Shown: piece after piece, positions 1-64,000 of the stretch | Layout of the letters: each line of letters starts with the position of its first letter | How positions within the stretch are numbered: the first letter of the stretch is position 1 | Assembly: GCA_013298165.1 (NCBI GenBank) | Contig: JAAFJU010000006.1 | Location: 1-64,000 of the forward strand | Direction of reading: 5' to 3' | Source of the DNA: Synechococcales cyanobacterium bin31.maxbin.ball.101 | GTDB lineage: Bacteria > Cyanobacteriota > Cyanobacteriia > Leptolyngbyales > Leptolyngbyaceae | Length of the DNA: 64,000 nucleotides | Notes under the pieces: generated by a model | Told to the model about the DNA's origin: nothing | Seen by the model: only the letters and a program-made list of their open reading frames with translations | The model's database searches: none | Position numbers and translations under genes: made by a program

Positions 1-2
1 AA

Positions 3-53
3 TCCATTGACGATCGGGGTGACTTTTTTGCCCTTAGGGTTCGTCGTCCATGA
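3..53 (+). CDS. C-terminal end of a TusA-like sulfur carrier protein (partial)
   Basis: The frame is open from the window edge and reads SIDDRGDFFALRVRRP before a TGA at 51-53. Only 16 residues are visible. The ending resembles the C-terminus of small TusA/SirA-type sulfurtransferases, which in my recollection often precede rsgA in cyanobacteria. Its stop overlaps the rsgA start in an ATGA arrangement (50-53), which suggests translational coupling. The identity is an inference from a very short tail plus context. Confidence 0.5.
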   Translation, partial: SIDDRGDFFALRVRRP

Positions 54-1180
54 CAGAAGCGTCCGTCTCTTCAAATCCTCCTGAAACCCTGACTGGAACT
101 GTTCTTGCGATTCAAGCCAACTATTACTCTGTACAAATTGATGGCGTGATGGGCGAGCGGGTCATGGGTGATGGCGGCGTAGAGTCCCATCCCGATCGGC
201 TCTTACCGCTTTGCACTCGCCGCAGTCGCTTGAAAAAAATTGGGCAGCAGGTGATGGTGGGCGATCGAGTTCAGGTTGAGGAGCCGGATTGGGAGAGTGG
301 TCGGGCGGCTATTTTTCAGGTGGAGGAGCGTCGATCGCAGCTCGATCGCCCGCCTGTGGCTAACGCGGATCAGATTTTGCTAGTCTTTGCGCTGGCCAAG
401 CCTGCTTTGGATATTTCTCAACTCAGCCGTTTTCTGATTAAGGCTGAATCCACAGGCATCGAGGTTTGTCTTTGTCTGAGTAAAAGTGATCTGATCCCTA
501 CGCCCCACCGAGAAGCTTGGTGCGATCGGTTGCGCGCTTGGGGCTATGACCCAGTTTTGATTAGCTCCTATACAGGACTCGGAATTGAAGCCCTGGCAGA
601 ACGACTGTCTCAACGGATGACGATCGTTTCCGGACCCTCGGGCGTAGGCAAATCCAGCTTAATCAACATGCTCGTCCCCGCTGCAAAACTGCGCACTTCC
701 GCCGTTTCTGGCAGACTCGAACGCGGTCGTCACACCACCCGCCATGTGGAATTGTTTGAACTCTCTAAGGGCGGGTTGTTGGCGGATACGCCGGGGTTTA
801 ACCAGCCGGATATGGATGCGACGCCGATCGAGTTGATGAATTATTTCCCGGAGATTCGATCGCGACGGGCTAAACGGAGCTGTCAGTTTTCGGATTGTCT
901 GCATCTTCAGGAACCGGGCTGTCGGGTGCGCGGGGACTGGGAACGCTACGAGATCTATACCAAGTTTTTAGAAGAGGCGATCGCGCTTCAGTCCAATCTC
1001 TCGCAGCAGTCAGCTCCTGATGAGGCGCTTAAGAAGAAGTCTAATCGAGATGGCGAAGTGACCTATGAACCTCGACTCAAAACTAAGTACCGGGCGGAAT
1101 CGCGTCGATCGCAGCAGCAGTCGATTCAAGTGATGAAAGGTAAGGTGGGGGATTGGTTGGAGGATAATGAGGATAATTAG
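50..1180 (+). CDS. rsgA: RsgA, ribosome small-subunit-dependent GTPase A
   Basis: Circularly permuted GTPase that helps late maturation of the 30S subunit. An N-terminal OB-fold-like region is followed by the G4-type motif SKSD (about residue 143), then the P-loop GPSGVGKSSLIN (about 195-206), then the G3 motif DTPGF. The C-terminal zinc-binding element has the family pattern C-x5-C-x-H-x5-C (CQFSDCLHLQEPGC). This G4-G1-G3 order is diagnostic of the YjeQ/RsgA family. At 376 residues it is slightly long, owing to a polar Lys/Arg/Gln-rich tail. The ATG overlaps the stop of the upstream partial gene by 4 nt. A strong hairpin terminator lies about 90 bp downstream. Confidence 0.96.
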   Translation: MTEASVSSNPPETLTGTVLAIQANYYSVQIDGVMGERVMGDGGVESHPDRLLPLCTRRSRLKKIGQQVMVGDRVQVEEPDWESGRAAIFQVEERRSQLDRPPVANADQILLVFALAKPALDISQLSRFLIKAESTGIEVCLCLSKSDLIPTPHREAWCDRLRAWGYDPVLISSYTGLGIEALAERLSQRMTIVSGPSGVGKSSLINMLVPAAKLRTSAVSGRLERGRHTTRHVELFELSKGGLLADTPGFNQPDMDATPIELMNYFPEIRSRRAKRSCQFSDCLHLQEPGCRVRGDWERYEIYTKFLEEAIALQSNLSQQSAPDEALKKKSNRDGEVTYEPRLKTKYRAESRRSQQQSIQVMKGKVGDWLEDNEDN

Positions 1181-1195
1181 GGCGTTTTCCCGGCT

Positions 1196-1397
1196 GGGCT
1201 TCGACTCCGCTCAGCCCGCGATTCTGGGTTTGATGAGTTGTCAGTTATACAATAATTTTTGACTAAAAAAGGACGATCGTAATAGTGCGATCGTCCTTTC
1301 TTAGATAGAACTTAGGAAATTGCTATAAAACAACATCCCAATAGCACGGTCTCTGCAAACGTAACGCAAAGTCGAGGACTGAGCGGAGTCGAAGTCC
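1196..1397. repeat. Two copies of a short GGGCTTCGACTCC...CAGCCC dyad repeat
   Basis: One copy is at 1196-1217 and an inverted, slightly diverged copy at 1376-1397. Each is about 22 bp with complementary ends (GGGCT/AGCCC) around the core TCGACTCCGCTC. They flank the intergenic terminator between rsgA and the peroxiredoxin. The same element recurs at 3616-3713 and 18305-18411, always between genes. Confidence 0.85.
1268..1299. terminator. Bidirectional intrinsic terminator between rsgA and the peroxiredoxin gene
   Basis: A perfect 12-bp stem, AAAGGACGATCG (1268-1279) with CGATCGTCCTTT (1288-1299), encloses an 8-nt loop. It is flanked by an A-run on the left and a T-rich right side (TTTCTT). 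It lies between two convergent genes, so it can serve both strands. Confidence 0.85.
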
Positions 1398-1421
1398 GGC
1401 TACAGTCATTTTTCTAACGTT

Positions 1422-2015
1422 CTAGACGGCTGCGAAGAATTCCTTCGACTTGACGGGGTCAGGGTTCATGGTCTTAGAACCGGGCTGCCAGCCAGCAGGA
1501 CAAACTTCATCTGGGTGAGTCTGAACGTACTGGAGTGCTTGCAGGGTGCGAAGCGTTTCGTCAACGCTACGACCGAAGGACAGGTTGTTGATCGTGGAGT
1601 GCTGAATCACACCGTCTTTGTCGATGATGAACAGACCGCGCAATGCAATACCTGCATCTGGATCCAATACGTTGTAGGCCGCAGAAATCGTTTTCTTCAG
1701 GTCAGCCACCAATGGATAGTTCAGATCGCCCAAACCACCACTCTTCCGATCGGCTTGAATCCAAGCCAAGTGAGAGAATTCGCTATCGACCGACACGCCG
1801 AGGATTTCGGTGTTGAGGGCTTTGAATTCGGAGTGACGATCGCTGAACGCTGTAATTTCAGTCGGGCAGACGAAGGTGAAGTCCAGCGGGTAGAAGAAAA
1901 GAACCGTGTACTTGCCGCGATAGTCAGACAGTTTGATCGTCTTAAATTCTTGGTCAATCACTGCCGTTGCAGTGAAGTCAGGAGCAGTTTGACCAACCCG
2001 TAGACATTCAGACAT
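1422..2015 (-). CDS. Typical 2-Cys peroxiredoxin (AhpC/TSA family)
   Basis: Thiol peroxidase that reduces hydrogen peroxide and alkyl hydroperoxides, probably using thioredoxin. The peroxidatic cysteine lies in DFTFVCPTE (about residue 50) and the resolving cysteine in DEVCPAGW (about 172), the two-cysteine arrangement of the Prx1/AhpC subfamily. The 197-residue length is normal. The C-terminal segment after the resolving Cys ends KSKEFFAAV, similar to over-oxidation-sensitive forms. It is transcribed alone, with an AT-rich leader upstream (about 2016-2060). Confidence 0.95.
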
Positions 2016-2124
2016 ATTTAATGTTCCCTTTCATAAAATCTTAAGAATTATATCAGAAAAAACGCAGTCATAACGGTTTTGACTTACGAGGTTTGAGAGA
2101 TGTTGATTTGAGAAAGATTTTGAG

Positions 2125-3594
2125 TTATGGGGTTTGAGAAAGGCCACGGATGACTAGGGTATTGCCCTGCCACTGGGCTGAGACCATGCCAAGATCGGAG
2201 AGTTTTTTCCAGCGGGGATCCGCTTTGATTTCGCTGGGTAAGGATAGCAGAACTTCCGTTTCGGTTTCCACCAGTTCGCCTTCGTAGCTAACATCGGGCA
2301 AGGCGGGACGGGAAAAATTAGGGGCGATCGGTAACTCTAAAGCGCTTCCTGGCGAGGGAATATGGAGTTTGTAACGGCTATTGAGATCGTCGAGTTCGGC
2401 GAGTTGGAGAAGTTTTTCTTCGGTGCCGTGGATGAAAATGACATGTTGTGGTCGGAGATTGTGAATCACCTGGGGCAAAGTCGCGCCATCACAGTGATCA
2501 GGTAAAAAATAAGTCTCAGTCTCAGGGCTATCCGTGTGGGGCATGAAGACAACCCAATCCGATGACCGAAGGTCGGTCGTGGACCATTGCTGCATTAACG
2601 ATCGCACCCAAGTCGGCCAATTGTCCTCGATCGAATCCAATTCCGGGATCAACAGAATCTGTGGGACTGACGGCAGAGTCAAACTGTTGGGAGTCAAACT
2701 GTTGGGAGTCAAATCGTTGGGACTCTGAAGCTGCTCAAACTGTTCTAATCGTTGAATCCAGGGGCGAATAGTGGTGTCCAGGAAAAGGGCTTGATAGCGG
2801 GCAAAGTTTTGGATGCTGCTGGGAAAGCTGGGGATCAGGCGTTCGTACTGTTCGCAGACTGTGGCGATCGCCTCATCAACCCAAATATTGACCGATCGGC
2901 CCGAGAATAAATGATGACTCCGCAACAGGATCAAAATTTCCTGCGCCAACCCCAAAACCGGAACGGGCAATAGCACCGACTGCCCTGACTCCAAGGCCCG
3001 ATCGAGTTTTTCCATCAGTTGCGTTTCTAATTGGCGGCGGTGGGGGAGTCGATCGGTGCCATAGGTGCCTTCAATCAACAGCACATCAGGTGAGAGACCG
3101 CGCAATTCTTCCAGTTTTAGCCCGTCGGTAAGGCGGGAGTTTGCTAGGCTCAAATCCCCGGTGTAGAGAAAGGTTTGGGGTCGATCGCCGCTGGTATCCG
3201 TGAGCAAAATGATGGCGGCACCGGGTAAATGACCCGCAGGAAACAGTTGTACCGTCAGGTTGGGCAGGAGTTCTTGGGACGATCGCCAGGGCAGGGGTTC
3301 GATCGTCCCCGAATTTAGCGCTGGATCTAGCTCTATTAAGTCGGCGGTGACGTCACTGCTGTAGATCGGAACGAGTGGAAATGCCTCATGAAATGCCGGG
3401 AGCGATCGAACATGATCGGCATGGGCGTGACTACAGAGGACTAAATCTGGGGGTTCGGCTTGGAGTAAGCCTTGGCGTAAATCAGGCCGATCGCGCAGGC
3501 CACAGTCTAACAGGACGCGATAGCCTGCAATCTGAAGTTCGATGCAGACGCCTTCATCCGATCGTCCCGTCCCATAGAAAAAACAGTGCAACAT
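2125..3594 (-). CDS. Metallo-beta-lactamase/beta-CASP family hydrolase (probable RNA-processing nuclease)
   Basis: Predicted zinc-dependent RNase-type hydrolase. The N-terminal half carries the MBL signature CSHAHADHV, the later His in FPAGHLPGAA and the Asp in YTGDLS. These are followed by beta-CASP-type motifs LIEGTYG (motif A), PVPVLGLAQE (motif B region) and FIHGTEE (motif C). At 489 residues it is shorter than RNase J, with no obvious KH domain, and resembles the CPSF/YSH1-like bacterial group. A low-complexity insert around residues 291-306 (NSLTP repeats) comes from a triplicated 15-bp DNA unit at 2676-2720. The substrate is unknown. Confidence 0.85.
   Translation of the reverse strand: MLHCFFYGTGRSDEGVCIELQIAGYRVLLDCGLRDRPDLRQGLLQAEPPDLVLCSHAHADHVRSLPAFHEAFPLVPIYSSDVTADLIELDPALNSGTIEPLPWRSSQELLPNLTVQLFPAGHLPGAAIILLTDTSGDRPQTFLYTGDLSLANSRLTDGLKLEELRGLSPDVLLIEGTYGTDRLPHRRQLETQLMEKLDRALESGQSVLLPVPVLGLAQEILILLRSHHLFSGRSVNIWVDEAIATVCEQYERLIPSFPSSIQNFARYQALFLDTTIRPWIQRLEQFEQLQSPNDLTPNSLTPNSLTLPSVPQILLIPELDSIEDNWPTWVRSLMQQWSTTDLRSSDWVVFMPHTDSPETETYFLPDHCDGATLPQVIHNLRPQHVIFIHGTEEKLLQLAELDDLNSRYKLHIPSPGSALELPIAPNFSRPALPDVSYEGELVETETEVLLSLPSEIKADPRWKKLSDLGMVSAQWQGNTLVIRGLSQTP
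2676..2720. repeat. In-frame 15-bp tandem repeat (x3) inside the MBL hydrolase gene
   Basis: Three adjacent 15-bp units, GAGTCAAACTGTTGG at 2676-2690 and 2691-2705 and a variant at 2706-2720. They encode repeated NSLTP-like pentapeptides on the minus strand. Copy-number change would keep the frame. Confidence 0.9.
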
Positions 3595-3615
3595 AATCCG
3601 TGGCGTACAGTATCC

Positions 3616-3713
3616 GGGGTTCGACTCCGCTCACCCCTCAACTCGGGAAAAGCCGAGCTTCGACTCTATTCTCACCCGTCAAAGACTTCGTGGGCTGAGC
3701 GGAGTCGAAGCCC
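3616..3713. repeat. Cluster of dyad repeats, GGGCTTCGACTCC family
   Basis: A copy at 3616-3637 (GGGG/CCCC ends), a degenerate copy around 3650-3680 and an inverted copy at 3692-3713. They sit between the MBL gene and the small membrane protein gene. They belong to the same family as 1196-1397 and 18305-18411. Confidence 0.8.
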
Positions 3714-3722
3714 GAACCTAAC

Positions 3723-3845
3723 CTAATGAGCCGACCCATTACCGTGATAATCATCGCTGTCATAGAACCCATTCTTCGTCCCAAAAAACAGGCAAGCGAT
3801 CGGGAAGATGCAAGCGATGACAATCAGCATTTCTTTCACATCCAT
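3723..3845 (-). CDS. 40-residue single-span membrane protein, unrecognised
   Basis: A short open frame with a good ribosome-binding site (AAGGTGA about 6 nt before the ATG). It encodes 40 residues: a charged start (MDVKEM), one hydrophobic segment at about residues 7-21 (LIVIACIFPIACLFF), then a polar tail ending YHGNGSAH. The layout is like the tiny single-helix subunits of photosynthetic or NDH-1 complexes, but I cannot assign it to one. The tail looks non-random and likely conserved. It lies alone between dyad repeats and the TnpB element. Confidence 0.6.
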   Translation of the reverse strand: MDVKEMLIVIACIFPIACLFFGTKNGFYDSDDYHGNGSAH

Positions 3846-3939
3846 GGAAGTCACCTTAAATAAAAGCTAGAAATTAATAGGACATCAGTTTCAAACTCGC
3901 GTCTTAACGCTCATGCCCTTGCACCGATCGTAGCGAATG

Positions 3940-3985
3940 GTTTCAGAGATTTGCGAAATGCAAGAATAATTAAAGGTTCTGAAAC
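3940..3985. other. 8-bp inverted repeat upstream of the small membrane protein gene
   Basis: GTTTCAGA (3940-3947) is mirrored by TCTGAAAC (3978-3985), with TTGC/GCAA nested inside. It lies between the 40-residue gene and the TnpB element's end, so it could be an operator or part of the insertion site. The function is unknown. Confidence 0.4.
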
Positions 3986-3996
3986 GAGATTGACTA

Positions 3997-4200
3997 CTCC
4001 CCGTCCTAAAGGCGCGGGGATTCTAAGAATCACTTCTTAGGGTTTCTGCTTCATAGCAACCGCCATCAAAGCTTATTGCTTATCCGGTCTTACGTTCGCT
4101 CCACAGACTGACACCGCTAGACCAGCGGCCAGAATATTATTTGCAGCGTTTACGTCACGGTCATGGTTCGTCCCACATTTAGGACAATCCCATTCCCGAA
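3997..4200 (-). ncRNA. Probable omegaRNA (reRNA) from the tnpB 3' end and right end
   Basis: In IS605-family elements the guide RNA scaffold overlaps the tnpB 3' end and runs into the right end. Here that region holds two consecutive hairpins (4040-4023 and 4020-3998 on the minus strand), followed by flanking DNA that would form the guide, starting near 3995. The 5' boundary near 4200 is a guess by analogy. Confidence 0.4.
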
Positions 4201-5203
4201 CATTCAACGGCAACTTTTCTACAACGTGACCACAATGCCCACATCGTTTAGAACTCGGAAACCAACGGTCAATCTTGACGAAGTTGCGACCATACCAGTC
4301 GCACTTATATTCAAGCTGTCTGACCAATTCACCCCAGCTAGCATCGCTAATTGCTTGGGACAGTTTCCGGTTTTTGATCATATTCTTCACAGCCAAGTCT
4401 TCAACGGCGATGGTTTGGTTTTCACGCACCAGTCGAGTCGTCAGCTTATGGAGAAAATCTTGTCGCGCATCACTAATTTCAGCATGGACTTTAGCGACTT
4501 TGAGACGGGCTTTATAGCGGTTGTTAGAACCCTTAACTTTGCGGCTCAACGCTTTCTGAGCTTTACGCAGTTTGCGGCGCTTCGTATTAAAGCCTTTGGG
4601 ATTAGCAACTTTTTCACCCGTACTCAACGCGACCAAACTGGTAATACCCAAATCAATCCCAATTTTGTTAGGAGATTCTGGCAATGGTTCAATCTCGACA
4701 TCCACCAACAAGGATACGGTCCATCTACCCGCAGGCGAGAACTTCACCGTAATAGTGGATGGCGTGGAGCCATTGGGCAAGAAGCGACTCCAACGGATAT
4801 TCAAAGCGTCATTCGATTTAGCCAGGAAAACCTGACCATCCCTGAACTTGAATCCCGACTTGGTGAACTCCGCACTGCCGCCATTACGCTTTTTCTTGAA
4901 GGTCGGATATTTAGCCCGTCCTGCCCAGAAATTGCCAAAGGCTTTTTGGAGATGCCGCAATCCTTGCTGCAAGGGCACACAGCTAACTTCATTCAAGAAT
5001 TCAAGACCGACCTCTTTCTTCCAGGTCGTCAACAGTGCCGAACTTTCAACGTACCCGACCCGTTCCTGTCGTTCATACCAAGCCTCAGTCCTTGCGGCCA
5101 GGGCGCGGTTATAGACAAGACGGGTACAGCCAATCGTCCGTCTCAGCAAAGTTTCTTGCTCAGGCGTTGGATAGAATCGGTACTTGAAAGCGCGTTGTGT
5201 CAT
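4073..5203 (-). CDS. tnpB: TnpB, RNA-guided RuvC nuclease of an IS605-like element
   Basis: 376 residues from the ATG at 5203 (an in-frame GTG lies 6 nt upstream). The N-terminus RAFKYRFYPTPEQ is typical of TnpB. All catalytic features are intact: RuvC-I Asp184 in IGIDLGITSL, RuvC-II Glu268 in TIAVEDL, RuvC-III Asp350 in HDRDVNAAN, and a four-cysteine zinc finger (C321, C324, C340, C343). TnpB proteins of this type are ancestral to Cas12 and cut DNA guided by an RNA made from the element's right end. Nothing is truncated, so the nuclease looks functional. Confidence 0.95.
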   Translation of the reverse strand: MTQRAFKYRFYPTPEQETLLRRTIGCTRLVYNRALAARTEAWYERQERVGYVESSALLTTWKKEVGLEFLNEVSCVPLQQGLRHLQKAFGNFWAGRAKYPTFKKKRNGGSAEFTKSGFKFRDGQVFLAKSNDALNIRWSRFLPNGSTPSTITVKFSPAGRWTVSLLVDVEIEPLPESPNKIGIDLGITSLVALSTGEKVANPKGFNTKRRKLRKAQKALSRKVKGSNNRYKARLKVAKVHAEISDARQDFLHKLTTRLVRENQTIAVEDLAVKNMIKNRKLSQAISDASWGELVRQLEYKCDWYGRNFVKIDRWFPSSKRCGHCGHVVEKLPLNVREWDCPKCGTNHDRDVNAANNILAAGLAVSVCGANVRPDKQ

Positions 5204-5322
5204 ACTCACATTTTAACATGAGTTTTGTGAGATGCCTAGTTTTAAGCAAACATGGTGTGTCAGCAAAGCTGACGCTCCTCTACCTCCCCGCCCTAGAACG
5301 GCGGGGTTTCACGGAGATTTTG

Positions 5323-5946
5323 ATGACAAAAGGACAGATGCCGCAAAATACCTTGATTTCATCAGACTGGCTCAGCCGATCGGCCCTCGCGGTCGCCCCA
5401 GACCTGATCGGCTGCAAGCTCATCCGACAACTGCCCAACGGCCAACAACTGCGCGGCACCATCGTCGAAACTGAAGCCTACGAAGCTGGGGACCCCGCCT
5501 GTCACGCCTATCGAAAACGCACCGATCGCAACGCCGTCATGTTCGGGCCAGCGGGCTATGTCTACGTCTACCTGATCTACGGCATCTACCACTGCGTCAA
5601 CATCGTGACCGATCGGGATGACTTCGCCAGCGCCGTCCTCATTCGCGCCTTACAAATGGAAACCCTCCCAACGGATTGGGTCTTAAAACCGAGAGAAAAA
5701 CCAGACCGCATCGCCGCTGGACCGGGGAAACTCTGCCAAGTCATGGCGATCGATCGCACCCTGACCCAAACAAAGCTCGACCCCACCCAAGCCCTCTGGC
5801 TGGAACACCGCACCCCAGACTGGCAACAACAGCTCGACACCGGACGCCACTCCCTCGTCCAAACCACCCGTATCGGCTTGACCCAAGGCGTGGATTTACC
5901 CTGGCGCTGGTACCTCAAAAACTGCCCCGCCATCTCTAAAATTTAA
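5323..5946 (+). CDS. mpg: 3-methyladenine DNA glycosylase (AAG/MPG family)
   Basis: Base-excision repair enzyme that removes alkylated purines. The family core is clear: IVETEAY with the catalytic Glu, then HAYRKRTDRNAVMFGPAGYVYVY, then YGIYHCVNIVT and AVLIRALQ. I chose ATG 5323 because GGAG (5313-5316) lies 6 nt upstream; this gives 207 residues, normal for the family. A second ATG at 5338 is possible. The frame stays open upstream into the TnpB element's end, but that part is not protein-like. Expression must now start from, or read through, the element. Confidence 0.93.
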   Translation: MTKGQMPQNTLISSDWLSRSALAVAPDLIGCKLIRQLPNGQQLRGTIVETEAYEAGDPACHAYRKRTDRNAVMFGPAGYVYVYLIYGIYHCVNIVTDRDDFASAVLIRALQMETLPTDWVLKPREKPDRIAAGPGKLCQVMAIDRTLTQTKLDPTQALWLEHRTPDWQQQLDTGRHSLVQTTRIGLTQGVDLPWRWYLKNCPAISKI

Positions 5947-6126
5947 GTTCGGAATTTAGCTGCGAGAGCCTGTATCCTCTAGGGGTGATCCGTCATTTGA
6001 TCACAGGGTTTCTTGATAAGGGAGACACCCTATTGAGTAATTTCCATGAAATTGCTGAAAAAAATGATCCGATCGGCGTATTTTCGCCCATCCTAAATAA
6101 GTGATTTTTGAGGACTGGCTGATCCT

Positions 6127-6885
6127 ATGACTGCGAAGCAACTTCTTCAGGAAATTCCCTCAGACCTATTACGTGAGCGGATGCCTCGTCATGTGGCAGT
6201 CATTATGGATGGCAATGGTCGCTGGGCCAAGCGCAAATCCATGCCACGCATTATGGGACATCGCAAAGGCGTCGATGTGCTGAAGGATCTCCTGCGCTGC
6301 TGCCGAGACTGGAAAATCGAAGCCCTCACCGCCTACGCCTTCTCCACCGAAAATTGGGGTCGTCCTGCCGAGGAAGTCGAGTTCCTGATGACGCTATTCG
6401 AGCGGGTTTTGCGGAAGGAACTGCGGGAAATGATGCGCGAAAATGTTCAAATTCGGTTTGTGGGAAATCTAGAAGTCTTACCGAACTCTTTGCGTGAAGA
6501 AATCGATCGCGCCGTCTCTATGACCAGCAGCAACACGGGAATCAAATTCACCGTCGCTACAAATTACGGCGGACGCCAAGAAATTGTCCAGGCTTGCCGA
6601 TCGATCGCCACCGCCGTCCAACAAGGCACGATCGCCCTAGAGGACATCGACGAATCCATCTTTGAACGTCATCTCTACACCAATGGCATCTGCGATCCCG
6701 ACCTCTTGATCCGGACCAGCGGCGAAATGAGAATTAGCAACTTTTTGCTCTGGCAAATGGCCTACGCAGAAATCTATGTCACCGAAACGATGTGGCCAGA
6801 CTTCGATCGCACCCAGTTTCACTCGGCGCTGCGGGACTACCAAAGCCGCGAACGGAGATTTGGGAAAGTGGGCATCACACTGTAA
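6127..6885 (+). CDS. uppS: Isoprenyl transferase (undecaprenyl diphosphate synthase family)
   Basis: cis-Prenyltransferase that makes the C55 lipid carrier for cell-wall synthesis. The signature [10 protein letters not shown] (about residues 28-37) holds the catalytic Asp. Further family motifs are [20 protein letters not shown], the [19 protein letters not shown] block and WPDF. The 252-residue length is standard. A 180-bp gap separates it from mpg, so it probably has its own promoter. A 14-bp tandem repeat begins in its stop codon. Confidence 0.95.
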
Positions 6886-6954
6886 TCAAAACCCAGTTAT
6901 CAGAACCCAGCCATCAAAACCCAGCCATCAGAACCCAGCCATCAAAACCTCGAA
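6885..6954. repeat. 14-bp tandem repeat, about 4.5 units
   Basis: Units alternate between ATCAAAACCCAGCC and ATCAGAACCCAGCC, starting at the last base of the isoprenyl transferase stop codon. There are four full units and a degenerate fifth (6941-6954). There are no spacers, so it is a minisatellite and not a CRISPR. Confidence 0.9.
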
Positions 6955-6987
6955 TTCATTCGCCAGAGCTTAGCCCCAGGATAGAGT

Positions 6988-7362
6988 TTAGCCCCAGGAC
7001 AATGTCGAAGAAATCTGTTCTGAGAGCTGCATCGCCTTAAATGGTTTACTAATCAATCCCGAAATGCCCAATTTCGAGAACCGCTCCCGGTCGGCTAACT
7101 GAGTTTTGGCCGTCATCAAAATCACAGGGATCATCTGAGTTTTGGGGTTAGACTGAAGCGCCTTGAGCGTCATAATGCCATCCATTCCAGGCATCATCAC
7201 ATCCAGCAAAATCGCATCTGGAGGTTCTCTCAAAGCTGATTCTAAGCCCTCTAGTCCAGAGCTTGCGATCGCCACAGTCCAACCTGCTACAACCTCTAGA
7301 GCAAGTTGCGCAACGGCCTGAATATCAGACTCATCGTCAATAATCAGGATTTTTCGAGTCAT
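6988..7362 (-). CDS. CheY-like single-domain response regulator
   Basis: A receiver domain with no output domain. The acidic pair is in ILIIDDESD, the phospho-acceptor Asp in AILLDVMMPGMDG, the conserved Thr in VILMTAK and the Lys in LISKPF. It is about 124 residues from the ATG at 7362; a longer form starting at 7389 adds nine residues, and neither has a clear ribosome-binding site. It lies downstream of, and on the same strand as, the PAS kinase and the large response regulator, so it is a plausible partner of that kinase. Confidence 0.9.
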   Translation of the reverse strand: MTRKILIIDDESDIQAVAQLALEVVAGWTVAIASSGLEGLESALREPPDAILLDVMMPGMDGIMTLKALQSNPKTQMIPVILMTAKTQLADRERFSKLGISGLISKPFKAMQLSEQISSTLSWG

Positions 7363-7586
7363 AGCAGAAGCCAGTTGAGAAATCAGCACAACGTTATAGA
7401 TAGATAAAGAATGGGGAACAACTGTTAAGTATTGCTAACTTTGTATGCCATAAAAGTGCAAAAAAAGTTGATGTTTCAGGAACAATATTAAATGACAGTC
7501 GGCCACAAAGCCTTCACAAAGTAGTCGCAAATCAATCACAAAGCAGTCACAACATATCAAATAAAGACACTGACATAAAGATTATA

Positions 7587-9866
7587 TTAAACATGAGTTG
7601 TGGAGGAAATGAGGAGTCTGGGTAAGGCGAAATAGAAGGTACTGCCCTGTCCGATCGTACTTTCGACCCACAGGGGCGCGTGATGCTGCTGTAAAATGCT
7701 GCGGCAAATGGCCAATCCCAATCCTGTTCCCCCTTTTTGTCGAGAATCAGATGCATCCACTTGCTTAAAGGGTTCAAAAATGGTCACTAACTTGTCATGG
7801 GGAATGCCTCGACCCCGATCGCGAATCGCCACCAGCACCGCAGGCTGATCCAACTGAAACACCACCGGATGGCTAGAAGAGTCTGGATCTAAAATCGTGG
7901 CCTCAATGGTAATGTCAGTGTGCATTTCCGAGAATTTAATTGCATTGCTGAGGAGATTCGTCAACACTTGAATCATCCGATCGCGATCGACGGACACCAT
8001 CACCGTCGGCGTATCCAGCTTTAACTTCACCAACGCCGAATCGGCCATCATCTGCATGACATCCACCGACTCCTGCAAAACTGTAGCCAAATCACAGACC
8101 TGACGTTCCATTGTGATCTTGCCGGATTTAATTCGTTCCATATCGAGGATGTCATTAATCATCCGCACCAGCCGTTCCGTGTTTTGGGCGGCGATCGTGA
8201 CCATGCGATGGGCCTGTTCTGGGCGAGTCTGTAAAATGCCACTGGAGACCAAATCCAACGCGCCCGCAATCGAAGTCAACGGCGTTCTCAATTCATGACT
8301 GACGATCGACACGAATTCATCCTTCAGTCGATCGACTTCCCGCTGACTGCTAATATCCTGAGTAAAACAGTAATGTCCGACAAACTGCTGTTGTTCACCA
8401 TAGGCTTTCACCAGGACAATCTTCCGATCGAACGTCGTACCGTCCTTTCGCTTCGCACAGACTTCAACCTCAGCCCGATCGGTACTCATCATGGCCTGAT
8501 AAGCGCGCAGGGCGCGGGGACGATCCTCTGGCACAATGAGTTGCCACCATTCATCGCCAATTAATTCCGTTTCGTCATAGCCATTCATCTCGGCATAGGC
8601 TTGATTGACATTGATCACTCGTCCTTGAGGGTTGACCTCCACCATCCCGACTACGGCGATTTCTAAGGCTTTACTGAGTTTGACCACTGCGGCTTCTTGT
8701 AATTTTCGATCGCTGATATCACGGCCTACCCCTTGATATTCCACGACGGTCCCCGAGTCATCAAAAATGGCCCGATCGCTCCAAGACTGCCAACGCACTT
8801 CTCCAGTGGACAAAATCACCCGATGTTCATACTGCACCACGGGACAATCCACCGACAAAGACAAAAACTGCGCCTCAACCGCCGCCCGATCGTCCTCCGG
8901 GATCAAGGGGGAAAAACTCTTGCCAATCAAGTCATCCGCCGTCAGCCCAAAATAAACACAGTAGGCTTGATTCACAAAGGTCAATCGACCATCGGGCAAA
9001 AATCGGCAAATTAAATCCGTCTGGTCCTCGACGATGCCTCGATACTGTGCCTCACTTTTTTGGAGCGCAACTTCGATCGCCTTACGTTTGCGGACATCCA
9101 CTAAGGTCGATCGGCTCATGACGTAATTGCCCGCTGCATCGGTGACTGCCGTAGAATTCGCCAACACCGGAAACAGCTCTCCGCTGCGGCTCTTCAGTAA
9201 AATCTCAACTTCCTTGACGACCCCTTTTGCTTTGAGCTGATGAAATTTTTCAATCCATTTTGCTTGACTTTCCGGCGCAACAAAATCCAAAAATTGCTTC
9301 TTCCCGACGACTTCTTCGCGAGAGTAGCCCAACATTTCTAACTCGGTGTCATTGATCAAAAGCACCGTGCCATCTACGCCAATGGAATGATAACCACAGG
9401 GTGCATTGTTATAGAGGTCCTGCACGGTCAAGGTTTGGTGAATTTGGTTGTCTTCTTCTTGAGAACAGAGTGCGAGTTTGTCAGAAGCTTCTTGACAACG
9501 TTGAACCAACTCATCGATTAGGCGATCCTTCTGTTGCATCTGACGCTTTAGCAACAGCCACATCCCGACCAAGCCCAGACTAAACCCCACCCACAGAAGT
9601 AACAACCCTGGTCCAGGCGGCAAACGCCGCATCTTGGGATCCCAACTCAACGCACAAATCAAGCCCAAGACGGATATTCCTATCCAAGGCAACCCGCTCT
9701 GAGAGAACCTTGATTTTTCAGCGACAACGATCGGCATCACAGGCCCATCGGTCTGGCATGTTTTCGTCTCTTTGAGCTGCATTAAAGATTCGCTGAGGTT
9801 TTCAGGGGTCGTTTTGGGTTCAGGTTTACACCCTGAAGGCTGACAGGTAGACGATCGATCTTGCAT
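7587..9866 (-). CDS. Membrane-bound three-PAS sensor histidine kinase
   Basis: 759 residues from ATG 9866, chosen because AGGAG lies 7 nt upstream; a GTG at 9884 would overlap the previous gene. Order: a polar N-terminus; two membrane helices (about 61-80 and 87-107) separated by a short loop; three PAS/PAC domains (about 150-265, 275-395, 400-515); a HisKA domain with the phospho-His in [12 protein letters not shown]; and a HATPase with N, G1 (RDRGRGIP) and G2 (GGTGLGL) boxes. There is no attached receiver. It follows the large response regulator by 10 bp, in an evident operon. The ligand or cofactor of the PAS domains is not visible. Confidence 0.93.
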
Positions 9867-9876
9867 CACAAGACTC

Positions 9877-12036
9877 CTAAGCACTCAGCTCCATCAGGGG
9901 ACTACGTTGAAACTCCATACCCGCAACCAAGGAGAGTTTCGCCCGATCGTAAATCGTTTGTAAAACGTCACCCCGGCGATATTCTCCAATTCCCACCGCC
10001 AAATTTGCTGTAAACGGTTCAGCATTCACAGGCACAAAGACCTGGCGTCGAAACTGATTCACAATGTCCAATAGATGATGATTCACCCCGGCTTTATCCG
10101 TCCCATACAGCACAATCACGAACTTTTCATCGCTCCACCGCCCAATTAAATCCTCCTGTCGGAAACTCGCCTTCAAAATTTTGGCGCAGCGTTTGAGCAC
10201 TTCATCTCCGCAAAGATAGCCATGGAGATCATTGATTTCGCGCAACTGGTACAGATCGACGATCGCCAGACACATGGGCTTTTCATGGCGGTGGGCAATG
10301 CGTAAAAAGGTCTCCGCTTGAGCCGTTAAGGTGCGGCGATTGGCGACTTGGGTGAGGGAATCGGTTTCGGCTAGGCTGCGGAGGAGACGCGATCGTTCTA
10401 GACGATTGAGCAGGCGGGTAATCAGTTCCGGGCCAATCACAGGCTTGCGGACAAAATCATCCGCTCCAGCGGCAAAGACTCGGTGGGTCAGCTCAGGATC
10501 CCGACTGTCGGTGAGAAATAGCACGGGCAGATCACTCCACTGCACGGTATTGCGCAGGGTTTGGCAAAGGGCCAGTCCACTCACCTCTCCCATCATGACT
10601 TCCAAAATCAACAGGTCCGGTTGGTAATTCTGAAGTTCTATCATCAAATCAGATGTGACCGGGAGTGCAACGACTTCAAAGCCCCAAGGCTGGAGCACCT
10701 GAGTTAGATTTTCAACGACGGCATCATCATCATCCAGGATCAGAATCCTCGCCTCAGAAGGTTTTCGTTCAGGAAGGAGAATTGGGATTGGGATTTCGAG
10801 GTTGCGCTGATCTAGCTCGATCAGATCCGAAACATCGGCGGGCGCTTCACAGGATTCGGGAATCAGGCCCGCTTTCAATTGAGCGGCTTTCAGCCCTTCA
10901 TCGATCGCCTGCGCGCTCATCAGTTCCAGGGTTTGACGCAGTTCTTGAACGTGCTGAGTGACGGACTCTAGGGATTGATCGCTGCCCTGACGCGCTTGGG
11001 AAAACCATTGCTCAATGTCCTTGGCCAGTTCAGAACCCCGATCGAGGGAAAACATGCCCAGGGACCCTGCTAATTTGTGGGCTGACTCTTCAGCAACTTG
11101 AATACTAGAGGCGTTCAGGAGACCTTGCTGGGCGACCGCGATCGCCTGCTCTAAATGTTCCATCCGCGTGAAGAGCTTGCCCTGGGACTGTTGCCACACT
11201 TGGGCGAGTCCAGCGGCAATGCGATCGTCCATGGCTTGAGACGCATCTCTCAACTGGGGCACCGCAGACGTTGAGCTAGAGCTTGAATTTGAGATGGAAA
11301 CCGCTAGTTCGACAGACTCAACTGATTCAGTCGATTCAGTCGATTCAGCCGCGATCGTTTCCGGTAACTTGCGGAGACGATAGCCAATGCCATAGACCGT
11401 CTCCACGGGATCGTCGGTGACTTTTGCGGCCTTTAACTTATTGCGAAGCCCCTTAACGTGCGATCGAATCGTATCTTCCGAGGGCGGTGTATCCAGCGAC
11501 CATAGATGATCAATCAACGCACTAGAGCTATAAATTCGCTGGGGATTGCGCAGGAGCAACTCCAATAGGCTATATTCTTTAGGCGTAAGTTTTAAAAGTT
11601 TCTCATGCCATCTAACTTCACAGGCATTCGGATCCAACATCAGACAGCCCCAATGCAAGGTTGGGGGCAGAGCCGACTGTCCCCGGCGTAATAATGCCCG
11701 CAGTCTGGCTAACAGTTCCTTGAGGTCAAAGGGTTTGACCACATAGTCATCAGCCCCGGCATCAAGACCTTCGATCAGGGTGGCGCGATCGTTATGGGCT
11801 GTGACCAACAGAATGGGGGTCATGCTGCCGCTCGATCGGAGTTTTTGACAAAAATGAATGCCATTCAAAATGGGCAGCATCACATCCAGCACGATCACGT
11901 CGTACTCACAGGTCATCGCATAGTCCCACCCCATGCGGCCATCACTCGCCACATCTACGGTGTAGCGATGCTCGCCTAGAGCGATCGTTAAGCTCTGGGC
12001 TACGACTTCATCATCTTCGACAACCAGTACACGCAT
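9877..12036 (-). CDS. Multidomain response regulator: REC - winged helix - Hpt - REC - degenerate GGDEF
   Basis: 719 residues. Receiver 1 (about 1-115, Asp in VIVLDVMLP) is followed by an OmpR/PhoB-type DNA-binding domain (about 125-225, RSHVKGLRNKLKA then YGIGYRLR). After a Ser/Glu linker comes an Hpt domain (about 270-370, His in ESAHKLAGSLG), receiver 2 (about 430-545, DLLILEVMMGEV) and a GGDEF-like domain (about 555-715). The GGDEF signature is replaced by RWSDEKFV, so cyclic-di-GMP synthesis is unlikely; the NRR and cysGDEVL segments remain. The same domain order occurs in cyanobacterial hybrid regulators. It leads an operon with the PAS kinase. Confidence 0.9.
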   Translation of the reverse strand: MRVLVVEDDEVVAQSLTIALGEHRYTVDVASDGRMGWDYAMTCEYDVIVLDVMLPILNGIHFCQKLRSSGSMTPILLVTAHNDRATLIEGLDAGADDYVVKPFDLKELLARLRALLRRGQSALPPTLHWGCLMLDPNACEVRWHEKLLKLTPKEYSLLELLLRNPQRIYSSSALIDHLWSLDTPPSEDTIRSHVKGLRNKLKAAKVTDDPVETVYGIGYRLRKLPETIAAESTESTESVESVELAVSISNSSSSSTSAVPQLRDASQAMDDRIAAGLAQVWQQSQGKLFTRMEHLEQAIAVAQQGLLNASSIQVAEESAHKLAGSLGMFSLDRGSELAKDIEQWFSQARQGSDQSLESVTQHVQELRQTLELMSAQAIDEGLKAAQLKAGLIPESCEAPADVSDLIELDQRNLEIPIPILLPERKPSEARILILDDDDAVVENLTQVLQPWGFEVVALPVTSDLMIELQNYQPDLLILEVMMGEVSGLALCQTLRNTVQWSDLPVLFLTDSRDPELTHRVFAAGADDFVRKPVIGPELITRLLNRLERSRLLRSLAETDSLTQVANRRTLTAQAETFLRIAHRHEKPMCLAIVDLYQLREINDLHGYLCGDEVLKRCAKILKASFRQEDLIGRWSDEKFVIVLYGTDKAGVNHHLLDIVNQFRRQVFVPVNAEPFTANLAVGIGEYRRGDVLQTIYDRAKLSLVAGMEFQRSPLMELSA

Positions 12037-12590
12037 AGCTCTCCGGACTTAAATCTAAAACTCACTAGAAAACCCGATCGCAATCCCACCCTTTCATTTT
12101 TACAGAAAACTTAGGCCGTCTAAGATTGTGCGACAACGAGTTATTCGTTATTAACCATCAGATGTAAAGAGCGCAGACTGCAAAGTTATCGCAAAAACCA
12201 GGGAAAACAATGTACACAGCAAACAAGAATTGGCGTCAAATGCAAAAAACGGTTTGAATAAATGCGATTTATCGATAATTAAGAAAAAATGTAGCGTTTG
12301 TTGCATTGTTAGCCTATCTGACGGAGTAAGAGAAAGAAGGTTAACTTAAACACTAGAGACAAGGATTAACTTTCTTTTTAGAATTCAGAGTTTAGAATTT
12401 ATAGCAACAGACGCGCTCTTAATCTTGGGTCTTAAATCTTGGGTCTTATTTTTTCTGCTTCAGCCCTAGGCGAGAGGCAAAAAAGAGGATATTCCTCAGA
12501 TGATAGATTTGCTGAGTAGGCCGCTTGATACGATTTGATGCGATCCTCTAGTTCCTGAGCCGTCCTGTGAGCCGTAAGTGCTGTGAAATT
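12037..12590. other. 554-bp divergent intergenic region, AT-rich, no gene seen
   Basis: It separates the divergent response-regulator operon and the kinase-like/TPR gene, so it should carry both promoters. Visible symmetries are TTATCGATAA (12269-12278) and AACGA...TCGTT near 12135. One antisense open frame overlapping its right end has no protein-like features. No convincing RNA gene was found. Confidence 0.5.
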
Positions 12591-14987
12591 ATGATTGGGA
12601 AAATTCTTGCAGACCGTTACCAAATCACCGAAGTTCGTGACTCCGGCAGGGTTTTGGTCGCCGAAGATACGCATCGTCCGGGATATCCGCTCTGTCTGAT
12701 TCAACGTCTTCAGGGGGCGGCTTCGAATCCTCAAGGGTTTCAGATCGCTAAGCTGATCTTAGAGCAGCGGGTGGAGGCGATCGGACGGTTGGGGAAATTC
12801 AGTCAGATTCCAGCCGTATTGACCTTTTTTGAGCTGGATCAAGGACTGTATCTGCTCGAAGAAATGGTGATGGGCCATCCCTTAAGTCAGGAGTTGATTC
12901 CCGGCACTCCTTGGTCTGAGGCACAGACCTGTGAGTTGATGCAGGAACTGCTAGAGATGCTCATCTACATGCATCAGCATGACGTCATTTTGAGAGGACT
13001 CCGCCCGGACAATCTGATCCGCCGCCAAACGGATGGCAAGCTTGTCATTGTCAATCTGCTACTGTTGCCAGCTCGGTCCCGTCCCCAGGTGGTCCCCACG
13101 GACAGCGCCTTGGAGGTGAGTCACATCTACATGCCTCCGGAACAGCTTCAAGGGAATCCCATTTTTAATAGCAATCTCTACTCTCTCGGGATGATTGCGC
13201 TGCAAGCCCTGACGGGACTCCCGCCCACAGAACTCCCAGAGATCAAGTCTCACTGGCACGATCGGATCAACGTCAGTCCCAAGTTCCGCGCATTGCTCGA
13301 TCGGATTCTGGCCAACGAGACCCGCGATCGATACCGATCGGCCAAGGAAACCCTGACGGCGCTGAAACAAGTCAGCGAGGAAGAGTTGCATCCCACGGAA
13401 GATAGTCCAGCGCTCTTCATTCCCACTCGGCCCCACCATCCCCCGGTTTACCACTCTCCCCAGGAAGAAACCGCCGCCATCGAGAATTTGACGGAAGATT
13501 TGGAGCGTAGCCTAACGTCCAATCTAAAACAGGATGTTCTGGCCAGTGATTTGACCAGCCATTTGACGCGCACCTCAGTCAAGCGATCGGAGGGCGATCG
13601 TACGCCAGAAGCCTATCACGACCTGCGAATCGCCGACCTTGGCTCAACGCTTGGCTCCAACCTTAGCTCAGAGCCGACGGGTTCCGAATTAGCGGCTTCT
13701 CATGCCAGCGAGCTATGTGAAAACTCAAATTCTGAATCCAACCATCACCTGAGTCGCGACTTCGCCCCCACCCCCACTGTGCTCAATCCCACGCCCCTCT
13801 CCAGTGTGATCTTGGAAACGCCCCAATCGCAACCGATCACCTCCAGCCCCTCCCATCTGCTCAACGGCCAGCCCTCGGAGCCTCAACTCCCCATCACCCG
13901 CCTCCAACCCAAACCCTGGTGGCGATCGAAACGAGTTTGGGGAGGCTTGGGCTTATTTGTGGGACTCTCCTCCCTCTTAGCTTGGCATTTCCGTCTGCCC
14001 CAAAACGCGCTATCTGCCTACCATCTGAATCAAGGTCAAGAAAAAAGCAGCCGATCGCAATATAAAGGTGCGATCGCCCAATTCAACGAATCCCTACGCT
14101 GGAATACTCAAAACTCCGGAGCCTTCTTCAGTCGGGGCTACGCCTTTTACCAACTGCGCAACTTCCGTCAGTCCCTCGACGATTTCACCCAGGTGATCAA
14201 CCTCGAACCCAGTTCAAATCTGGCCTTCAGTGCGCTCTTCTATCGCGGCAATCTGCGCATGAGCCTGGGCGATCCCCAAGGCGCGGTGCGGGACTATAAC
14301 CAAGCGCTGGAAGTGGATAGCACGGCGGCTCTTGCCTTCGTCCAACGCGGCCAAGCGGAAAATGCGCTGGGCAAATCTGGCAACGCCCTCAAAAGCTACA
14401 GCCAAGCCATCCGTCTAGAACCCAACCTGGCAGCAGCCTACCTCAATCGCTGCCTCACGAAATCCAATCTGAATGACCAACCCGGTGCCATTAGCGACTG
14501 CACAGAGGCCACAGGCATCAACCCCAACCTCCTCACCGCTTATCAAAACCGAGGTCTGGCCTATCACCGGGCCGGAAACTACAAGCAGGCGATCGCCGAT
14601 CTCAACGTGGCGATTAAGCTAGACGGCGAAGATGCTACCTCTTATTACCAACGGGGCTTGATCCGGCTGGATTTGCAAGACAAAGAAGGGGCGATCGGGG
14701 ACTTCAACACGGCGATTCAGTTTAAGAGCGACCATGTGTTTGCCTACTACCAACGCGGTCTGGTTCAGGAGAAGTATGGCAATGTGGACGGGGCGATCGC
14801 CGATCTAGAGATGGCCATGAAACTTTGCGTCGAGCAGGGCATGACGGGCTGTTACCGAGATGCCCAATACCAACTCAAACGCCTTGGTAAGGGCGACATC
14901 CCCCGCGACAAACCCAAGCTCAACCCGAAAACGGATGCTATTTTCAATGAGCGCTACACGCCAGATAGCAATATTCTTTCGCCTTAA
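12591..14987 (+). CDS. Serine/threonine pseudokinase fused to a membrane span and TPR repeats
   Basis: The start MIGKILADRYQIT is the usual opening of cyanobacterial Hanks-type kinases, so I chose ATG 12591 over a GTG 24 nt upstream. The kinase fold (about 1-265) keeps the APE-like MPPEQLQG and the YSLGMIALQALTG helix. It lacks the Gly-rich loop, has no VAIK lysine (CLIQRL), replaces HRDxKPxN with LRGLRPDN and replaces DFG with VNL. A long Ser/Thr/Pro linker leads to a membrane helix (about 450-468). Then come at least seven TPRs (about 475-770), such as GAIADLNVAIKLDGED. It probably acts as a scaffold or sensor rather than an enzyme. It ends 1 nt from the convergent chorismate lyase gene. 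Confidence 0.88.
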   Translation: MIGKILADRYQITEVRDSGRVLVAEDTHRPGYPLCLIQRLQGAASNPQGFQIAKLILEQRVEAIGRLGKFSQIPAVLTFFELDQGLYLLEEMVMGHPLSQELIPGTPWSEAQTCELMQELLEMLIYMHQHDVILRGLRPDNLIRRQTDGKLVIVNLLLLPARSRPQVVPTDSALEVSHIYMPPEQLQGNPIFNSNLYSLGMIALQALTGLPPTELPEIKSHWHDRINVSPKFRALLDRILANETRDRYRSAKETLTALKQVSEEELHPTEDSPALFIPTRPHHPPVYHSPQEETAAIENLTEDLERSLTSNLKQDVLASDLTSHLTRTSVKRSEGDRTPEAYHDLRIADLGSTLGSNLSSEPTGSELAASHASELCENSNSESNHHLSRDFAPTPTVLNPTPLSSVILETPQSQPITSSPSHLLNGQPSEPQLPITRLQPKPWWRSKRVWGGLGLFVGLSSLLAWHFRLPQNALSAYHLNQGQEKSSRSQYKGAIAQFNESLRWNTQNSGAFFSRGYAFYQLRNFRQSLDDFTQVINLEPSSNLAFSALFYRGNLRMSLGDPQGAVRDYNQALEVDSTAALAFVQRGQAENALGKSGNALKSYSQAIRLEPNLAAAYLNRCLTKSNLNDQPGAISDCTEATGINPNLLTAYQNRGLAYHRAGNYKQAIADLNVAIKLDGEDATSYYQRGLIRLDLQDKEGAIGDFNTAIQFKSDHVFAYYQRGLVQEKYGNVDGAIADLEMAMKLCVEQGMTGCYRDAQYQLKRLGKGDIPRDKPKLNPKTDAIFNERYTPDSNILSP

Positions 14988-14988
14988 A

Positions 14989-15618
14989 TTACAGAGAAAT
15001 CGGCCCTAGATATTTCTCTAATTTTGGAGAAAAGACCTCATAGATCATCGTCAACGGCTGACCATGATGCCAAAACAGGTAATGTCTCCCCCAAAAAGGA
15101 CCGGGATGGTCAAAGGCGGCTGAAATCTCTTCCGAATGGCCATAGTACAGACCCTGCACATCTCGATACAGTTCGGTTCTGAGTTTGGCTAGGCTGGCCC
15201 AGATGGGGAGCGATCGGTTTTCCAGGTATTCATCGACGTGGCTTTGTTCCCACCAGGACGTCGCATAGGCGGTGCGTTCGCCGCCATTGGTGAGCCAAAC
15301 TTGACGACGTACCCGAGGACCGGGGATTTGGAGGATTTGAGGTGGGGCTTGGTCGGAGGTCTGTCCGATGGCGGACATGTCAATGAGGTCGATTTGGGTG
15401 GGGTTTCCGGTCAAAAGCTGAAGATAGCGCGTCGGAGAGCCGTCACCTAAGAGCATCATTTGCCAAGCAGGGGCGAGCTGATGGTGCGGCAACCCGGATT
15501 GGATTTGCCGATCGTCACTCTGCCACAGCAAATCCAACTGATGCCAACCGGGTGGCGGAGAGACGACCGAGAAACTCGCAGGAGGGGTTAGGGGAAGGGT
15601 GGCAGTCAAGGCAATCAC
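14989..15618 (-). CDS. Chorismate lyase family protein (Ycf21/DUF98)
   Basis: Likely removes pyruvate from chorismate to give 4-hydroxybenzoate, the head-group precursor of plastoquinone. Conserved features are WQMMLLGDGSPTRYLQLL, RRQVWLTNGGERTAYATSWW, a central SLPIWASLAKLRTELYRD and the C-terminal WGRHYLFWHHGQPLTMIYEVF. I set the start at GTG 15618 (209 residues), because the frame upstream (to TTG 15702) crosses a HIP1 hairpin and looks unlike protein. Neither start has a clear ribosome-binding site. It lies directly downstream of vipp1 on the same strand. Confidence 0.82.
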   Translation of the reverse strand: MIALTATLPLTPPASFSVVSPPPGWHQLDLLWQSDDRQIQSGLPHHQLAPAWQMMLLGDGSPTRYLQLLTGNPTQIDLIDMSAIGQTSDQAPPQILQIPGPRVRRQVWLTNGGERTAYATSWWEQSHVDEYLENRSLPIWASLAKLRTELYRDVQGLYYGHSEEISAAFDHPGPFWGRHYLFWHHGQPLTMIYEVFSPKLEKYLGPISL

Positions 15619-15648
15619 AGAAGGTAACGGTTTGTTACTTTTTATGAT

Positions 15649-15674
15649 AGCGCGATCGCCTGGACGATCGCGCT
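15649..15674. other. HIP1-based hairpin between vipp1 and chorismate lyase
   Basis: A perfect 10-bp stem, AGCGCGATCG (15649-15658) with CGATCGCGCT (15665-15674), and a 6-nt loop. There is no T-tract on either strand, so it may be a processing or attenuating structure rather than a clean terminator. Confidence 0.6.
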
Positions 15675-15703
15675 CGAACGATCGCCTTGCCTGAAAGTCC
15701 AAT

Positions 15704-16468
15704 CTACAGATTATCCATTTGTTTTTTAAGAGCCTCTAGTTCGGCGTCTACGGCTGGATTTGGAGTCGCTGCTGCACCTGAGATTTGGGGCGTTGATGCG
15801 GCGGCACTGCCACCGAGCATTTGGCTTTTCATGGCGGCGAGTTCGTCATCCACATTGCTGCCACTTTCGAGGAGTGCAAACTGCGCTTCTAAGCCTGCAC
15901 CGCCGAGTTCAGCAGCGGCAACCGATCGGGCTTCGATTTGCAGGACTTTGTCTTCCATGCGCTCGAAGGCAGCCATGGCGCTGCCTGTGTTGTTGCTGTT
16001 GATCACAGACTGAAGCTGCTCGTTGGCTTTGGCTGCTGCTGCCCGCGCTTTGAGCATGTCTTTCTTGGTCTTGGCTTCGGAGATTTTGCTCTCCATGGCC
16101 ATGAGATTTTTGCGTAACTGGTCTACTTGGGAGACTTGGGCATCCAGTTGGGTTTTGAGGGAGGCTGCGGTGTCAGAGAAGGCTTTTTTACGAACCAGGG
16201 CTTCTCGGGCGAGGGTTTCATCGCCTTTTTGCAGGGCAAGCTGAGCGCGAGATTGCCAGGTGTTGGATTCGCTGATGTTTTTCTCGTACTGCTGCTGGCT
16301 GCGCTTCTGAGCGGCGATCGCGGTGGCCACGGCCTGCTTCATATTGATCAGGTCTTCCTGCATATCCATGAGCGCTTGCTCCAGAATCTTTTCTGGATCT
16401 TCCGCCTTGCTCACCATGTCATTGACATTTGCCCGTACCAGACGGCCCACGCGATCGAACAGTCCCAT
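15704..16468 (-). CDS. vipp1: Vipp1/IM30, ESCRT-III-like membrane-remodelling protein
   Basis: PspA/IM30 family protein that forms rings and rods on membranes and is needed for thylakoid biogenesis and maintenance. The opening MGLFDRVGRLVRANVNDMVSKAEDP is the amphipathic helix H0, followed by long coiled-coil helices (about 25-215). The C-terminus (about 230-254, ending DAELEALKKQMDNL) is the extra helix that separates Vipp1 from PspA. The 254-residue length is typical. Confidence 0.94.
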   Translation of the reverse strand: MGLFDRVGRLVRANVNDMVSKAEDPEKILEQALMDMQEDLINMKQAVATAIAAQKRSQQQYEKNISESNTWQSRAQLALQKGDETLAREALVRKKAFSDTAASLKTQLDAQVSQVDQLRKNLMAMESKISEAKTKKDMLKARAAAAKANEQLQSVINSNNTGSAMAAFERMEDKVLQIEARSVAAAELGGAGLEAQFALLESGSNVDDELAAMKSQMLGGSAAASTPQISGAAATPNPAVDAELEALKKQMDNL

Positions 16469-16597
16469 AACTTCTTCCTTCCTGAGGGTTGAAACTTCAG
16501 TTTAGCCTTTCTCCACTAGTCTAGAAAAGTTCTGAGGAAACGACTAGGGAAATCTCTCAATTGTCGGGTAGGGATTTCAACCATGTCCTCTGAAAAA

Positions 16598-16624
16598 CCC
16601 CGCAGAATCTATGATCCTACGGGG
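16598..16624 (-). terminator. Rho-independent terminator of the glycine-zipper gene
   Basis: On the minus strand CCCCGTAGG pairs with the distal CTGCGGGG, followed directly by GGTTTTTC, giving a G/C stem and a T-run. It lies about 65 bp after the 16688-17413 gene and upstream of vipp1. Confidence 0.85.
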
Positions 16625-16687
16625 CATTATGACAGAGGTTTAAGTTGAATCTGAGAGCAGCGTTAGGTCAGTTCTAGATCAGGGCTT

Positions 16688-17413
16688 CTAGTAGGCGTTA
16701 TTGAATGCCAAAGGAGTGGCCAAACGTAGACCGAGATCCGTTTCGGAATTCACGACTAGGACTTCAGCCTTGTTCTGTCCATTGGCGAGCCAGCCGCCGA
16801 CTGCCCCTGCTGCGGTTCCGATGAGGATGTTGCCCCAGCCGATTTGGCGGTTGCCTGTGACGGCGGAGACGATCGCACCTGCACCTGCACCGATCGCAGC
16901 CCCAGTCAAGATCGATGTGGTGTTAATGCCCTTACTGATGGTTTCTTTGCGAGTGATGATATCGGTGGAGGCATCCAGGGTCATGCTGCGACCGTTGGGC
17001 ATGAGCAAGGTGCGAGCCACGAAGCGGGTGCCTTTTTCTTCTTTGCCGTCGCGGTTGGTGATGGTTGCGGGGATGAATTCACCTTCGACGGTGCTGCCTG
17101 CTGCAATCAACACACGACCATCGCTAGAGCCAATGCTGCGGGGAATGGTCAAGGTTGCAGCCATTCTTTCGTCGGGAGCAAGGACGACTTTAGGCGCTTT
17201 GGTGTAAGTCGCGGGAATCACGGCACCTGCGGCAATCCGGACGGTGCGATTAAAGACGGCGGGACGGCCTGTGTTGTATTGAGCGATCGTGGTGGGACGC
17301 GATTGAGCATCGGCGCGGAGCGTTGCGATCGGAAGTAGTCCTGTAGTCGTGACGCCCAATGCTAGAGCGAATGCAGCAGATGAACGAGCGGCGAAAGTAG
17401 TAGCAGTTTTCAT
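16688..17413 (-). CDS. Exported glycine-zipper protein (TrbI-like C-terminal region), function unknown
   Basis: 241 residues with a signal peptide (basic start, then ALALGVTTTGLLPIATL, probable cleavage after ADA). The central part (about 45-160) alternates beta-type strands and mentions of basal-value motifs such as AAGSTVEGEF and TRFVARTLLMPNGR. The region about 170-215 is a glycine zipper (GAAIGAGAGAIVSAVTG and GTAAGAVGGWLANG). Cyanobacterial relatives are often labelled conjugal transfer protein TrbI, but no conjugation genes are nearby. An envelope role is the most that can be said. Confidence 0.75.
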   Translation of the reverse strand: MKTATTFAARSSAAFALALGVTTTGLLPIATLRADAQSRPTTIAQYNTGRPAVFNRTVRIAAGAVIPATYTKAPKVVLAPDERMAATLTIPRSIGSSDGRVLIAAGSTVEGEFIPATITNRDGKEEKGTRFVARTLLMPNGRSMTLDASTDIITRKETISKGINTTSILTGAAIGAGAGAIVSAVTGNRQIGWGNILIGTAAGAVGGWLANGQNKAEVLVVNSETDLGLRLATPLAFNNAY

Positions 17414-17523
17414 GATTTGTTTTTTCCTGTGTGAGTGCTGAACCTGAATCCCTTGACCGCCTAGATTTTAAAAAGGTTCCCAAAAAGTTTTGGTTGAGTT
17501 CAGGTTTAGGTCTCGGGCGGGTT

Positions 17524-18264
17524 TTAGGTCGGGTTGTCGAGTGATTCTGGATCAACTCCTAGCTCTCGTAACTTGGCAACCAGCCGTTCATTGCGTTGAC
17601 GTTCAGCTTCAGCGCTTTCCTCTGGCGTCGGTACCAGTACGCCATCCGCCGTGAAAAACCGCAACGTCTCTGCGTGAATTCCTAGAAATAGCCCTAACTG
17701 TTGACTCCAGAGATGGCCTAATTCATTGGGTGGGAGTTCCTCATACTGACCATCCACCAGATGAAATCCCTTGAATTCGTAGCTAGCGGGATCAAACCAG
17801 AAATAGTCTAGGGTGCGGAAAACATTGGCATACAGGGTCTTCTTGAAGCCCCGATCGGTCTTCGCGGTCGAATCAGACAGGAGTTCGATGATGACGTGGG
17901 GATACTGACCGTTTTCTTCCCAAATGACCCAGCTTTTACGAGGCCGTTTCTCTGCGCCCAACACGACAAAGAAATCAGGACCGCGAAAATCTTCGGATTT
18001 TTTTTGATTTGGACTGTAATAAACGGTCAGGTTTCCGGCGGCGAAGTAATCCGTGCGGTCTTTCCAGAGCCAATCAAGGCATTTCAGCAAAAGCAGGAGT
18101 TGCTGGAGGTGAAGGGAGCTTTCCAAGGGAGGTTCATCACTATATAGATCACCCGGTGGGAAGACAATATCCTCGTCGGGCTGGACGGCATCCAACAACA
18201 AACTCTCGGCTGGCTCTAGGACATCCGATCGGGTTTCAGTAGATTTGGTCGCGACAATGGACAT
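17524..18264 (-). CDS. Uma2-family (DUF820) putative endonuclease
   Basis: PD-(D/E)XK-fold family that is very abundant in cyanobacteria, with unknown targets. Characteristic pieces are AGNLTVYYSPNQ, RGPDFFVVLGAEKRPRKSWVIWEE with the catalytic-type Asp, and PHVIIELLSDST with the Glu. The C-terminal extension is charged (ESAEAERQRNERLVAKLRELGVDPESL), matching the coiled tail common in this family. 246 residues. A deleted relative lies at 40901-41142. Confidence 0.88.
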   Translation of the reverse strand: MSIVATKSTETRSDVLEPAESLLLDAVQPDEDIVFPPGDLYSDEPPLESSLHLQQLLLLLKCLDWLWKDRTDYFAAGNLTVYYSPNQKKSEDFRGPDFFVVLGAEKRPRKSWVIWEENGQYPHVIIELLSDSTAKTDRGFKKTLYANVFRTLDYFWFDPASYEFKGFHLVDGQYEELPPNELGHLWSQQLGLFLGIHAETLRFFTADGVLVPTPEESAEAERQRNERLVAKLRELGVDPESLDNPT

Positions 18265-18304
18265 TATTGAGTCCCTCTCGGCTTATGAGTATTGTTCTAT
18301 TGTA

Positions 18305-18411
18305 GGGCTTCGACTTCGCTCAGCCCACGACATGCGAAGTTGAGGGCTGAGCCGGAGTTGGAAATATCAGCGGAGTCGGAAATATCAGAGTTTGAGGGCT
18401 GAGCGGAGTCG
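18305..18411. repeat. Three copies of the GGGCTTCGACTCC dyad repeat
   Basis: A near-consensus copy at 18305-18326, a decayed inverted copy at about 18343-18360 and a shortened one at 18396-18411. A short GGAAATATCAG unit is repeated in between. They lie between the Uma2 and TIGR03279 genes. Confidence 0.75.
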
Positions 18412-18440
18412 TAGTTTACGTCCGCAAGGACTAGCCCGAC

Positions 18441-19787
18441 TTAAACACCGATCGCCGCTCCTTCGTCCAAGTCCCCACAGGCATCCACTAGACCATCTAC
18501 TCCATCCACAATCCAAATCTTCGTCCCCAATTCTGCGGCCACGGCTTCCACGGTCATGTCGTCTAAAAATAAAGTTGAATGAAGCTTAATCATCAACGAA
18601 GGCAGCAGAATTCCATCGCCCAGATCTTTGCCCTTTAGTGCCGCCACAATATCTTGACCTGTAATCAATCCTGTTACAGAGATTTCCTGACCCCAATAGT
18701 TGCTATTCAAAGCGGCTAAGGTGATGTGCAGGTTTTCGACTTGGTTGAGCCGATCGACGATCGGTTTAAATGCATGTTCGACGGCGTTACCGACGATCCA
18801 GGTTAATCGGGTGGGTTGGGGCAGGGCGATCGGCAGATCGACCGCCGCTTCTTCAAATTCCTTGAGAAACAACCGAATGGAACCCACGCCGTTGCCGATT
18901 TGAGGATAGTCTTCGTAATGTTTTTCGACGGGGATCGGTTGCTGGGCGATTAGAAACCATTCGTCCGCCAGCCAAGCAAAGGTGGAACCGTGGGTCTTTT
19001 GAAAGGTTTTTTGGAGCGCTTGGACTTGGGCGATCGTCTCCGTTGCTTTTTCCCGCGAGACCGGAACCAAGGCATCTTCATCCGGCCGAAAGCGCGTCAA
19101 TCCCACGGGCACCACTGCCGCTGAGATCACCGCCGGAAATTCGCCTTGATGGAACTTCGCTAAGTCTTCCAAGGTTTTGGTCAATTGTTCGCCGTCGTTA
19201 ATACCGGGGCAGACAACCACTTGGGCGTGAATTTGCAATTGGTGATCTTGAAACCATTGAAGCTGTTGTAAAAGTAACCCTGCGCGGGGATTCTTGAGTA
19301 AGCGCGATCGGACCTCAGCATCCGTGGCATGAACCGAGACGTAGAGCGGCGACAACCGCATGGCAGCAATGCGATCCCATTCGCGATCGGGCAAATTAGT
19401 CAGGGTCAAATAACTGCCATAGAGAAAGCTAAGGCGATAGTCATCATCTTTGAAGTACAGGCTTTCGCGTTTTCCGGGGGGTTGCTGGTCGATAAAGCAA
19501 AAGGGACAGCGGTTCGTACATTGAATCAACGCATCAAACAGCGCCGTCTCAAACTCCAATCCCAAATCTTCGTCGTAGTCCTTTTCGATTTCAACGGTAT
19601 GCTTGCGGCCCTTGTCGTCGAGGACTTCGAGTTCTAAAAATTCATCGGCACAGAAGAACTGATAATCAATCAAATCTCTGGGCTGTTGACCATTGACCGA
19701 GACGATCGCATCTCCAATCCCAAACCCAATCTCTTCTGCGATCGACTCTGGCAGGACGCGAGAAATTTTTGCGGGTTGGAGGCTCAT
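18441..19787 (-). CDS. TIGR03279-type PDZ/radical-SAM-like/DUF512 protein
   Basis: 448 residues. An N-terminal PDZ-like domain (about 1-70: ISRVLPESIAEEIGFGIGD) is followed by a radical-SAM-like segment with the cysteine cluster CTNRCPFCFIDQ (about residue 90) and YFKDDDYRLSFLYGSYLTLTNL. A C-terminal DUF512 domain follows. The family is nearly universal in cyanobacteria and was annotated as a putative FeS oxidoreductase; the reaction is unknown. The Cys spacing (CxxxCxxC) fits binding of a 4Fe-4S cluster. Confidence 0.88.
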   Translation of the reverse strand: MSLQPAKISRVLPESIAEEIGFGIGDAIVSVNGQQPRDLIDYQFFCADEFLELEVLDDKGRKHTVEIEKDYDEDLGLEFETALFDALIQCTNRCPFCFIDQQPPGKRESLYFKDDDYRLSFLYGSYLTLTNLPDREWDRIAAMRLSPLYVSVHATDAEVRSRLLKNPRAGLLLQQLQWFQDHQLQIHAQVVVCPGINDGEQLTKTLEDLAKFHQGEFPAVISAAVVPVGLTRFRPDEDALVPVSREKATETIAQVQALQKTFQKTHGSTFAWLADEWFLIAQQPIPVEKHYEDYPQIGNGVGSIRLFLKEFEEAAVDLPIALPQPTRLTWIVGNAVEHAFKPIVDRLNQVENLHITLAALNSNYWGQEISVTGLITGQDIVAALKGKDLGDGILLPSLMIKLHSTLFLDDMTVEAVAAELGTKIWIVDGVDGLVDACGDLDEGAAIGV

Positions 19788-19945
19788 GACAGTGTCGGCT
19801 GATAAGGGAACAAGTTGCGATCGCGATTTACGATCAAAGTCGATCGCAGCCTACTAGTGTATCAAACTCACTCCATGAGAAGGTGATTGAGAGGGATTTG
19901 TTCTATTATGAGAAACATAGAGATTGGTGAAACACCCTCAAACAT

Positions 19946-20146
19946 ATGAGTAACGTACAAGAGCTTGAACGCGCTGTCAGACAGTTATCTTCAGAAGAAT
20001 TAACAGCTTTCCGAGTCTGGTTCGCAGAGTTTGACGCTGAGGTTTGGGACCGTGAGTTTGAGGAGGATGTTGCGGCAGGTCGGCTGAACGCTCTGGCTGA
20101 ACGAGCATTACAACATCTCAGTGCTGGACGTTGTACAGACCTATGA
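19946..20146 (+). CDS. Small antitoxin-like protein paired with a RelE/ParE toxin
   Basis: 66 residues (MSNVQELERAVRQLSSEEL...), acidic and helical, like the short antitoxins that precede RelE/ParE toxins in cyanobacteria. Its TGA overlaps the ATG of the next gene (ATGA at 20143-20146), the usual toxin-antitoxin coupling. No DNA-binding motif is evident. Confidence 0.75.
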   Translation: MSNVQELERAVRQLSSEELTAFRVWFAEFDAEVWDREFEEDVAAGRLNALAERALQHLSAGRCTDL

Positions 20147-20400
20147 GGCACCGCGCGACTCCAGACTTCTGGTACTCCTATCGACAATTACCAGTCGAGA
20201 TTCAAGAATTAGCCGATCGGTGTTACTCCGTTTTGAAGCAGGATTCTCGACATCCATCGCTACACTTCAAAAAGGTAACGCCCTTTTGGTCAGTACGAAT
20301 TGGGATTCACTATCGGGCTTTAGCGATCGAAGAAGACGGTGACATGGCATGGTTTTGGATTGGGTCTCATGCGGATTACGATCGGCTATTGCGAGGATAA
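20143..20400 (+). CDS. RelE/ParE-superfamily toxin
   Basis: 85 residues from ATG 20143. The fold-typical order is present: an N-terminal helix segment (PDFWYSYRQLPVEIQELADRCYSVLK), HPSLHFKKVTPFWSVRIGIHYRALA and the C-terminal WFWIGSHADYDRLL. The ending GSHADYDRL is the hallmark of the HigB/RelE-like mRNA-interferase group. It is translationally coupled to the antitoxin-like gene. A 12-nt longer form from a TTG is possible but less likely. Confidence 0.85.
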   Translation: MRHRATPDFWYSYRQLPVEIQELADRCYSVLKQDSRHPSLHFKKVTPFWSVRIGIHYRALAIEEDGDMAWFWIGSHADYDRLLRG

Positions 20401-20440
20401 TCTCGATCGCTATTTCCACAGTATAGCCCTCACGAAGCGC

Positions 20441-20926
20441 CTAATCTGGCAAAAATTCAACATTCAAAACATCCTCGATCGCATAGGCACAAAGCGCAGG
20501 AAACAGGTCGATCGCCTGTCCAGTCTCCGCCTCAGCTTGCAATCGCGCATCCTGATAACATTCATCGAGAGACGCTTCTAAAACCGATCGTAAGCTCGGA
20601 CTCGATGTCAACAATTTCCGAATGCGCGTCCGTTGTTCAATTAACGTTCCCCGCCAACTGCCAGACCGCATTTCTGGCTGAAACTGCCACTTGAGTAAAT
20701 GCATCAACAACACCGTCAATCGGCTTTCCAATGCACGACGATCGCTCCGTCCCAAGCTCTCCACCTCATCTAATAAATTCTCTAAATCCAACGCCTCAAA
20801 ATTGCGCGATCGGAGTGCTGCCGCCATCGCCTGAGTCCAAAGGTAAAAATCCTGCTCATACAAATCAGACTGATTTGAAAAAGATTCGGGAGAGCGCAGT
20901 TGTTCAAGCACGATCGACTTCTCCAA
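20441..20926 (-). CDS. DUF29 family protein
   Basis: 161 residues. The family pattern is clear: LYEQDFYLWTQAMAAALRSRNFEALDLENLLDEVESLGRSDRRALESRL near the N-terminus, then LLKWQFQPEMRSGSWRGTLIEQR and a C-terminal YQDAR...FPALCAYAIEDVLN. DUF29 is common and multi-copy in cyanobacteria, often next to toxin-antitoxin genes as here; its function is unknown. Confidence 0.9.
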   Translation of the reverse strand: MEKSIVLEQLRSPESFSNQSDLYEQDFYLWTQAMAAALRSRNFEALDLENLLDEVESLGRSDRRALESRLTVLLMHLLKWQFQPEMRSGSWRGTLIEQRTRIRKLLTSSPSLRSVLEASLDECYQDARLQAEAETGQAIDLFPALCAYAIEDVLNVEFLPD

Positions 20927-20933
20927 AGATTTA

Positions 20934-21003
20934 GAATGTTGAATTATGAATGTTGAATTATAAATGTTGAATTATGAATTCTCAATTCAACATTCATAAT
21001 TCT
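20934..21003. repeat. 14-bp tandem repeat followed by its inverted copy
   Basis: Three units of GAATGTTGAATTAT (20934-20975, the third with AAATG). They are followed by a reverse-complement stretch (AATTCAACATTCATAATTC, about 20983-21001). Together they can fold into a long AT-rich hairpin just past the sbtB stop, and may act as its 3' end structure. Confidence 0.85.
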
Positions 21004-21007
21004 CAAT

Positions 21008-21340
21008 TTACCAGTTCGGTCCACTATGCATCAACCACTTCGCCTCTGAACTCAAACAAACGCCACCATAACGCTGCAAAATGGGGCGCATTGCGTTCAT
21101 GACTTGTTTTTCCTGTTCATCATCACAGACGGCTAGCACATAATCATTGCAGGCTCCATCGAGATCAATGTCACAGGCCGTCGTACCCCGATCGCCCTTG
21201 CCACTGACATTTCGCAAAATGCTGTAACCCTTAACATGTAACGAATCCAGCATTTCCAAAACCTTCCGCAACTCCACAGAAGGCGTAATAATTTCAATGC
21301 GTCTGACGATTTTTAATTGAACTTCGATCGGTTCTGACAT
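21008..21340 (-). CDS. sbtB: SbtB, PII-like regulator of the bicarbonate transporter
   Basis: 110 residues with a PII/GlnB-like ferredoxin fold. The loop sequence VSGKGDRGTTACDIDLDGA and the short C-terminus match SbtB. SbtB binds adenine nucleotides (including cAMP) and controls SbtA. It lacks the C-terminal CGPxGC redox loop known from some SbtB proteins; here the end is HSGPNW. It starts 6 nt after sbtA. Confidence 0.9.
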   Translation of the reverse strand: MSEPIEVQLKIVRRIEIITPSVELRKVLEMLDSLHVKGYSILRNVSGKGDRGTTACDIDLDGACNDYVLAVCDDEQEKQVMNAMRPILQRYGGVCLSSEAKWLMHSGPNW

Positions 21341-21346
21341 GATGAC

Positions 21347-22321
21347 CTATCCCCAGATTTTTTTAATAACTTCAAAGTAAATGGGAATTCCCACCACAAT
21401 ATTGAACGGAAACGTCAATGCCAACGCCATGGAAATGTACAAACTAGGATTCGCCTCAGGCACCGACATCCGCATCGCCGCCGGAACCGCAATATAGGAT
21501 GCACTGGCACAGAGGACCGCAAACAGCAATGCATTTCCCTGGGACATCTCAATCACCGCCGCACAGAAAATTCCCAGTAGCGCATTGAAAATTGGCATGA
21601 AGATCGAAAACGCAATGGGAAATGCCCCCGCCCGTTTTAGATCGCCAATTCGTTGCGCTGATACCAATCCCATGTCCAACAGGAAAAACACCAACACCCC
21701 GTAGAACATATCCTCCACGAAAGGCTTCATCTTAATCCAGCCCGCCTCTCCCGTCCAATAACCCGCCCCTAAGCTGATCATTAGCAGAAAAACCGACCCG
21801 TTTAAAAACGCTTCCCGCAGTACATTGCCCCAAGAAAACTCAGGATCGTCTGGCTTCCTTTTTGCATAAATTCGCACCAACAGCAGTCCCACAATAATGG
21901 CTGGAGACTCCATCAACGCCAATGCCGCAATCATGTGCCCGCCGTAGTCAATCTCCAGCTTACTGAGGAACGAGGTCGCCGTTACAAAGGTCACAGCACT
22001 GATGGATCCATAGGTTGCCGCGATCGCCGCTGCATTGTAGGTATCAAACTTCAGGCGCAGCACTAAAAATGCGTACACAGGCACCAGACAGGCCATTGCC
22101 ACCGAGGTCAAGAGTGTCAGTACAATCTCGGGTGTAAAGCCACTTTCCATGATTTCATGACCGCCTTTGAAGCCGATCGCCATCAGAAGATAGAGCGAAA
22201 ACAGCTTTGGGAGCGGCTTAGGAATCTCCAGGTCCGATTTCACTAATGTGGCGATCATTCCACCAAAGAAGAACAAAACCGGAGGATTCAGAATATTGAG
22301 CAGAATGGAACTCGAATTCAT
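21347..22321 (-). CDS. sbtA: SbtA, sodium-dependent bicarbonate transporter
   Basis: High-affinity Na+/HCO3- symporter of the CO2-concentrating mechanism in the plasma membrane. 324 residues with about ten membrane helices. The inverted-repeat transporter features include FFGGMIATLVKSDLEIPKPLPKLFSLYLLMAIGFKGG in the first half and LAAVLCASASYIAVPAAMR-like sequence in the second. It is in an operon with sbtB. The 125-bp upstream gap holds GATA/TATC half-sites of the kind LysR regulators bind, but I cannot assign an operator. Confidence 0.93.
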   Translation of the reverse strand: MNSSSILLNILNPPVLFFFGGMIATLVKSDLEIPKPLPKLFSLYLLMAIGFKGGHEIMESGFTPEIVLTLLTSVAMACLVPVYAFLVLRLKFDTYNAAAIAATYGSISAVTFVTATSFLSKLEIDYGGHMIAALALMESPAIIVGLLLVRIYAKRKPDDPEFSWGNVLREAFLNGSVFLLMISLGAGYWTGEAGWIKMKPFVEDMFYGVLVFFLLDMGLVSAQRIGDLKRAGAFPIAFSIFMPIFNALLGIFCAAVIEMSQGNALLFAVLCASASYIAVPAAMRMSVPEANPSLYISMALALTFPFNIVVGIPIYFEVIKKIWG

Positions 22322-22446
22322 CGAACAAACCCTTAACGCAAAACAGAGGGAGAACCCACTGAATCCTATCAGTGGAACGATCGACCCCTTGCCTTGCAGA
22401 GGTATAAATTGATAGTTCTTATCGTTTAGTTTCTATTCTTCACTCA

Positions 22447-23010
22447 CTAGTCTTCACTCATCGACAACCGCCCCCGCCGCTTCCGGGCCTCCATCGCCCG
22501 CTCCAGCATCGTCAACAGCCCCGGCGACTCATTCTCAAGCTGAAGCAAAAACCGCTCCCCCTCTTCCACATCTCCCGGATCTTCCCCAGTCTCCATAACC
22601 GTCTGTAAGCGCGGCAGGGCGAGTTCATCCACGAGTTGAACCAAGCTGTAGAGGCAGCGGTTGAACTGCCGCTCGGTCAGGAGCGCATCTTCTAGGGGAA
22701 ACTCGATAATGGCCCGAATCTCGCCATCGGAGGGATCGTACTCCCATTGCAGCATCTTGGTTTCCCAGGAAATGCAGAGCATGGTCTGAAGAATGGCCGT
22801 CTTGTGGGGATGGTCTTTCACATCGGTTAAGACGCGAGGCGCATAGATTTCAAAGAACTCGCCCTCTTCGTCCAACTGAATCACAATTAAAAACTGATCC
22901 AAATTTTCCGCATACACCCCTGTGATGATGCGATTTTCATCGGCTTCTACTCGATATTTCCAGCCCTTTTTGTCCAAGTAGCCTTTGATTTGGTCGAGAG
23001 TTGCTGCCAT
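22447..23010 (-). CDS. YbjN-like (CesT-fold) protein, function unknown
   Basis: 187 residues, acidic and soluble. The first half (IKGYLDKKGWKYRVEADENRIITGVYAENLDQFLIVIQLDEEGEFFEIYAP) resembles the YbjN/type-III-secretion-chaperone-like fold. The tail is Glu/Arg-rich (ERAMEARKRRGRLSMSED). Cyanobacteria keep such proteins widely; the partner is unknown. It is transcribed alone, between coaE and sbtA. Confidence 0.7.
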   Translation of the reverse strand: MAATLDQIKGYLDKKGWKYRVEADENRIITGVYAENLDQFLIVIQLDEEGEFFEIYAPRVLTDVKDHPHKTAILQTMLCISWETKMLQWEYDPSDGEIRAIIEFPLEDALLTERQFNRCLYSLVQLVDELALPRLQTVMETGEDPGDVEEGERFLLQLENESPGLLTMLERAMEARKRRGRLSMSED

Positions 23011-23099
23011 GGTGTGTGATTCCTGTCCATTCAGTTTAGAAGAAGCGCCAGTTTTGATGGGCGCAAAATGACTCTGGAATATAGTAACCCTAATCCGCT

Positions 23100-23699
23100 T
23101 TAACGGAATTCATGATTGTGCCAGAGCGCTTGGGCGATTTGTTCATAAAGGTGCTCAACCGGGCCAGAATTGTCCAAAACAACATCCGCCCGATCGCACT
23201 TCACTTGAATGTCCCACTGCGCCAAAATCCGCGCCTCCGCTTCTTCTCGCGTCAATGAAGACCGATCGCACAGCCGTTGAAGTTGCTGATCCCGAGGGCA
23301 GTATATCACCCAGATTTCGTCCACCTGTTCGGTCATTGCGGTCTCAAACAGTAGGGGCACTACCCAAATAATGGGCCGATCCTCTTGAGAAAAGGTCACA
23401 GTATCGGCCTGCATCCGACGCCGCACTTCAGGATGAATCTGGTTTTCGAGCCAGGTACGTTCAGTTGTATCCGCAAACACAATTCGACCTAGCGCTGCTC
23501 GATCGAGTTGACCATCTGGCAACAAAAGTTCGGATCCATAACGGTCCACGATCGCCTCTAGTACCGGGCTTCCGATCGCCACCGCCTCCCGCGCATAGAC
23601 ATCCGCATCCAATACCTTGAGTCCATGGTGCGATTCTAGACGCTGGGACACCGTCGTCTTCCCCATAGCAATCCCACCCGTGATTCCAATAATTGTCAC
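23100..23699 (-). CDS. coaE: Dephospho-CoA kinase
   Basis: Last step of coenzyme A synthesis. The P-loop is GITGGIAMGKTTVSQRL (about residues 4-20). Other family motifs are LDADVYAREAV, IHPEVRRRM and VPLLFETAMTEQVDEIWVIYCP. 199 residues, standard. It lies 20 bp after mntB and may be read through from the mnt operon. Confidence 0.94.
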   Translation of the reverse strand: MTIIGITGGIAMGKTTVSQRLESHHGLKVLDADVYAREAVAIGSPVLEAIVDRYGSELLLPDGQLDRAALGRIVFADTTERTWLENQIHPEVRRRMQADTVTFSQEDRPIIWVVPLLFETAMTEQVDEIWVIYCPRDQQLQRLCDRSSLTREEAEARILAQWDIQVKCDRADVVLDNSGPVEHLYEQIAQALWHNHEFR

Positions 23700-23719
23700 A
23701 AGCTACCCTCGCAAAATCT

Positions 23720-24616
23720 TCACTCAAAGCCCCCAGAATTGGGGGTTGGGGGCGGTTCGATCGGGGCTTTACGGGCCGATCGGGTGGCCAGCAGTCCATA
23801 CTTCGGAGCCACCACCATCGCCACACAAAACAATAGGGTTTGCAGCACCACAATACAGCCGCCCGTTGAACCATCAATAAAATAGCTCAAATAGGTCCCC
23901 ACCACACTGGAAAACACCCCCGACGCCATCGCAATCCACACCATCCGATCGAACTGATCCGTCAACAAATATGCCGTTGCTCCTGGCGTCACTAACATCG
24001 CCACCACTAAAATTACGCCTACGGTTTGCAATCCTGCTACTGCTGTTAGAGACAGCAACGATAGCAATACATAATGCAACAATCCAGTATTCAAACCGAT
24101 CGATCGCGCATGGGTCGAATCAAAACAAAATAGAACTAAATCTTTTCTAAGTAGCGCTAAAACCGACAGAGTGATCACGCTAATCACAACGGTTTGAATA
24201 ATGTCTCCATCAGAGATTCCCAACACGTTACCAAACAGAATATGCGGTAGATCGATCGTGCTTTTGGTCTTAGAGACCATCACCAGCCCCAACGCAAACA
24301 ATCCCGTGAAGACAACCCCAATCACCGTATCTTCCTTAATCCGCGTCTTCGATTGAATAAATCCGATCGCTGCCACAGAACCCACGCCAAACACAAAGGC
24401 TCCGATCGCTAATGGAATACTGAGCAGATAAGCCACCACCACTCCTGGCATTACCGCATGGGACACCGCATCCCCCATCAACGCCCAACCCTTCAGGGTC
24501 ATATAACAAGACAATGCCGAACAAACTAATCCCACAAGGGCACTGACTGCGATCGCCTTGAGCATAAATTCATGCTGCAACGGCGCTAATAAATCTGGTA
24601 TCAGTAACAATTCCAC
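23720..24616 (-). CDS. mntB: Manganese/zinc ABC transporter permease (MntB-like)
   Basis: ABC-3 family integral membrane permease, 298 residues with about eight helices. The typical KGWALMGDAVSHAVMPGVVVAYLL lies near the N-terminus. It completes a three-gene uptake operon (binding protein, ATPase, permease) in the same order as mntCAB. Its 3' end carries a CCCCCAGAATTGGGGG hairpin-forming stretch near 23730-23750. Confidence 0.9.
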   Translation of the reverse strand: MELLLIPDLLAPLQHEFMLKAIAVSALVGLVCSALSCYMTLKGWALMGDAVSHAVMPGVVVAYLLSIPLAIGAFVFGVGSVAAIGFIQSKTRIKEDTVIGVVFTGLFALGLVMVSKTKSTIDLPHILFGNVLGISDGDIIQTVVISVITLSVLALLRKDLVLFCFDSTHARSIGLNTGLLHYVLLSLLSLTAVAGLQTVGVILVVAMLVTPGATAYLLTDQFDRMVWIAMASGVFSSVVGTYLSYFIDGSTGGCIVVLQTLLFCVAMVVAPKYGLLATRSARKAPIEPPPTPNSGGFE

Positions 24617-24620
24617 TCGC

Positions 24621-25358
24621 CTATCCTCCCTTCAATCCCTGCATAGAACCCCCAAAGGTTCGCGACAGATTCTCTTCAGTGAAGACTTCAGAGGTTTCCC
24701 CATAGGCTAGGATGCTGCGATTAATCAACACGACTTGATCACAGAAGGTGGTAATCGACGACAAATCATGGGTCGAAATCAAAATAGTATGGCCCGCATC
24801 CCGCAGATCCATGAGCAAATTAATCATCAGTTTTTCAGTTTTGATATCCACCCCTGCAAACGGTTCATCCAGTAACAGCACCGGACTTTGCTGAGCCAAT
24901 GCCCTGGCAAAGAATGCTCGTTTCTTTTGGCCACCGGAGAGTTCGCCGATTTGTCGATCGCACAAATCAGAGAGTTCAACCCGAGCCAAGCTTTCATGGA
25001 CAATCGCCCGATCGGAGGGCTTGGGCGATCGGAGCCAGTTCATATAGCCGTAGCGCCCCATCATCACCACGTCTTCTACATTCACCGGGAAATTCCAATC
25101 GACATCTTCAGACTGCGGCACGTAGGCAATTTGACTGCGTTTTTGCGCAGATTTGACAGGCAATCCGTTCACAAGAACCTGACCTTCATCAGGCTTGACA
25201 AATCCCATGATGGCTTTGAACAGGGTGGATTTGCCTGCGCCGTTCATGCCGACGAGTCCGCAGATGGTGCCGGGGGAGAGCTGTAGGGAGGCGCGGTGGA
25301 GGGCGATTTTGCCGTGGTAGGCGATCGTGACGTTTTGGAGGTCTAGGGTGGGTTGCAT
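24621..25358 (-). CDS. mntA: Manganese/zinc ABC transporter ATP-binding protein (MntA-like)
   Basis: 245 residues. Walker A is GMNGAGKST, the Q-loop lies in VPQSEDVDW, the signature is ELSGGQKKR, Walker B is LLLDEPFAGVD and the H-loop is ISTHDLSS. All ATPase elements are intact. VPQSEDVDWNFPVNVEDVVMMGRYG is typical of Mn/Zn/Fe chelate transporters of the ABC-3 permease class. It is 4 bp from mntB and 7 bp from mntC. Confidence 0.92.
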   Translation of the reverse strand: MQPTLDLQNVTIAYHGKIALHRASLQLSPGTICGLVGMNGAGKSTLFKAIMGFVKPDEGQVLVNGLPVKSAQKRSQIAYVPQSEDVDWNFPVNVEDVVMMGRYGYMNWLRSPKPSDRAIVHESLARVELSDLCDRQIGELSGGQKKRAFFARALAQQSPVLLLDEPFAGVDIKTEKLMINLLMDLRDAGHTILISTHDLSSITTFCDQVVLINRSILAYGETSEVFTEENLSRTFGGSMQGLKGG

Positions 25359-25365
25359 GGTGGGT

Positions 25366-26328
25366 TTAGGGTTTTGGGGTGAGGGCTTGGAGAAGCTGGG
25401 TGATGTTGTGGTCGAGGAGTTGGAGGTAGGTGGGGGCAGGTCCCTCGGGAGGAGAGAGGGAGTCTACGTAGAAGGTTCCGGCGAAGGTGGCTCCTGATTC
25501 TTTGGCGACTTGGCGTTGGGCTTTGTCGTTGACGGTGCTTTCGCAGAATACTGCTGGGATTTGGTTGGTTTTGACGGCTTCGATCGTGCGGATGATTTGC
25601 TTGGGGGTGGCCTGTTGTTCGGAGTTGACGGCCCAGAGGTAATGTTCTTTTAGGCCGTAGTCTCGGGCGAGGTAGGGAAATGCGCCTTCGCAGGTGACGA
25701 GGTGACGTTTTGATTCGGGGAGTTTGGCGATCGTGGCTTTGAGGCGTTGGTCGAGCTTTTGAAGTTTTGCGCTATAAATAGCGGCGTTTTGTTTGTAGGT
25801 GATGGCGTTTTGGGGGTCGAGTTCGCTGAGAGCTTGGCGGGTGTTTTCGATATAGATTAAGGCGTTTTGGGGTGACATCCAGGCGTGGGGGTTGGGTTTG
25901 CCTTGGTAGGCATCTTCGGTGATGTCGATCGTTTTGACGCCTGTGCTGAGGGTTTTGCGGGAGACTTTGGGGAGATTGGTGTAGAAGCGATCGGCCCAGC
26001 GTTCGAGGTTGAGTCCATTGTCTAGGATCAGGTCAGCGTCTTTGGCCCGTTCGAGGTCGCTGGGGGTGGGTTCGTAGCTATGGATTTCGGCTCCAGGCTT
26101 GACGATCGAGGTGACGATCGCTTTATCGCCTGCGACGTTTTGCACGAGGTCCGCGAGGACGGTGAAGGTGGTGAGAATGACTTTCTTGTCCCTGGGCGTT
26201 TTGGTCACGCTGGCTGTACAGCTACTCAGCATCAGTCCAGCTAAACCGATGGAAACCACGGTGGAGATGGGCTTTCGGGGGAGACAACTGCGAATTTTGG
26301 CTGGAAGGTTGGGAGCGTTCAGTGCCAT
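25366..26328 (-). CDS. mntC: Manganese/zinc-binding lipoprotein of an ABC transporter (MntC-like)
   Basis: Cluster A-I solute-binding protein, 320 residues. A lipoprotein signal ends at LMLSSC (Cys about residue 37). Metal-ligand candidates are His in AEIHSYEP, His in NPHAWMSP, Glu in CEGAFPYLARDYG and Asp in YVDSLS. No His-rich loop of ZnuA type is present, which favours manganese, but zinc cannot be excluded. It leads the mntCAB operon. Three TTTCATAAT-type repeats lie just upstream. Confidence 0.88.
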   Translation of the reverse strand: MALNAPNLPAKIRSCLPRKPISTVVSIGLAGLMLSSCTASVTKTPRDKKVILTTFTVLADLVQNVAGDKAIVTSIVKPGAEIHSYEPTPSDLERAKDADLILDNGLNLERWADRFYTNLPKVSRKTLSTGVKTIDITEDAYQGKPNPHAWMSPQNALIYIENTRQALSELDPQNAITYKQNAAIYSAKLQKLDQRLKATIAKLPESKRHLVTCEGAFPYLARDYGLKEHYLWAVNSEQQATPKQIIRTIEAVKTNQIPAVFCESTVNDKAQRQVAKESGATFAGTFYVDSLSPPEGPAPTYLQLLDHNITQLLQALTPKP

Positions 26329-26336
26329 GAGGGACG

Positions 26337-26401
26337 TTTCATAATTGTCTCATTTTTCATAATCTAGCATAGTGATTCCAGAAAATGAAAGGATTATGAA
26401 A
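26337..26401 (-). promoter_or_regulatory. TTTCATAAT repeats upstream of mntC, candidate operator
   Basis: TTTCATAAT occurs at 26337-26345 and 26355-26363 (18 bp apart), and inverted (ATTATGAAA) at 26393-26401, all within 75 bp of the mntC start. The spacing suits a two-turn regulator site. Control by a metal-responsive regulator is inferred from position only. Confidence 0.45.
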
Positions 26402-26537
26402 AGGTTTAAGATTTGGGTCCTAGGGCGCTTCCTGTGCGAGGGGTTTTGCTGGAACGATCGGAGTCTCAGGGATGCGCTAGAATCTAGGCTGTACGGGGCA
26501 AGCGCTCGAAAAATTACGCCTTGCGGGTGGATGCAGT

Positions 26538-27623
26538 ATGCGAATTACAAAGATCTTCGTTGAAAAGTTGTTTGGTGTGTTTGACCACGAGATTCGGTTG
26601 AACCTGGACGATCGCATCACCATCATCCATTCCCCGAACGGCTATGGGAAAACGATTATCTTGAAGATGTTGGCTGGGTTGTTTAACGATCGATATTCTG
26701 AATTGAAAAGTATCCCTTATAAAAGGTTTGGTATTGAATTTGAAGACGGACAGAAGATAGAGATCGAGCCAAATGAAAAATGGGTAACAAAGATAAGAAA
26801 AGATGTGAATGTCTATCTAATCGAATCACAACGATTATTAAGTTTAACAGATGGAGAAAACAGCACTAAAAATGGAGACTCTTCTGCATTGCTATCCACA
26901 GTGATGTCCTATCCCGGAAAGTTGGCAGAGGTTATCAAAGGTGCATTAGCTGAATATGCTTCTGCCTCGCAATCATTGGATAGAAGTTTTCCTGCAAGAC
27001 TGGTTAAACGGACGTCATTTGAGGAACTGACCAATGATGAGTTTCGCAATAAATTGGCAAACTTAGAAGATTTGCGAAGTCATCTGATGAATTTAGGCTT
27101 ACTTGAAAAAAATGAAGAGAAGAGCCTTCCGATTCAATCTCAAGATATTGATGAAGGAAGCAGAAGGATTCTGTCCGTATATATTGAAGACACAGAGAAA
27201 AAATTGGGATTATTTGATGATATTGCAAAAAGACTAGATTTATTTCGAAGGATTATTAACTCGAAGTTTTCATATAAAGAGATTTTGATCGATCGTGAAA
27301 AAGGGTTTCTCTTCAAGTCTAATTACCCAGAAGATGTGGCAAATGAAGTTTCTGATTTTCTATCTCCATCATCGCTATCATTAGGCGAACAACATGAGTT
27401 AGTTATGATCTATGAGATTCTATTTCAAGTCAAGAAGCATTCTTTGGTGCTGATCGATGAGCCAGAGCTTTCGTTACACCTTGGATGGCAGGTTAAATTT
27501 CTCGAAGATCTACAGGAAATTAGTGCGTTGGCAGATCTTGATTTTTTGATTGCGACTCACGCACCCAGCTTAATTCACGATCGTTGGGACTTGACGGTCG
27601 AACTGAAAGGAGTTGCAGCGTGA
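26538..27623 (+). CDS. AAA_15/OLD-like ATPase, candidate AriA of a PARIS-type defence pair
   Basis: 361 residues of the SMC/OLD-like AAA_15 class. Walker A is SPNGYGKTIILKML (about 32-45), the ABC-like signature SLSLGEQHEL, Walker B SLVLIDEPELSLHLGW and the switch motif ATHAPSLI. A helical middle region (about 110-270) interrupts the ATPase halves. It overlaps the DUF4435 gene by 4 nt. In PARIS, AriA (AAA_15) holds the DUF4435 nuclease AriB inactive until a phage anti-restriction protein is sensed; the same two-gene architecture is seen here. The DNA is clearly more AT-rich than the flanking genes, suggesting transfer. A TAGAAT -10-like box lies at 26478-26483. Confidence 0.85.
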   Translation: MRITKIFVEKLFGVFDHEIRLNLDDRITIIHSPNGYGKTIILKMLAGLFNDRYSELKSIPYKRFGIEFEDGQKIEIEPNEKWVTKIRKDVNVYLIESQRLLSLTDGENSTKNGDSSALLSTVMSYPGKLAEVIKGALAEYASASQSLDRSFPARLVKRTSFEELTNDEFRNKLANLEDLRSHLMNLGLLEKNEEKSLPIQSQDIDEGSRRILSVYIEDTEKKLGLFDDIAKRLDLFRRIINSKFSYKEILIDREKGFLFKSNYPEDVANEVSDFLSPSSLSLGEQHELVMIYEILFQVKKHSLVLIDEPELSLHLGWQVKFLEDLQEISALADLDFLIATHAPSLIHDRWDLTVELKGVAA

Positions 27624-28468
27624 GAGAGTTGCTGACCCCGAACGACTATGCCAATGAATTACGAATGCGACGTAGTAGTCATCAAGGTACATTTCTCATT
27701 GTAGAAGGAGTTTCAGATGCAAAATCATATCGGCAATTGACCGATGCAAATCACTGTGAACTGGTCATCGCACGAAATCGGGATATGGCTATTTCGATCC
27801 TCAAGATCTTACAAGCGCCAATGGTTCCTGGTGTCGTTGCGATCGTAGACAAAGATTTTGACGAACTGAATGGGTTATTACCCGATATTCCTAATCTATT
27901 TTTCACCGATACCCATGATCTAGAAACCATGCTGCTCCGATCGCCTGCCCTCGAAAAGTTGATAAGTGAGTTTGGGTCTGAGGAGAAATTGAAAGCATTT
28001 AAGAATGATGTACGGGAAACTGTCTTGGCAGCGGGTTGTACGATCGGTTATCTGCGATGGATTTCATTAAAAGATGCGCTCCACCTTAAGTTTGAGGGCA
28101 TCAGTTTTTCGGATTTTATCGATAAAGATCTCAAAATCAATGAGTCAGTGCTGGTCAAAGAAGTCAAGAACAAATCCCAAAGGCCCAATCTTGACGTGAG
28201 CGATTTGCAGCAACGGTTAAAACACCAGAAAGATCCCAATCACGATCGGTGGCAACTGTGTTGCGGTCATGATTTTATGAGTATTTTGTCCTTTGGATTA
28301 CGCAAAGCGATCGGTTCTCAGAATCCAAACGCAGTCACGGTAGAAATTCTAGAGCGAAGTCTACGTCTAGCTTACGAGCAAGTTTATTTCCAAGCCACTG
28401 AGCTGTATGTCACGATCGGACGTTGGGAAAAAGATCACCATCCCTACCGCATTTTAAAACTTATCTAA
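27620..28468 (+). CDS. DUF4435/TOPRIM protein, candidate AriB effector
   Basis: 282 residues from GTG 27620, which overlaps the previous TGA as GTGA and has AAAGGAG 7 nt upstream. The N-terminal part reads GTFLIVEGVSDAKSYRQL, with the TOPRIM-type Glu29, followed by VVAIVDKDFDEL, the paired Asp motif, and THDLETMLL. These are the DUF4435 hallmarks. In PARIS this protein is a tRNA-cleaving nuclease once released. A helical C-terminal half (about 150-282) is typical. It ends only 12 nt before ureF. Confidence 0.85.
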   Translation: MRELLTPNDYANELRMRRSSHQGTFLIVEGVSDAKSYRQLTDANHCELVIARNRDMAISILKILQAPMVPGVVAIVDKDFDELNGLLPDIPNLFFTDTHDLETMLLRSPALEKLISEFGSEEKLKAFKNDVRETVLAAGCTIGYLRWISLKDALHLKFEGISFSDFIDKDLKINESVLVKEVKNKSQRPNLDVSDLQQRLKHQKDPNHDRWQLCCGHDFMSILSFGLRKAIGSQNPNAVTVEILERSLRLAYEQVYFQATELYVTIGRWEKDHHPYRILKLI

Positions 28469-28480
28469 AGAGGTTCACCA

Positions 28481-29155
28481 ATGAATCATCCCACCCTTCT
28501 CGCACTCCTTCAACTCACGAGTCCTGCCCTACCGATCGGAGCCTACAGTTATTCCGAAGCTTTAGAAACCTTAGTGGAGCAAGGCTTAATTCGATCGGCT
28601 TCTGATCTACAAACCTGGTTAGAGGAATCATTGGCCACAGGTTCAATCGCGGTGGATCTGGCGGTATTGCTGCGGGCGCATCGGGCTTGGAATCGGGACG
28701 ATCGCGACAATCTAATCTATTGGAATCACTGGTTGTCGGCGACCCGAGAAACGGCAGAATTGCAACAGCAAAGTTGGCAAATGGGCCGATCGCTGCTGAA
28801 ATTATTACAAAATCTTTATCCCCAAAATGATTGGACTGTTTGGGATATGAATTTGAATTGGAATATTGCGATCGTGTTTGCAATGGCTGCAGGACTTGCA
28901 GAAATGGATGAACAGACTGCCGCTTTGGGCTATGCCTATAGCTGGGCTAGCAACGGGGTGAGTGCAGGGGTGAAGCTGATCCCCTTAGGTCAGACGGCAG
29001 GGCAGCAATTGATGTTGCGTTTGACTGAACCCATTGCTCAAGCCGCCGATCGGGCTGTGATGGTGACAGACGATCGGCTCTTTAGTTGTAATTGGGGGTT
29101 GACGTTAGCCAGCATGGCCCACGAAACTCAATACAGTCGGTTATTCCAAAGTTAG
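28481..29155 (+). CDS. ureF: Urease accessory protein UreF
   Basis: Part of the UreD-UreF-UreG complex that carbamylates and loads nickel into urease. The N-terminal [32 protein letters not shown] is the family signature. The Gly-rich [23 protein letters not shown] and the ending [23 protein letters not shown] are also typical. 224 residues, complete. The ribosome-binding site AAAGAGG precedes ATG 28481. It is tightly spaced after the DUF4435 gene and 10 bp before ureG. Confidence 0.95.
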
Positions 29156-29165
29156 GTCAAACATT

Positions 29166-29780
29166 ATGACGACATCGCCTTTTCGGATTGGGGTTGCTGG
29201 GCCAGTGGGTTCGGGTAAGACGGCATTGGTTGAAGTGCTGTGCAAACGATTGCGCGATCGGTACCAGTTGGCGGTCGTCACCAATGATATCTATACCCAA
29301 GAGGATGCTGAGTTTTTAGTCCGATCGGGTGCGCTAGCCCAAAACCGCATTCTCGGCGTGGAAACAGGTGGTTGTCCCCATACGGCCATTCGAGAAGATG
29401 CGTCGATGAACATTGCGGCGATCGAAAAGCTCGAACAAAGTTTCACGGATTTGGATTTGATCTTTGTGGAAAGTGGTGGCGACAATTTGGCGGCGACGTT
29501 TAGTCCGGAGCTGGTGGATGCGACGATTTATGTGATTGATGTGGCGGGTGGCGATAAGATTCCACGTAAGGGTGGACCGGGGATTACTAAATCAGATCTG
29601 TTGGTGATTAATAAGACGGATTTGGCTCCTTTTGTGGGTGCGAGTTTAGAGGTGATGGATCGAGATTCCCGGAAAATGCGTGGCACGAAGCCCTTTGTTT
29701 TTACCAATCTCAAGACGACTGAAGGCATTGAAGCGGTCCTGACGTTTATCGATCGGCAAACCAATCTCCGTCCCTCATAA
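29166..29780 (+). CDS. ureG: Urease accessory GTPase UreG
   Basis: SIMIBI GTPase that delivers nickel to urease. The P-loop is [15 protein letters not shown] (about 9-23). Other motifs are [33 protein letters not shown] with the metal-binding Cys-Pro-His, [15 protein letters not shown] and NKTDLAP. 204 residues, complete. It is followed after 26 bp by the first 57-bp repeat. Confidence 0.97.
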
Positions 29781-29806
29781 TGGCTGATTTTAACGGTTTG
29801 TTAGTG

Positions 29807-29863
29807 CGATCGCAGTTCCCGATCGCACTGACGAAGGCTTAAGGCGGCTGAGGGAGGGGCGAT
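29807..29863. repeat. 57-bp dispersed repeat, copy R1
   Basis: The first of three ungapped 57-bp copies (R2 30531-30587, R3 31585-31641). The left half forms a 10-bp hairpin, AGTGCGATCG (29803-29812) with CGATCGCACT (29820-29829). The right half holds GAAGGCTTAAGG and GCTGAGGGAGGGGCGAT. R1 and R3 differ at 2 of 57 positions, R1 and R2 at 6. It lies just after ureG. Confidence 0.92.
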
Positions 29864-29950
29864 GGTCTGCGACCGACCTTTGGTCATCGGACTTTTCAGA
29901 GTGGCAAGATCTCATTTATCATGAGACTATGTACAATTTTGGAGAAGGTG

Positions 29951-30283
29951 GTGCAACTTCCTCAGGACGCTACGATCGCCCCAGCTAAATTAAATCGCTA
30001 TCTTCTGGTGTGGCGAGCTACAGATGATAAGTCTAAGTTTTTAGCGCGGGCTGGGTATGGAATCGACAATTGGGAGCAATTAGAGATTGACCTGCGGAGT
30101 CAGATTTTGCCGTTGGATGCGCTGCCCAGTGAAGAGATAAATCGGTTTGGTGATGTGTATGAAATTCGAGGAATGCTGGTGGGTCCAAATGGTGTGATTT
30201 TATCGGTAATGACGATTTGGATGATTGAGTTTGAAACGACGACTACGAAGTTCATTACGTTATATCCCGATCGAGAGGACTAA
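29951..30283 (+). CDS. DUF6883-like protein
   Basis: 110 residues from GTG 29951 (GGAG 6 nt upstream); an ATG at 29921 would add ten residues. The pattern LNRYLLVWRATDDKSKFLARAGYGIDNWEQLEIDLRSQIL and the later FGDVYEIRGMLVGPNGVILSVMTIWMIE fit the DUF6883 family, which often sits next to DUF4926. Such domains are seen in polymorphic-toxin contexts, but no biochemical role is known. It is paired with the next gene, 3 nt apart. Confidence 0.7.
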   Translation: MQLPQDATIAPAKLNRYLLVWRATDDKSKFLARAGYGIDNWEQLEIDLRSQILPLDALPSEEINRFGDVYEIRGMLVGPNGVILSVMTIWMIEFETTTTKFITLYPDRED

Positions 30284-30286
30284 AAG

Positions 30287-30532
30287 ATGGCATTTGAATT
30301 ATTTTCGCGAGTGGCTTTGAACGTGAATGTGAGTGAACATGGTCTACAACGTGGAGATGTTGCGACGATCGTGGATCATCATCCGGTGAGCGAGGGTGAG
30401 GATGGCTATAGTCTAGAAGTGTTTAATGCGTTGGGTGAGACGATCGCTGTGCTGGTGCTGGCGGAGTCGCAGATTTCACCGATGATGCGAAATGAGGTTT
30501 TACAGATTCGGGTGTTGGATCAGGTGAGCTAG
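30287..30532 (+). CDS. DUF4926-like protein
   Basis: 81 residues. The layout LFSRVALNVNVSEHGLQRGDVATIVDHHP...DGYSLEVFNALGETIAVLVLAESQI matches the small DUF4926 family, a compact beta fold with RGDVATIVD as its key motif. It is coupled to the DUF6883 gene. Its TAG stop overlaps the first base pair of repeat R2. Confidence 0.8.
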   Translation: MAFELFSRVALNVNVSEHGLQRGDVATIVDHHPVSEGEDGYSLEVFNALGETIAVLVLAESQISPMMRNEVLQIRVLDQVS

Positions 30533-30587
30533 ATCGTAGTTTCCGATCGCACTGATGAAGGCTTAAGGAGGCTGAGGGTGGGGCGAT
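30531..30587. repeat. 57-bp dispersed repeat, copy R2
   Basis: 51 of 57 positions match R1, without gaps. It begins inside the stop codon of the DUF4926 gene. Similarity to R3 continues past the 57 bp into GGAGGCTTCAC (about 30600-30610). Confidence 0.9.
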
Positions 30588-30706
30588 CGGTAGTCTTAGG
30601 AGGCTTCACTAATGTAGATTCTTGTGCAGACTCAACTCCTGAGTTGAAACGAAACACTCACCTTCAGATAAAATGTGTAAGGTTGATTCTTGGGATAGTA
30701 AAGTTT

Positions 30707-31228
30707 GTGGCAGAAAAACGACTTTCAGGATCGGGAGGCTATTGGGATGTTCTTGAGGAATCAGCCGATCCAACGGTCATTAAGCAATTCAATGATGATG
30801 CTTGTGCAGCGGCTTGCGGAGAGATGCTGTTAATCGATCGCGGTTGTCAGTCGATCTCACAACAAGAGATCGCTCGCTGTGCAGGAGGTGTGCCGATGGA
30901 AATTGCGATCTTGGCGCTTACCTTGAATCAATTGGGAGATCTGGCGGGAAGATGGATTGGAGCACCGATCGGGATTGATGGTGCGACGGATGAGGATCTC
31001 TTGCGGGTGCTGATGGGGACGGGAAGTTGGGCGGCTGGGTTCTGGGAAGATGGTGCGCCGATCGGTCATGTGGTGGTGGTAGATGGGTTTGATGAGTTAG
31101 GTCGAGTGTTGATTCGGGATCCTTGGGGATTGCAACGTAGCTCAATGCAAGGTGTTCGGTATAAAATGAAAGCAGATACATTTTTGGATGTTTGGAGCCG
31201 ACAAGCTGTTTATTTTGTGAAATTATGA
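30707..31228 (+). CDS. C39/papain-like cysteine peptidase-fold protein
   Basis: 173 residues from GTG 30707; the frame upstream runs into repeat R2 and is not protein-like. Candidate triad: Cys33 or Cys37 in FNDDACAAACGEMLL, His121 in IGHVVVVDGF and Asp138 in LIRDPWG. That order and spacing is the papain-like/C39 arrangement. There is no signal peptide, GG-leader or transporter domain. It overlaps the next gene by 4 nt (ATGA). It may be a toxin-type protease or a peptidase-fold effector; the substrate is unknown. There is no good ribosome-binding site, so the start is uncertain. Confidence 0.75.
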   Translation: MAEKRLSGSGGYWDVLEESADPTVIKQFNDDACAAACGEMLLIDRGCQSISQQEIARCAGGVPMEIAILALTLNQLGDLAGRWIGAPIGIDGATDEDLLRVLMGTGSWAAGFWEDGAPIGHVVVVDGFDELGRVLIRDPWGLQRSSMQGVRYKMKADTFLDVWSRQAVYFVKL

Positions 31229-31560
31229 ACGTGACTCTTCTAGCGATCGATCCAACCGCTGAATCCAATGCCTGGACTGTTGTGCTGCAAGTGGGTGAGG
31301 ATGTAGAGCAATTTCAGATTGTTCGAGAATCTGTGTTGATTGGAGATTGTCAAGGATGGGCGTTCAATGCGGAGCCTCGATTTTACGATCGGTTTCAATT
31401 TAATCAACAGATTACGCATGAGGTTTTTCAAGTGTTGCGCCAGATCGTGAACGGTGAATCGATCGCGTTACCCAGGTTGATCGATCGGTTCTATAGTTCT
31501 CGGGAAGCTCAAGCGGAAATGCTCGATCGGCGTGGGGAAAAGCTGGAAGTTGTGGGTTAG
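31225..31560 (+). CDS. Partner protein of the C39-like peptidase, unrecognised
   Basis: 111 residues from ATG 31225, overlapping the previous stop as ATGA. The sequence (MNVTLLAIDPTAESNAWTVVLQVGEDVEQFQIV...) suggests a small beta-rich N-terminus and a helical C-terminus (HEVFQVLRQIVNGESIALPRLI). Its coupling to the peptidase gene suggests a cognate partner such as an inhibitor or immunity protein; this is inference from position only. Confidence 0.6.
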   Translation: MNVTLLAIDPTAESNAWTVVLQVGEDVEQFQIVRESVLIGDCQGWAFNAEPRFYDRFQFNQQITHEVFQVLRQIVNGESIALPRLIDRFYSSREAQAEMLDRRGEKLEVVG

Positions 31561-31584
31561 CAAGGATTACCGATAGCATCTCAA

Positions 31585-31641
31585 CGATCGCAGTTCCCGA
31601 TCGCACTGACGAAGGCTTAAATCGGCTGAGGGAGGGGCGAT
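31585..31641. repeat. 57-bp dispersed repeat, copy R3
   Basis: 55 of 57 positions match R1, without gaps. It begins 24 bp after the partner gene. Downstream it shares GGAGGCTTCAC (31652-31662) with R2. It closes the two-cassette block on the ureC side. Confidence 0.92.
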
Positions 31642-31734
31642 TCCCGTTCCGGGAGGCTTCACCAACGGTGGGCTTAAGAGAGCGTACAGAATTTTGATGC
31701 CGTCCGTTGCACTAGGTTTGTTGGGTGGCAACCC

Positions 31735-32271
31735 TCATTGCGTTGCCATTTCTTTCAGTTTGCAAACAGTATTCCAGTTGCGATCGGTCATGGGTACACC
31801 CAGTAACTTCTCGCTACTTGCAGCGAGCTTAGACCTGCCGATACCTTCCGGTGCATGTAGATAAAAGATGCGATCAATTAAACAAAACCGCTCGCTATCC
31901 TTCTTTAGGCTTTCCAGTTTCTTCAAATCTGGATTCTCTGGTGCAACTGCTAAAAAACCAAGGTGCAATGAACTAGGTTCGGATTCTGCTTCTGGAAATG
32001 GATTGTTCGTCATTGCCGTTTCAACTTCAGAAGGTTCAATGACGAGAATCTGTGGTTCAAATCCTCGTTGTTCCTTGATTTCAGTCCCAAGTCTTTTGGA
32101 GAAGCTAGAAATGTCATTTGACGCAATTTGGAATACTACGTTGCCACTTTGAATATAGGTTTTGGCATTGCTGGCACCCAAGATTTCAAAAATGGATGTG
32201 AGATCCTTCATGGGTAAAGAGTTCTTACCACCAACGTTAATGCCTCTAAAAAGTGCAATGTATGTGTGCAT
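31735..32271 (-). CDS. DUF1697 family protein
   Basis: 178 residues. The start MHTYIALFRGINVGGKNSLPMKDL is the strongly conserved DUF1697 opening, and AKTYIQSGNVVF follows as expected. The C-terminus DRNWNTVCKL is also typical. It is a common accessory-genome protein of unknown function. It is convergent with the peptidase cassette. Confidence 0.92.
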   Translation of the reverse strand: MHTYIALFRGINVGGKNSLPMKDLTSIFEILGASNAKTYIQSGNVVFQIASNDISSFSKRLGTEIKEQRGFEPQILVIEPSEVETAMTNNPFPEAESEPSSLHLGFLAVAPENPDLKKLESLKKDSERFCLIDRIFYLHAPEGIGRSKLAASSEKLLGVPMTDRNWNTVCKLKEMATQ

Positions 32272-32400
32272 AAATCACCCTATGAATTCACTGGTTGTCG
32301 CTGCCCAACGTTTCCGGTCTGCGGCTGTGAGCCACGTACCGTAACTATAGATCAACTTTGCCAGCCCGTAGCACCGGGATTGTTAGAGAACGGCAGGTTG

Positions 32401-33084
32401 TCAAGATTCATAAATTACTATGGTCTGTTCCTTTTTTACTGCTTCCTCATACCATTCAGTGATTTCGTCAAGTGAATCTTTCAAATTCTCCAGCTCCACA
32501 CCAGCCGTTTCAGATTGATAACTGAACACCTGACATAACATTTCCCACCGTTCACTTAAATCACTTGCGCGCAAAGCACTCAAAGCACGATGTACCGTCT
32601 GCACTTCATCCAAGGATAGGCACTTCACATAACCATGTCCGCTAATGTTGCCAATTTCTCGACTCCCAAGTAAGGCATTGACCATATATAAATCCTGTCT
32701 CTCATCATACTGGGCAAGAAAATCACATAGCTCGTAGCCGATCGCCCCACTCAAAAACCAGTTCAAACTCGGCGGATCGCCGAAAACTGAGCGCAGATCT
32801 TGCAAACAAAGGGATTGATTCTGGGCTTCTTCAATAATCTGCGGAAGGAATGCCTGAACTTGGTCAAAAATCTCAGGTGTGACGAAGTGGTAAGGTGATT
32901 CCGGATAATATTCTTGAATAAACGATCTGTTCTCTTGAAGCTGCTGAATTGCAATCAACGATAATGGTTCAGGATGTTCCAAAATCTTGTAATAACCAAG
33001 GAATAGATCGACTAGCCCTGGATGCCGCTCTAATAAATCAAGGGTTCCAGATGATACATGGTGCAAATATAAATCAGTGGACAT
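32401..33084 (-). CDS. DUF1877-like protein
   Basis: 227 residues. An N-terminal part reads LHHVSSGTLDLLERHPGLVDLFLGYYKILE, then SLNWFLSGAIGYELCDFL and NALLGSREIGNISGHGYVKCLSLDEVQTVHRALSAL. This layout fits the YfbM/DUF1877 family (a threshold helix set, then a GYGPVRYLTPEEV-like motif, here HGYVKCLSLDEV). Function unknown. Confidence 0.6.
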   Translation of the reverse strand: MSTDLYLHHVSSGTLDLLERHPGLVDLFLGYYKILEHPEPLSLIAIQQLQENRSFIQEYYPESPYHFVTPEIFDQVQAFLPQIIEEAQNQSLCLQDLRSVFGDPPSLNWFLSGAIGYELCDFLAQYDERQDLYMVNALLGSREIGNISGHGYVKCLSLDEVQTVHRALSALRASDLSERWEMLCQVFSYQSETAGVELENLKDSLDEITEWYEEAVKKEQTIVIYES

Positions 33085-33313
33085 AGCTTGTTTCTAGCAA
33101 TTTATAAATACGCCTCACCTTGAGTCTAAGTTCTCTAACAATGATTAGTCAGAAATTTTCTGCATAAGATCCCAATTTAGGTGGATGGGCAGAAACTTTC
33201 CGCATATCGCACCACTCACAGTGGATCAGTCTTTTTGACCTCAGCCTAAGACAATACTCGATCGCCCCTCCAATTTCCCTTAAGCAAATCTAAAAATTCA
33301 ATCTACAACACGC

Positions 33314-33342
33314 TTGAAAACACAGATCAAATCCGCTACGCT
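33314..33342 (+). promoter_or_regulatory. Sigma70-type promoter candidate for the structured transcript
   Basis: TTGAAA (33314-33319) and TACGCT (33337-33342) are separated by 17 bp; the -10 element is weak. The predicted start near 33349 falls just before the first hairpin of the candidate RNA. Confidence 0.45.
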
Positions 33343-33348
33343 AAATCT

Positions 33349-33530
33349 CACAAGATGCAACCGAGCATCTGGACCCAAAAATTTGAGCACCAATGGCTAG
33401 TGTTGACGCACTAACCATTGGCTAAACCACACGCGCTGCATACACCAGCGGGAGGTCTCAGGCTATGTTAACACGCAGCCTTAAGAGCGACCCCACTACC
33501 GATTCACCGTGGGGTCGCTCAAGTTTTTGG
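33349..33530 (+). ncRNA. Candidate structured small RNA, about 180 nt
   Basis: Within a 479-bp gap lacking open frames lie consecutive hairpins. H1 is AGATGC/GCATCT (33353-33370). H2 is CCAATGG-c-TAGTG with CACTA-a-CCATTGG (33390-33421), 12 bp with one mismatch. H3 is CGCTG/CAGCG (33434-33450) and H4 GGCT/AGCC (33461-33480). They are followed by a 12-bp intrinsic terminator (33485-33520). I do not recognise a known RNA family; the length resembles 6S RNA, but the fold (serial hairpins) does not. It could also be a leader of the next gene, 33 bp past the terminator. Confidence 0.6.
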
Positions 33531-33536
33531 TTTTTT
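33485..33536 (+). terminator. Strong intrinsic terminator of the candidate RNA
   Basis: Perfect 12-bp stem GAGCGACCCCAC (33485-33496) with GTGGGGTCGCTC (33509-33520) and a 12-nt loop. It is followed by AAGTTTTTGGTTTTTT. No protein gene ends upstream on this strand within 1.9 kb, so it must end an RNA or act as an attenuator. Confidence 0.9.
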
Positions 33537-33563
33537 CCACCCTAGAAAAAACTAAAAACCACC

Positions 33564-33800
33564 ATGAACATGGCTCAAGACCCGATGGTCTCTGACCGAT
33601 CGGAGATCATCGTTCGGCACACCCGATCAATCGCAGAACCCACGCGAGTACTTCTCATCGGCACTCGCAGCGGCATTCAAGAAACGATCGATCACCTCTG
33701 CACCTTACACTTCTGCGACCATGCAGAATGGAGCAAAATTCAACCGCATCCCACTCGAAAAGACGACTTCCTTAGCACCATGACCAAATGGCGCATTTAA
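33564..33800 (+). CDS. Small conserved cyanobacterial protein, function unknown
   Basis: 78 residues. The core RVLLIGTRSGIQETIDHLCTLHFCDHAEWSKIQPHPTRKDDFLSTMTKWRI looks like a family of short cyanobacterial proteins with the pattern LLIGT...TI..L...GF....EWS....P. I cannot assign a role. It starts 33 bp after the structured RNA's terminator stem and might be controlled by it. ATG codons at 33564, 33570 and 33585 are possible starts. Confidence 0.6.
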   Translation: MNMAQDPMVSDRSEIIVRHTRSIAEPTRVLLIGTRSGIQETIDHLCTLHFCDHAEWSKIQPHPTRKDDFLSTMTKWRI

Positions 33801-33812
33801 ACTAACCGCGAT

Positions 33813-33845
33813 CGATCGATCGTGATCCATCCCAACGATCGATCG
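33813..33845. terminator. CGATCG-rich hairpin between convergent genes
   Basis: CGATCGATCGT (33813-33823) pairs with ACGATCGATCG (33835-33845) across an 11-nt loop, followed by TCTCTTTAA. It lies between the 78-residue gene and the ureC stop, both facing it, so it may act as a weak bidirectional terminator. Confidence 0.5.
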
Positions 33846-33954
33846 TCTCTTTAATGCCCTTCCCCAGGACTACGAGCAACAATCGCTACGCCCCAAGCGT
33901 AATCTGCGATCGTCTCACCTCGATCGTCGAATTACAGACTCATAAAATGAACCC

Positions 33955-35679
33955 CTAAAACAAAAAGTATCGCTGCGCCATCGGTAATTCCGTTGCAGGT
34001 TCGCAGGTCAACAATTCCCCATTAGCACGCACCTCATAGGTTTCCGGATCAACTTCAATATTCGGCAGCAAATCATTTAGCTTCATATCGCGCTTAGAAA
34101 GATTGCGCGTATTCGTCACAGGCACCACGAGCTTGGTTAAACCCAATTGATCCTTAATGCCCCGATCGCAAGCCACCTGAGACATAAAGGTCATCGCCGT
34201 CGCCCCGATCGCCCCACCATAACTGCCAAACATCGATCGCATATGAACAGGCTGCGGCGTTGGAATACTGGCATTGGCATCCCCCATTTGAGCGGCGGCG
34301 ATCGCACCCCCTTTGATCACCATTTCAGGTTTCACGCCAAAGAATGCAGGATTCCATAGACAGAGATCGGCCAGTTTTCCCACTTCAACCGAACCCACAT
34401 GATTGGCAATGCCGTGGGTAATGGCAGGATTAATCGTGTATTTAGCAACGTAGCGTTTTGCGCGGAGATTGTCATTGCGATCGGACGAATCCACTGCCCC
34501 AGAACCCGCCAACCAACCGCGTTGCACCTTCATTTTATGAGCGCTTTGCCAAGTCCGAATAATCACCTCCCCAATGCGTCCCATCGCCTGAGAATCCGAC
34601 GAAATCATACTAAAGGCACCAATGTCATGCAAAATATCTTCTGCTGCAATGGTCTCACGACGAATTCGAGACTCTGCAAAGGACACATCTTCGGGAATGT
34701 TGGGATCTAAGTGGTGACAGACCATCAACATATCCAAATGCTCATCCAATGTATTCATCGTGTAAGGTCGAGTCGGATTGGTTGAAGACGGCAAAACATT
34801 GCTCTCACCACAGACCCGAATGATATCCGGCGCGTGACCGCCGCCTGCCCCTTCGGTGTGATAGGTATGAATGACGCGATCTTTAAAGGCGGCGATCGTA
34901 TCTTCAACAAACCCTGCTTCATTCAATGTGTCCGTATGAATGGCCACCTGCACATCATACTCATCCGCCACGCTCAGACAATTATCAATGGTCGCTGGCG
35001 TCGTTCCCCAGTCTTCGTGGAGCTTTAGACCGATCGCCCCCGCTTCCACCTGCTCAACAAGCGCCGCAGGTTGACTACTATTGCCTTTTCCGAGAAACCC
35101 AATGTTCATTGGGAAGGCATCTGCCGCTTGCAGCATTCGATACATATGCCATGGACCGGGCGTACAAGTGGTTGCATTAGTCCCTGCCGCAGGTCCAGTT
35201 CCCCCACCGATCATCGTCGTAACCCCTGAAGCCAGCGCCACTTCGATTTGTTGAGGGCAAATGAAATGAATATGCGTATCAATGCCTCCCGCCGTCAAAA
35301 TCCGACCTTCCCCAGCAATGATTTCCGTCCCTGGACCAATGATAATATCAACGCCATTTTGGACGTAGGGATTTCCCGCTTTACCGATCGCCGCAATCCG
35401 TCCACCGACCAACCCCACATCGGCTTTAACAATGCCCCACCAATCCAAAATCAACGCATTGGTAATCACAGTATCCACAGCACCAGCCTGATTGGTAATC
35501 GGCGACTGCCCCATGCCATCCCGAATCACCTTCCCACCCCCAAACTTGACCTCTTCGCCATACAGCGTCAGGTCTCTTTCGACTTCAATCAACAGTGACG
35601 TATCCGCCAGCCGCACCCGATCGCCCACGGTCGGGCCATAGGTATCAGCATAAGCGCGGCGATTCATGCGGTAAGCCAT
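33955..35679 (-). CDS. ureC: Urease alpha subunit (catalytic)
   Basis: Nickel metalloenzyme subunit that hydrolyses urea to ammonia and carbamate. 574 residues, complete. Visible features are [11 protein letters not shown] (nickel ligands), [12 protein letters not shown] with the carbamylated lysine, [29 protein letters not shown] (nickel ligand) and MVCHHLDPN (active-site flap His). It is separated from ureB by a 1.9-kb restriction-modification insertion, so it probably relies on a promoter in 35680-35839, shared divergently with the methyltransferase. Confidence 0.98.
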
Positions 35680-35739
35680 AGCAATCTCAGAGGATAAAAG
35701 TATTTGTTCGGCCCTGTCGGGGATCTTGGAAGAGATGTT

Positions 35740-35766
35740 GTACAGTGTACTTAGACTGCGTACTTA
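35740..35766. promoter_or_regulatory. GTAC-rich operator-like element between ureC and the methyltransferase
   Basis: GTACAGTGTAC (35740-35750) is a perfect palindrome about a central G. GTACTTA follows at 35747-35753 and again at 35760-35766, 13 bp apart. It lies in the divergent promoter region of ureC (-) and the methyltransferase (+). Regulation by the methyltransferase or a chromosomal factor is inferred from position. Confidence 0.45.
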
Positions 35767-35839
35767 ACTCTTGTATTTAGCAAAAATCTTTAGATTTAGT
35801 TTAGCCCATCCCGCATCTAATCCTCCGCCGTTGCATCAT

Positions 35840-37033
35840 ATGACCGTCTCAGTGATCAAATCTCAGGATTTACCTAGTACAATCAACCTTGAAGGCCATA
35901 GCGAATCGCTTACTTGTGCGGAGTATTTTGCGGGAATTGGCTTGGTTAGATTAGGGCTAGAGAAAGTTGGGTGGAATGTTGTTTTCGCGAATGATTGGGC
36001 AAAGGATAAATTTGAGATGTACTCGGCTCATTTTGAGAATGCTGGCAGTCATTATCGAGTTCAAGATATTTTTTCGATTTGCCATTCTGAAATCCCCAAT
36101 ACAGTCCTGGCGACCGCATCGTTTCCCTGCACGGATCTATCGTTAGCAGGTAATCTCAAGGGTATGAGTGGCCAGTACTCTAGCGCTTTTTGGGGATTCA
36201 CTCAAATTCTAGAACGTCAGGTCCATAAGCCGCCTTTGGTCATGCTGGAAAATGTACCCGGTTGGCTAACCTCTAACGGAGGCCAAGACTTCCGATTGAC
36301 TATTCAGACGTTAAATCGGCTGGGGTATGCCTGCGATGTTTATGCGATCGATGCTGCCCATTTTGTCCCCCAAAGTAGACCCCGAATTTTTGTCATCGGC
36401 GTCCATACAAATCAAGATTACCAAACTAGATCTGTTTTTGAAAAACGCTCTATTTCATTAAAGACTCAGGCACTAGAAAAAGCGATCGCAGAGAATCATG
36501 ATTTGCAATGGATCTTTTTTGAAGTTCCACCCTTGCCGGAGAGGGTCAAGACAACGGTGAAGGATATTATAGAAAACCTATCGGATGAGGACGATCGGTG
36601 GTGGGTTGAGGATAACGTTCAACGCCATTTAAATATGATGTCGCCCATTAATTTAGACTATTTAAAAGCGCTTCAGGATTTACCCCATTTTTCTTATTGC
36701 ACAATGTACAGACGAGGCCGTGCGGGCCAACAGCGGGCAGAACTCAGAAAAGATGGCATTGCAGGTTGCCTCCGAACGGCGAGCGGCGGCAGCAGTCGGC
36801 AGATGGTGGTCAGAGTGGGGAAGGGAAGCATTAGAATGCGTCTGATGACGCCGCGTGAATATGCCAGACTACAAGGTGTGAGCGATGATTACCCGATTCC
36901 GTTACAAGTTAATCAAGCACTAACAGGATTTGGTGATGCGGTTTGTGTCCCGGTCATTTCTTGGATTGCTAAAAACATTTTAGAGTCTCTAGTTAAGTGG
37001 GTTCAACAAAATCCTGTAACTCACCATTCTTAA
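35840..37033 (+). CDS. C5-cytosine DNA methyltransferase of a restriction-modification pair
   Basis: 397 residues from ATG 35840; an upstream TTG would add 23 unlikely residues. Motif I is EYFAGIGLVRLGLEKVGW (28-45), motif IV SFPCTDLSLAG with catalytic Cys97, motif VI MLENVPGW (135-142) and motif VIII PQSRPRIFVIG (177-187). Motif IX is MTPREYARLQGV and motif X GFGDAVCVPV. The order is that of classical m5C enzymes, with the target-recognition region at about residues 225-335. Its 3' end overlaps the convergent nuclease gene by 41 bp. The recognition sequence is unknown. Confidence 0.95.
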   Translation: MTVSVIKSQDLPSTINLEGHSESLTCAEYFAGIGLVRLGLEKVGWNVVFANDWAKDKFEMYSAHFENAGSHYRVQDIFSICHSEIPNTVLATASFPCTDLSLAGNLKGMSGQYSSAFWGFTQILERQVHKPPLVMLENVPGWLTSNGGQDFRLTIQTLNRLGYACDVYAIDAAHFVPQSRPRIFVIGVHTNQDYQTRSVFEKRSISLKTQALEKAIAENHDLQWIFFEVPPLPERVKTTVKDIIENLSDEDDRWWVEDNVQRHLNMMSPINLDYLKALQDLPHFSYCTMYRRGRAGQQRAELRKDGIAGCLRTASGGSSRQMVVRVGKGSIRMRLMTPREYARLQGVSDDYPIPLQVNQALTGFGDAVCVPVISWIAKNILESLVKWVQQNPVTHHS

Positions 37034-37520
37034 TTGCTAATAGCCGAGTGCCGTGAGTCTTGACAAATCCAAAGGTAACAGATCGTCGAAACCTTTGCCT
37101 TGCTGCCGTTTCATAGTTCTCCAAAAGTTCAGGGAGCCATTTGTCAAATATAGATTTCATTTGCGATCGCTCAATCAACCAAACCTCAATATTGCCATAG
37201 CTCTCATCTCTGGTAATAAAAACATGATCAATTGCGCTGTCATTGGTTAACTTTTCTAGTCCATGGTTTCGATGATACTGGTATTCAAAGCTCCCGCCAA
37301 TCACAGCAGATTTAACTTCGTAATTCATCAAATCTGCACCGTCTCCCTGTCTTGCCCGATCGTTCAATAAAATGGCGGCAAAAACCTCCCAATCTTTTGA
37401 GCCGATGCTGCCTTGCAGAGAAAAGCCATACCGCTCATAAATTTCGGCTTTATCTCGGCTGTAGTCCAGAATATAGATTTTGTAGAAAGCATAAGCTTCT
37501 TGAACTTGAAGCGTTGACAC
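36993..37520 (-). CDS. PD-(D/E)XK restriction endonuclease, PvuII-like layout
   Basis: 175 residues. The catalytic motif is GDGADLMNYEVKSAV: Asp63, Glu68 and Lys70. The following GGSFEYQYHRNHGLEKL resembles the His-rich segment after the PvuII active site, and the ExK numbering coincides, but sequence identity is otherwise low. It is convergent with, and overlaps, the C5-methyltransferase, a normal type II arrangement. It starts 39 nt after the ureB stop on the same strand and could ride on the ureDAB transcript. Confidence 0.82.
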   Translation of the reverse strand: MSTLQVQEAYAFYKIYILDYSRDKAEIYERYGFSLQGSIGSKDWEVFAAILLNDRARQGDGADLMNYEVKSAVIGGSFEYQYHRNHGLEKLTNDSAIDHVFITRDESYGNIEVWLIERSQMKSIFDKWLPELLENYETAARQRFRRSVTFGFVKTHGTRLLAIKNGELQDFVEPT

Positions 37521-37559
37521 AAAAATCCCTCTGAAAAACTGAACTAGGATGGCCCAACG

Positions 37560-37868
37560 TTAGTCCAATGGCCCATTAATCAAACCATTAAAACCATACA
37601 CTTGACGACTTCCCCCATAGGCAATGAGCTGCACCGTCTTCTCGTCCCCCGGTTCAAAGCGAATCGCCGTCCCCGCCGGAATATCCAATCGCATTCCTCT
37701 CGCCAAAGTCCGATCGAAAATTAAAGCCCGATTCACCTCAAAAAAGTGAAAGTGTGATCCGACTTGAATGGGCCGATCGCCACTATTCGCTACCTGCACC
37801 GACACCACCACCGCATCGGGATTCAACACAATGTCCCCCGCCTCCACCAATAGCTCCCCTGGAATCAT
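37560..37868 (-). CDS. ureB: Urease beta subunit
   Basis: 102 residues from ATG 37868 ([17 protein letters not shown], the canonical opening), with AGGTGA upstream; a GTG nine nt earlier is less likely. Other signatures are [26 protein letters not shown] and [25 protein letters not shown]. Structural subunit of the (alpha beta gamma)3 enzyme. ureC should follow directly but is displaced by the restriction-modification genes. Confidence 0.97.
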
Positions 37869-37910
37869 ACGTTTCACCTAATGGATAAAAGATCTAAAAA
37901 ACCTCTTGCT

Positions 37911-37944
37911 CCCCCAAAAATGGGGGCTGGGGGGCCTTAAGGCC
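37911..37944. repeat. G-rich hairpin and GGCCTTAAGGCC palindrome between ureA and ureB
   Basis: CCCCC (37911-37915) pairs with GGGGG (37922-37926). After a further G-run comes the 12-bp palindrome GGCCTTAAGGCC (37933-37944), which contains the ureA stop. A similar CCCCC/GGGGG unit occurs near 23730-23750. Probably a small dispersed repeat that may tune ureA versus ureB expression. Confidence 0.6.
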
Positions 37945-38242
37945 GAATGGGATCATGAACCGTAACCAGCTTAGTTCCATCCGGAAACGTAGCCTCCACC
38001 TGAATATCCGGAATCATTTCAGGAATCCCCTCCATCACATCATTACAGGTCAGCAACGTCGTCCCATAGGTCATCAGTTCAGCCACCGTCTGACCATCCC
38101 GCGCCCCTTCGAGGACTGCGGCGGTAATATAGGCGATCGCCTCAGGGTGATTGAGTTTCAGCCCTCTATTCTTGCGTCGTTCTGCGACCAGAGCCGCCGT
38201 AAAAATCAGCAGTTTGTCTTTCTCTTGGGGCGTTAATTGCAT
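37937..38242 (-). CDS. ureA: Urease gamma subunit
   Basis: 101 residues. [57 protein letters not shown] is the near-invariant gamma sequence, and [20 protein letters not shown]-type sequence closes it. Its 3' end contains a palindrome. It lies 102 bp after ureD. Confidence 0.98.
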
Positions 38243-38344
38243 GATGGAATCAGGAGATCAACAATTTTGAAACTTATATTACCAAGAAACCTTAGGAAGA
38301 AAGGTTTTAAGTTGCGAAGTAACATTACAAATTAAAGGCATAAA

Positions 38345-39178
38345 TTAAAGCTGCCAAACTCTAGGAATACAGGCCGATCGTCGCCGAGACTGCTGCCGTA
38401 ACAACGTCCAAATCTCAATAAACCACCGCTGCACCGCCTGCCGATCGTCCCCCCGATACCGACAAACCAAGCCCCCTTCGATCGCACTCACCCCACAACT
38501 TGCACCAGACCCAAACTCCGGCTGCGAGTCCAACGCCCGAATCTTCGCCACCATCTCCGCACCAACCGACTCGCCTAACCAAACCAATAACCCCAAAATC
38601 GGTTGCCCCGCCGCCGCTTGAAGACTCTCCCATTGATCGCCCGTAATTTGTTGACGATCGATCCGCAACGGCTGACCCTGTTTCCACACCTCCAGCGCCG
38701 TCTGCCAACAGCCCTCCGTAAAGCGTTCCGATCTTGCACTCCGCCCCAAGCGCACAATATCCCAAGCACAAAACACCGCCCCCTCCTCCAAATTAACCCG
38801 CAGGTTTTGAGCATAGAGGGCGCTGTTAAAAATAATCGTGTCCTGGGGCAACCATTCCAAATAGGCATCCCGATCGAGATTAATCACAACCTGCTGCTGC
38901 GCAAATGCTCCTGTACTTCGATAAATTTTGGCAGAGGCGGCAGTGGTGATCAATGCTTCACTGCCAGGTTCTAGATTGATTTGGTAGGACAATCGATCGC
39001 CCCCCACCATCCCGCCCGCACTGTGCAAAATCACCAGATGACAGAGATTGGGTTCGGGATAAAACGGGCGCTGGATTTTGAGAGGGGCTTGGGCATAGCT
39101 TTTCTGAAGGATGGTCTTTTCACCCTCCAATCGAAACTGTAAATCAATCTGACCCTGCCAAGTTGTCGTCGAACTCAT
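38345..39178 (-). CDS. ureD: Urease accessory protein UreD
   Basis: Scaffold of the nickel-loading UreD-UreF-UreG complex. 277 residues from ATG 39178; a TTG at 39184 is less likely. Family features are LHSAGGMVGGDRLSYQINLEPGSEALITTAASAKIYRS and YLEWLPQDTIIFNSALYAQNLRVNLEEGA, plus WDIVRLGRSARSE. It leads the ureDAB transcript. The upstream region holds a long palindrome at 39229-39264. Confidence 0.95.
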   Translation of the reverse strand: MSSTTTWQGQIDLQFRLEGEKTILQKSYAQAPLKIQRPFYPEPNLCHLVILHSAGGMVGGDRLSYQINLEPGSEALITTAASAKIYRSTGAFAQQQVVINLDRDAYLEWLPQDTIIFNSALYAQNLRVNLEEGAVFCAWDIVRLGRSARSERFTEGCWQTALEVWKQGQPLRIDRQQITGDQWESLQAAAGQPILGLLVWLGESVGAEMVAKIRALDSQPEFGSGASCGVSAIEGGLVCRYRGDDRQAVQRWFIEIWTLLRQQSRRRSACIPRVWQL

Positions 39179-39228
39179 AAACAAACCATCAATTTCATAA
39201 AACGGAAGCGTGATCTCATCCTATCAGG

Positions 39229-39264
39229 CCCCTTGTTTTATGCCGATCGGTATAAGACAAGGGG
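39229..39264. other. 36-nt near-perfect palindrome upstream of ureD
   Basis: CCCCTTGT...ACAAGGGG outer arms enclose TTTATG/TATAAG and the centre CCGATCGG. Allowing two G-T wobbles, the RNA could form an 18-bp hairpin with no loop, or DNA a cruciform. No T-run follows on either strand. It lies 50 bp upstream of ureD and 112 bp upstream of the divergent 39377 gene. Confidence 0.6.
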
Positions 39265-39376
39265 ATGCATTGATTGGCATCGAACAATCGACATAGAGCA
39301 ACAGAAGGATGAAGAAAATCCTAGAGATTGGTATGACTAGAGAGCCTTAAGCCTTTTATCGATCACTCATCTCCCA

Positions 39377-40738
39377 ATGATTTTTAAACTCCTCTCAACG
39401 TCCTCGATCGCAACCCTTACCTTGACGGGACTCGCGGTTGCAAGCGTCATGACACCCGCAGCCGCGACCCAATATCGGTTTACCAAGGTCGTTGATAGCA
39501 ATTCTAATATTCCAGGAACCACCACCAAATTTTTCTCACTTGGTGAGGCATCCATCAGCGGCAACTCGGTCGCTTTTATCGATGGCAGTGGTAGGGGGGT
39601 GTATCTTTACAGCAATGGTCAACTGCGAACCATCGCCGACAAAAGTAAGACAGCCCCTAATCCCAAACCAGGACAGGATGCTTTTTTCAACTTTAAACGT
39701 CCGGTGATCAGCGGTCAAAACGTTGCCTTCGTGGGCATTAGTTGGGCGGGACGGCCTGAGGTCTCCCCCGCGATTTCAGGTGTCTACGCGACATTTAATG
39801 GCGGTCCGCTAGTTGCGATCGCAGACTGGAATAGCCCATTCACAACCACGGGCTACAAGTATTGGAACTTCGGCGGATACAGTGAAGAAAAGTCCGAAAT
39901 TGATATCAAAGGTTCCCAAGTGATATTGGCCAATGGAACTGAATACGACATCAATCCCGAAAACCCCGACTACCTCAAGAAACCCCGCAAAACGTTCCTA
40001 TACAAAGACTCGCAGTTAAAAGAAATTCCACCGATCGGCGGTAGTTTTGGATTTGCTCCCACCCTGGATGGCGATCGAATTCTACGCATTGAACCCTTCC
40101 GATATAGTGCGACCAATGCGCTGATTAGTGGGGGCCGTTTAACGTTGACCCAGGGTAATGAACCGCCGAAAACGATTGTAGATAGCAATACCAAGCTTCC
40201 TGACAATACAACGATCGCAGGGTTAGGATTTAGTTGGACCCAGGATCCCACCTATGCCTTCTTTAGTTCACCTAAATTTCCACCTGCTTTGAGCGGTAAT
40301 ACGGTCTTCTTCGCCGCGACCAAGAAGCCTTCTAGCCAGGGTGGACTCTATACCTATAATCTGCAAACCAAAGCGATCGCCCGCATCGTTGAACAGGGAA
40401 ATCAATTAGACGATCGCAAAACCATTTTGGGGAGTTTTGGCGATGTGGCGGTTAGTAGTAACAGCAATCTAGCCTTCCGCGCCCAGGCTGTCCAAGTTGG
40501 AGAATCCCCCAACAATAGCTCGGTCGAGGATACCTTAAATGGCATTGTGGCGCGAAGTAATGGCAAGCTATCGCTGGTCATGCGCGCAGGCGATCGCATC
40601 GATGGCAAAACTGTGAAGCGCCTCAAGCGTTTAGGGAAGAAGTTCCTCAGCGGCAACAAAGTCGTATTCACTGTTACCTTCACAGACAACAGTGAAGGGA
40701 TCTACATTGCGCAACCGATCGCAGAACCGACCCCGTAG
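39377..40738 (+). CDS. Secreted repeat protein (DUF7453-like beta-propeller)
   Basis: 453 residues with a signal peptide (hydrophobic TLTLTGLAVASVMTPAAA, likely cleaved after AAA). The mature part has recurring units of the form ISGNSVAFIDGSGRGVYLYSNGQLRTIAD and ISGQNVAFVG...GVYATFNGGPLVAIAD, about five to six blades. Such exported choice-of-anchor-like proteins are common in cyanobacteria. No PEP-CTERM or other C-terminal anchor is visible. Function unknown. Confidence 0.75.
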   Translation: MIFKLLSTSSIATLTLTGLAVASVMTPAAATQYRFTKVVDSNSNIPGTTTKFFSLGEASISGNSVAFIDGSGRGVYLYSNGQLRTIADKSKTAPNPKPGQDAFFNFKRPVISGQNVAFVGISWAGRPEVSPAISGVYATFNGGPLVAIADWNSPFTTTGYKYWNFGGYSEEKSEIDIKGSQVILANGTEYDINPENPDYLKKPRKTFLYKDSQLKEIPPIGGSFGFAPTLDGDRILRIEPFRYSATNALISGGRLTLTQGNEPPKTIVDSNTKLPDNTTIAGLGFSWTQDPTYAFFSSPKFPPALSGNTVFFAATKKPSSQGGLYTYNLQTKAIARIVEQGNQLDDRKTILGSFGDVAVSSNSNLAFRAQAVQVGESPNNSSVEDTLNGIVARSNGKLSLVMRAGDRIDGKTVKRLKRLGKKFLSGNKVVFTVTFTDNSEGIYIAQPIAEPTP

Positions 40739-40771
40739 CCGATCGTTTCAAAACGTTTCAAACCCCCTGGG

Positions 40772-40814
40772 CCTGTCAGATCGAATGCAATAAAGGTTGT
40801 CTCGGTCTGACAGG
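40772..40814 (+). terminator. Hairpin downstream of the secreted repeat protein gene
   Basis: CCTGTCAGATCGA (40772-40784) pairs with TCGGTCTGACAGG (40802-40814), 13 bp with one G-T pair and a 17-nt loop. There is no T-tract, so termination is uncertain. Confidence 0.5.
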
Positions 40815-40900
40815 GATTCCAATCATCCGCTCCGATCGTCTAACATGATAGGCAGACGTGATGGGACATCATAATGGTCTTGACATTGCCTTCGATCGCG

Positions 40901-41142
40901 ATGCCTCAAACAGAACAAGATTCAGACAGTCAGAGGGTCATCTTGCATGGGATGAGTTGGGCGATCTATGAATCGATGCTAACCGACTTGGGCGATCGCA
41001 AAACCAGAGCCATGCGTTCCCCATGCTCACGATCGATCAACTCCTCACCTTTATCCAACAGCGCGAAACCCTAGATGACAATGGCGTCGTCCGAAACGTT
41101 CGCAAATGGATTCAGGAATGGATCTCTCATCAATCAGTGTGA
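40901..41142 (+). pseudogene. Uma2-family pseudogene with an internal deletion
   Basis: The N-terminal Uma2 motif RVILHGMSWAIYESMLTDLGDRK is read from ATG 40901 in one frame. It then breaks at about 41010. The family C-terminus (LTFIQQRETLDDNGVVRNVRKWIQEW, 41023-41142) continues in another frame. The catalytic core, normally over 100 residues, is gone. It is a remnant of the same family as the intact gene at 17524-18264. Confidence 0.8.
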
Positions 41143-41171
41143 TCAAATCTCTGAACGAAGAAGCATTCACC

Positions 41172-41558
41172 ATGAACCGGGATCCTTGGATTGAACGTTT
41201 ACACGAAAATCGCCTCATGCGATCGGTCTCAGAAGTGATGACCTTTGAGACGACCTTAGCGCTACTCGCTCAGAACCCCGACCCATCGGATCTGCTGAAC
41301 TTACATCTGATTTTGGATGATGCCTGTGAACAGCCCGAGGTGATGTTTGGGCTGATTCATTTTTTAGAATCGTTTGATCTCAGAACACAGGTCAAGGCAT
41401 TTGTTCAAGCCAGACCCCAACTCAACCACCAAGCCACTGAATGGTCCGACATTCTTCAGTCTCGACTCATGAACGATCCGATCGCCCGATCGGTCCTTGA
41501 AGACGAGCTGCGATCCGAACTCAAACCCAAAATTGCGATCGGCTCCAAAAACACGTAA
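41172..41558 (+). CDS. Imm30-family immunity protein, orphan
   Basis: 128 residues from ATG 41172; in-frame upstream starts fall inside the Uma2 pseudogene. The Imm30-type pattern is visible: RLMRSVSEVMTFETTLALLAQ, then LHLILDDACEQPEVMFGLIHFLESFD. Immunity proteins of this class protect against polymorphic or contact-dependent toxins. No matching toxin is adjacent, so it is an orphan in this window. Confidence 0.75.
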   Translation: MNRDPWIERLHENRLMRSVSEVMTFETTLALLAQNPDPSDLLNLHLILDDACEQPEVMFGLIHFLESFDLRTQVKAFVQARPQLNHQATEWSDILQSRLMNDPIARSVLEDELRSELKPKIAIGSKNT

Positions 41559-41589
41559 TAATCTCTAGGCTGTCGCTTCGGTCGTCCCC

Positions 41590-42357
41590 ATGCTAGCCAA
41601 ACGGATTGTTCCTTGCCTCGATGTTAAAGCAGGCCGCGTCGTCAAAGGCGTCAATTTTATCGAACTGCGCGATGCAGGCGATCCCGTGGAAATGGCCCAG
41701 GTCTACAACCAAGCCGGAGCCGATGAACTCGTCTTTCTCGACATCACCGCCAGCCACGAAGACCGGGATGTCATCTTCGATGTGGTCTACCGCACCGCAG
41801 AACAGGTCTTTATCCCGCTGACCGTCGGCGGCGGTGTCAACAACACCGACGTAATTAAAAAACTCCTGCGGGCGGGAGCCGATAAGGTCAGTATTAATTC
41901 TGCGGCAGTAAAAGATCCTGATTTTATTAACAAAGCCGCACGGCAGTTTGGGGATCAGTGCATCGTGGTCGCGATCGACGCTAAACGCAGGCTGGACAGC
42001 GATCGCCCGGGTTGGGATGTGTACGTTAAGGGCGGACGGGAAAACACGGGGATCGATGCGATCGACTGGGCCAAAAACATGGTCTCGCGGGGCGCAGGCG
42101 AACTCCTTGTCACCAGCATGGACTGCGACGGAACCAAGGCGGGCTACGACTTAGACCTGACCCGAACGATCGCCGATGCCGTCAACGTCCCCGTTATTGC
42201 CTCCGGCGGCGCGGGCAACTGTGACCATCTCTATGATGCCCTGACCGAGGGTGGAGCCGAAGCGGCCCTGTTAGCATCGCTACTTCATTACGGAGAGTTA
42301 ACGGTCTCTCAGATAAAGACATTCTTAAGCGATCGGGGCTTAAAAATTCGTAATTAA
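41590..42357 (+). CDS. hisF: Imidazole glycerol phosphate synthase, cyclase subunit
   Basis: Histidine biosynthesis: with HisH it makes IGP and AICAR. 255 residues, a (beta/alpha)8 barrel. Catalytic Asp11 lies in [19 protein letters not shown] and the second Asp in IVVAIDAKR; phosphate-binding glycines are in TVGGGV and ASGGAGN. Complete. HisH is not in the window. Confidence 0.97.
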
Positions 42358-42493
42358 GACCTGAAACCCTGACTTAGATAGAGTTTCAGAGGGATTGATA
42401 AGACGATCGAGGGGAGTAGTATGAGAAAAATCCACAGTTTACAATTCTCAACAGGACAGGCTTTAATAAAGATCTGTTACACATCTTTACCCT

Positions 42494-42799
42494 ATGGTTG
42501 TTCTAATCTTCCTCTCCGTCGTTGCTCTAGTCGGCCTTGCCCTGCACTTCATGCAGGAAGCCGTGACGAAACAAGAATTTTCACTGATGATCGCGGGAAT
42601 TCTGGTGGCCTCCTCCGCTGCCGGACTGGTGGGCGCTAGCCTATTAGTAGGACATTCCCTCGATGACTTAACCCATCTCCAACGGGAACAGGTTGCGATC
42701 GAGCAAGCCTACGACTCCATCCGCTGGTACGTCGAAACTGAGGCTCAAACCCCAGAACCCAACTCCGTCTATTTGAGCGATTCCTCAGCCACCCGTTAG
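42494..42799 (+). CDS. Small two-helix membrane protein, unrecognised
   Basis: 101 residues. Two hydrophobic helices (about 2-18, VVLIFLSVVALVGLALHF; about 31-52, LMIAGILVASSAAGLVGASLLV) are followed by an acidic cytoplasmic-looking tail. No known motif. It is convergent with the hydrolase gene, 12 bp apart. Confidence 0.65.
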   Translation: MVVLIFLSVVALVGLALHFMQEAVTKQEFSLMIAGILVASSAAGLVGASLLVGHSLDDLTHLQREQVAIEQAYDSIRWYVETEAQTPEPNSVYLSDSSATR

Positions 42800-42811
42800 A
42801 ACATTCAGCAC

Positions 42812-43735
42812 TTAAATTTCAGACGTAATAATCTGTACGGTTTCCTCAGACTTCTCTAAGTGAGGGACATGGCCACAATTTTCCACCCAATAGAGTTTTG
42901 AGTTCGCCACAACCTGTTCAAACTTCGCCGCATCCTTCGTTCCCAAAATCCGATCCTGGCGACCCCAGATAATCTTCGTCGGTACCGAAATCTCAGCAAT
43001 CCGATCGCTCAAAAATCCATAGCCACCGCTGCGAGTAAACGCCGCCAATGCCAAACTCCACTCCGGCATCTGTAAATGCAGCGCTGCACAACACTCCGCA
43101 TCTGCGGTTACGAAACTCGGATCAAAATAGGCTTTGAGGCTCACCTGTTGCCGTACTTTCGGGCTGCTTAAAAAATTCGTCGCCCAAGTACTCAACGGCG
43201 GCACCAAAAACTTCGCCAATACCGGAGCTTTTGCAAATCCTGCACTGTCGAGTAGCACCAACTGCGTTACTGCTTCAGGGTGGGACAAGGTGAAATCGAT
43301 CGCCGCCGCCCCGCCCATGGACGCTCCTACCAAGATCACGGGTCTCCCAATAGACTCCTGCCAAAATCCATAGAGCTGCGCCTTGATCATCTCCGGCGTA
43401 ATCTCATCAAACCCGCGCCGATCGGTAAAGCCAAAGCCGAGTAGATCGATCGCAAACGTCGGATGACCCGCCGCCACCAGCTTCGGCATCAGTCGCCGAA
43501 ACTCCAACATCGAACTGTCAAATCCGTGAAAAAGTAAAATCGGCGTCTTAGACTCGGCCATTGGGTCAGGCTTGCGATCGCCGTAGTCCGCCACAAAGGC
43601 CGTGTCCACTGTAAATGCTCGGTTGCCAATGGTCACTGAAATGGGCTTTCGCTGAATTTTTTCGGCAAAGGAAACAGAGGTCGTCTCCGTTAGCGATGCG
43701 ACGTCTTGGGGCAGAAAGTCAGGGAAAATGGGCAT
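42812..43735 (-). CDS. Alpha/beta hydrolase
   Basis: 307 residues from ATG 43735 (MPIFPDFLPQDVASL, a usual opening for this cyanobacterial group); an in-frame start at 43834 or 43840 would add about 35 residues of unknown value. The oxyanion segment is LLFHGFDSS, the nucleophile elbow GASMGGAAA (Ser), and the acid and His follow in GRQDRILG and CGHVPHLEKSE. The substrate is unknown. Confidence 0.85.
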   Translation of the reverse strand: MPIFPDFLPQDVASLTETTSVSFAEKIQRKPISVTIGNRAFTVDTAFVADYGDRKPDPMAESKTPILLFHGFDSSMLEFRRLMPKLVAAGHPTFAIDLLGFGFTDRRGFDEITPEMIKAQLYGFWQESIGRPVILVGASMGGAAAIDFTLSHPEAVTQLVLLDSAGFAKAPVLAKFLVPPLSTWATNFLSSPKVRQQVSLKAYFDPSFVTADAECCAALHLQMPEWSLALAAFTRSGGYGFLSDRIAEISVPTKIIWGRQDRILGTKDAAKFEQVVANSKLYWVENCGHVPHLEKSEETVQIITSEI

Positions 43736-44063
43736 TACAGACGGATTGAAGGGACAAGATAAACCAGCATTCGTAGCCGAAAACTTTGGTTCACCGATGA
43801 CAGCAAAATTACAGGTTCTGGGCAGACTAATCATACTCATGGGATGGCCCGATTCTCAAGTGTGATGAAAAATCAGGATAATCTCTCGATAAAACTGCGC
43901 TAAATCCGAGTTCAGCGGTTATCTTGAATCATCTTTATGAGCAAAGATCTAAATTAGGGGCGTTTGTCGATCGGCCACTGAGCCGAAGTGAACACTCTCT
44001 GATTTAGGGCTTGACCAATTTCCAACCCATCCCTATTTCAAGACTTTCAGGAGCATTGATTCC

Positions 44064-47000
44064 ATGGCTTTTCCTGCTTCGCAAGAATCCTTATCGGCAG
44101 ATGTCCACCAAACCCTGCCTTTGACCCAACGCGAATCGGGATTGCCACCTCTGCAACGCCCCAATTCCGCTGCGCCCCTTTCCCTCGTTTTCGTGGACAG
44201 CGGCGTGACGGATGCAGCCCAGCTCCTGGCCCATTCATCTGCAAATTCCCAAGTCTTCTACCTCAACACCGTTGAAGATGCCGTCACCCAGATTACCCGC
44301 ACTCTGCTGAACTACGAAAACGTCGGCAGTCTTCATATTCTCAGTCACGGGGAATCTGGCAGCTTAAACTTCGCCAATGGAAGACTGAGCCAAAATAATC
44401 TGAGTCAATACACAACGCAAATCAAGTCTTGGTCCCAAGCCCTCAGCACGGATGCCGATATTTTGCTCTATGGCTGTGACGTAGCAGGCGGGACAGCGGG
44501 TGCGGCCTTTATTCGGGAATTGGGGCAGTTGACCCAGGCGGAGGTTGCGGCTTCGACCAATCTGACCGGGGCAGGGGGAGACTGGATTTTAGAGGCATCG
44601 ACGGGGATTATTGAATCGGCTTTAGTGTCTGATGAAACAGGCCGATCGCAGTATCGCTACAGTCTTGACAGCGTACAACTTCTGTCCAACAGCAATTCGA
44701 CTCTGGCCAGTGATGCGATCGGTGGAGACTTGGGCGATCGCAGCGTCAGTTCCAACGGTAACTTGATTGTCTTCAGCAGTGCCGCCAGCAATCTCGTGGC
44801 AGGCGACAGCAATGGCAAACGAGATGTTTTCCTCTTCGATCGCGCCGCTAACACCATTACCTTAGTCAGCCATGCCCTCGCAGGTCTAACTCAACCCAGC
44901 AATGGCGAATCCTCCAATGCCTCTATCAGTGCCGATGGTAATTTTGTTGTCTTCACCAGTACGGGCAGCAACCTCACTTCAGAAACCAAAACAGGCAGCA
45001 ATTTAGATGTTTTCCGATGGAATCGATCGACCGGAGCGATCGAACTGATTAGTAAAGCAGGGACGACGGCTGGGGTGGGTGGAGATTCCACAACGGCTGT
45101 CATCAGCGCCGATGGGGGAACGATCGCATTCCTCAGCACCGCGACCAATCTAACGGGAGCGGACATCACCGACACCAACAACGCACGAGATGCCTTCGTC
45201 TGGTCTCAGAGCGGGTTGAAGGCCATTAGCTTAGATCAATTTGGCACCACGACAGCCGATCGAGGCGTGGGCAACAATCTAGATATCAGTGCAGATGGTC
45301 GATTTATTGTCTTCAACAGCCAGTCGGTCTTAAACAGTAGTGATAACAATGGCAATGCCAATGATATCTATCTCTACGACAATACGTTTGAGAGCATCGA
45401 TCTGATCAGTCTAAATGCCTCGGGAAATGCAGGTGGAGCCAGCACGAGTATTGTCCCCCGCGTCAGTTTTGTTGGGAATAAACTACGGGTCTTATTTACC
45501 AGCTTTGGCAGACTAACGGCAGAGGATAGCAGTACTCTCGAAGATGTCTACGTTGCCGAGAAAGATTTTGTTGATCCTGACAATCCCTTCGTCCTTCGGT
45601 TGGTGAGTCGCGTCACCAATGCACTAGACACCGCTAATAATGGTAAGAACGGGGATAGTAACTCCAGTAATGCGGTATTCAGTGGAAATGGTCGCTACGT
45701 GGCGTTCACCAGCAATTCTACCAATCTAGTTGCGGGGGATACTAATGCTGTTCAGGATGTCTTTGTCCATGATTTAGATGCCGCTGATCCCAATACTGCG
45801 ACGAAACTTGTCAGTCGTAATAGTGCAGCGGGGGCTTTAGGGAATGGCAGTTCTGGGAGCCAGATCAGCCTCAGTGACGATGGAAATATTGTCGCCTTCA
45901 CCAGTGCTGCCACGAATTTAGTCGATGGAGTCATTGCCAATGATATCAATGGCGCTGGCGAGGACCTGTTTGCCTACAATACAACCACCAATACCCTCAC
46001 CTTAGTCACCCGCAAAAATGGTGCCACCACCAGCGCCACGTTGCCGACGCTAGGCGCATTCCAGCAGCGATCGATTCGTGTCGTCACCAATGGAACCAGC
46101 AACAGTATCGTCTATACCAACGATGCGACGGATTTGGTGGACAAGGATACGAATGATGCCAATGATATTTTCTCCTTTAATCTGACCACCCCTGCTAATA
46201 CCCTGATTACCAAGATTCAGGGAAATTCCGCCTCGGCCACAGGTTTTGGTAACGCCAATCTCACGGCGATCGGTAATGTCAGTCGGGATGGACGGTATGT
46301 CGTGTTTGTCAGTGATGCCAATAGTTTAGTGGCGGGCGATCGCAACTCCGCTAGAGATGTCTTCCTGCGAGACACGACGTTACCCATTACAAATCCCGAT
46401 GCCCTGAAGTTAGTGAGTCGTACTGCCACTGGAAGCGGCGACCAACTCTCGTCTCAGCCCTTCATTAGCGCGGATGGACAGTACATTGTCTTCAGTAGTG
46501 CCGCCACAGATCTCGTGCCTGGAGACACTAACGCTCAGCAAGATATCTTCCTCTATACCGTCAGTACAGGTGCGACGACCCTCGTCAGCCGCACGGCCGT
46601 CGCAGCCAGTGACAATGCCTCCAGCAGTCCCTCTGTTGCAGTGGATGCGGGCGGGGAAGTCTATGTGGCCTTCATTAGTCGTGCGAGTAACTTGGGCGCG
46701 ACCAGCACGGGTGTCAACAATGTATTTGTCTGGAAAAAGTCCACAGGCACGATCGCTCTCGTCAGCAAATCCAGCCCCACGGCAGGTGGAAATCTGGATT
46801 CTTCGACGCCTATCATCAGTGCTGATGGGAAATATATTGCCTTCACTAGTAATGCCAGTAATCTGACAGTAGCGAACTTCACGGGAGTCGATGGCAACAA
46901 TAGCTCGGATGTCTTCCTCTACGATATTGCAACGGGCGTTCTAAACTTAGCGAGTCAAAATGCCAATGTCGTCGGAAACGGCGCTTCCTATAATCCGATA

Positions 47001-50000
47001 ATCAGCGATACCAATGGTGTCGTTGCCTTTGAAAGTCGTGCGAGTAATCTAACGGCGATCGCCGATACGAATAATGCCGCCGATATTTTCCGCTACAGCA
47101 CCGCTGCAGGGACTACTCTCGTCAGTGTGAATGCAGCGGGCAATGCGTCAGGGTCTATTGTTGCGGGAGGTTCTGGATCGACCGGAGCCAGCATCAGTGC
47201 CGATGGTAATACGATCGCCTTCACCAGCGACAGCAACAATCTCTCTGCCACCACCGACACGAATAACAAAAATGATGTCTTCGTTCGCAATGTCACCGCC
47301 GCGACAACGACCTTGATTAGCCGATCGCTCACAGCAACCACCAATGCGGCCAATGGGTCCTCTGATAATGCGGTTCTTAGCGCTGACGGAAAACTCGTTG
47401 CCTTCACCAGCACCGCCACTGATTTAGCCAGCCAAGATACCAGCAGTAGTCGGGATGTTTTCACCTCTAGCACCGCGCTCCCCAGTGCAAGGCTAGTTTC
47501 CTCCGGTACCGCTAGCAGCAACGGCGATGCCGCTTCAGTCTCCTTGAGTAGTGATGGCGGACTGGTGGTCTTTGAAACGAATGCCAGCAACTTGGTGGCC
47601 AATGACCTAAACGGCAGAAACGATATTTTCTCTAGGCCCACTCGTCCGACCGTTGGCTTCAAAGTCGTCGATGCGCTGGCCAGTGAAGGCACGACGGATA
47701 CCGGAACCTACGAACTCACCCGCAGCGAAACCTCCGGCGCATTACAGGTCAAGTTGAAGCTGAGCGATTTGGTCCCGCTGACGGATGCTACTGCGAGTGA
47801 CTTGACGTTGACCGCTGATCAAGGTGCGATCGTCACGATCGCTGCAGGCATTGTCACCGTCACGATGCCGGACACCGTGGCCAAAGTCACCCTCACGCTA
47901 ACGGCCCTCGTGGATACGCTGACTGAAGGCAGTGAAAACGCGATTCTCACCCTAGAAGCGGATTCCACCTACACGATCGACCCCCTCCTCAAAACAGGTA
48001 CCGTCGTCATCGCCCCTAGCGGTACTCTAGTCACCAATACCAATGACAGTGGTGTCGGTAGTCTCCGTCAAGCGATCGCCAACGCCCGCCTCACTCCCGG
48101 AGCGGATGTCATCACCTTCGCGTTGACGAATCCTGCACTGAAAACCATTACGCTTCTGACTCCGCTAGACGCCTTAACGGGCGACATTACGATCGACGGT
48201 GGCACCTCGGGCATCATCCTCAACGGAGCCAGTGCCGCCGCCGGAACCAATGGCTTGACCCTTGCGGGGAACAACAATGTCGTCAAGGGCATCACGGTCA
48301 CTGGGTTTACGGGGAACGGCATTCTGATCGAAGGCAACAATAATACGATCGGTGGCATCGCTGCAGGCAACGGTAACAATGTCAACGCTAACAAACTCGG
48401 TGTCTATGTCAAATCAGGAACAGGGAACCAAATCCTTGGCAACACCATTACCAACAACACTGATTTAGGAATTGATATCGAACCGATCGGCGTCGCAGCC
48501 ACTGATTTATTACTACTGACTACCGCAAACGCGACGGCAACAGGTGCAACGATCAATGGGACGCTGACAGGAGCCGCTGGAACCTACCGAATTGAATTCT
48601 TCTCCAATGCGACGACGGACACCGTTGGGCGCACTGAAGGTGAGACCTACCTTGGCTTCCAGGATGTGACGATTACTGGAACCTCTGCTCCCGTTGTTTT
48701 CAACAGCACGATCGTCGGACTCGCTGGAAAATACATCAGCGCCACCGTCACCGACACCACGACAAAAACCACATCAGAATTTGTCAAAGATATTCGTGTC
48801 ATCACCCCGCTGCCCACGGTTGATGTCATCTCAGCGGAAGCAGTGACAGGGGTAGACGAAGGCAACACTGCAACGACCGACTATAAATTCACGGTCAAAC
48901 TTTCAAGACCCGTCACTGCTGACACGGTCTTTAAATACCGAACGCTGGCAGGAACTGGCGCAACAGGGGCGATCGCAGACACTGATTTCATTGGCGTCAG
49001 CAATGGCACCGTCACCGTCCTGTCGGGGAGTGCTACGGCCACCATCACCGTCAAAGTCAAAGGCGACACCCGCTTTGAAGCGAACAAAACCTTCAACGTG
49101 GAACTCTTCGACATTGATGCCGCGATCTACACGGCTGGAACGGTCCGGGCTGAAGGGATTATCAAAAACGATGACCTGAAACCTACGATCACCTTTGAAT
49201 CACCGACCTTCAGCGGACTGGAAGGCCAAGCCGCCCCCAACCGTCAATTGCCCTTCAAAATCAATCTTTCCAATGAAAGCGACGAAGTCATTACCGTTAC
49301 CTACGAGACCGTAGATGGAACAGGAGCCACGGGTGCCATCTCCACAGGTGCGGACAAAGACTTCACCGCCCAAGCGGCCACCGTCCTCACCTTCAACCCC
49401 GGCGAAATCACTAAAACCGTCAACGTCGAACTGATCGCCGACGCAGTCAATGAACCTGCCGAAACCTTCGGACTCCGTCTCAGCGCTCCCAGCAATGCCA
49501 CCTTTGCGGGCACGGCGACGACATTAGAGGCCACCGGAACCATTACTCCGGATGAAGGCCCTGTCGTTGAGCTAATTTCAGCGGAAGTGGCTACGGGTGT
49601 TGATGAAGGCAACACTGCAACCACTGACTACAAATTCACGGTCAAACTCTCAAGCCCCGTCACCGCTGACACGGTCTTCAAATACCGAACGCTGGCAGGA
49701 ACTGGCGCAACCGGGGCGATCGCAGACACCGACTTCATTGGCGTCAGTAACGGCACCGTCACCGTGCTATCGGGGAGTGCTACGGCCACCCTCACTGTCA
49801 AAGTCAAAGGTGACACCCGCTTTGAAGCAAACAAAACCTTCAATGTGGAACTCTTTGACATTGATGCTGCGATTTATACGGCTGGAACGGTTCGGGCTGC
49901 AGGGATTATCAAAAACGATGATCTGAAACCCACGATCACTTTTGAATCACCGACCTTCAGCGCGATCGAAGGCCAAACCGCACCCAACAATCAGCTTCCT

Positions 50001-53000
50001 TTCAAAATCAACCTGTCCAACGAAAGCGATGAAGCCATCACCGTCACCTACGCCACAGTCGATGGAACAGGAGCCACAGGTGCAACCTCCGCAGCAGGCG
50101 CAGGTCAAGATTTCACTGCTCAAGCCGCTACCGTCCTCACCTTCAATCCCGGCGAAATCACCAAAACGGTTAACGTTGAAATGATTGCCGATACCGTAGA
50201 CGAGCCTGCCGAAACCTTCGCCCTCCGCCTCAGCCTGCCGACCAATGCCACGTTTGCAGGGACGGCGACAACGCTAGAGGCTACGGGAACCATCACGCCG
50301 GACGAAAGCCCCTACACCTTTGCCGTCACCGCTGACAACCCCACTGTAATTGAAGGGAACAGTGGCACAAAAATTGTCAAATTCACTGTGACGCTCGATC
50401 GCGATCCTCAAGAAGATTTGACGATCGAATATTCGACGCTCGATGGAACTGCCATCGCGGGGATTGACTTTGTCAACAATGGCGGAACCTTGACCTTTGC
50501 AAGAAATGGCAGTCGGACCAAAACGATCGATGTCGTCATCAATAGCAACACAACCTTGGATGGCAACCGGGACTTCAGCCTCAGACTCTCCGACCCCACC
50601 CCTGGTCGCGCCATCATCGATGCCACCAAAACAACCGCTAATACCACCATTCAAGACGACGATTTGCCGACGCTCTCCTTCAAAGTTGGCAATACTGGAG
50701 ATGTTCGCCGAGTCGAAGGCACAGCAGGAACTACCACCACGGCTGAAGTGGTCGTCGAACTCTCCGAAATCAGTACCCAAGATGTCACCGTCGAATTCAC
50801 GACTCTCGATGGCACTGGAGCCAATGCGGCCACGATCGCCGATCAGGACTACGAAGCCCGCACCACGGCTGGACAAAAAATCACCATCCGTAAAGGTCAA
50901 AAAAACGCCACAGCTAGCTTTACGATCGTCGGCGACAACAAAATCGAACAAGACGAAACCTTCTTCGTCAAAATCTCCAATCCGATCGGCGCAATCCTAT
51001 CCGGCTCCGATACTCAAGCGGTCATCATTGAAGATGACGATACCCTAATCTCCAACCAGCCCAAGGTGTCGATCGCGGCCGTCAACGCCAGCCAAGACGA
51101 AGGCGCAGCAGGCACCACCAAAACCTATACCTTCTCTGTCACCCTCGACAAAGCCCCAGCAGCCGGACAACCTGTCTCCGTCAATGTCTCCACGCTCAAT
51201 GGCACCGGAACCACGGGTGCAACTAGCGCAGACAATGATTTTGTTGCCAAGACTGAACTCATCACCTTTAATCTCGGTGATCCCCTGACCAAAACGTTTA
51301 CTGTTCAAGTCAACGGCGACAACAAAATCGAAAGCACCGAGACTTTCTCCGTCGTCCTCGGTACCCCGACCAACGCCACCCTGCTCACCTCAACGGCCAT
51401 CGCCACGATCCGAGATGATGATACGCCTGTCGGCACCAAACCCGTCATCAGTATCAGTCCTGCGACCTTGGCTCAACTAGAAGGCAATTCCGGTACGAAA
51501 GCCTACACCTACACCATTCAACTCGATCGCCTCCCCGCTGTTGGCGAGAACGTTACCGTCGATGTCACCACCGTCGATGGCATCGGCAGCAACGGTGCCA
51601 TCTCCACCGGAGCCAATGCCGACTTCACCGCCAAGACCCAGAGTTTCACCTTTACTTCCACGGGCAGCTTGACCCAAGACTTTACCGTTCTAGTCAATGG
51701 CGACACTCAAATTGAACCCGATGAAATCTTCACCGTCGAATTGCGAAATACGGTCAATGCAACCCTAGGTCGCACTACTGCAACCGCCACCATCACTGAT
51801 GATGACACCCCGATCGTCACCCTCCCCCGCATCAGCATCACCCCCGTCACCCAAAACGAAGGCAACTCCGGCACAACGCCCTTCACCTTCCGCATCCAAC
51901 TCGACAAAGCCCCAGCAGCAGGCCAAATCGTCAGCGTCGAAGTCGCGACGGTCGATGGCGTAGGCTCTAATGGAGCCATTTCCAGCGGCAGCAACGCCGA
52001 CTTCACCGCCAAAACCCAAACCTTCACCTTCACCTCCACCGGGGCATTGACTCAAGACTTTACCGTCCTGGTCAACGGCGATACCCAAACCGAACAGACC
52101 GAAACCTTCACGATCGCCCTGCGAAATGTGACAGGCGCGGTCCTATCCACGAACCAAGTCATTGGTACCATCACCAATGATGACACCCTCAACAGTGGCG
52201 GCAGCAACAATATCTCCATTGACAGTCTCAACGACATTCTTTGGCGTAATCCCACCACTGGAGAAACCCTGCTCTGGCAGACCAACCTCGGACCCACGAC
52301 CCGCGCCAACATCATTCCGAACAACTACGACCCCAGCACTTGGCGCTACGGTGGCACGGCCGACTTCAACAAAGACGGCAGCCCTGACGTACTTTGGCAC
52401 AATACCCAGACCGGGGAAGTGATCATCTGGAAAACCAACGGCAATGCGATCGAAGCTGTCATCACTCCAAGATTTAATGCTCTTGGCAGCGCCGTGTTAG
52501 TTCCTGGACAATGGCACATTGAAGATATTTCAGACTATACCGGAGACAACAAGCCCGATATCTTCTGGCGCAACTACCAAACTAACCAGATTGTTGTTTG
52601 GGAAATGAATGGTTTTGATTACGTGGGCGATAAATATCTGTCCCAGCCCATTTCCTTAGATTGGAAAGTAGAAGCGATCGCCGACTTTACTGGAGCAGGT
52701 AGCAAGGCCGTATTCTGGAGAAACCAAAAAACTGGTTCGACCGTCCTTTGGAAGATTGCAGGTGAACAATGGACGAACGGAGGTTGGACCGGAAAACTTG
52801 ATCTGAACGTTAATCTTGACTCAACCTGGAAAGTTGTTGGAACTGGCGACATGAACGGCGATCGAACCAGTGATGTCCTCTGGCAAAATACAGTTTCGGG
52901 TTCAGCCGTAGTCTGGTACATGGGACGCAGTGGCTTACTCCAACGTGAATTTTTACCTAAACCCACCGAAGGCTTTACCATTGGTGGCGCAGCGGACTTT

Positions 53001-54221
53001 AATTTAGATGGCATCACAGACCTCTTACTCCAAAATCCGCTGACCCGTGAGAACAAAATTTGGTATCTCCAACAAGGCCCAACTGGAATCCTCTACGGCA
53101 GTAGTGCCTCCCTCCCGAATGCTGCCCCTGGCAGTCAATTCCTCGGCATTAGTCAAGCCTCCGGTAGCACCGTTCCTCAATTGATTTGGCGTAATGTGGC
53201 CAATCGAGACTTGATTACTTGGCAAATCAGCAGCTCCCCCAGCACCACGTCAACACCTTACAGCACACTATCCAATCCTGATCTTCAAATCCTTTGGACG
53301 GGAGACCTGGACAATACGGGTAAGGCAAAGGTGATCACTCGCAATCAACTCAATGGCATCATTGAAATCGGCGACCTAACCAATGGTCTCTACACCAAAA
53401 TCTCTAATTTACTGCCCCTCGATCGCAACTGGGTCTATCGCGGAATTGGTGATGTCGATGCAGATGGCATCAAAGACATTTTCTGGCAAAACATAGAGAC
53501 TGGAAAGGTCGAAATCTGGAAGGTTGGCGGATCTCGTTATGCACAAGTTTTAGCGCCACAACTCGTTCCTGGCCCTGAATGGGTGATTAATCAAATTGCA
53601 GATTTTGATGCTGATGGACAAGCAGATGTTTTCTGGCGCAACACCCGTACTCAACAGACGGCGATATGGCTCATGAATGGTCAGGAAATCAAAGATCGTG
53701 ATTTTGTCGGTAGAGTCTCCTTTGATTGGCAGGTGATGAAGGTTGCTGATTTCGATCGCAATGGCACCGCTGACCTTCTCTGGCGCAACAGTCAGACAGG
53801 TGAGGTTGTGACTTGGCTGATGGATGGCAAAACAATTAAGAAGGGAAATCAATTAATTACTGTGAATGATCCAGCTTGGGTCATTAAGACTGTGGCAGAT
53901 TTCGATCGCGATGGTAACAATGACATCCTCTGGTACAACTCACAAACCAAACAAACGGTTATCTGGAAAATGCAGGATGGCCAATATCAATCCAGAACCC
54001 TCCTCCCGAATGTCCCCAGTTCGAGTTGGGATCTGGTGGGTACCCGTGACTTTAATGCGGATGGCAGTCTTGATTTACTGTGGCTCGATCGGGCAACAGG
54101 AACGCCGACCATTTGGTACTTAAATGGCATGAACTACGGTAGCAAGGTCACATTGCCTGATTTACCCAATCCCAATTTCCAAGTGATTGGATTAGATGAT
54201 TTCAATCAAGTTCCAGCGTAA
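44064..54221 (+). CDS. Giant 3385-residue surface/adhesin-like protein (DUF4347, PD40 blades, Calx-beta, FG-GAP)
   Basis: Order: DUF4347 (about 35-195: LVFVDSGVTD..., ILSHGESG, LLYGCDVAGG); about 13 PD40/TolB-like blades (about 205-1190, unit pattern VAFTSNASNL....D..N..DVF). Then a Calx-beta domain (about 1195-1310), a parallel beta-helix-like region (about 1320-1560, starting TNTNDSGVGSLRQAI) and nine more Calx-beta domains (about 1586-2710). The C-terminus is FG-GAP/VCBS-like repeats (about 2710-3385, unit pattern ADFN.DG..D.LW.N..TGE...W). There is no N-terminal signal peptide and no RTX nonapeptide, so the export route is unclear; DUF4347 proteins are usually very large and extracellular. 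AGGAG lies 10 nt before the start. TolC lies 8 kb downstream. Confidence 0.93.
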   Translation: MAFPASQESLSADVHQTLPLTQRESGLPPLQRPNSAAPLSLVFVDSGVTDAAQLLAHSSANSQVFYLNTVEDAVTQITRTLLNYENVGSLHILSHGESGSLNFANGRLSQNNLSQYTTQIKSWSQALSTDADILLYGCDVAGGTAGAAFIRELGQLTQAEVAASTNLTGAGGDWILEASTGIIESALVSDETGRSQYRYSLDSVQLLSNSNSTLASDAIGGDLGDRSVSSNGNLIVFSSAASNLVAGDSNGKRDVFLFDRAANTITLVSHALAGLTQPSNGESSNASISADGNFVVFTSTGSNLTSETKTGSNLDVFRWNRSTGAIELISKAGTTAGVGGDSTTAVISADGGTIAFLSTATNLTGADITDTNNARDAFVWSQSGLKAISLDQFGTTTADRGVGNNLDISADGRFIVFNSQSVLNSSDNNGNANDIYLYDNTFESIDLISLNASGNAGGASTSIVPRVSFVGNKLRVLFTSFGRLTAEDSSTLEDVYVAEKDFVDPDNPFVLRLVSRVTNALDTANNGKNGDSNSSNAVFSGNGRYVAFTSNSTNLVAGDTNAVQDVFVHDLDAADPNTATKLVSRNSAAGALGNGSSGSQISLSDDGNIVAFTSAATNLVDGVIANDINGAGEDLFAYNTTTNTLTLVTRKNGATTSATLPTLGAFQQRSIRVVTNGTSNSIVYTNDATDLVDKDTNDANDIFSFNLTTPANTLITKIQGNSASATGFGNANLTAIGNVSRDGRYVVFVSDANSLVAGDRNSARDVFLRDTTLPITNPDALKLVSRTATGSGDQLSSQPFISADGQYIVFSSAATDLVPGDTNAQQDIFLYTVSTGATTLVSRTAVAASDNASSSPSVAVDAGGEVYVAFISRASNLGATSTGVNNVFVWKKSTGTIALVSKSSPTAGGNLDSSTPIISADGKYIAFTSNASNLTVANFTGVDGNNSSDVFLYDIATGVLNLASQNANVVGNGASYNPIISDTNGVVAFESRASNLTAIADTNNAADIFRYSTAAGTTLVSVNAAGNASGSIVAGGSGSTGASISADGNTIAFTSDSNNLSATTDTNNKNDVFVRNVTAATTTLISRSLTATTNAANGSSDNAVLSADGKLVAFTSTATDLASQDTSSSRDVFTSSTALPSARLVSSGTASSNGDAASVSLSSDGGLVVFETNASNLVANDLNGRNDIFSRPTRPTVGFKVVDALASEGTTDTGTYELTRSETSGALQVKLKLSDLVPLTDATASDLTLTADQGAIVTIAAGIVTVTMPDTVAKVTLTLTALVDTLTEGSENAILTLEADSTYTIDPLLKTGTVVIAPSGTLVTNTNDSGVGSLRQAIANARLTPGADVITFALTNPALKTITLLTPLDALTGDITIDGGTSGIILNGASAAAGTNGLTLAGNNNVVKGITVTGFTGNGILIEGNNNTIGGIAAGNGNNVNANKLGVYVKSGTGNQILGNTITNNTDLGIDIEPIGVAATDLLLLTTANATATGATINGTLTGAAGTYRIEFFSNATTDTVGRTEGETYLGFQDVTITGTSAPVVFNSTIVGLAGKYISATVTDTTTKTTSEFVKDIRVITPLPTVDVISAEAVTGVDEGNTATTDYKFTVKLSRPVTADTVFKYRTLAGTGATGAIADTDFIGVSNGTVTVLSGSATATITVKVKGDTRFEANKTFNVELFDIDAAIYTAGTVRAEGIIKNDDLKPTITFESPTFSGLEGQAAPNRQLPFKINLSNESDEVITVTYETVDGTGATGAISTGADKDFTAQAATVLTFNPGEITKTVNVELIADAVNEPAETFGLRLSAPSNATFAGTATTLEATGTITPDEGPVVELISAEVATGVDEGNTATTDYKFTVKLSSPVTADTVFKYRTLAGTGATGAIADTDFIGVSNGTVTVLSGSATATLTVKVKGDTRFEANKTFNVELFDIDAAIYTAGTVRAAGIIKNDDLKPTITFESPTFSAIEGQTAPNNQLPFKINLSNESDEAITVTYATVDGTGATGATSAAGAGQDFTAQAATVLTFNPGEITKTVNVEMIADTVDEPAETFALRLSLPTNATFAGTATTLEATGTITPDESPYTFAVTADNPTVIEGNSGTKIVKFTVTLDRDPQEDLTIEYSTLDGTAIAGIDFVNNGGTLTFARNGSRTKTIDVVINSNTTLDGNRDFSLRLSDPTPGRAIIDATKTTANTTIQDDDLPTLSFKVGNTGDVRRVEGTAGTTTTAEVVVELSEISTQDVTVEFTTLDGTGANAATIADQDYEARTTAGQKITIRKGQKNATASFTIVGDNKIEQDETFFVKISNPIGAILSGSDTQAVIIEDDDTLISNQPKVSIAAVNASQDEGAAGTTKTYTFSVTLDKAPAAGQPVSVNVSTLNGTGTTGATSADNDFVAKTELITFNLGDPLTKTFTVQVNGDNKIESTETFSVVLGTPTNATLLTSTAIATIRDDDTPVGTKPVISISPATLAQLEGNSGTKAYTYTIQLDRLPAVGENVTVDVTTVDGIGSNGAISTGANADFTAKTQSFTFTSTGSLTQDFTVLVNGDTQIEPDEIFTVELRNTVNATLGRTTATATITDDDTPIVTLPRISITPVTQNEGNSGTTPFTFRIQLDKAPAAGQIVSVEVATVDGVGSNGAISSGSNADFTAKTQTFTFTSTGALTQDFTVLVNGDTQTEQTETFTIALRNVTGAVLSTNQVIGTITNDDTLNSGGSNNISIDSLNDILWRNPTTGETLLWQTNLGPTTRANIIPNNYDPSTWRYGGTADFNKDGSPDVLWHNTQTGEVIIWKTNGNAIEAVITPRFNALGSAVLVPGQWHIEDISDYTGDNKPDIFWRNYQTNQIVVWEMNGFDYVGDKYLSQPISLDWKVEAIADFTGAGSKAVFWRNQKTGSTVLWKIAGEQWTNGGWTGKLDLNVNLDSTWKVVGTGDMNGDRTSDVLWQNTVSGSAVVWYMGRSGLLQREFLPKPTEGFTIGGAADFNLDGITDLLLQNPLTRENKIWYLQQGPTGILYGSSASLPNAAPGSQFLGISQASGSTVPQLIWRNVANRDLITWQISSSPSTTSTPYSTLSNPDLQILWTGDLDNTGKAKVITRNQLNGIIEIGDLTNGLYTKISNLLPLDRNWVYRGIGDVDADGIKDIFWQNIETGKVEIWKVGGSRYAQVLAPQLVPGPEWVINQIADFDADGQADVFWRNTRTQQTAIWLMNGQEIKDRDFVGRVSFDWQVMKVADFDRNGTADLLWRNSQTGEVVTWLMDGKTIKKGNQLITVNDPAWVIKTVADFDRDGNNDILWYNSQTKQTVIWKMQDGQYQSRTLLPNVPSSSWDLVGTRDFNADGSLDLLWLDRATGTPTIWYLNGMNYGSKVTLPDLPNPNFQVIGLDDFNQVPA
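48831..50310 (+). repeat. In-gene tandem duplication of a two-Calx-beta module
   Basis: Unit A (48831-49560) and unit B (49578-50310) are offset by 747 bp (249 codons) and highly similar at DNA level over long stretches. For example the segment encoding GTGATGAIADTDFIGVSN is nearly identical in both. Unit B carries one extra codon near 50095. The duplication preserves frame and looks recent. Confidence 0.9.
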
Positions 54222-54231
54222 GGACCTCATT

Positions 54232-55587
54232 ATGTTCCCTTTGATTGCTTCATTTTGGATTGCCCAAACGCCGATCGCTCCCGCTCCTCAAGAGGTTTTG
54301 CGCCCTCAAGAGGTGCGGGTATTGCCGGGGAGTTTGGATAGGGTTCCAGTGTTTAATAGCAATAGTCCAGAGTTGGTTTTGAAAGAAGGCATTCTATTGT
54401 CTACCTTTCCCAAAGCTGGAAAAGCATTTGAAGCAGCCCATTTGGATCGATCGTTCTCAGGACGATTTGATATTTTTGCGCATCATATTGCCAAGGGAAC
54501 GCCGGAGGATCTGCGATCGTTGTATTTGGGCGTTGTAGCGCATAATCCCACGGAGACGCCTGTGACGATCGATATCCTGCAAGGGGCGAGTCATTTGAGT
54601 CAGCCGGATGCGCCCTTTATTGAAATGGGTCCTTTTTTGGATAATCAATCGGGATCGGTCTATGCGGGGCCTGGGAGTCGCGTTGGAAGCGAGGTGCTAC
54701 GCGGGTTACGGCAATCTGTATTTCCCTCTAAAATCACGATCGCACCCAAGGGTTATGCCTTGATCTTGAATCAAGATATTCCGGTCAGTACATTGGTTCC
54801 GCCGATCAATGGACGATCGGTTTTAATGCGATTACGCAGTGATGGGCCAGTGTATTTGGCGAGTCTGGGCAAGTTTGCGCCTTTAGATGAGCAAGGTAAA
54901 GAACGTCCTCCGACCTTAGAGGAATGGACGGCACTGTTGCAAACAGGGAATCTTTCCAGTCCCCGCGATCGCGTTCCTACGCCGATTTCCCAGACTAAAG
55001 GCGGTTTGATCTATGGGCGTGTGGCAGGTGTGGCGATCGGGTCTCGATGGCAGGGTGTGGCGACGGATCCTAATTCTCAAAGTTTGGCAATTCCGGAGGC
55101 GGGGCGGGCGATTTCCTATGGCATTAGTTTGCTGCATCGCGGAATGCTGGGCACGGGCCAAAACCAAACGGCCAAAATGGAAAAACGCTATCCTGATACG
55201 GCCTATGAAGCCCACGGTAACTATGGCGTTGAGTACAATGTGACGCTGCCGTTGGAAAACAAAAGTAAAAGCATTCAAACCGTTCGAGTGGTGATCGAAA
55301 CGCCGTTAAAACGGGAGGATACGCAGCAGGGCTTGCGCTTTTTTGAGCCATTGCCTAAGAATGTCTTTTTCCGAGGAACGGTGCGGATTCGCTATGTGGA
55401 TGACGACAACCGATCGCAAACTCGCTATTTTCATTTAGTCCAACGACGAGGCCAAATGGGTGATGCCTTAGCAACGCTGCAAATGAAACCAGGTGAAAAG
55501 CGCCGTGTCATGGTGGATTTGATTTATCCAGCCGATTCAACACCGCCGCAGGTCTTGACAGTGCAAACAGTCCAGAAGCTGAAGTAA
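54232..55587 (+). CDS. DUF3370 family protein
   Basis: 451 residues from ATG 54232 (AAGGAC upstream); it follows the giant gene by 10 bp and is likely cotranscribed. The opening LIASFWIAQTPIAPAPQEVLRPQEVRVLPGSLDRVPVFNSNSPELV is the DUF3370 hallmark, with a signal-like hydrophobic start. Motifs HHIAKGTPEDLRSLYLGVVAHNPT and GNYGVEYNVTLPLENKS follow. A cyanobacterial exported family of unknown function, possibly envelope-associated. It is convergent with the next gene, 2 bp apart. Confidence 0.9.
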   Translation: MFPLIASFWIAQTPIAPAPQEVLRPQEVRVLPGSLDRVPVFNSNSPELVLKEGILLSTFPKAGKAFEAAHLDRSFSGRFDIFAHHIAKGTPEDLRSLYLGVVAHNPTETPVTIDILQGASHLSQPDAPFIEMGPFLDNQSGSVYAGPGSRVGSEVLRGLRQSVFPSKITIAPKGYALILNQDIPVSTLVPPINGRSVLMRLRSDGPVYLASLGKFAPLDEQGKERPPTLEEWTALLQTGNLSSPRDRVPTPISQTKGGLIYGRVAGVAIGSRWQGVATDPNSQSLAIPEAGRAISYGISLLHRGMLGTGQNQTAKMEKRYPDTAYEAHGNYGVEYNVTLPLENKSKSIQTVRVVIETPLKREDTQQGLRFFEPLPKNVFFRGTVRIRYVDDDNRSQTRYFHLVQRRGQMGDALATLQMKPGEKRRVMVDLIYPADSTPPQVLTVQTVQKLK

Positions 55588-55589
55588 TT

Positions 55590-56618
55590 TCACGCATAGA
55601 TTGCATAGCCATCCCGAAAAAGGATGGCAGGCTCCCCCTCTGAATGAAGTGACCGATCGGCGTCGAGGACGTAGCTATTGGGACGGTCGACGACTAGACA
55701 GACCTTTTCAAAGGGATACACCCAGCAGCATTCCTGCATGAGTTTTACGATCGCGCCCCAATGCTGAATCCCAAAATCCTGCTTCAATTCGACGACGCTA
55801 AAGTCAATGATCGGCAACCAATCAATCATGCCACCATACACCTGATCCAATTGCTCCGTCTTCCAAAAGTGAGAGAGTTGGGTCTGCCAAGCCTGAGCTT
55901 GAGGCTGAGATTGAAGTTGTTTCCACAGTTCATCTGTCACCTGAGTTCTAACTTTTTCTAACTCGGTTTCAATCGGCTGTGTCACAGGGCGCAGGGTTTG
56001 CCAGAGTTTGTCGCCTGTCTGAACGAAGAATTCCCCCCAGGGTTGTTCTAAAATCGATCGTCGCAATGCCTGCTGCTGATTAAAAACAATGCTTTTTCCG
56101 ATTCCCTGTGCCAGTTTCCCAGTGAAGTGATTGCCAATCGGAGCTAATGGACTCATTTGATTTTGCGATTGGGCAAGTTGGGTAATGTGATGCAATAGAG
56201 GTTTAGAGATTGCCGTTGCGACAGATTGCATTCTGGGGGCTGACAGGGCCGGATCAAATAGCAGGACGATCGGGGTGTTGGCGAGGTTTTGGGGAGTTCC
56301 TAGGGGGGATTGTTGGTTTAATATAAATGTGGTGAGGTTAAATATCGATGCAGACAAATCAAACTGCGTCATAAATGGACCTAATTGATCACAGTCTTCA
56401 ACCCAGCGCGTGGCGGCGATCGGGCTATCAAAGAATTGAATCTCTGGCAAGGGGCAGCCAATTTCGGTATAGGCATCCTGAATGCCTGCGGTTGCTAGGC
56501 TTCGATCGATCGGACGACGCGATCGAATGATGCGTCCCCACTTGGCTGGATAATCCGAAGCTTGATACTCCGAAATTAAGGCCCGCTGCTCCGGTGTGAG
56601 TTCATTGACATCAACCAT
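55590..56618 (-). CDS. DUF6745-like protein, function unknown
   Basis: 342 residues. It starts with VDVNELTPEQRALISEYQASDYPAKWGRI. The C-terminal part reads WGAIVKLMQECCWVYPFEKVCLVVDRPNSYVLDADRSLHSEGEPAILFRDGYAIYA. The final LHSEGEPAILFRDGYAIYA is reminiscent of the 'LH.E.GPAI.F.DGY..Y' repeat of DUF6745 and leucine-rich-like proteins. No enzyme motif is seen. Confidence 0.6.
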   Translation of the reverse strand: MVDVNELTPEQRALISEYQASDYPAKWGRIIRSRRPIDRSLATAGIQDAYTEIGCPLPEIQFFDSPIAATRWVEDCDQLGPFMTQFDLSASIFNLTTFILNQQSPLGTPQNLANTPIVLLFDPALSAPRMQSVATAISKPLLHHITQLAQSQNQMSPLAPIGNHFTGKLAQGIGKSIVFNQQQALRRSILEQPWGEFFVQTGDKLWQTLRPVTQPIETELEKVRTQVTDELWKQLQSQPQAQAWQTQLSHFWKTEQLDQVYGGMIDWLPIIDFSVVELKQDFGIQHWGAIVKLMQECCWVYPFEKVCLVVDRPNSYVLDADRSLHSEGEPAILFRDGYAIYA

Positions 56619-56717
56619 TTTGACTCCGGTTCAGTGTCTCTTTCTAAAGATAGAGGCAACGGCAGGTTCGATCGTCATCCGATAGAATGAACTTCAGCCC
56701 AAAAGATCACTGGAGAG

Positions 56718-58238
56718 ATGGAAATGGGAAACCGATCGTTACGACAAATGCTTCCACTGATTGGATTAACGCTTGCGCAGGTGGTGGGCATTGCGCAGGT
56801 GGTACGATCGGCATCGTTTGAAATGATTCCTTATGTCAAGAGTCGATCGGCATCGCTTGATATCGTTCCTAATGTCAAGAGCTACTTAGGGATTGAATGT
56901 TCTCCTTCTGCGCTGGATTTTCCTCCTATTCAATCTTTAGCCATCATCCCTGGATATCAAAATAATCACTCAGCAAAGATTTCTAGTCTCGTGCAGACAT
57001 TGCGCCAATCTTCACCCAAAAATCAAACAAATGATGAAGCAATCGAGGCCCTCGCAAAGTTTGGAGAACCTGCAATCCCACAAGTCCTTCCGTTACTGAA
57101 AGCCTCTGATACATGGATACGCTTAGATGCACTCAAAGTACTCAGCAGAATGGGCGAATCTGCAAAAGAAGCAATTCCATCTCTCATTTCACTCCTCAAT
57201 GACCCTAGCCAAGAGATTAGAGCAGGCGCGGCACAGACAATCGGAAGCATGGGGAAATCTGCTAAGGCAGCCGTACTATCGTTAATTGCGAGACTAAAGG
57301 ACAGCAGTGTATCCGTTCAATTGAATGCGACATGCGCGCTTGGAAGACTAGCAGAATCAGGGAAAGAAGCCGTTCCAGACTTAATCATACTTCTGAAGAG
57401 TCCTGATGCAAATGTTCGACTAGGTGCCATATCTGCTCTGGGAAGCATGGGTGACTCTTCCAAAGAAGCCATCCCATCTCTGATTCAACTCCTGAACGAT
57501 AAGACAATACAAATTCGAGCAATGGCGGTCTATGCACTTGGAAGAATCGGACCCTCTGCAAAAGAATCGATTCCAGCATTAATTCCATTTCTTAACGATC
57601 CTGACAAAGATATTCGATTGATTACAATGCAGGCCATTGGAAATATCGGTGAATCTGGACAGTTAGCCGTTCCATCTTTGATGTCACTTTTCAAAGATCC
57701 TGACAAAGATATTCGATCGATCGCAATACAGGCCATTGGTAAAATAGGAGAATCTGCACGATCAGCGACACCCTCTCTTATTTCACTTTTAAAAGATCCT
57801 GATAAAGAGGTGCAATCAAGTGCGGTAGAGACAATTGGTAAAATGGGGGAATCTACAAAATCAGCTATTCCTGCTCTGATTCCTCTCTTACAAGCTCCTG
57901 AACGGGACCTCCAATCCAATGCAGAAAAGATTCTGGTCAGCATGGGAATCTCCTCCGTCCCACTATTGATTCCTCTTCTTGAAAGTCCTGATGTACATGT
58001 TCGATCGAGTGCTGCAAGCGTACTTACAAAGATAGGGCCGTCAAGTATTCCTTCTATTATTCCACTTCTCAACAGCGATGATATGTACACGCAATCAAGT
58101 GCTGTAGATACGATCGGAAACATGGGAGAATCTGCAAAATCTGCAATTCCGACCCTAATTCCGCTCTTGAAATCTCATCATTCCTACGTCCGTTCAAGAA
58201 CATCCTATGCTTTGAAAAGATTAGGCTACAAGCCCTAA
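56718..58238 (+). CDS. HEAT/PBS-lyase-like repeat protein
   Basis: 506 residues. An N-terminal hydrophobic segment (about 12-30, LPLIGLTLAQVVGIAQVV) suggests a signal or anchor. It is followed by a duplicated 48-bp stretch (near 56808-56880) encoding SFEMIPYVKSRSASLDIVPNVKS. From about residue 95 there are about eleven HEAT-type repeats of about 39 residues (pattern GESAKEAIPSLI.LL.DP...IR..A..ALG.MG). No phycobilin-lyase motif is visible. It probably acts in protein binding at the envelope. Confidence 0.85.
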   Translation: MEMGNRSLRQMLPLIGLTLAQVVGIAQVVRSASFEMIPYVKSRSASLDIVPNVKSYLGIECSPSALDFPPIQSLAIIPGYQNNHSAKISSLVQTLRQSSPKNQTNDEAIEALAKFGEPAIPQVLPLLKASDTWIRLDALKVLSRMGESAKEAIPSLISLLNDPSQEIRAGAAQTIGSMGKSAKAAVLSLIARLKDSSVSVQLNATCALGRLAESGKEAVPDLIILLKSPDANVRLGAISALGSMGDSSKEAIPSLIQLLNDKTIQIRAMAVYALGRIGPSAKESIPALIPFLNDPDKDIRLITMQAIGNIGESGQLAVPSLMSLFKDPDKDIRSIAIQAIGKIGESARSATPSLISLLKDPDKEVQSSAVETIGKMGESTKSAIPALIPLLQAPERDLQSNAEKILVSMGISSVPLLIPLLESPDVHVRSSAASVLTKIGPSSIPSIIPLLNSDDMYTQSSAVDTIGNMGESAKSAIPTLIPLLKSHHSYVRSRTSYALKRLGYKP

Positions 58239-58316
58239 CCCGATCGATATTGATCTTCCTGCTAGTTTACGGAGGGTCGATCGACTAAGATGGGGAGAGT
58301 CTAATCCCTAAAAATC

Positions 58317-58922
58317 ATGGCCTATAGTGACTTCAGTTTAGAAGCGATCGTTGAGCAACAGGGGCTTCAGGTGCAAGTGCGTCAGGTGTTGTTCCAGGAT
58401 GTGACGCCTGTGGCTCCTAGTGATTGGCTTCAGGAGACTCTGTCGGTGACGGAGGAATTGGGATTGTTTTCTGGGACGGAGAAGGCTAGATCTGAATTTA
58501 TTATTGCGCCTATTTTGATCGAATTAGAGCGTCGAAACCGGGGTCGATTGATGATTTTTTCTGGAAAATCTTTGGATGTCGATCGATCGCAAGGACTGAA
58601 TGGTGAATGTGATTTCCTACTTTGCAAAGGTGAAACCAATCGCATTGTGCAAGCGCCGATCGTTTCGGTGGTGGAGGCCAAGAAGCAGGATTTGGATTTA
58701 GGGATTGGTCAATGTGTGGCACAAATGGTGGGGGCGCAGTTGTTTAATCAACGCAAAGATGCTGCAATACCCACGCTTTACGGTTGTGTGACGACGGCTG
58801 AACGTTGGCAGTTTCTCACATTGACGCAAGACCATCTCATGATCGATCGTCAAGTTTATAATTACCCCAATGAACTCGATCGAATTTTGGGGATTTTGCA
58901 ATTTGTGCTCGATCGGGCTTAG
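58317..58922 (+). CDS. PD-(D/E)XK-like nuclease-fold protein
   Basis: 201 residues. A conserved N-terminal SEFIIAPILIELERR is followed by LNGECDFLLCKGETN (candidate Asp) and IVSVVEAKKQDLDLGIGQCVAQMVGA (ExK), then YGCVTTAERWQFLTL. This arrangement is the cyanobacterial restriction-endonuclease-like family of unknown target. No methyltransferase is adjacent. Confidence 0.8.
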   Translation: MAYSDFSLEAIVEQQGLQVQVRQVLFQDVTPVAPSDWLQETLSVTEELGLFSGTEKARSEFIIAPILIELERRNRGRLMIFSGKSLDVDRSQGLNGECDFLLCKGETNRIVQAPIVSVVEAKKQDLDLGIGQCVAQMVGAQLFNQRKDAAIPTLYGCVTTAERWQFLTLTQDHLMIDRQVYNYPNELDRILGILQFVLDRA

Positions 58923-59015
58923 ACTAATTCAATTCGTAATCGCTTTCCAAGAACGATCGTGCATCATCCCCAATCCAAACTCTAAAATTCATCGGAACAA
59001 CCATAGACGCGAACA

Positions 59016-59345
59016 TTAGGCAAAATAAACTCGCTGAACACTAAACCAATTTCGAAGACGAGTGGAACGAATGATTCGATCGGGTTCTTGGGGTAGAACT
59101 TGGGCGATGAAGAGTGCGCGATCGGGGTCGGGGTTGTAGGCGCGCAGGAAGAGGGCAGATTCATCCCGATCGGCGTCTAAAACTTCTCCGTTCTCGAACC
59201 AGACAAAAAGTCCATTGTAGTGCTTGAGGAGTTGGGGTTTGGCGCGATCGAAGAGCTGTTGTTGGTGATTGAGGTAGGTGAGGATTTCGGGGGCGATATA
59301 GCGGCTGAGAGAACTGAGATCGCTCATTTCGGTTAGGACTGTCAT
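59016..59345 (-). CDS. Small conserved protein, function unknown
   Basis: 109 residues, start MTVLTEMSDLSSLSRYIAPEILTYLNHQQQLFDRAKPQLL. Acidic central part with RTYNPDPDR-like sequence, basic C-terminus (RIIRSTRLRNWFSVQRV). It lies in a TA/nuclease-rich neighbourhood, but its role is unknown. No domain recognised. Confidence 0.55.
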   Translation of the reverse strand: MTVLTEMSDLSSLSRYIAPEILTYLNHQQQLFDRAKPQLLKHYNGLFVWFENGEVLDADRDESALFLRAYNPDPDRALFIAQVLPQEPDRIIRSTRLRNWFSVQRVYFA

Positions 59346-59443
59346 TGCATCACCTTAATTAGAAAGGGTTAGATATTATTGTATCGCACCGATCGCCGAC
59401 CCCCGTCTTCTCTCTGCGCAATCCCACAAATTTAACCAAAGCT

Positions 59444-59547
59444 AAAAATCTCTGAGATCTCTTAAGCTTTTAGCTGATCGGTTTCACCTTAGGATTTGAA
59501 CCAAACGCTCTTAACTAGGTTCTTCCTATGACCACGATCGCTCCACC
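59444..59547 (+). repeat. 104-bp direct repeat, copy 1 (5' region of the GH57 gene)
   Basis: Matches 60316-60419 at 100 of 104 positions, without gaps. It carries the leader and first six codons of the GH57 gene, but the frame from ATG 59528 (MTTIAPP then unrelated) stops after about 25 codons. It lies in a 327-bp gap (59346-59672) before the toxin gene. Confidence 0.92.
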
Positions 59548-59672
59548 TTACGTTCTAGAACTCTACTCCTTATGCTCAGGCTGTGATCGACCTGCTGCAA
59601 AATAAGTTGCGTTTGGATCGATCGTTTCCCCTTTGGCAATCAATCTCTCGTTATTTTCTTTAGGAATTTCAA
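59528..59672 (+). pseudogene. Gene remnant attached to the duplicated leader
   Basis: After MTTIAPP the sequence diverges from GH57 and stops. Another frame reads YAQAVIDLLQNKLRLDRSFPLWQSISRYFL, ending at a TAG near 59660, which looks like a degraded coding fragment. I cannot identify the original gene. Confidence 0.45.
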
Positions 59673-60017
59673 TTAATTTAGTCGCATCAACTTTCTTAAC
59701 GTATTAAGAGCGATCGTTCGGTCATCTGATGACAGTGTTCCAATTTTCCTGATAATCAAGGCATGGTCAAGTGTGAAAAGTTTCATTCGTATGGTCGATG
59801 GGGAGCTAAGTCCAGTGCGCGACAAATCCGTGATGGAAATGTCCAAGGGCCAAGGCGAATGAGTCGAAGTCGTGATCATCGCCATAACACTCCGCCTAAT
59901 CCTCGTATCAAACTCTTGAGGATCAGAAATGATAATGGCAGGTCTACGCTTTGTCTGCCCAGAATCCGTGAATGGAAAGGGAACTAGTACAATATCAAAC
60001 TGGTTATAAATTGCCAT
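59673..60017 (-). CDS. MazF/PemK-family toxin
   Basis: Endoribonuclease-type toxin, 114 residues. The N-terminal FDIVLVPFPFTDSGQTKRRPAIIIS is the family hallmark (loop with the catalytic Arg), and VMAMITTSTHSPWPLDI and IRMKLFTLDHALIIRKIG follow. It overlaps the antitoxin gene by 14 nt. Complete. Confidence 0.93.
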   Translation of the reverse strand: MAIYNQFDIVLVPFPFTDSGQTKRRPAIIISDPQEFDTRIRRSVMAMITTSTHSPWPLDISITDLSRTGLSSPSTIRMKLFTLDHALIIRKIGTLSSDDRTIALNTLRKLMRLN

Positions 60018-60231
60018 ACGCTAGCTCATCTTCTTCAGAATCCCATTCCGTCATTAGCGCTGATGTCGCCATCAAGTAATCTCGATCGTCATCAACCAAA
60101 ACAATCCCCGGAGTCAAGACCTCCCGCTCCAAAACAATGACCTCAACTCTGTTCCCAGCCTGAAAGGGCAACCCTGTCAAAATCAATTTACCGTCTTCGG
60201 TCAATACCGCTTCAGCTTTATATGCATTCAT
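60004..60231 (-). CDS. Antitoxin paired with the MazF/PemK toxin
   Basis: 75 residues. The beginning MNAYKAEAVLTEDGKLILTGLPFQAGNRVEVIVLERE is an AbrB-like swapped-hairpin type, and the acidic C-terminus (EWDSEEDELAYGNL) would block the toxin. First gene of the pair. It and the toxin sit exactly between the two 104-bp direct repeats. Confidence 0.85.
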   Translation of the reverse strand: MNAYKAEAVLTEDGKLILTGLPFQAGNRVEVIVLEREVLTPGIVLVDDDRDYLMATSALMTEWDSEEDELAYGNL

Positions 60232-60315
60232 AATGCTGTGCCATTTGCATTCATTAGGACTCAGGTCCGATCGTAGCGTAATCTTGCTGACTTAGCCGCT
60301 GACTTACCTAAAGTC

Positions 60316-60419
60316 AAAAATCTCTGAGATCTCTTAAGCTTTTAGCCGATCGCTTTCACCTTAGGATTTGAACCAAACGCTTTTAACTAGGTTCTTCCTA
60401 TGACCACGATCGCCCCACC
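60316..60419 (+). repeat. 104-bp direct repeat, copy 2 (leader of the GH57 gene)
   Basis: Intact leader of the GH57 gene through its sixth codon. Differs at four positions from copy 1 (59444-59547). It contains AAATCTCTGAGATCTCTTAA, with the palindrome TCTGAGATCT-like core (CTGAGATCTC), near 60320-60340. Confidence 0.9.
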
Positions 60420-61824
60420 CCGCAGCCCACAGCTCCACGGCAAAGAAGCAGAACTCCAAACCGCCCTTCAAGCCCAAGAGTCCGTCTTCCTCCATCAAAG
60501 CAACCTGAACCTAAGCCAGATCCGATCGGGCTTCGCTTGCGCCCTCCACATGCATCAACCGACCATTCCCGCTGGTCGCAATGGTGAATTGATCTCTAAC
60601 CTGCAAAACATGTTCGAGCATTCCGGTGAGGGCGATAACCACAATGCAGGGGTCTTTGCTTGGTGCTACGAGCGCATGGGCGATTTCATTCCAGAACTCG
60701 TCGATCGCGGTATGAATCCCCGGATTATGCTCGACTACTCTGGGAACTTGCTCTGGGGATTGCAGCAAATGGGCCGCGAAGATATTTTGAATAAACTGCG
60801 CAAATTGGCCTGCGATCGACGCTATCAGCCCCACGTCGAATGGCTCGGCACCATGTGGAGTCACGCCGTCGCCACCTCGACTCCGATTCCTGACCTGAAA
60901 CTCCAAATTCGCGCTTGGCAACATCACTTTGCCGATATCTTTGGACTCGAAGCCCTGGGCCGTGTCAAAGGTTTCTCGCCGCCCGAAATGCATCTGCCGA
61001 ACCATCCCGATACCTTATATGAATACCTCAAAGCCCTGAAAGACTGCGGCTATCGTTGGCTGCTAGTTCAGGAGCATTCGGTTGAGAACCTGGATGGCTC
61101 GCACTTGACCCAAGCCCAAAAGTACGGACCCACCCGTCTCACCGCCCGCAACAGCCATGGCGAAACCGTCTCCCTCACCGCTCTGATCAAAACCCAAGGA
61201 TCCGACACCAAGCTCGTGGCCCAAATGCAGCCCTTCCACGAAGCGAAAAACCTCGATCGGATCACGATCGGATCCCACAGCATCCCCTCCTTAGTCAGTC
61301 AGATCGCCGATGGAGAAAACGGCGGCGTCATGATGAATGAATTTCCCCGAGACTTCAGCCCCACTTGGGACCAGGTTGCCGGAATTGCCGATATCGCAGG
61401 CTTTAATGGCACCGAGTATCTAGAACTGATCGAAGCCGCAGGCGTGAGTCCCGAGGACTATCCCGAGATTCAAGCGGTGCAGCAGCATCGGATTTGGCAG
61501 CGGGTTTCGACGGTGACGCCGGAGTCGGTGGCGCAGGCGATTCAGGATATCAAAGCTGAGGATGGTTCTTTCTCGATGGAAGGTGCATCCTGGACCAATG
61601 ATCTCAGTTGGGTCAAGGGCTACGAAAACGTTCTCGAACCCATGAACCAGTTGAGCGCCAGCTTTCATGCCAAGTTTCCACAGCCGGAACAGACCGATCG
61701 CTACTCAGAAGCCCTGCTCTACACCCTGTTACTGGAGACCAGTTGCTTCCGATACTGGGGCCAAGGGGTCTGGACTGACTACGCCCGATCGCTCTACGAA
61801 CGGGGGATGAGCGCGATCGGATAA
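60400..61824 (+). CDS. Glycoside hydrolase family 57 protein
   Basis: 474 residues. The GH57 start FACALHMHQPTIPAGRNGELISN is typical, with the substrate-site His-Gln-Pro. HVEWLGTMWSHAV and FSPPEMHLPNHPDTLYEYLKALKDCGYRWLLVQEHSVE (with the Glu-x-His region) follow. These enzymes act on alpha-glucans; whether it is an amylase or a branching-type enzyme cannot be told. Its leader and first codons are duplicated at 59444-59547. A 13-bp inverted repeat lies 17 bp past the stop. Confidence 0.9.
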   Translation: MTTIAPPRSPQLHGKEAELQTALQAQESVFLHQSNLNLSQIRSGFACALHMHQPTIPAGRNGELISNLQNMFEHSGEGDNHNAGVFAWCYERMGDFIPELVDRGMNPRIMLDYSGNLLWGLQQMGREDILNKLRKLACDRRYQPHVEWLGTMWSHAVATSTPIPDLKLQIRAWQHHFADIFGLEALGRVKGFSPPEMHLPNHPDTLYEYLKALKDCGYRWLLVQEHSVENLDGSHLTQAQKYGPTRLTARNSHGETVSLTALIKTQGSDTKLVAQMQPFHEAKNLDRITIGSHSIPSLVSQIADGENGGVMMNEFPRDFSPTWDQVAGIADIAGFNGTEYLELIEAAGVSPEDYPEIQAVQQHRIWQRVSTVTPESVAQAIQDIKAEDGSFSMEGASWTNDLSWVKGYENVLEPMNQLSASFHAKFPQPEQTDRYSEALLYTLLLETSCFRYWGQGVWTDYARSLYERGMSAIG

Positions 61825-61841
61825 AATTTTGCGAAACCTGG

Positions 61842-61897
61842 GACTTTTGGCATAACCGATCGGCTTTAGTCACGATAGATAAGCTATGCCAAAAGTC
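61842..61897. other. 13-bp perfect inverted repeat downstream of the GH57 gene
   Basis: GACTTTTGGCATA (61842-61854) and TATGCCAAAAGTC (61885-61897), with a 30-bp spacer. It may be a terminator-like hairpin of GH57, a regulator site upstream of tolC, or the ends of a decayed insertion. No T-tract follows. Confidence 0.5.
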
Positions 61898-62096
61898 ATC
61901 ATTGCAATTTTAATGAATCAGAGTTTTGCCAAGGGTGACTCTGAAGCGTTATCCTGCTTAGGGCTAAACTCAACAAAAATTTGTAATTTGTTTCCTTTAG
62001 TCGATGCCACCGTGTATCGAGATGGAGGATGTTGACGTTAAGTTGCGACTTGGTTTTGTGAAATTGTTGTCTGTGGGCGAATTGGAATTTACCGTT

Positions 62097-63980
62097 ATGA
62101 AGACTATCCATCACTCTCTGCTCGTTAGCGCTGGGTTCTTAATGTCCCTCGGCACCTCGATCGCCCAAGCTGCACCGAATCCCTCGATCGCCCAGTCCCC
62201 CGAACCCGCCAGCACCATCGCCCCCGGTTCGTCCATTTTAAACCAGCCGATCGTCGCCCCCCCCGCTTCAAATCCCAATCCAGGCAGCGCATCCGGCAAT
62301 GAAGGCGTCAGCAAGGATGTCGTCATTCCCACCCAGCCCTTAGCCGTCCCGTCTTCTCCCGAGCAGCCCAAGCCCGCAGAGCCTGCCAAACCGATTCCAG
62401 ACCCGGCCAGTCAAATGCCCCCGGGAACCCAGACTGCACCCCTGACGACTCCCCCTGCGGCCACCCCAGCAACGACCGCAGCCCCTGCGCCCGATTTCCT
62501 CACCACTCCGGCTAACCCTCTCCTCTTCCCCACCAAGCCTGAAGAAGTCAAACTCACAGGCGTTCGATCGCTCACCCTGCAGGAAACCATCGAACTCGCT
62601 GAACGCAATAACCGAGACCTAGCCGTCAGTCGCCTCCAAGTCGAGCAACAACAGGCCGCTGTCCGGGAAGCCGAAGCCAACCGCTACCCCACCCTCGATC
62701 TACAAAGCTCCATCACCCGATCGCTCTCCGCAGGGGGCACGATCGGACTGAAAGCCGGACAAGCTCAGGCGATCGCCGATGCAGGTGGCAATGAAACCAC
62801 CGCCCGTGCCTTCAATCCGGGTGCGTTCCGCCGCAGCCTCGCTGAAGAATCCACAAGCTGGGACACCAACCTCCAACTCAACTACGACCTCTACACCTCC
62901 GGAGCCAACAGTTCCCGCCGCCGCGCCGCCGCTGGAAACCTCCGCGCCGCTGAACTCGCCATGGAACGGGTCCGAGAACAGCTTCGTCTAGATGTGACTG
63001 GAGACTATTACGACCTCCAAGAAGCCAACGAGCAAGTCAAAATCAACGAACAGGCGGTTAGAAACTCTGAACAAAGTTTGAAAGATGCCAATGCTCAGGA
63101 ACGAGCGGGGATTGGGACGCGGTTTGATGTGTTGCGATCGGAAGTGCAACTGGCTAATAACCAACAGCAACTCACCAACGCCAAAGCTACCGAAGAAGTC
63201 CGTCGTCGGCAAATCGCTCAACGCCTCAGTTTGCCTGAATTTGTCACTGTGAGCGCAGGCGATGCCGTTCGCCCTGTTGGGGAATGGAGACTGCCTCTGG
63301 AAGACACGATCGTCACTGCCTACAAGCAGCGTGTCGAACTCGAAGAGCAACTGGTCCAGCGGGATATCAGCGATGCAAACCGTCAGCAGGCTCTTTCTGC
63401 CCTAGGTCCAAGAGTTCAGCTTCGAGCTTCTTACAACTTGTTGAAAATTTTCGAGCAGCCCGTGGGTGGTCCCGACTCTGGGTATTCCATCTCGGCGGTT
63501 GCTCAATGGCGACTCTTTGACGGTGGGGCGGCGAAGGCACAGGCCAAGCAGCAAGAAATCAACAAGCAAATCGCCGAAACCCGCTTTACCCAAAGTCGCA
63601 ACAATATTCGCTTCCAAGTGGAACAAGCCTACGCCACCCTCCAAGCCAACCAAAAAAATATCAGCACCACCACCACCGCCCTCGGCCAAGCCTGCGAAGC
63701 CAAACGACTGGCAAAACTCCGCTTTGATGCAGGCGTCGGCACCCAAACCGATGTCCTCAATGCCGAAACCGACCTAACCCGGTCCGCAGGCAGTCGAGTC
63801 AGCGCCATCTTGGGCTATAACCGATCGATCGCCCAGCTCCTCCGAGCCGTCAGCAACGTCTCCAAGGCATCTACCACCTTCGTCGCACCTACCTCCTCTG
63901 GTTCTAAGAAAGACTTTGGCGACAATCTCTGTCCATCCTTCGAGCCTGAAAAGCCTGAAGAGCTATCTAAGCCTAAATAG
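62097..63980 (+). CDS. TolC-family outer-membrane efflux/export protein
   Basis: 627 residues from ATG 62097 (MKTIHHSLLVSAGFLMSLGTSIAQAAP, a clear signal peptide); upstream in-frame starts have no signal. A Pro/Ala-rich spacer (about 28-155) leads into two TolC repeats of long helices: VRSLTLQETIELAERNNRDLAVSRLQVEQQQAAVREA (about 160-200) and the second from about 395, with LNAETDLTRSAGSRVSAILGYNRSIAQLLRAV at the end. Channel-tunnel component for type I secretion or efflux. It could serve large exported proteins such as the 3385-residue adhesin; the link is inferred. Confidence 0.92.
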   Translation: MKTIHHSLLVSAGFLMSLGTSIAQAAPNPSIAQSPEPASTIAPGSSILNQPIVAPPASNPNPGSASGNEGVSKDVVIPTQPLAVPSSPEQPKPAEPAKPIPDPASQMPPGTQTAPLTTPPAATPATTAAPAPDFLTTPANPLLFPTKPEEVKLTGVRSLTLQETIELAERNNRDLAVSRLQVEQQQAAVREAEANRYPTLDLQSSITRSLSAGGTIGLKAGQAQAIADAGGNETTARAFNPGAFRRSLAEESTSWDTNLQLNYDLYTSGANSSRRRAAAGNLRAAELAMERVREQLRLDVTGDYYDLQEANEQVKINEQAVRNSEQSLKDANAQERAGIGTRFDVLRSEVQLANNQQQLTNAKATEEVRRRQIAQRLSLPEFVTVSAGDAVRPVGEWRLPLEDTIVTAYKQRVELEEQLVQRDISDANRQQALSALGPRVQLRASYNLLKIFEQPVGGPDSGYSISAVAQWRLFDGGAAKAQAKQQEINKQIAETRFTQSRNNIRFQVEQAYATLQANQKNISTTTTALGQACEAKRLAKLRFDAGVGTQTDVLNAETDLTRSAGSRVSAILGYNRSIAQLLRAVSNVSKASTTFVAPTSSGSKKDFGDNLCPSFEPEKPEELSKPK

Positions 63981-64000
63981 TGTTCCAGTCATCATCAGGA

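Follow-up and report, generated by a model that had tools for sequence, protein, structure and literature searches.

In the urease locus of a cyanobacterium of the family Leptolyngbyaceae, the genes for the beta and alpha subunits of urease are parted by a cytosine methyltransferase gene and a small gene that had been labelled as a nuclease, which raises the question of what this pair is, how it came to lie there and whether an operon was split by its arrival. The window, that is, the whole stretch of DNA analysed (64,000 nucleotides), holds ureD, ureA, ureB and the nuclease gene in this order on the minus strand, followed by the methyltransferase gene on the plus strand and then by ureC on the minus strand, which is the gene order that the original prediction had described. 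The relevant features are as follows.

28481..29780, plus strand: ureF and ureG, named by family resemblance, on the strand opposite to ureC and about 4 kb away
33955..35679, minus strand: ureC, urease alpha subunit, full length at 574 aa (NCBIfam TIGR01792, 988 bits, above the cut-off)
35680..35839, no strand: divergent intergenic region of 160 bp between ureC and the methyltransferase gene, taking the ATG at 35840 as the start
35840..37033, plus strand: C5-cytosine DNA methyltransferase, 397 aa from ATG 35840 (Pfam, NCBIfam and PADLOC matches, motifs)
36993..37033, no strand: overlap of the convergent 3' ends, 41 bp (from the coordinates; kept in relatives)
36993..37520, minus strand: predicted restriction nuclease of 175 aa with a PvuII-like fold (GTG start at 37520, GAGGG upstream)
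37521..37559, minus strand: 39 bp from the ureB stop to the nuclease start (leader alignment with relatives)
37560..37877, minus strand: ureB, urease beta subunit (Pfam PF00699, 5.5e-44)
37937..38242, minus strand: ureA, urease gamma subunit (Pfam PF00547, 1.5e-46)
38345..39184, minus strand: ureD, accessory gene (Pfam PF01774, 3.5e-57)

The label of C5-cytosine methyltransferase is borne out by matches to Pfam PF00145 (DNA_methylase, 9.1e-52), NCBIfam TIGR00675 (180.7 bits against a cut-off of 100.65) and PADLOC MTase_II (372 bits). The motifs FAGIGL, SFPCTD, LENVPGW, QSRPR and GFGDAV can be read directly in the translation, where the catalytic PC, ENV and QxRxR motifs are intact. The listed open reading frame opens at TTG 35771; since the matches of relatives begin at residue 24 and the relatives themselves start there, ATG 35840 is most likely the true start, as judged from the alignment.

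For the nuclease, sequence searches of Pfam, NCBIfam, PADLOC and the PDB all came back empty. In an alignment with 40-41 relatives, D63, E68, K70 and an EYQYH stretch are invariant, and for the AlphaFold2 model (pLDDT 92.4, pTM 0.88) the top solved structures are without exception those of R.PvuII (Foldseek E 9.3e-7). Comparison of the model with 1f0o (R.PvuII) by VIA-align gave a Z of 10.8 and an rmsd of 3.5 over 123 residues, which placed R.PvuII ahead of NhoI (Z 8.3) and of resolvases (Z of at most 6.4), while a profile built from 41 nuclease relatives did not retrieve the PvuII chains even at E 10. PADLOC REase_II was considered as a family name and rejected as too weak, with a best value of 9e-4 and only 2 of 41 members matched. 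The earlier PD-(D/E)XK label is thus right, its basis being the predicted fold and the invariant residues, with no direct support from sequence libraries. Because a PvuII-like fold is combined with a linked methyltransferase, a type II restriction enzyme is much the most likely reading of the modelled protein, even though a fold alone is no proof of function. The two genes are best read as a type II restriction-modification (R-M) cassette, in which the methyltransferase would protect, and the nuclease cut, one and the same DNA site; the claim of an R-M pair is supported by the families and motifs of the methyltransferase, by the fold and invariant residues of the nuclease and by the co-occurrence described below.

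The present pair resembles the PvuII R-M system in the length and predicted fold of its nuclease, and many relatives of the pair also have a small helix-turn-helix (HTH) controller beside them, although this copy has none. PvuII relies on an N4-cytosine methyltransferase, and the partner here is a C5-cytosine methyltransferase; the genes here are, moreover, convergent and overlapping, and no match to PvuII is seen at the sequence level.

Of 390 genomes sampled from the class, 15 (about 4%, own genome included) carry the nuclease, and it occurs at 43 further GTDB loci, among them loci of relatives in Myxococcota, Rhodothermales, Gammaproteobacteria and Verrucomicrobia. A related C5 methyltransferase lies beside it at nearly all of these loci, the 43 from GTDB and those of the class alike; the exceptions are L133 and L144, with no methyltransferase in the flanking DNA examined, L114, which is poorly resolved, and L090, with the 3' part only. 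Relatives of the two genes, with identities reaching about 75%, are likewise found as pairs, so that the pairing is not due to chance. Close cyanobacterial relatives keep the convergent arrangement with an overlap of exactly 41 bp, which was confirmed at 36993-37033 and is found in 10 of the 12 closest GTDB loci (38 bp in L113, none in L112), and distant relatives are often in tandem. Members of the same nuclease family, at 38-39% identity, adjoin a related C5 methyltransferase (about 41-43%) on the Photobacterium damselae plasmid pdp3 (NZ_CP150465.1) and the Brasilonema plasmid pBOCT1; the former carries its genes in tandem with two HTH genes before them, unlike the convergent pair here, and the latter is convergent with an overlap of 4 bp as against 41 bp. 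In a tree of the two cassette proteins, the cassettes of the host family fall apart, and a single clade is rejected (AU p 3.4e-6). Since the cassette occupies different loci in other genomes and its tree disagrees with the host family, it moves horizontally and can be regarded as an old and mobile unit. Direct observations cover the existence of the pair, the homology and co-occurrence of its genes, their presence at unrelated loci and the disagreement between cassette tree and host family.

The cassette is absent from all three same-genus genomes compared, one of which is only 69% complete, and no urease genes were found near any other cassette, in flanks that reach up to 6 kb at the GTDB loci and are for the most part just 1.5 kb long elsewhere. 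The cassette genes have a third-position GC of 0.43 and 0.40, where the mean of the window is 0.54 (sd 0.08); these low values lie within about 1.7 sd and are common to other genes at 26538-33084. A viral origin was also considered; no relatives were present in the viral contig collection, and just one weak phage match (25% identity) was obtained, so that the idea was abandoned.

The edges of the cassette can be approached through its relatives. About 30 bp before the nuclease gene align with the leader of the relatives, which makes 37521..37559 the likely right edge on sequence grounds, and the left edge should lie within or close to 35680-35839, a region that contains GTACTTA twice (read directly) and that does not clearly resemble the palindrome-bearing leader seen in the relatives. 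Direct words common to both junctions reach 8 bp at most, and inverted ones 7 bp; neither is taken as evidence of terminal repeats or of a target duplication, because shuffles yield direct words of at least 7 bp in 23% of cases. No flanking repeat or insertion sequence was seen at the cassette edges. Among the genomes compared, neither a close relative with the same urease cluster nor an empty site was found; the same-genus genomes G001 and G002 were considered as empty sites and discarded, because their ureDA and ureFG-BC lie elsewhere and are arranged otherwise. Kobayashi and colleagues describe, in a passage of PMC3031569 citing Furuta et al. 2010, R-M genes that move between loci, on mobile elements and in operons; the present cassette is alike in its movement between loci, but differs from such cases in that no flanking repeat, insertion sequence or target duplication was found. 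The earlier claim of insertion into the urease locus stands as far as a mobile unit foreign to its place is concerned, and we infer the insertion from mobility and foreign distribution rather than from an empty site. Very probably, the locus holds a compact, horizontally acquired type II R-M cassette of a convergent C5 methyltransferase and a PvuII-fold nuclease, which settled between ureB and ureC in a cluster already prone to unrelated genes, and it would have been inserted there as one unit.

The original prediction had further assumed that the structural urease genes are normally contiguous, which does not hold in this lineage. Both genes are present in 50 genomes of the sample, this one included, and just nine of these have ureB and ureC no more than 250 bp apart; in twelve, the present one among them, the two genes are 432 to 4467 bp apart and split by other DNA; and in the other 29 they are distant from each other, lie on opposite strands or belong to different contigs, a class that contig breaks may inflate. 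The cargo of the gaps varies by genus and includes Coq4-like, DUF2237, Uma2, VapC-like PIN-domain and nucleotidyltransferase genes, as well as an AAA ATPase that resembles HEC-01A and AriA. A survey likewise found cyanobacterial ure genes to be often scattered (PMC6737895), and in Nostoc PCC 7120 an unknown gene lies between ureDAB and ureC, so that ureC is parted in the same way, although by a single gene where an R-M pair is found here (PMC6737895). From the spacing counts, the diverse gap genes and the survey, it follows that separation of ureB from ureC is common and its cargo variable. Since urease genes are usually separated in this lineage anyway, the cassette and its move are ordinary. 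In the ureB-ureC gap of L072, an open reading frame whose start, MSYRMNRRADAETFDPTVGDRV, resembles the N-terminus of UreC is fused to another protein, which suggests a partial ureC duplication; another C-terminal UreC fragment follows ureC in the same genome. Antisense to ureC in the present window, 35238-35524 (plus strand) matches the Rfam 5'-ureB sRNA (RF02514) at 88 bits against a gathering threshold of 40, a match that was set aside as probably reflecting coding-sequence conservation.

It is quite possible, if not the favoured reading, that no operon was split at all, the cassette having arrived with a block carrying the urease cluster or having moved into a pre-existing gap between ureB and ureC. 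The gaps of relatives, in which Coq4, DUF2237, VapC-like PIN, Uma2 and AAA genes are common, speak for this reading, as does the genus itself: HisF, encoded some 2.4 kb from ureD, shares 92% identity with that of the same genus, and the hisF neighbours on one side are conserved in the genus as a block without adjoining urease genes, whereas UreC falls outside the same genus (AU p 0.029 for the grouping). A group that joins UreC to both the same genus and G010 is nevertheless not rejected (AU p 0.28), UreC forms a long branch in the tree, and a donor cluster with the cassette was not found among the genomes compared; transfer of the urease cluster into the genus is thus possible. The accessory genes ureF and ureG find their best matches, at 52% and 76%, in same-genus genes of L034 and L035. 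Near the edge of the genus-conserved block, just before hisF, lies an Imm30 immunity-protein gene (41106-41558, plus strand, 1.8e-26).

The surroundings of the cassette also differ from those of its relatives in elements of control. Beside the methyltransferase, a divergent 74-aa HTH gene is present in 6 of the 12 closest GTDB relatives (L104 and L108-L112), with a fragment in L105; here ureC takes that side, no such controller adjoins the cassette, and elsewhere in the genome just a 24% match (E 0.002) was found. The same six relatives have a palindrome-like sequence, TTCATAGCAATAGCTATGAA, in the space that parts the HTH gene from that of the methyltransferase, a candidate operator that is absent here. 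Most relatives further carry a TATACT box (-10) about 36 bp before the nuclease start, a place occupied here by ureB-adjacent sequence; the exact box is also missing in L102 and L107, so that its loss is not unique to this copy. Absence of the controller and of the conserved -10 box could mark a degenerate or orphan remnant, with the methyltransferase as a possible epigenetic regulator and the nuclease possibly inactive, but this is quite unlikely, given that both frames are intact, that all catalytic motifs and the 41-bp overlap are kept, and that the cassettes of L102, L103, L106 and L107 are intact without an adjacent HTH gene.

It is a reasonable inference from the sequence that the nuclease, its -10 box lost, would be expressed by read-through from ureDAB, because no TATACT box precedes it and its start lies on the same strand as ureB, only 39 bp past the ureB stop. 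Scans for promoters and terminators yielded no excess over shuffles and no sigma-70-like match in 35680-35839. The earlier assertion that ureC must use a promoter in these 160 bp is not established: ureC may be read from a promoter of its own, which would be usual because most relatives have it separated from ureB, or by read-through. A more far-reaching and rather doubtful proposal is that the nuclease, having no promoter of its own, has become the last gene of ureDAB, so that nitrogen or urea signals would set the level of restriction, with the methyltransferase controlled from the ureC side.

A selected functional link between the R-M pair and urease or nitrogen use is highly improbable. 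The nuclease does lie on the ureDAB strand, 39 bp past ureB, and the end of a PARIS-like pair is just 12 bp from ureF, but in the flanks examined none of the other cassettes is near ure genes, and the cargo of the ureB-ureC gap differs among genera. The earlier idea that an R-M module might stabilise the urease locus is a conjecture.

Several further genes of the window may be recorded here. The PARIS-like defence pair (26538-28468, plus strand) consists of an AAA ATPase and a DUF4435 protein, which score 78 bits to AriA and 90 bits to AriB in PADLOC, with third-position GC of 0.38 and 0.43. Adjoining DUF6883 and DUF4926 genes on one strand (29921-30532, plus) possibly form a small two-gene module, and at 56718-58922 (plus strand) a HEAT-repeat-like protein is followed by a PD-DExK protein, which PADLOC lists as CRISPR-associated (8.8e-47).

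The present analysis shows that a split urease operon is nothing out of the ordinary in cyanobacteria, and that a family of PvuII-fold nucleases, which Pfam, NCBIfam and PADLOC do not contain, spreads across cyanobacteria and other phyla together with a C5 methyltransferase, the two forming a fixed overlapping pair. If the nuclease is read from ureDAB, the locus would offer a natural case of a defence enzyme under metabolic transcription.
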